From Calditrichaceae bacterium (GTDB lineage Bacteria; Calditrichota; Calditrichia; Calditrichales; Calditrichaceae), in NCBI GenBank assembly GCA_030622395.1, contig JAUXGF010000035.1, positions 1-11,271 on the forward strand: 11,271 nt of DNA. Direction: 5' to 3'. A program made the translations under genes and the position numbers. The notes under the pieces are model-generated. The model did not search any database and was not told the DNA's origin. It saw only the letters and a list, made by a program, of their open reading frames with translations. Position 1 is the stretch's first letter. The number at the start of each line of letters is the position of its first letter. Of the stretch, positions 1 through 11,271 are shown in pieces.

Positions 1-93
1 TAGATATGCAGTTAAAAGGGAAATAAAAAACAGTAGATAAATTTTGTTAATATTACAATGCCAAATTAAGCATTGATATGCAGGCTCTGAACG

Positions 94-119
94 AAAACGC
101 CATTTATACGTTAAGGCGC
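94..119 (-). terminator. Weak candidate terminator after the OsmC-family gene
   Basis: Read on the minus strand, GCGCC and GGCGT can form a 5-bp stem (one G-U pair) around a 13-base loop, followed by TTTT. It lies about 45 bases past the end of the ptb-buk-OsmC operon, where a terminator would be expected. The stem is short and the loop long, so the call is weak. Nothing else was recognised in bases 1-165. Confidence 0.25.
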
Positions 120-165
120 TATGTAATCCTGTTAATATATTTTCTCGCCTTTGAATATAATTCGG

Positions 166-594
166 TCAATCTTCCGGATTAATCACATAAGAATCGCTAA
201 TTTCGACAGAATCTTTAAGCATTGCGGTAACCCCACAGTAGGTTTGGGAAGAAAGCTGAATCGCTTTTTGCAAATTAGATTCCTTTATGCCTTCGCCCCA
301 TACTCTATATGTAATATGAAGTTTTGTATAAACTTTAGGATGTTGATCAGTCATTTCTCCATCGAGGACGACCTCAAAACGTGTGTATGGTTCGCGCATT
401 TTATTTAAAATAGACGCCACATCACTGCCGGTGCAGCCGATTAGAGATAACAACAATAATTCTTTAGGGCGGATACCCGCGTCGGCTCCGCCAAATTCTG
501 CCGGTCCATCTATAGGAACCCAATGATTGCTGTCTGTTATTCCCATAAAAGTTACGCCCTTAACCTGAACCGCTTTTGCTTTTACCTTTTGCAT
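166..594 (-). CDS. OsmC/Ohr-family protein
   Basis: A 142-residue protein, the usual length for this family. OsmC/Ohr proteins are cytoplasmic thiol peroxidases that reduce organic hydroperoxides through a pair of cysteines. The two expected cysteines are present: C54 in the GCTGSDV motif at the start of the central helix and C120 in the YCGV motif. The PxELLLLSLIGC run before C54 is typical of the OsmC fold. The start is supported by AAGGG five bases upstream of the ATG. It begins 34 bases after the buk stop on the same strand, so it is probably the last gene of a ptb-buk operon. The sequence fits the general OsmC/YhfA-like branch rather than clearly Ohr or classical OsmC, so the exact substrate is unknown. 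The family assignment is firm and the peroxidase role is inferred from the cysteines. Confidence 0.9.
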   Translation of the reverse strand: MQKVKAKAVQVKGVTFMGITDSNHWVPIDGPAEFGGADAGIRPKELLLLSLIGCTGSDVASILNKMREPYTRFEVVLDGEMTDQHPKVYTKLHITYRVWGEGIKESNLQKAIQLSSQTYCGVTAMLKDSVEISDSYVINPED

Positions 595-628
595 AAGAAC
601 CCTTGTTTTATATTAACAATCTACAAAA

Positions 629-1705
629 TTAATATTCTTTTACTTTTTCTTCGCCCTTCAAAACACGTAAGCCGCCTAACGCCAGGGCTTTCATTTCTTG
701 TTCACCTGGGGATACAAAAACAGGCGCAATAAACCCAACCCGTTTTTTGATCAGATTAACAAATTTTTCGCTATTTGCTATTCCCCCTGTTAAAGCAATT
801 GCGTCTACTTTTCCTTCTAAAACAGCCGCCTGAGCTGCGATTTCTTTTGCGATTTGATATGCCATCGCCTCGTAAATTAAAGACGCTTTTTCATCCCCGT
901 TAATAATCCGTTTTTCAACTGTACTTAAATCATGGGATCCCAAATAAGCTACCATTCCCCCATGTCCTTTTATCAACTTTTTCATGTCGGGTAAGGTATA
1001 TTCTCCTGAAAAAGCCGCTTTAACCAGAGAGCCTACCGGCACGGAACCGCTGCGCTCCGGACTAAACGGGCCGTCGCCGTCCAATCCATTATTTACATCG
1101 ATCACCCTGCCGTTACGGTGAGCGCCGACTGTAATACCGCCGCCCATGTGCACTACAATAATATTAATTTCAAAATACGATTTGTTTAATTTTTCGGCAA
1201 CTTCCCTGGCTACTGCTTTTTGATTTAGTGCATGGAAAATGCTAATACGTTCAATTAGGGGCATACCTGAAATGCGCGCTACCGGTTCAAGTTCATCAAC
1301 AACAACCGGATCTACGATAAATGCTTTGCAGCCGAGGGCTCTGTTTATAGCATAAGCAATTAATCCGCCGCAATTAGAAGGATGATCGCCTAAAAAGCCT
1401 TTTTTTAGATCCGCCACCATTTGTTCATTAACGGCATAAGTGCCGCCTTCAATAGGACGCAATAGACCTCCTCTTCCAATTACGGCTTCTATTGTATCTA
1501 AAGGCACTTTTTTCTCGCGTAATACCTTTATAATAATTTCCATTCGATAAAGGTCTTGATCCGAGGCTTTATTGAATCGTGATAACTCTTCAATCTTATG
1601 TGTTATCGTATGAGTGAAATCTTTTTTTTTGCCTTTAAAAATTCCTATCTTAGTAGTCGTAGAGCCAGGATTTATTACTAATAAAAGCGGATTTTCTTTT
1701 GCCAT
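629..1705 (-). CDS. buk: Butyrate kinase (acyl kinase)
   Basis: Cytoplasmic kinase of the acetokinase (ASKHA) superfamily. It transfers phosphate from butyryl-phosphate, or a branched acyl-phosphate, to ADP to give the free acid and ATP. The length of 358 residues matches butyrate kinases and is shorter than acetate kinases (about 400). Visible motifs are the N-terminal phosphate-binding NPGSTTTK at residues 12-19, HMGGG at 186-190, a glycine-rich segment around DGDGPFSPERSG at 209-220, and the adenosine-binding LTGGIANS at 305-312. GAGGGG lies seven bases before the ATG, supporting the start. It begins 12 bases after the ptb stop, so the two are almost certainly co-transcribed and translationally close. 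The native acid could be butyrate, isobutyrate or isovalerate; the sequence does not decide. No truncation or missing motif is seen. Confidence 0.95.
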   Translation of the reverse strand: MAKENPLLLVINPGSTTTKIGIFKGKKKDFTHTITHKIEELSRFNKASDQDLYRMEIIIKVLREKKVPLDTIEAVIGRGGLLRPIEGGTYAVNEQMVADLKKGFLGDHPSNCGGLIAYAINRALGCKAFIVDPVVVDELEPVARISGMPLIERISIFHALNQKAVAREVAEKLNKSYFEINIIVVHMGGGITVGAHRNGRVIDVNNGLDGDGPFSPERSGSVPVGSLVKAAFSGEYTLPDMKKLIKGHGGMVAYLGSHDLSTVEKRIINGDEKASLIYEAMAYQIAKEIAAQAAVLEGKVDAIALTGGIANSEKFVNLIKKRVGFIAPVFVSPGEQEMKALALGGLRVLKGEEKVKEY

Positions 1706-1717
1706 TTGTTTTCCCCT

Positions 1718-2620
1718 CTATTTACTAATGCAAAGCGCTGAAACAATTGATAGATATTTTGAATCTTCTGAATCGGCGCGTGAAGTTAAAACAACCGGCG
1801 CTGATGCGCCTAATATAACCCCTGCCACGCGCGCATCCCCTAAAACTGTAAGTAATTTATAAAATACATTACCTGTTTCTATATTAGGAACAATACAAAT
1901 ATCCGCGTCTCCTCCAACAGGAGAAACCAATCCCTTTACTTCATTTGCTTTAGAAGAAAGAGCATTATCCACCGCCAAAGGACCGTCAATGATAACATCC
2001 TTTATTTGTTTACGGTCAGCCATTTTTGCAATTATAGCCGCATCCGCGGTTGATGGCATTGCAGAAGCGTTTACCTTTTCGACCGCGCTAATCATAGCTG
2101 TTTTTGGTTTTTCATATCCTAAAGCATGAGCCGCGCTGACAGCATTTTCCGTAATGGCAATTTTATCATTTAAATCCGGAGCGATATTCATAGCGGCGTC
2201 AGACATAAAGATCAATTTGTGATAATTAGGACTCTCAAAAATTGCTAAATGTGAAAGCGCCTTTGCAGAACGTAACCCGTTTTCTTTATCCAATATACCT
2301 TTTAAGAATACAGCAGTGCTGCATAACCCTTTCATCACCACATGCGCCTCGCCATTTTTAACAATCCTGACTGCTTCACGAACGCATTGTCTTTCATCTT
2401 TTATATCAACAATCTCGTAATTATCCAGGCTCAAATTATGATCGCCGGCAATCTTTTTAAGTTCTTCGTTTGAACCGATTAGAACAGCATCTGTAAGACC
2501 GGCTGCTCTTGCTTTTTCAAGGGCAAGGATAGCGTCTGCATCTTGAGCCATGGCAACGGCAATTTTTTTCTTTCCCTTACTTTTTAAACGCTTTAACAAG
2601 TCGTCAAAATTTTTAAGCAT
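1718..2620 (-). CDS. ptb: Phosphate butyryltransferase
   Basis: Converts butyryl-CoA (or a branched acyl-CoA) and phosphate to acyl-phosphate and CoA, feeding the kinase encoded just downstream. The 300-residue length is that of Ptb rather than Pta (about 330 or more). Family motifs run through the protein: VMKG at residues 95-98, SHLAIFE at 123-129, MSDAAMNIAPDL at 139-150, IDGPLAVDNA at 211-220, PNIETGNVFYK at 245-255 and GASAPVVLTSRADS at 271-284. The start is backed by AGGAAA about eight bases before the ATG. It is the first gene of the ptb-buk-OsmC unit. Together Ptb and Buk give substrate-level ATP synthesis from acyl-CoA, either in fermentation or in branched-chain amino acid breakdown. 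No bcd, bkd or crotonyl-CoA genes are in view to tell these apart. Confidence 0.95.
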   Translation of the reverse strand: MLKNFDDLLKRLKSKGKKKIAVAMAQDADAILALEKARAAGLTDAVLIGSNEELKKIAGDHNLSLDNYEIVDIKDERQCVREAVRIVKNGEAHVVMKGLCSTAVFLKGILDKENGLRSAKALSHLAIFESPNYHKLIFMSDAAMNIAPDLNDKIAITENAVSAAHALGYEKPKTAMISAVEKVNASAMPSTADAAIIAKMADRKQIKDVIIDGPLAVDNALSSKANEVKGLVSPVGGDADICIVPNIETGNVFYKLLTVLGDARVAGVILGASAPVVLTSRADSEDSKYLSIVSALCISK

Positions 2621-2795
2621 AATTATTTTCCTACAATTAATTTAATCATACATATATTTTACAGCGGCAATTTTTATTTTATAGTTCAATTTATTGCTTT
2701 CCCAAAGAGCATTTTTTGCAGTAGTTAAGGAAATAATTTTCTAAACCAATTTAAAACATATAATTACTAAAAGCTAACGAAAAGTATTTGAATTT

Positions 2796-2939
2796 GTAAT
2801 GCCGTCAGTTAGTTGGGTAAAAATTTGAACAACGCATGAGAACCCACCCCTAGCCCCTCCCAAGAGGGGAATAAGCAATGCCCCTCTTGGGAGGGGCAGG
2901 GGTGGGTCTTAACATTTCACCATTTCACTGAGGCATTAC
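2796..2939. mobile_element. MITE-like element with terminal inverted repeats and 8-bp duplication
   Basis: The ends are inverted copies: GTAATGCCGTCAGT at 2796-2809 and ACTGAGGCATTAC at 2927-2939, differing by one inserted base. Directly outside both ends is the same octamer, TTGAATTT (2788-2795 and 2940-2947), as a target-site duplication would leave. The centre holds a strong GC-rich hairpin. There is no transposase, so this would be a non-autonomous element moved in trans, or a relic. The transposase family cannot be named from this sequence alone. Confidence 0.65.
2842..2907. repeat. GC-rich near-perfect inverted repeat
   Basis: Left arm 2842-2869 and right arm 2881-2907 are complementary over 27 bp with one extra A in the left arm. 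The loop is 11 bases. Each arm contains CCCACCCCT and CCCCTCCCAAGAGGGG. It is far richer in GC than its surroundings and resembles the short dispersed palindromic repeats seen between genes in many bacteria. It forms the core of the 144-base element, or was inserted into it. In RNA it would be a very stable hairpin. Confidence 0.85.
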
Positions 2940-3094
2940 TTGAATTTTAATACCTCATTTATAGACATGGAAGAACTTGTATGGGAATTAGCGGAATGAA
3001 GTATTATCGTATCATCACAACCTGTTGGGGTGTTAATCTTTGATATGAGAGTGAAAACACAATATTCAATTTTTATTAATCAAAGATATGTAAA

Positions 3095-3121
3095 TAGAGA
3101 CGAGGCAATGCCTCGTCTCTA
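3095..3121. repeat. 27-base palindrome just past the maeB stop
   Basis: Two 13-base arms (TAGAGACGAGGCA and TGCCTCGTCTCTA) pair perfectly around one central A. It sits 14 bases beyond the maeB stop on the minus strand, so it could act as a 3' stem-loop for the maeB transcript. No strong U-run follows, so it is not called a terminator. Its shape also fits a dispersed palindromic repeat. Confidence 0.75.
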
Positions 3122-3135
3122 CGAATACTAAACGA

Positions 3136-5388
3136 TTACTTTTCAGCGTCAACTGCGGCAATAGCGCTCATTCTAACGATAGTATCAACGTCACAATGAC
3201 GCTGCAGGACATGAACCGATTTTTCCAAACCGACAAGAATCGGACCCACAGCTTCAGCGCCGCCTAAACGAGCCATTAATTTATAAGCGATGTTACCGGC
3301 TTCTAGTGATGGAAAAATAAGCACATTAGCCCGTCCTTTTAAATCGCTAAAATTATAGATTTTATTAAGTAATTCTTCGTCAAAAGCAACGTCCACCTGC
3401 ATTTCGCCGTCGATCTCAATGTCGGGTCTTTTGGATTTAACTATTTTGGCAGCTTGTGCGACTTTCTCAGTTAATGGATGGCGGACGCTTCCGAAGTTAC
3501 TAAAAGAAAGCATAGCAATTTTAGGACGTATATTAAAAGTCTTAACTACTTCATCCGCCGACAAAATGGCAATTTCAGCTAATGTTTCAGCCGAAGGAGA
3601 CATGTTTACAGTTGTATCGGCAAAAAAGATTACCTCTTTTTTAAATACCATGGCATATAAGCCGGCAATAACTTTCTTTTCTTTTTCCACTTCAAGAATT
3701 TGCAAAGCAGGGCTGATTACCTCCGGATAATAATGATTCACACCGGAAAGCATAGAATCGGCATCGCCCTTTTTAACCATCATTGCGCCTAAAAAATTAG
3801 GACGATGGCTTAGAATACGGCGGCAGGCGGTCAGAGTCATTCCTTTGCGTCTGCGCAAACGGTAGAGTTCTTCTGCATAATCATCCATTTTTTCAAACGT
3901 TTTAATATCAACAATTTTTGCCCCTTTTATATCCAGATCATTTTCTTTTGCAAGATTAGCAATTATATTTTGATCGCCAATTAAAATAGGCTCGGCAATG
4001 CCTTCATCAAGCAGAATTTGAGTGGCGCGTAAAACTTGTAATTCTTCCCCTTCCGGGAAAACCAGACGTTTTTTAAGCGTTTTTGCTTTATTAATAACGC
4101 CGCGCATAATTCCATAAGACATGCCTAATTTACTTTCCAGAAAATTATGATACTCATCCCAATCTTCAATTTTCTTACGAGCTACGCCTGATTCTACAGC
4201 GGCTTTAGCTACGGCAAGCGCTTCGCGGGTTAATACGCGGGGATCAAAAGGTTTAGGAATTATATATTCTCTTCCGAAATGAATGGGCTGACCGCCATAA
4301 GCTTTTATTACAGAATCAGGAACGTCTTCTTTGGCTAAATCAGCTAAGGCATTAACTGCGGCAATTTTCATTTCCATATTGATTGCCTTAGCCTGAACAT
4401 CAAGGGCTCCGCGAAAGATAAACGGGAATCCTAAAACATTATTAACCTGATTAGGATAATCAGACCTGCCTGTAGCCATTATAATATCATCTCTTGCACT
4501 AATTGCATCAGTGTAAGTGATTTCCGGATCAGGGTTTGCCATTGCAAATATAATCGGCTTATCCGCCATAGATTTAACCATTTCTTTTGAAACAAGTCCG
4601 GCGGCTGAAACGCCGGCAAATATGTCTGCGCCTTTCATTACATCGCCTAAAGCCGCCGGTTCGTTTCCGTTTGCCAGACGCTCTTTATAAGGATTCATCC
4701 CTTCTTTTCTGCCTTTATAAATCAGCCCTTTAGAGTCAACCAAATATAAATTTCCCTTTTTTACGCCTAAGCTTATGTATAAATTAGCGCAGGCAATCCC
4801 TGCGGCGCCAGCGCCGCTGAACACGACTTTGACGTCCTCAATTTTTTTCTCTTGCAGTTCAAGAGCGTTTAATAAAGCGGCGCTGGAAATAATAGCCGTA
4901 CCGTGTTGATCGTCATGAAAAACAGGTATATCCATTAACTCTATTAGTTTTTCTTCGATATAAAAACATTCAGGCGCTTTAATGTCTTCCAGATTAATTC
5001 CGCCGAAGGTAGGTTCTAATAATTTAACGGTTTTTATAATATCATCAGGGTCTTTAGTATTTAATTCTAAATCAAATACATCAATATCTGCAAACCGTTT
5101 AAAAAGCACGCCTTTCCCTTCCATTACAGGCTTGCCCGCTTCCGCTCCAATATCGCCGAGGCCTAAAACAGCCGTACCATTAGAAACAACTGCAACAAGA
5201 TTACCTTTGGCAGTATATTCATATACTTTTTCAACATCTTCATGAATGTCGAGACAAGGATCCGCAACGCCCGGAGTATATGCCAAACTTAAATCACGCT
5301 GCGTTATACAAGGTTTCGTCGATACAACCTCAATTTTACCTTTTCTGCCCTCGGAGTGATATCTAAGAGCGTCTTCTTTCCGAATCAT
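3136..5388 (-). CDS. maeB: NADP-dependent malic enzyme, MaeB type (malic + PTA-like domain)
   Basis: Oxidative decarboxylation of malate to pyruvate and CO2 with NADP+, in the cytoplasm. The 750 residues match the two-domain MaeB family. The malic domain (about 1-410) shows YTPG with the catalytic Tyr37, GKGVLFK with the likely catalytic Lys92, metal-site residues in NLED (E134/D135) and HDDQHGTA (158-165), a Rossmann GAGAAG (192-197), NPDPE (285-289) and [13 protein letters not shown] (305-317). The C-terminal part (about 425-750) is phosphotransacetylase-like: GDADSMLSG (541-549), DTTVNMSP (591-598), MLSFSNFGS (626-634), [11 protein letters not shown] (694-704). In characterised MaeB proteins this domain is not an active PTA but binds acetyl-CoA and controls activity; the SNFGS variant fits that. 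TAGGAGG lies about six bases before the ATG, a strong ribosome site. It stands alone, 515 bases upstream of ptb, and is divergent from the cytochrome gene. Confidence 0.95.
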
Positions 5389-5590
5389 TTAATCCTCCTA
5401 ATATTATGTATTAATTTTATTTTAAACTCATCTTTTTTCTAAAAATAGATGATGGGCTTTTAACTAATTGATATAACTTAATATGTTGTCAATATGCTCA
5501 AGAAACAATAACCAATATACGAATATTTTCCGATCATTTTAGAAAAAAATTATCATTCTTCTAACTTTAGTTTACTTTAGTCGCTTCAAA

Positions 5591-5833
5591 CTTTCATATA
5601 AACTCACATGGGCTTCCGCCCTCAATAAACAATGAAAGTAGCCACTAAGGCACCAAGGCTCTAAGTATTTAAAAATTAATTGTTTCTTCGTGGCATTCTA
5701 CTTTCATATAAAAGAGAGTGATGGACTGTTGGATTAATGCCGTCCGCCTGAGGCGAAGGCAGGGAGTAATGGTTTTCATCAATAATCTAGTACTCCATTA
5801 ATCCATTATTCCATTCTTATTCTTTCATATAAA
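5591..5833. repeat. Three direct copies of CTTTCATATAAA flanking two unlike inserts
   Basis: Exact 12-base copies lie at 5591-5602, 5701-5712 and 5822-5833. The two segments between them are 98 and 109 bases long and differ in sequence, and each can fold. The first contains ATGAAAGTA (5632-5640), complementary to TACTTTCAT (5699-5707), plus GCCACTAAG/CTTCGTGGC (5641-5649, 5686-5694). The pattern could arise from two successive insertions at one 12-base site, each leaving a duplication, or from repeated protein-binding sites. Confidence 0.6.
5721..5814. repeat. Imperfect hairpin element inside the second insert
   Basis: ATGGACTGTTGGATTAATG (5721-5739) and CATTAATCCATTATTCCAT (5796-5814) are complementary at 15 of 19 positions. 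Between them is a small GC-rich palindrome, CGCCTGAGGCG (5745-5755), unlike the AT-rich surroundings. It looks like a dispersed intergenic repeat rather than a gene part. Confidence 0.55.
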
Positions 5834-5867
5834 ATCAAAAATTGAAGGTATCATTTTTTACAAAATT

Positions 5868-5897
5868 TTGCAACAATAATTTGATCAAATCTATAAT
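5868..5897 (+). promoter_or_regulatory. Possible promoter with a palindrome in its spacer
   Basis: TTGCAA (5868-5873) and TATAAT (5892-5897) are separated by 18 bases, a sigma70-like arrangement with a perfect -10 and a four-of-six -35. The perfect 12-base palindrome ATTTGATCAAAT (5879-5890) fills most of the spacer and could be an operator. It lies about 320 bases before the cytochrome start, so it would give a long leader. In such AT-rich DNA a chance match is quite possible. Confidence 0.3.
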
Positions 5898-6146
5898 ACT
5901 TTTGTGGTAATTTAGGTGGAAACAAAATTCTTTATATAGATAAGCGAAACGGCAATTTTTTAGTGTATATTTTTGAATAATACAAATTCATCTATAATTA
6001 TTCTGAAGCGTCGAATAGTTGCATCTTTTTTTAATTTTATTATATTTATGTGGAATATATCCGTTTATGGATATGTATAATTGTATTAAAAATGTTGAGA
6101 GTAGATTGTATTATTTGAAAAAAATACTTGCGAATTATTTAAGGTA

Positions 6147-6176
6147 TTGTTAGGTTGGCAACTTAAACGATATAAC
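6147..6176 (+). promoter_or_regulatory. Possible promoter of the cytochrome gene
   Basis: TTGTTA (6147-6152) and TATAAC (6171-6176) with an 18-base spacer match sigma70 boxes at four and five of six positions. Transcription would start about 40 bases before the cytochrome ATG, a normal leader length. If the host uses the Bacteroidota-type -33/-7 promoter instead, this call fails. Confidence 0.3.
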
Positions 6177-6221
6177 TAATCATAATACTTAAAGCGTAGT
6201 ATTAAAAATTAGGAGGAACAA

Positions 6222-6764
6222 ATGAGAAAAACAGGATTTATGGCAATCATTATGTTATTGACGTTTTTGTCTATGACTTTATTTGCACAAGACAAATTTA
6301 TGTATGTGGGAGTGAAAAAATGTAAAACTTGCCACAAAATGAAAAAGTATGGGAATCAGTATGAAGTATGGCAAAAAGCCGCCCATTCTAAAGCATTGGA
6401 ATCCCTCTCAAGCAAAGAATCATTAGAGTATGCGAAAAAAAACGGCATAGCCGATCCGGCTAAAGATCCTAAATGTTTGAAATGTCATTCGACTATGGCT
6501 ACCGTTGATAAAAAGTTAATTGATCCTAAGGGCAAATTAACAATTGAAGAAGGCGTTTCCTGTGAATCATGTCATGGCCCCGGCAGCGTTTATAAAAGTA
6601 ATAAGATTATGAAAGATCACAAAGCATGTCTGGAAAACGGTCTGATTGAACCGACGGAAGCAGTATGTAAAGAATGTCATAACAAAGATAATCCATTCCA
6701 CAAAGGATTCGATTTCAAAGAAGCTTTAAAAAAGGTACAGCATCCGCTGCCTGAAAAAAAATAG
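6222..6764 (+). CDS. Exported tetraheme cytochrome c (c554-like family)
   Basis: A 180-residue exported cytochrome. The N-terminus is a Sec signal peptide with likely cleavage after A22 (LFA before Q23). Four CXXCH heme-attachment motifs are present: 34-38, 85-89, 114-118 and 149-153. There are exactly four further histidines in the mature part (H55, H133, H160, H174), enough to ligate all four hemes as bis-His. The segment YEVWQKAAHSKAL (47-59) after the first heme is typical of the cytochrome c554 family, which carries electrons in the periplasm. AGGAGG lies a few bases before the ATG. The gene has its own terminator and no oxidoreductase, membrane quinol dehydrogenase or heme-maturation gene beside it, so its redox partner is unknown. 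It need not be a hydroxylamine-oxidation protein as in nitrifiers; a general small electron carrier is more likely. Confidence 0.9.
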   Translation: MRKTGFMAIIMLLTFLSMTLFAQDKFMYVGVKKCKTCHKMKKYGNQYEVWQKAAHSKALESLSSKESLEYAKKNGIADPAKDPKCLKCHSTMATVDKKLIDPKGKLTIEEGVSCESCHGPGSVYKSNKIMKDHKACLENGLIEPTEAVCKECHNKDNPFHKGFDFKEALKKVQHPLPEKK

Positions 6765-6771
6765 TTTTATG

Positions 6772-6798
6772 AAAAAAGCCGCCTTGTGCGGCTTTTTT
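6772..6798 (+). terminator. Intrinsic terminator of the cytochrome gene
   Basis: AAAAAAGCCGC and GCGGCTTTTTT form an 11-bp stem with loop CTTGT, ending in a run of seven Ts. It begins seven bases after the stop codon. The A-tract on the left gives some bidirectional potential, but no convergent gene needs it. Confidence 0.92.
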
Positions 6799-6889
6799 TA
6801 TTTCTTGAAACTTTCAACACAATCCCTTAAACTTTTATACCGATAAGCAAGTGGTTTGCAAAAATGTGTTTCGGTATAACTGTCAATAC

Positions 6890-6937
6890 GAAGTAGTTAA
6901 ACTGTGCCATGGGCATCCCTATGGGACAAACTACTTC
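6890..6937. promoter_or_regulatory. 48-base hairpin before the antiporter gene
   Basis: GAAGTAGTT (6890-6898) pairs with AACTACTTC (6929-6937). Inside, TGT/ACA and CCATGGG/CCCTATGG can extend the stem with a few bulges around a CAT loop. It lies about 55 bases before the antiporter ATG and its right arm overlaps a possible -35 box. It may be a protein-binding or DNA-structure element, or a dispersed repeat. It probably lies upstream of the transcript start, so an RNA-switch role is less likely. Confidence 0.5.
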
Positions 6938-6951
6938 TGTTCCAGTATATT
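6923..6951 (+). promoter_or_regulatory. Possible promoter of the antiporter-peptidase pair
   Basis: GGGACA (6923-6928) and TATATT (6946-6951) are 17 bases apart, matching sigma70 boxes at four and five of six positions. A start near 6958 would leave a leader of about 33 bases. It lies between the strong terminator of the cytochrome gene and the antiporter, where a new promoter is required. Confidence 0.35.
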
Positions 6952-6990
6952 AACACTAACAATATCAAACAACAAACATAAAGTTCAAAA

Positions 6991-8472
6991 ATGGATCATT
7001 ATGGTTTCTGGTCGCTCTTACCTCCCTTGCTGGCTATCATATTAGCTATTAAAACAAGACAGGTATTTATTTCACTATTATTCGGCATTTGGATTGGCTG
7101 GGTTATTTTAAATGACTGGAACCCGTTTTATGGAGCTCTGGCTGCTATCCAGGCGCTGGTTGATGTGTTCAAAGACGCAGGGAATACCAGAACTATTATG
7201 TTCAGCGCTTTAGTGGGCGCGCTGATCGCCTTTGTTCAGCGTTCCGGAGGAGTAGAGGGTTTTATCAATTACATCAATCGTTTCCTTAAATACGTAGAGT
7301 CGCGTAAAAAGGGAAACAGCCGACGCGTCGTCCAGATTTTAGCCTGCCTTACGGGATTTCTTATTTTTGTCGAATCGAGTATCAGCGTTCTCGCCGTAGG
7401 TTCTATTTTCCGCCCGGTTTTTGACCGTCTTAAAATCCCGCGCGAAAAATTAGCTTATATCGCTGATTCTGTGTCGGCGCCTATTTGTATTTTAATTCCC
7501 CTTAACGCCTGGGGAGCTTATGTTATGGGTTTACTCATGGCGCAGGGATTGAGCGATCCATTAAAGATTATGATAAAAGCTTATCCTTTAAACTTTTATC
7601 CCCTGTTAGCTATACTCGTTGTTATATTAGTTATTTTATTGCAGAAAGATATTGGACCAATGCGCAAGGCTGAACGGCGGGCAGTAGAAGAAGGCAAAGT
7701 AATCGCCGATGACGCCACTCCTATGATTTCCGATGAGATTATCTCTTTAGATAAGAAAACCGGTTTAACGGCAAAAGCTAAAAATATGATTATCCCAATT
7801 CTCACAATGATTTTAATGATGCCTGTCGGTTTAATATACTCCGGCTGGAGTCAAGTGAAGAACATAGATTCACTTTCTTTCGGGACTGCGCTTTTTAAAG
7901 CTATTGGGTGCGGATCCGGCTCTACGGCGGTCCTTTGGGCTGTGTTGAGTTCGCTTCTTGTTGCCGGAGTTCTTTACCGTTCACAAAAATTATTTAAATT
8001 ACCGGAACTTATCAATTTAACATTTAAAGGCGTCGGGGGGCTCATTCCACTTGCTTTGCTGATGATGTTAGCCTTTGCTATCGGGAAAGTCTGCCGCGAC
8101 TTAGGAACCGGAATTTATGTCGCAGAGGTTTCCAAACAATGGTTAAGCCCGGATTTTGTTCCGGTTATAGTTTTTCTGGTAAGCTGTTTCATTGCTTTTT
8201 CCACAGGTACATCCTGGGGCGCTTTTGCTATTATGATAGCTATCGCGATACCTATGGCAAAAACAATGGATGTTGATATTCCGCTAACTGTAGCCGCGGT
8301 TTTAGGGGGCGGTGTTTTTGGGGATCACTGCTCGCCAATATCCGATACTACTATTATATCGTCAATGGCTTCTGCCAGCGACCATATCGATCATGTAAAG
8401 ACGCAGTTGCCGTACGCTTTAATTTCCGGAAGTATTGCCGCACTTTTTTATCTAATTGCCGGGATGTTTTAA
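6991..8472 (+). CDS. nhaC: NhaC-family Na+/H+ antiporter
   Basis: A 493-residue inner-membrane protein of the NhaC family (ion-transporter superfamily), with about a dozen hydrophobic segments. These antiporters use the proton gradient to expel Na+; some relatives exchange H+/malate for Na+/lactate. Family signatures are present: ADSVSAPI (159-166), STGTSWG (404-410), GGGVFGDHCSPISDTTIISS (439-458), with charged residues D445 and D452 inside the membrane region, and DHIDHVKTQLPYAL near the C-terminus. A polar cytoplasmic stretch (about 219-265) splits the two hydrophobic halves. The ATG is the first possible start after an in-frame stop at 6979-6981. It has no clear Shine-Dalgarno sequence, unlike maeB and the cytochrome gene. 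A peptidase gene follows 22 bases after its stop. Family membership is firm; the exact ions or acids moved are not decided by sequence, so the symbol is by family only. Confidence 0.9.
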   Translation: MDHYGFWSLLPPLLAIILAIKTRQVFISLLFGIWIGWVILNDWNPFYGALAAIQALVDVFKDAGNTRTIMFSALVGALIAFVQRSGGVEGFINYINRFLKYVESRKKGNSRRVVQILACLTGFLIFVESSISVLAVGSIFRPVFDRLKIPREKLAYIADSVSAPICILIPLNAWGAYVMGLLMAQGLSDPLKIMIKAYPLNFYPLLAILVVILVILLQKDIGPMRKAERRAVEEGKVIADDATPMISDEIISLDKKTGLTAKAKNMIIPILTMILMMPVGLIYSGWSQVKNIDSLSFGTALFKAIGCGSGSTAVLWAVLSSLLVAGVLYRSQKLFKLPELINLTFKGVGGLIPLALLMMLAFAIGKVCRDLGTGIYVAEVSKQWLSPDFVPVIVFLVSCFIAFSTGTSWGAFAIMIAIAIPMAKTMDVDIPLTVAAVLGGGVFGDHCSPISDTTIISSMASASDHIDHVKTQLPYALISGSIAALFYLIAGMF

Positions 8473-8494
8473 TCTCATTGGTGAAATTAAACAA

Positions 8495-9121
8495 ATGCTA
8501 AAATTATATTTTGTAACTCTTTTTATTACCCTGTTTTTTACAAATTCAGGCTGCTGCCAAAAGGTTGAATGTTTTTTACCGGCAGCCTATAAAAATCGCA
8601 CTACTGTTGATTCCCTAAAATTGACCTCTATCGGACATTTTGGGCAGGCAAGAAAGGCGAGACCTAATATTCCCGCTCATCTTCATACCGGCATTGATAT
8701 TAAGCGTCCAAACAATAACTATAAAAATGAGCTCATCTTTCCTGTTGCCGGAGGTAAGGTAATCAGTATAAGAGATGACGGGCCTTATGCGCAAATAATT
8801 ATTGAACATCAATTAGAAAGCGGTAAATATTTTTGGACGGTTTATGAACATGTTTCAGGAATCCGCGCCGATATCGGTGAGCAGGTAAATCCATTTAAAC
8901 CTATAGCCAGATTTATGAATAAAGATGAATTAAATAATTACGGCTGGCAATTCGATCATTTGCATTTTGAGATTTTAAAGAAACGACCGCGCCCTTTGAA
9001 ACCGACTTCAAAATTGCCTTACCGTTTATTTGTTACATATAGTCTTAAGTGTTCTACTAAGTCAGATCTTAATAATTATTATTTTGATCCAATAGATTTC
9101 ATTTTTAAATTTACAAATTAA
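8495..9121 (+). CDS. Exported M23 (LytM-type) metallopeptidase
   Basis: The chosen ATG gives 208 residues; a frame-open ATG at 8456 would overlap the antiporter end and put 13 odd residues before the signal peptide. GGTGA lies ten bases before the chosen start. Residues 1-19 are a hydrophobic export signal ending NSGCC; C20 could be a lipoprotein cysteine, though the residue before SGC (Asn) is unusual, so simple secretion is also possible. The peptidase domain covers about 45-165. Zinc ligands H64 and D68 (HTGID) and H157 (HLH) are present, as are the active-site histidines H119 (YEHV) and H155. M23 enzymes cut cross-links or glycyl bonds in peptidoglycan, or lose activity and regulate amidases. 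With all catalytic residues kept, an active enzyme is likely. It is probably co-transcribed with the antiporter. The C-terminal 45 residues are unassigned. Confidence 0.88.
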   Translation: MLKLYFVTLFITLFFTNSGCCQKVECFLPAAYKNRTTVDSLKLTSIGHFGQARKARPNIPAHLHTGIDIKRPNNNYKNELIFPVAGGKVISIRDDGPYAQIIIEHQLESGKYFWTVYEHVSGIRADIGEQVNPFKPIARFMNKDELNNYGWQFDHLHFEILKKRPRPLKPTSKLPYRLFVTYSLKCSTKSDLNNYYFDPIDFIFKFTN

Positions 9122-9353
9122 GAATAGAGAGATAAGGAACATAGCTATACAAATTGATTAATGAAAATGATACTTGTTGGAGCGGAGCGTAAATCCAGAT
9201 TTTGCGGGGATGATCATGTTTCTTTGTCCAGTATCCAGCATCTATTTTAATAATACATTTCCCGATATGTCGGGGCTGGATAATAATATCTAATTTCATC
9301 CCTTCTCAGAGAATCCCAATGACCCGGATTTAACTTGACACGATGATGCTCTG
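9122..9353. other. Gene-free spacer with dispersed-repeat-like pieces
   Basis: It lies between the convergent peptidase and WG-repeat genes. No clear terminator is seen for either. It contains a small hairpin (CCCGA/TCGGG, 9261-9274) and a GTCCAGTATCCAGCATC segment (9227-9243) that looks like a low-complexity intergenic repeat. A 62-codon open frame here has no support. On the minus strand it is also where the missing remainder of the WG cassette's attC would be expected. Confidence 0.5.
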
Positions 9354-9363
9354 GTTAGGTTGC
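9353..9363 (-). repeat. Probable attC left-end (R'') remnant of the WG cassette
   Basis: On the minus strand, 12 bases after the WG-gene stop, is GCAACCTAACC, containing ACCTAAC, a match to the attC R'' consensus RYYYAAC. It is exactly complementary to GGTTAGGTTGC at the other end of the same cassette (10403 to 10393), as expected when a cassette's two ends formed one attC in its circular form. A GTTAAAT (9334-9328) matches GTTRRRY but lies too close (33 bases overall, no L-box stem) for a normal site, so the site appears truncated. Confidence 0.55.
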
Positions 9364-9374
9364 ACCACTTTTTA

Positions 9375-10355
9375 TTAATCAAAATTTAAATCATGTGTTG
9401 ATTTCCATACAAATACACCAGATTTATTTATATATCCCCAATTTTCCCCTGAGTATGCAATTGTCAAACCATTATTAAAATCACCGGCATCATCAAATAT
9501 TGGTTTAATTACAAAACAACCTTTTTTATTAATAAAGCCATACTTATTATCTATATTAACACTAGCTAACCCTTCAGAAAAATCATTTGCAAAATCGAAG
9601 GATGGTTCTATTACAATTTTACCGGTTTTATTAATGTAACCATATTTTCCTGATATTAAAACAGCAGCTAAACCATTACTAAAAGATGAAACGGATTGAT
9701 ATATGGGGTGTATTACTAAATTCCCAGATGTATCAATAAATCCATATTTATTTTTAATTTTCACACTGGCTAATCCTTCAGAAAAATCTTCTGCATAGTC
9801 AAATATTGGGTCAATTATAATTTCACCATCACTATTATAAAATCCATATTTTTTATTAATTTTTACCTTCCCACGTCCATCAATAAAATAAGAGACATAA
9901 TCATAAATTGGTTTCAGTATATATTCACCGGAATGGTTAATTGCACCATATCTATTTTTTATTCTGATAGACGCAATTCCTTCCGAAAACAATTCTGCAG
10001 AATTAAAAATAGGATCTATGACAAAACTATCCGTTGTATCAATGTAACCAAATATTGATCCATCAAGCGAGGCAGCGGCTAATCCTTCTGAAAAATTCCA
10101 AGCTTTAATAAATCTTGGTGGAATTACATAATTACCATTTATATCTAGATAACCAGCTTTTCCGTTTTTATAGACAACAGCCTTATCTTCAAAATACATT
10201 AAAACAAAATCAAATTCGGGATTAATTACAATTGAACCATTTTTATTAATAAATCCATATTTATCATTCAGTGAAATAACATATAAATTTGAATCTGAAA
10301 TCTGAGCAGAAACTATAAAAATAGTTAAAAATATATTAAGTAGAAAAGACTTCAT
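9375..10355 (-). CDS. Exported WG-repeat protein, probable integron cassette gene
   Basis: A 326-residue protein with a Sec signal peptide (likely cleavage after A17, VSA before Q18). The rest is built almost entirely of about nine WG/KWG-type repeats of roughly 34 residues, from Y33 to the C-terminus. Typical units read YGFIN..G..VI.P.FD, then a ..DFSEGLA.V linker; the last ends at WGYINKSGVFVW. Such repeats form beta-rich, probably binding, surfaces; no catalytic motif is visible and no function is assigned. The start is supported by AAGG about five bases before the ATG. The gene starts about 45 bases after an attC boundary and ends 14 bases before an R''-like heptamer, the tight packing of integron cassettes. 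Its base composition is more AT-rich than the ptb, maeB and antiporter genes. Export of the product from a cassette suggests a surface or periplasmic role, which is inference. Confidence 0.85.
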   Translation of the reverse strand: MKSFLLNIFLTIFIVSAQISDSNLYVISLNDKYGFINKNGSIVINPEFDFVLMYFEDKAVVYKNGKAGYLDINGNYVIPPRFIKAWNFSEGLAAASLDGSIFGYIDTTDSFVIDPIFNSAELFSEGIASIRIKNRYGAINHSGEYILKPIYDYVSYFIDGRGKVKINKKYGFYNSDGEIIIDPIFDYAEDFSEGLASVKIKNKYGFIDTSGNLVIHPIYQSVSSFSNGLAAVLISGKYGYINKTGKIVIEPSFDFANDFSEGLASVNIDNKYGFINKKGCFVIKPIFDDAGDFNNGLTIAYSGENWGYINKSGVFVWKSTHDLNFD

Positions 10356-10395
10356 ATATACCTTACCTTCTGAAATTTATAACAATAACTTGGCA

Positions 10396-10524
10396 ACCTA
10401 ACCTGCGATAACCCGCCTAAAACCAAGCGGCCAGTACCTTCACTAAACTAATTCATTTGAACGGTTTAACAAAATTGGAATTGGAAACTGCGTGTTTTGG
10501 GTCGGGTTGATTGTAATGTTAGGC
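10396..10524 (-). other. attC-like integron recombination site (129 bases)
   Basis: Read on the minus strand it starts with R'' GCCTAAC (10524-10518), a match to RYYYAAC, and ends with R' GTTAGGT (10402-10396), a match to GTTRRRY. These pair over six bases. Next inward are unpaired spacers of 9 and 7 bases. Then comes an L-box stem: plus-strand 10410-10423 pairs with 10494-10508 over 14 bp (one G-T pair) with a single extrahelical base, T10502. The remaining 70 bases form a variable terminal loop. R box, unpaired spacer, L box with extrahelical base and terminal loop are the defining parts of a folded attC. It begins 26 bases after the stop of the nuclease gene and is oriented with it. The crossover point would be between G10402 and T10401. 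Confidence 0.8.
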
Positions 10525-10550
10525 AGTCCTTTATTAAACTAATGACTACT

Positions 10551-11105
10551 TTATGAGACACTACTACCTAACTCACCTTCAATTATATAAAAGATATCAT
10601 CATAATCAGAAATGTAGTTTTGATTTGTTAATGATTTTTCAGCTTCAATTAGCTCATAATTTTTATATTCATTTTCCCTTTGATAGAGCATATGTTTGAC
10701 TTGGTCATTTGGCATTACGCGGATAATCCAGATGCCTCTGGACTTTGCATAATTAAATGCTGACGATTGTAATGAATTTGTTGTAATAAACACACCTTTT
10801 ACATTTTGCCCAGCAATTTGATTAATTTTAGAAACAAATTCTTCCAACTCACTTACTTCGATTGGTTTAGAATAATCTTTACATTCAACTACTAATAATA
10901 ATGAATAATTCAGAGCATTAGGCAACCAAACTTCAATTGATATATCTATAATTATATTTTGATTTCTATCAATAGAGAAATATGCCTTTTTATAATAAAT
11001 TTTTGCATACTTTGAGTTAATTGGAAGCTCTTGTCTTTTAATTAACTTCGAAAGTAAATCCATTGCCCTACTTTCAAATTCAGAACCTTTTTTGGTTGTA
11101 TTCAT
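10551..11105 (-). CDS. Mrr-like PD-(D/E)XK nuclease, probable integron cassette gene
   Basis: A 184-residue protein with the restriction-endonuclease-like fold of the Mrr catalytic domain family. Visible elements are an N-terminal helix with KKGSEFE (5-11), D54 in IIIDISIE as the likely metal-binding aspartate, the E-x-K pair E74/K76 in VVECKDYSKPI, then a helix VSELEEFVSKINQIAG and a GVFITTNSLQSSAFNYAKSRGIWII segment (104-128), the usual Mrr tail of the fold. This family cuts DNA, often modified or foreign DNA. No DNA-binding winged-helix domain or methyltransferase accompanies it, so the target is unknown. The last 55 residues are unassigned. There is no strong ribosome site before the ATG. 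It is followed within 26 bases by an attC-like site in the same orientation, so it is read as cassette cargo. Confidence 0.8.
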   Translation of the reverse strand: MNTTKKGSEFESRAMDLLSKLIKRQELPINSKYAKIYYKKAYFSIDRNQNIIIDISIEVWLPNALNYSLLLVVECKDYSKPIEVSELEEFVSKINQIAGQNVKGVFITTNSLQSSAFNYAKSRGIWIIRVMPNDQVKHMLYQRENEYKNYELIEAEKSLTNQNYISDYDDIFYIIEGELGSSVS

Positions 11106-11271
11106 AATGATCTTATTCTTTTAGATATCATATTACTCAAGTTTCGCGGTTAATAATTAAAATATTTGCGACTAAAATAAGCCGTTTTTAACGTGTATAC
11201 TTGTAAATATTTCAATATAATCTAAGATTCTAAAGATATTTTCAAAAAAACGACTTTTGGGGATAGGCCCA
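11106..11271. other. Upstream region of the nuclease gene, nothing recognised
   Basis: AT-rich, with no convincing gene, promoter or attC R box. On the minus strand ACGTTAAAA (about 11194-11186) approaches GTTRRRY but lacks the final pyrimidine, and it does not complement the nuclease cassette's own R'' flank. The 5' cassette boundary therefore probably lies beyond the window. Confidence 0.4.

Follow-up and report, generated by a model that had tools for sequence, protein, structure and literature searches.

The stretch at 10396-10524 is very probably the attC site of an integron gene cassette. AttC sites are hairpins of folded DNA that bacteria use to exchange small gene cassettes, and the one described here is real and was correctly identified. 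It is an unexceptional example, a chromosomal cassette attC from a lineage that has received little study. The window, i.e. the whole stretch of DNA that was analysed, corresponds to contig C274 in its full length (11271 bp); the draft genome to which it belongs amounts to 3.05 Mb in 522 contigs and is 76.6% complete. The anatomy of the site, its kinship to sites located beside integrases in related genomes, the compensatory base pairing and the complementarity of cassette boundaries are all directly observed, and it is on these that our reading is founded (Table 1).

Table 1. Coordinates of the cassette-related features in the window
Feature	Position	Strand	Basis and remarks
Predicted remnant R'' of the WG cassette's attC, GCAACCTAACC	9353..9363	-	Exact 11-nt complement of GGTTAGGTTGC at the cassette start
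Cassette gene 2: 326-aa WG-repeat protein (PF14903, 8 stretches)	9375..10355	-	ORF and Pfam
attC site, 129 nt	10396..10524	-	Covariance models R1, R2 and R3; recombining bottom strand is +
R' box GTTAGGT (GTTRRRY)	10396..10402	-	Sequence; predicted crossover G10402/T10401
L' arm	10410..10424	-	Box scan and fold
Variable terminal structure (loop)	10425..10493	-	Falls within a 111-nt segment sharing 78% identity with the second site on contig C3
L'' arm with extrahelical A10502 (bottom strand: T)	10494..10508	-	Fold; both-side changes against relatives
R'' box GCCTAAC (RYYYAAC)	10518..10524	-	Sequence
Cassette gene 1: 184-aa protein, Mrr_cat restriction-endonuclease-like domain (PF04471)	10551..11105	-	ORF and Pfam
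Left part of a MITE-like repeat, terminal repeat ACTCAAGTTTCGC	11132..11271	+	Contig ends inside

Read on the minus strand, which is the top strand of the cassette, the site is arranged as R'' GCCTAAC, 9 bases, L'' AACCCG-A-CCCAAAAC, a long loop, L' GGTTTTAGG-CGGGTT, 7 bases and R' GTTAGGT. All the parts named in the original prediction (R boxes, unpaired spacer, L stem and terminal loop) are present, the boxes at their exact coordinates and in a bottom strand that folds. The R'' and R' boxes pair at six of seven positions by Watson–Crick rules and at one by G.T. The L stem comprises 13 base pairs, six in a first block and then 2 + 5 flanking a single C.A mismatch, instead of the 14 that had been predicted, while the single extrahelical base stands as described. 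The distances to the neighbouring genes, 26 nt from the Mrr-like ORF and 40 nt from the WG-repeat ORF, agree with those given before.

In the DNA fold of the bottom (+) strand, single-base bulges occur at T10502 and G10509. The complementary R''/R' ends, the L''/L' stem with extrahelical bases in one arm and the unpaired central spacer correspond to an attC, the definition of stem and spacer being taken from PMC2727003. This paper describes a conserved extrahelical G and T, 6 to 8 nt apart, in attC bottom strands; in the window site the T and G are 7 apart, a distance for which the counting direction may differ from that of the source.

As in any attC, the bottom strand (+ in the window), when extruded or single-stranded, would fold into a hairpin with two duplex blocks, R''/R' and L''/L', on either side of the unpaired spacer, and the two extrahelical bases would be recognised by the integron integrase. 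IntI would then cut and join between G10402 and T10401, releasing or integrating the cassette in circular form. In the window, the complete attC would close the Mrr-like nuclease cassette, with the WG-repeat cassette next to it. The cassettes were presumably moved by an IntI that is missing or unassembled in this genome, and the site is probably still usable; without an integrase of their own, they would depend on an external one for any movement.

An attC covariance search of the window had been proposed as a check of the site. We performed it with model R2, built from 11 sites of the closed relative G004, of G011 and of one viral contig, with none from the window's own genome; three of the 11 (two G004, one G011) were originally found by model R1, which includes the window site. 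With R2 the site scores 52.9 bits at a genome-wide E of 2.4e-12, covariance-model E-values being rough by the tool's own statement, and it is the best of six matches in the genome and the sole match in the window. Its scores of 97.1 bits with R1 and 103.6 bits with R3 are not independent, since both models include it.

Compensatory changes point in the same direction. In a MAFFT alignment of 10 sites, unfitted to structure and with eight sites from one array, both-side changes occur in 6 of 20 pairs and 97.0% of the cells are paired; on five measures, 0 to 3 of 500 shuffles were as high. In 20 sites aligned by the model, an alignment that leans towards structure because it is fitted to the model, 14 of the 20 pairs show both-side changes, 92.1% of the cells are paired and none of 500 shuffles reaches any measure, with slid controls at 32-43%.

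A blastn search of 192 genomes (own included) with the site found the own genome alone, with two matches, which is why covariance models were needed. No match was obtained among plasmids, and four chance-level matches (E 0.4) among phages. No Rfam family reached its gathering score (two chance matches, E 0.5 and 0.8), and no tRNA was found in the sequence. A DNA pattern derived from two own-genome copies matched two genome contigs (L065, L066), which proved on inspection to be chance matches, and one viral contig (L064).

Integron integrases above the curated cut-off were detected in 53 of 290 genomes, a set that includes the own genome, itself without one; in the same family, nine of the 14 other genomes carry such an integrase. 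Sites of the R1 type (E at most 0.01, stricter filters) occur in 19 of 60 genomes: the own genome, 9/14 of the family, 2/6 in the rest of the order, 6/19 in the rest of the class and 1/20 of the more distant genomes. When R3 was applied to 28 integrase or array stretches, sites were found in five (G004, G010, G016, G017 and, weakly at 26 bits, G005); the other 23, many of which are short or possibly hold other attC types, have no site at E 0.001.

The clearest example is G004, in which 15 sites over 126 bits lie from 4866559 to 4888781 in the same orientation as the integrase. The array begins about 740 nt past the integrase frame (4864876-4865817, one internal stop codon), and four stretches of G004 that were measured have a G+C content of 33 to 43%. 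The G004 sites resemble the window site in length (about 130 nt) and share its stem and the position of its extrahelical base; they differ in layout, a long array placed right after the integrase frame as opposed to sites on many short contigs in the own genome. We also observed that the integrase of this integron of about 20 sites (C1:4864876-4888781; L105, L070) points along the array, not away from it. In G016 (C1:906-11471, L081), nine minus-strand candidate sites lie beside a plus-strand integrase at 15530-16468, i.e. in a divergent layout.

In the own draft genome, searching with R3 up to an E of 0.05 revealed 23 candidate sites, the window site included, distributed over 21 contigs; eight of these were in the training set and have inflated R3 scores; R1 found nine sites, and R2 six. 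Twelve sites exceed 50 bits with R3, among them those on C84, C3 and C428 with poor R boxes, and several lower-scoring sites also have poor R boxes. C181 and C425, both short contigs, each carry a pair of sites within 4 kb of one another. Between genes on C208 that we take from their translations to be suhB/prs-like and cysQ-like lies a cassette whose boundary matches over 11 nt, and a second one may precede it. A gene near a site on C181 is presumably uvrC and one on C3 a patatin-like gene, both named by reading the translations, and the window attC lies near chromosomal-type genes for an NhaC antiporter and an M23 peptidase (Pfam). The cargo genes are accessory in character. Pfam identifies Mrr-like nuclease, WG-repeat, pYEATS and response-regulator proteins among them, and one further protein, without a Pfam match, we assume by reading to be PIN-like.

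No integron integrase over the cut-off was found in the own draft genome at its 76.6% completeness. The original prediction held that the array either continues past 11271 or lacks an integrase; this result fits the second option, and the array is not traceable past 11271 because the contig ends there, inside a repeat. The nearest tyrosine recombinase, on C137 (L032:2933-4474), was considered as the missing integrase and rejected, scoring 171 bits against a cut-off of 265. Its first 186 residues match the integron-integrase model, it lies about 140 bases from an attC candidate, and it is followed by what appears, on our reading, to be the start of an IS91-type transposase. Other partial matches to the integrase model are frames of 299 and 307 aa on C50 and C365, which we take for Xer-like, the tail of a 101-aa frame on C317, and a match on C14 that lies outside all listed frames of at least 40 aa.

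The most fitting description of the own draft is that of cassette clusters for which no integrase has been seen. As a refinement of the attC reading, we lean slightly towards a layout in which the sites represent dispersed single cassettes or small CALINs that arose by integration into secondary (attG-like) sites, or the remains of a broken large integron, and not one intact array. Such a layout is suggested by the 23 candidate sites on 21 contigs, several of them near ordinary-looking chromosomal genes: one integron has two chromosome borders, and here more than two seem to be present. The balance is kept close by the 522-contig draft, in which distances between contigs are unknown and cassette arrays tend to break the assembly, by several low-scoring sites with poor R boxes that may be false or decayed, and by the closed G004 genome, which holds most of its sites in one array.

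Copies on many contigs, among them the 78%-identical C3 copy with a decayed R'', could also be expected of a repeated hairpin, i.e. a terminator-like or MITE-like element resembling attC. The arrangement of neighbouring sites makes this very unlikely. When a cassette is circular, its first bases face the R'' box of its attC, and in arrays R' of one site should therefore be complementary to R'' of the next. In the G004 array (20 kb, 20 sites, weakest E 0.02), R' is complementary to the next R'' at all seven positions in 18 of 19 neighbours, and to its own R'' in 6 of 20 sites; among 13 informative neighbours, pairing with the next site was favoured in 12 and the opposite in none, and none of 10,000 permutations reached 18 (best 13). 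Over 30 neighbours at five loci, mean pairing was 5.1 of 7 positions with the own R'' against 6.5 with the next, one G004 site end that was one base off being counted as a miss. In the own genome both complete neighbour pairs follow the same rule, on C181 (11 nt) and C425 (7 nt). A hairpin repeat is not expected to be complementary to its next neighbour across the boundary G|TT more often than to itself, nor to adjoin integron integrases, as these sites do in some relatives.

The attC reading extends by the same rule to the WG gene. The 11-mer GCAACCTAACC, the mate of the R' boundary, starts 11 bases beyond the WG stop codon (9363-9353) and has a single copy on the minus strand of the window; it was present in one of 2000 random stretches of 1200 nt. 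This boundary mate makes the WG gene a cassette as well, the second of the window, whose attC is, judged from the sequence, reduced to the R'' box. A complete attC after the WG gene is absent: unfiltered R3 gave 4.8 bits on the minus strand (E 5.6) and 7.1 bits on the plus strand (E 1.2). With its attC cut to R'', the WG cassette is probably no longer excisable on its own. The cluster of attC sites postulated earlier is borne out by this boundary, by the 22 further candidate sites and by the rule-abiding two-site cassettes of C181 and C425. Just past the remnant, at 9157-9274, there are repeat pieces common to C164 (75-89% identity), and the attC of the WG cassette may have been lost through an insertion or deletion at this place.

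Folding energy alone proves little, since that of the bottom strand (-17.6 kcal/mol, folded as DNA; 11 of 200 shuffles equal or better) is modestly better than shuffles and that of the top strand (-12.4 kcal/mol; 85 of 200, and 121 of 200 as good when folded with flanks) is like them. An R/L-box scanner called the window site and made no call in 200 first-order random windows; a looser version called the window site on both strands. Over 20 sources the scanner found matches in three (window 1, C3 2, G004 array 5). The call on C3 (L030:4683-4778, both strands) is a plain inverted repeat that no model supports and was rejected as a false positive, which indicates that the scanner is imperfect. 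A chance inverted repeat between two genes, to which the shuffle-like energy of the top strand would be congenial, is next to impossible given the R2 score and the 200 empty random windows, and the earlier opinion that the combination is unlikely by chance was well founded.

The start of the Mrr cassette shows no R'' mate before the contig end, being hidden by the MITE-like repeat and the contig end itself. This repeat starts 26 bases before the Mrr gene and is 97% identical over 140 bases to C164:10856-10995; the C164 copy (L138:10856-11150) continues, as read by eye, to an inverted GCGAAACTTGAGT at about 11135-11147. Relatives of the Mrr gene were found in none of 116 other genomes at E 1e-8 and in none of the viral contigs. 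PADLOC gave weak matches to the Mrr-like protein (E 1e-4 to 7e-4) and none to the WG protein. The antiporter, conserved in 33 of 40 genomes (own included), was used to seek an empty site; in a tblastn comparison of nine window proteins with seven stretches from relatives (L161, with little beyond the gene, being omitted), the antiporter alone was found in each.

CALINs are clusters of attC sites that lack an integron integrase; defined in PMC9668308 as at least two attC sites less than 4 kb apart without intI, they are well known from that paper and from PMC12444791. The window shares with CALINs, and with the cassettes of sedentary chromosomal integrons, the anatomy of the attC, genes that run the same way and are each closed by an attC, the boundary complementarity and the lack of an integrase beside them on the contig. 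Unlike CALINs, it has one complete attC, the second being apparently cut to R''; against the two-site definition, the window thus offers one full attC and one remnant. The attG sites invoked above are the subject of Loot et al. 2024, as cited in PMC12444791. By description, not sequence, the window site also resembles the long VCR-type attC of vibrios, a different host lineage, which according to PMC2727003 have a variable terminal structure, extrahelical G and T bases 6 to 8 nt apart and use of the bottom strand.

The host had been called thinly described, and this holds in part. A literature search for Calditrichaeota with attC returned nothing, Calditrichota with integron or attC gave none among the matches listed, and Caldithrix abyssi with integron gave PMC10295459 alone; the word integron is absent from the main text of the Caldithrix abyssi genome paper, as far as the retrieved part of PMC5317091 goes. 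On the other side, integrases are common in the relatives (9/14), and Table 1 of PMC10295459 lists a CALIN for Caldithrix abyssi, which may be one of these relatives.

In an AT-rich, little-studied lineage, visual inspection of the raw sequence can reveal a well-formed attC, and a usable attC model (23 candidate sites, one draft genome) is now available for this lineage. What deserves following up is the scattering of the sites and, in the WG cassette, the remnant boundary. One can suggest, as a tentative and rather doubtful proposal, that this lineage keeps its cassettes, instead of in a single array, as many one- or two-cassette clusters distributed over the chromosome beside housekeeping genes through recurrent non-attI integration, and that the terminal attC sites erode to R'', as in the WG cassette, the captured genes becoming fixed chromosomal genes. 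The boundary-complementarity test spots cassettes even after loss of the attC, and would make the frequency of such permanent fixation directly testable.

The viral contig L064 (IMGVR_UViG_3300014656_000094) carries the site type of the window, with four candidate sites in 1.4 kb (400-457, 1081-1209, 1368-1450 and 1644-1773), and between successive sites 7, 5 and 6 of the 7 box positions are complementary. The frames between the sites presumably encode proteins resembling methyltransferases, as judged by reading. This contig probably represents a phage-borne cassette cluster. It is similar in this respect to the phage CALINs described in PMC9892861, from which the window differs by its ordinary chromosomal genes.

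A long inverted repeat (cacccctagcccctcccaag...cttgggaggggcaggggtggg) was also observed at 2845-2910 of the window, between acid-metabolism genes; similar pieces are present on C164 (79 and 93% identity), and it is perhaps a dispersed palindromic repeat.
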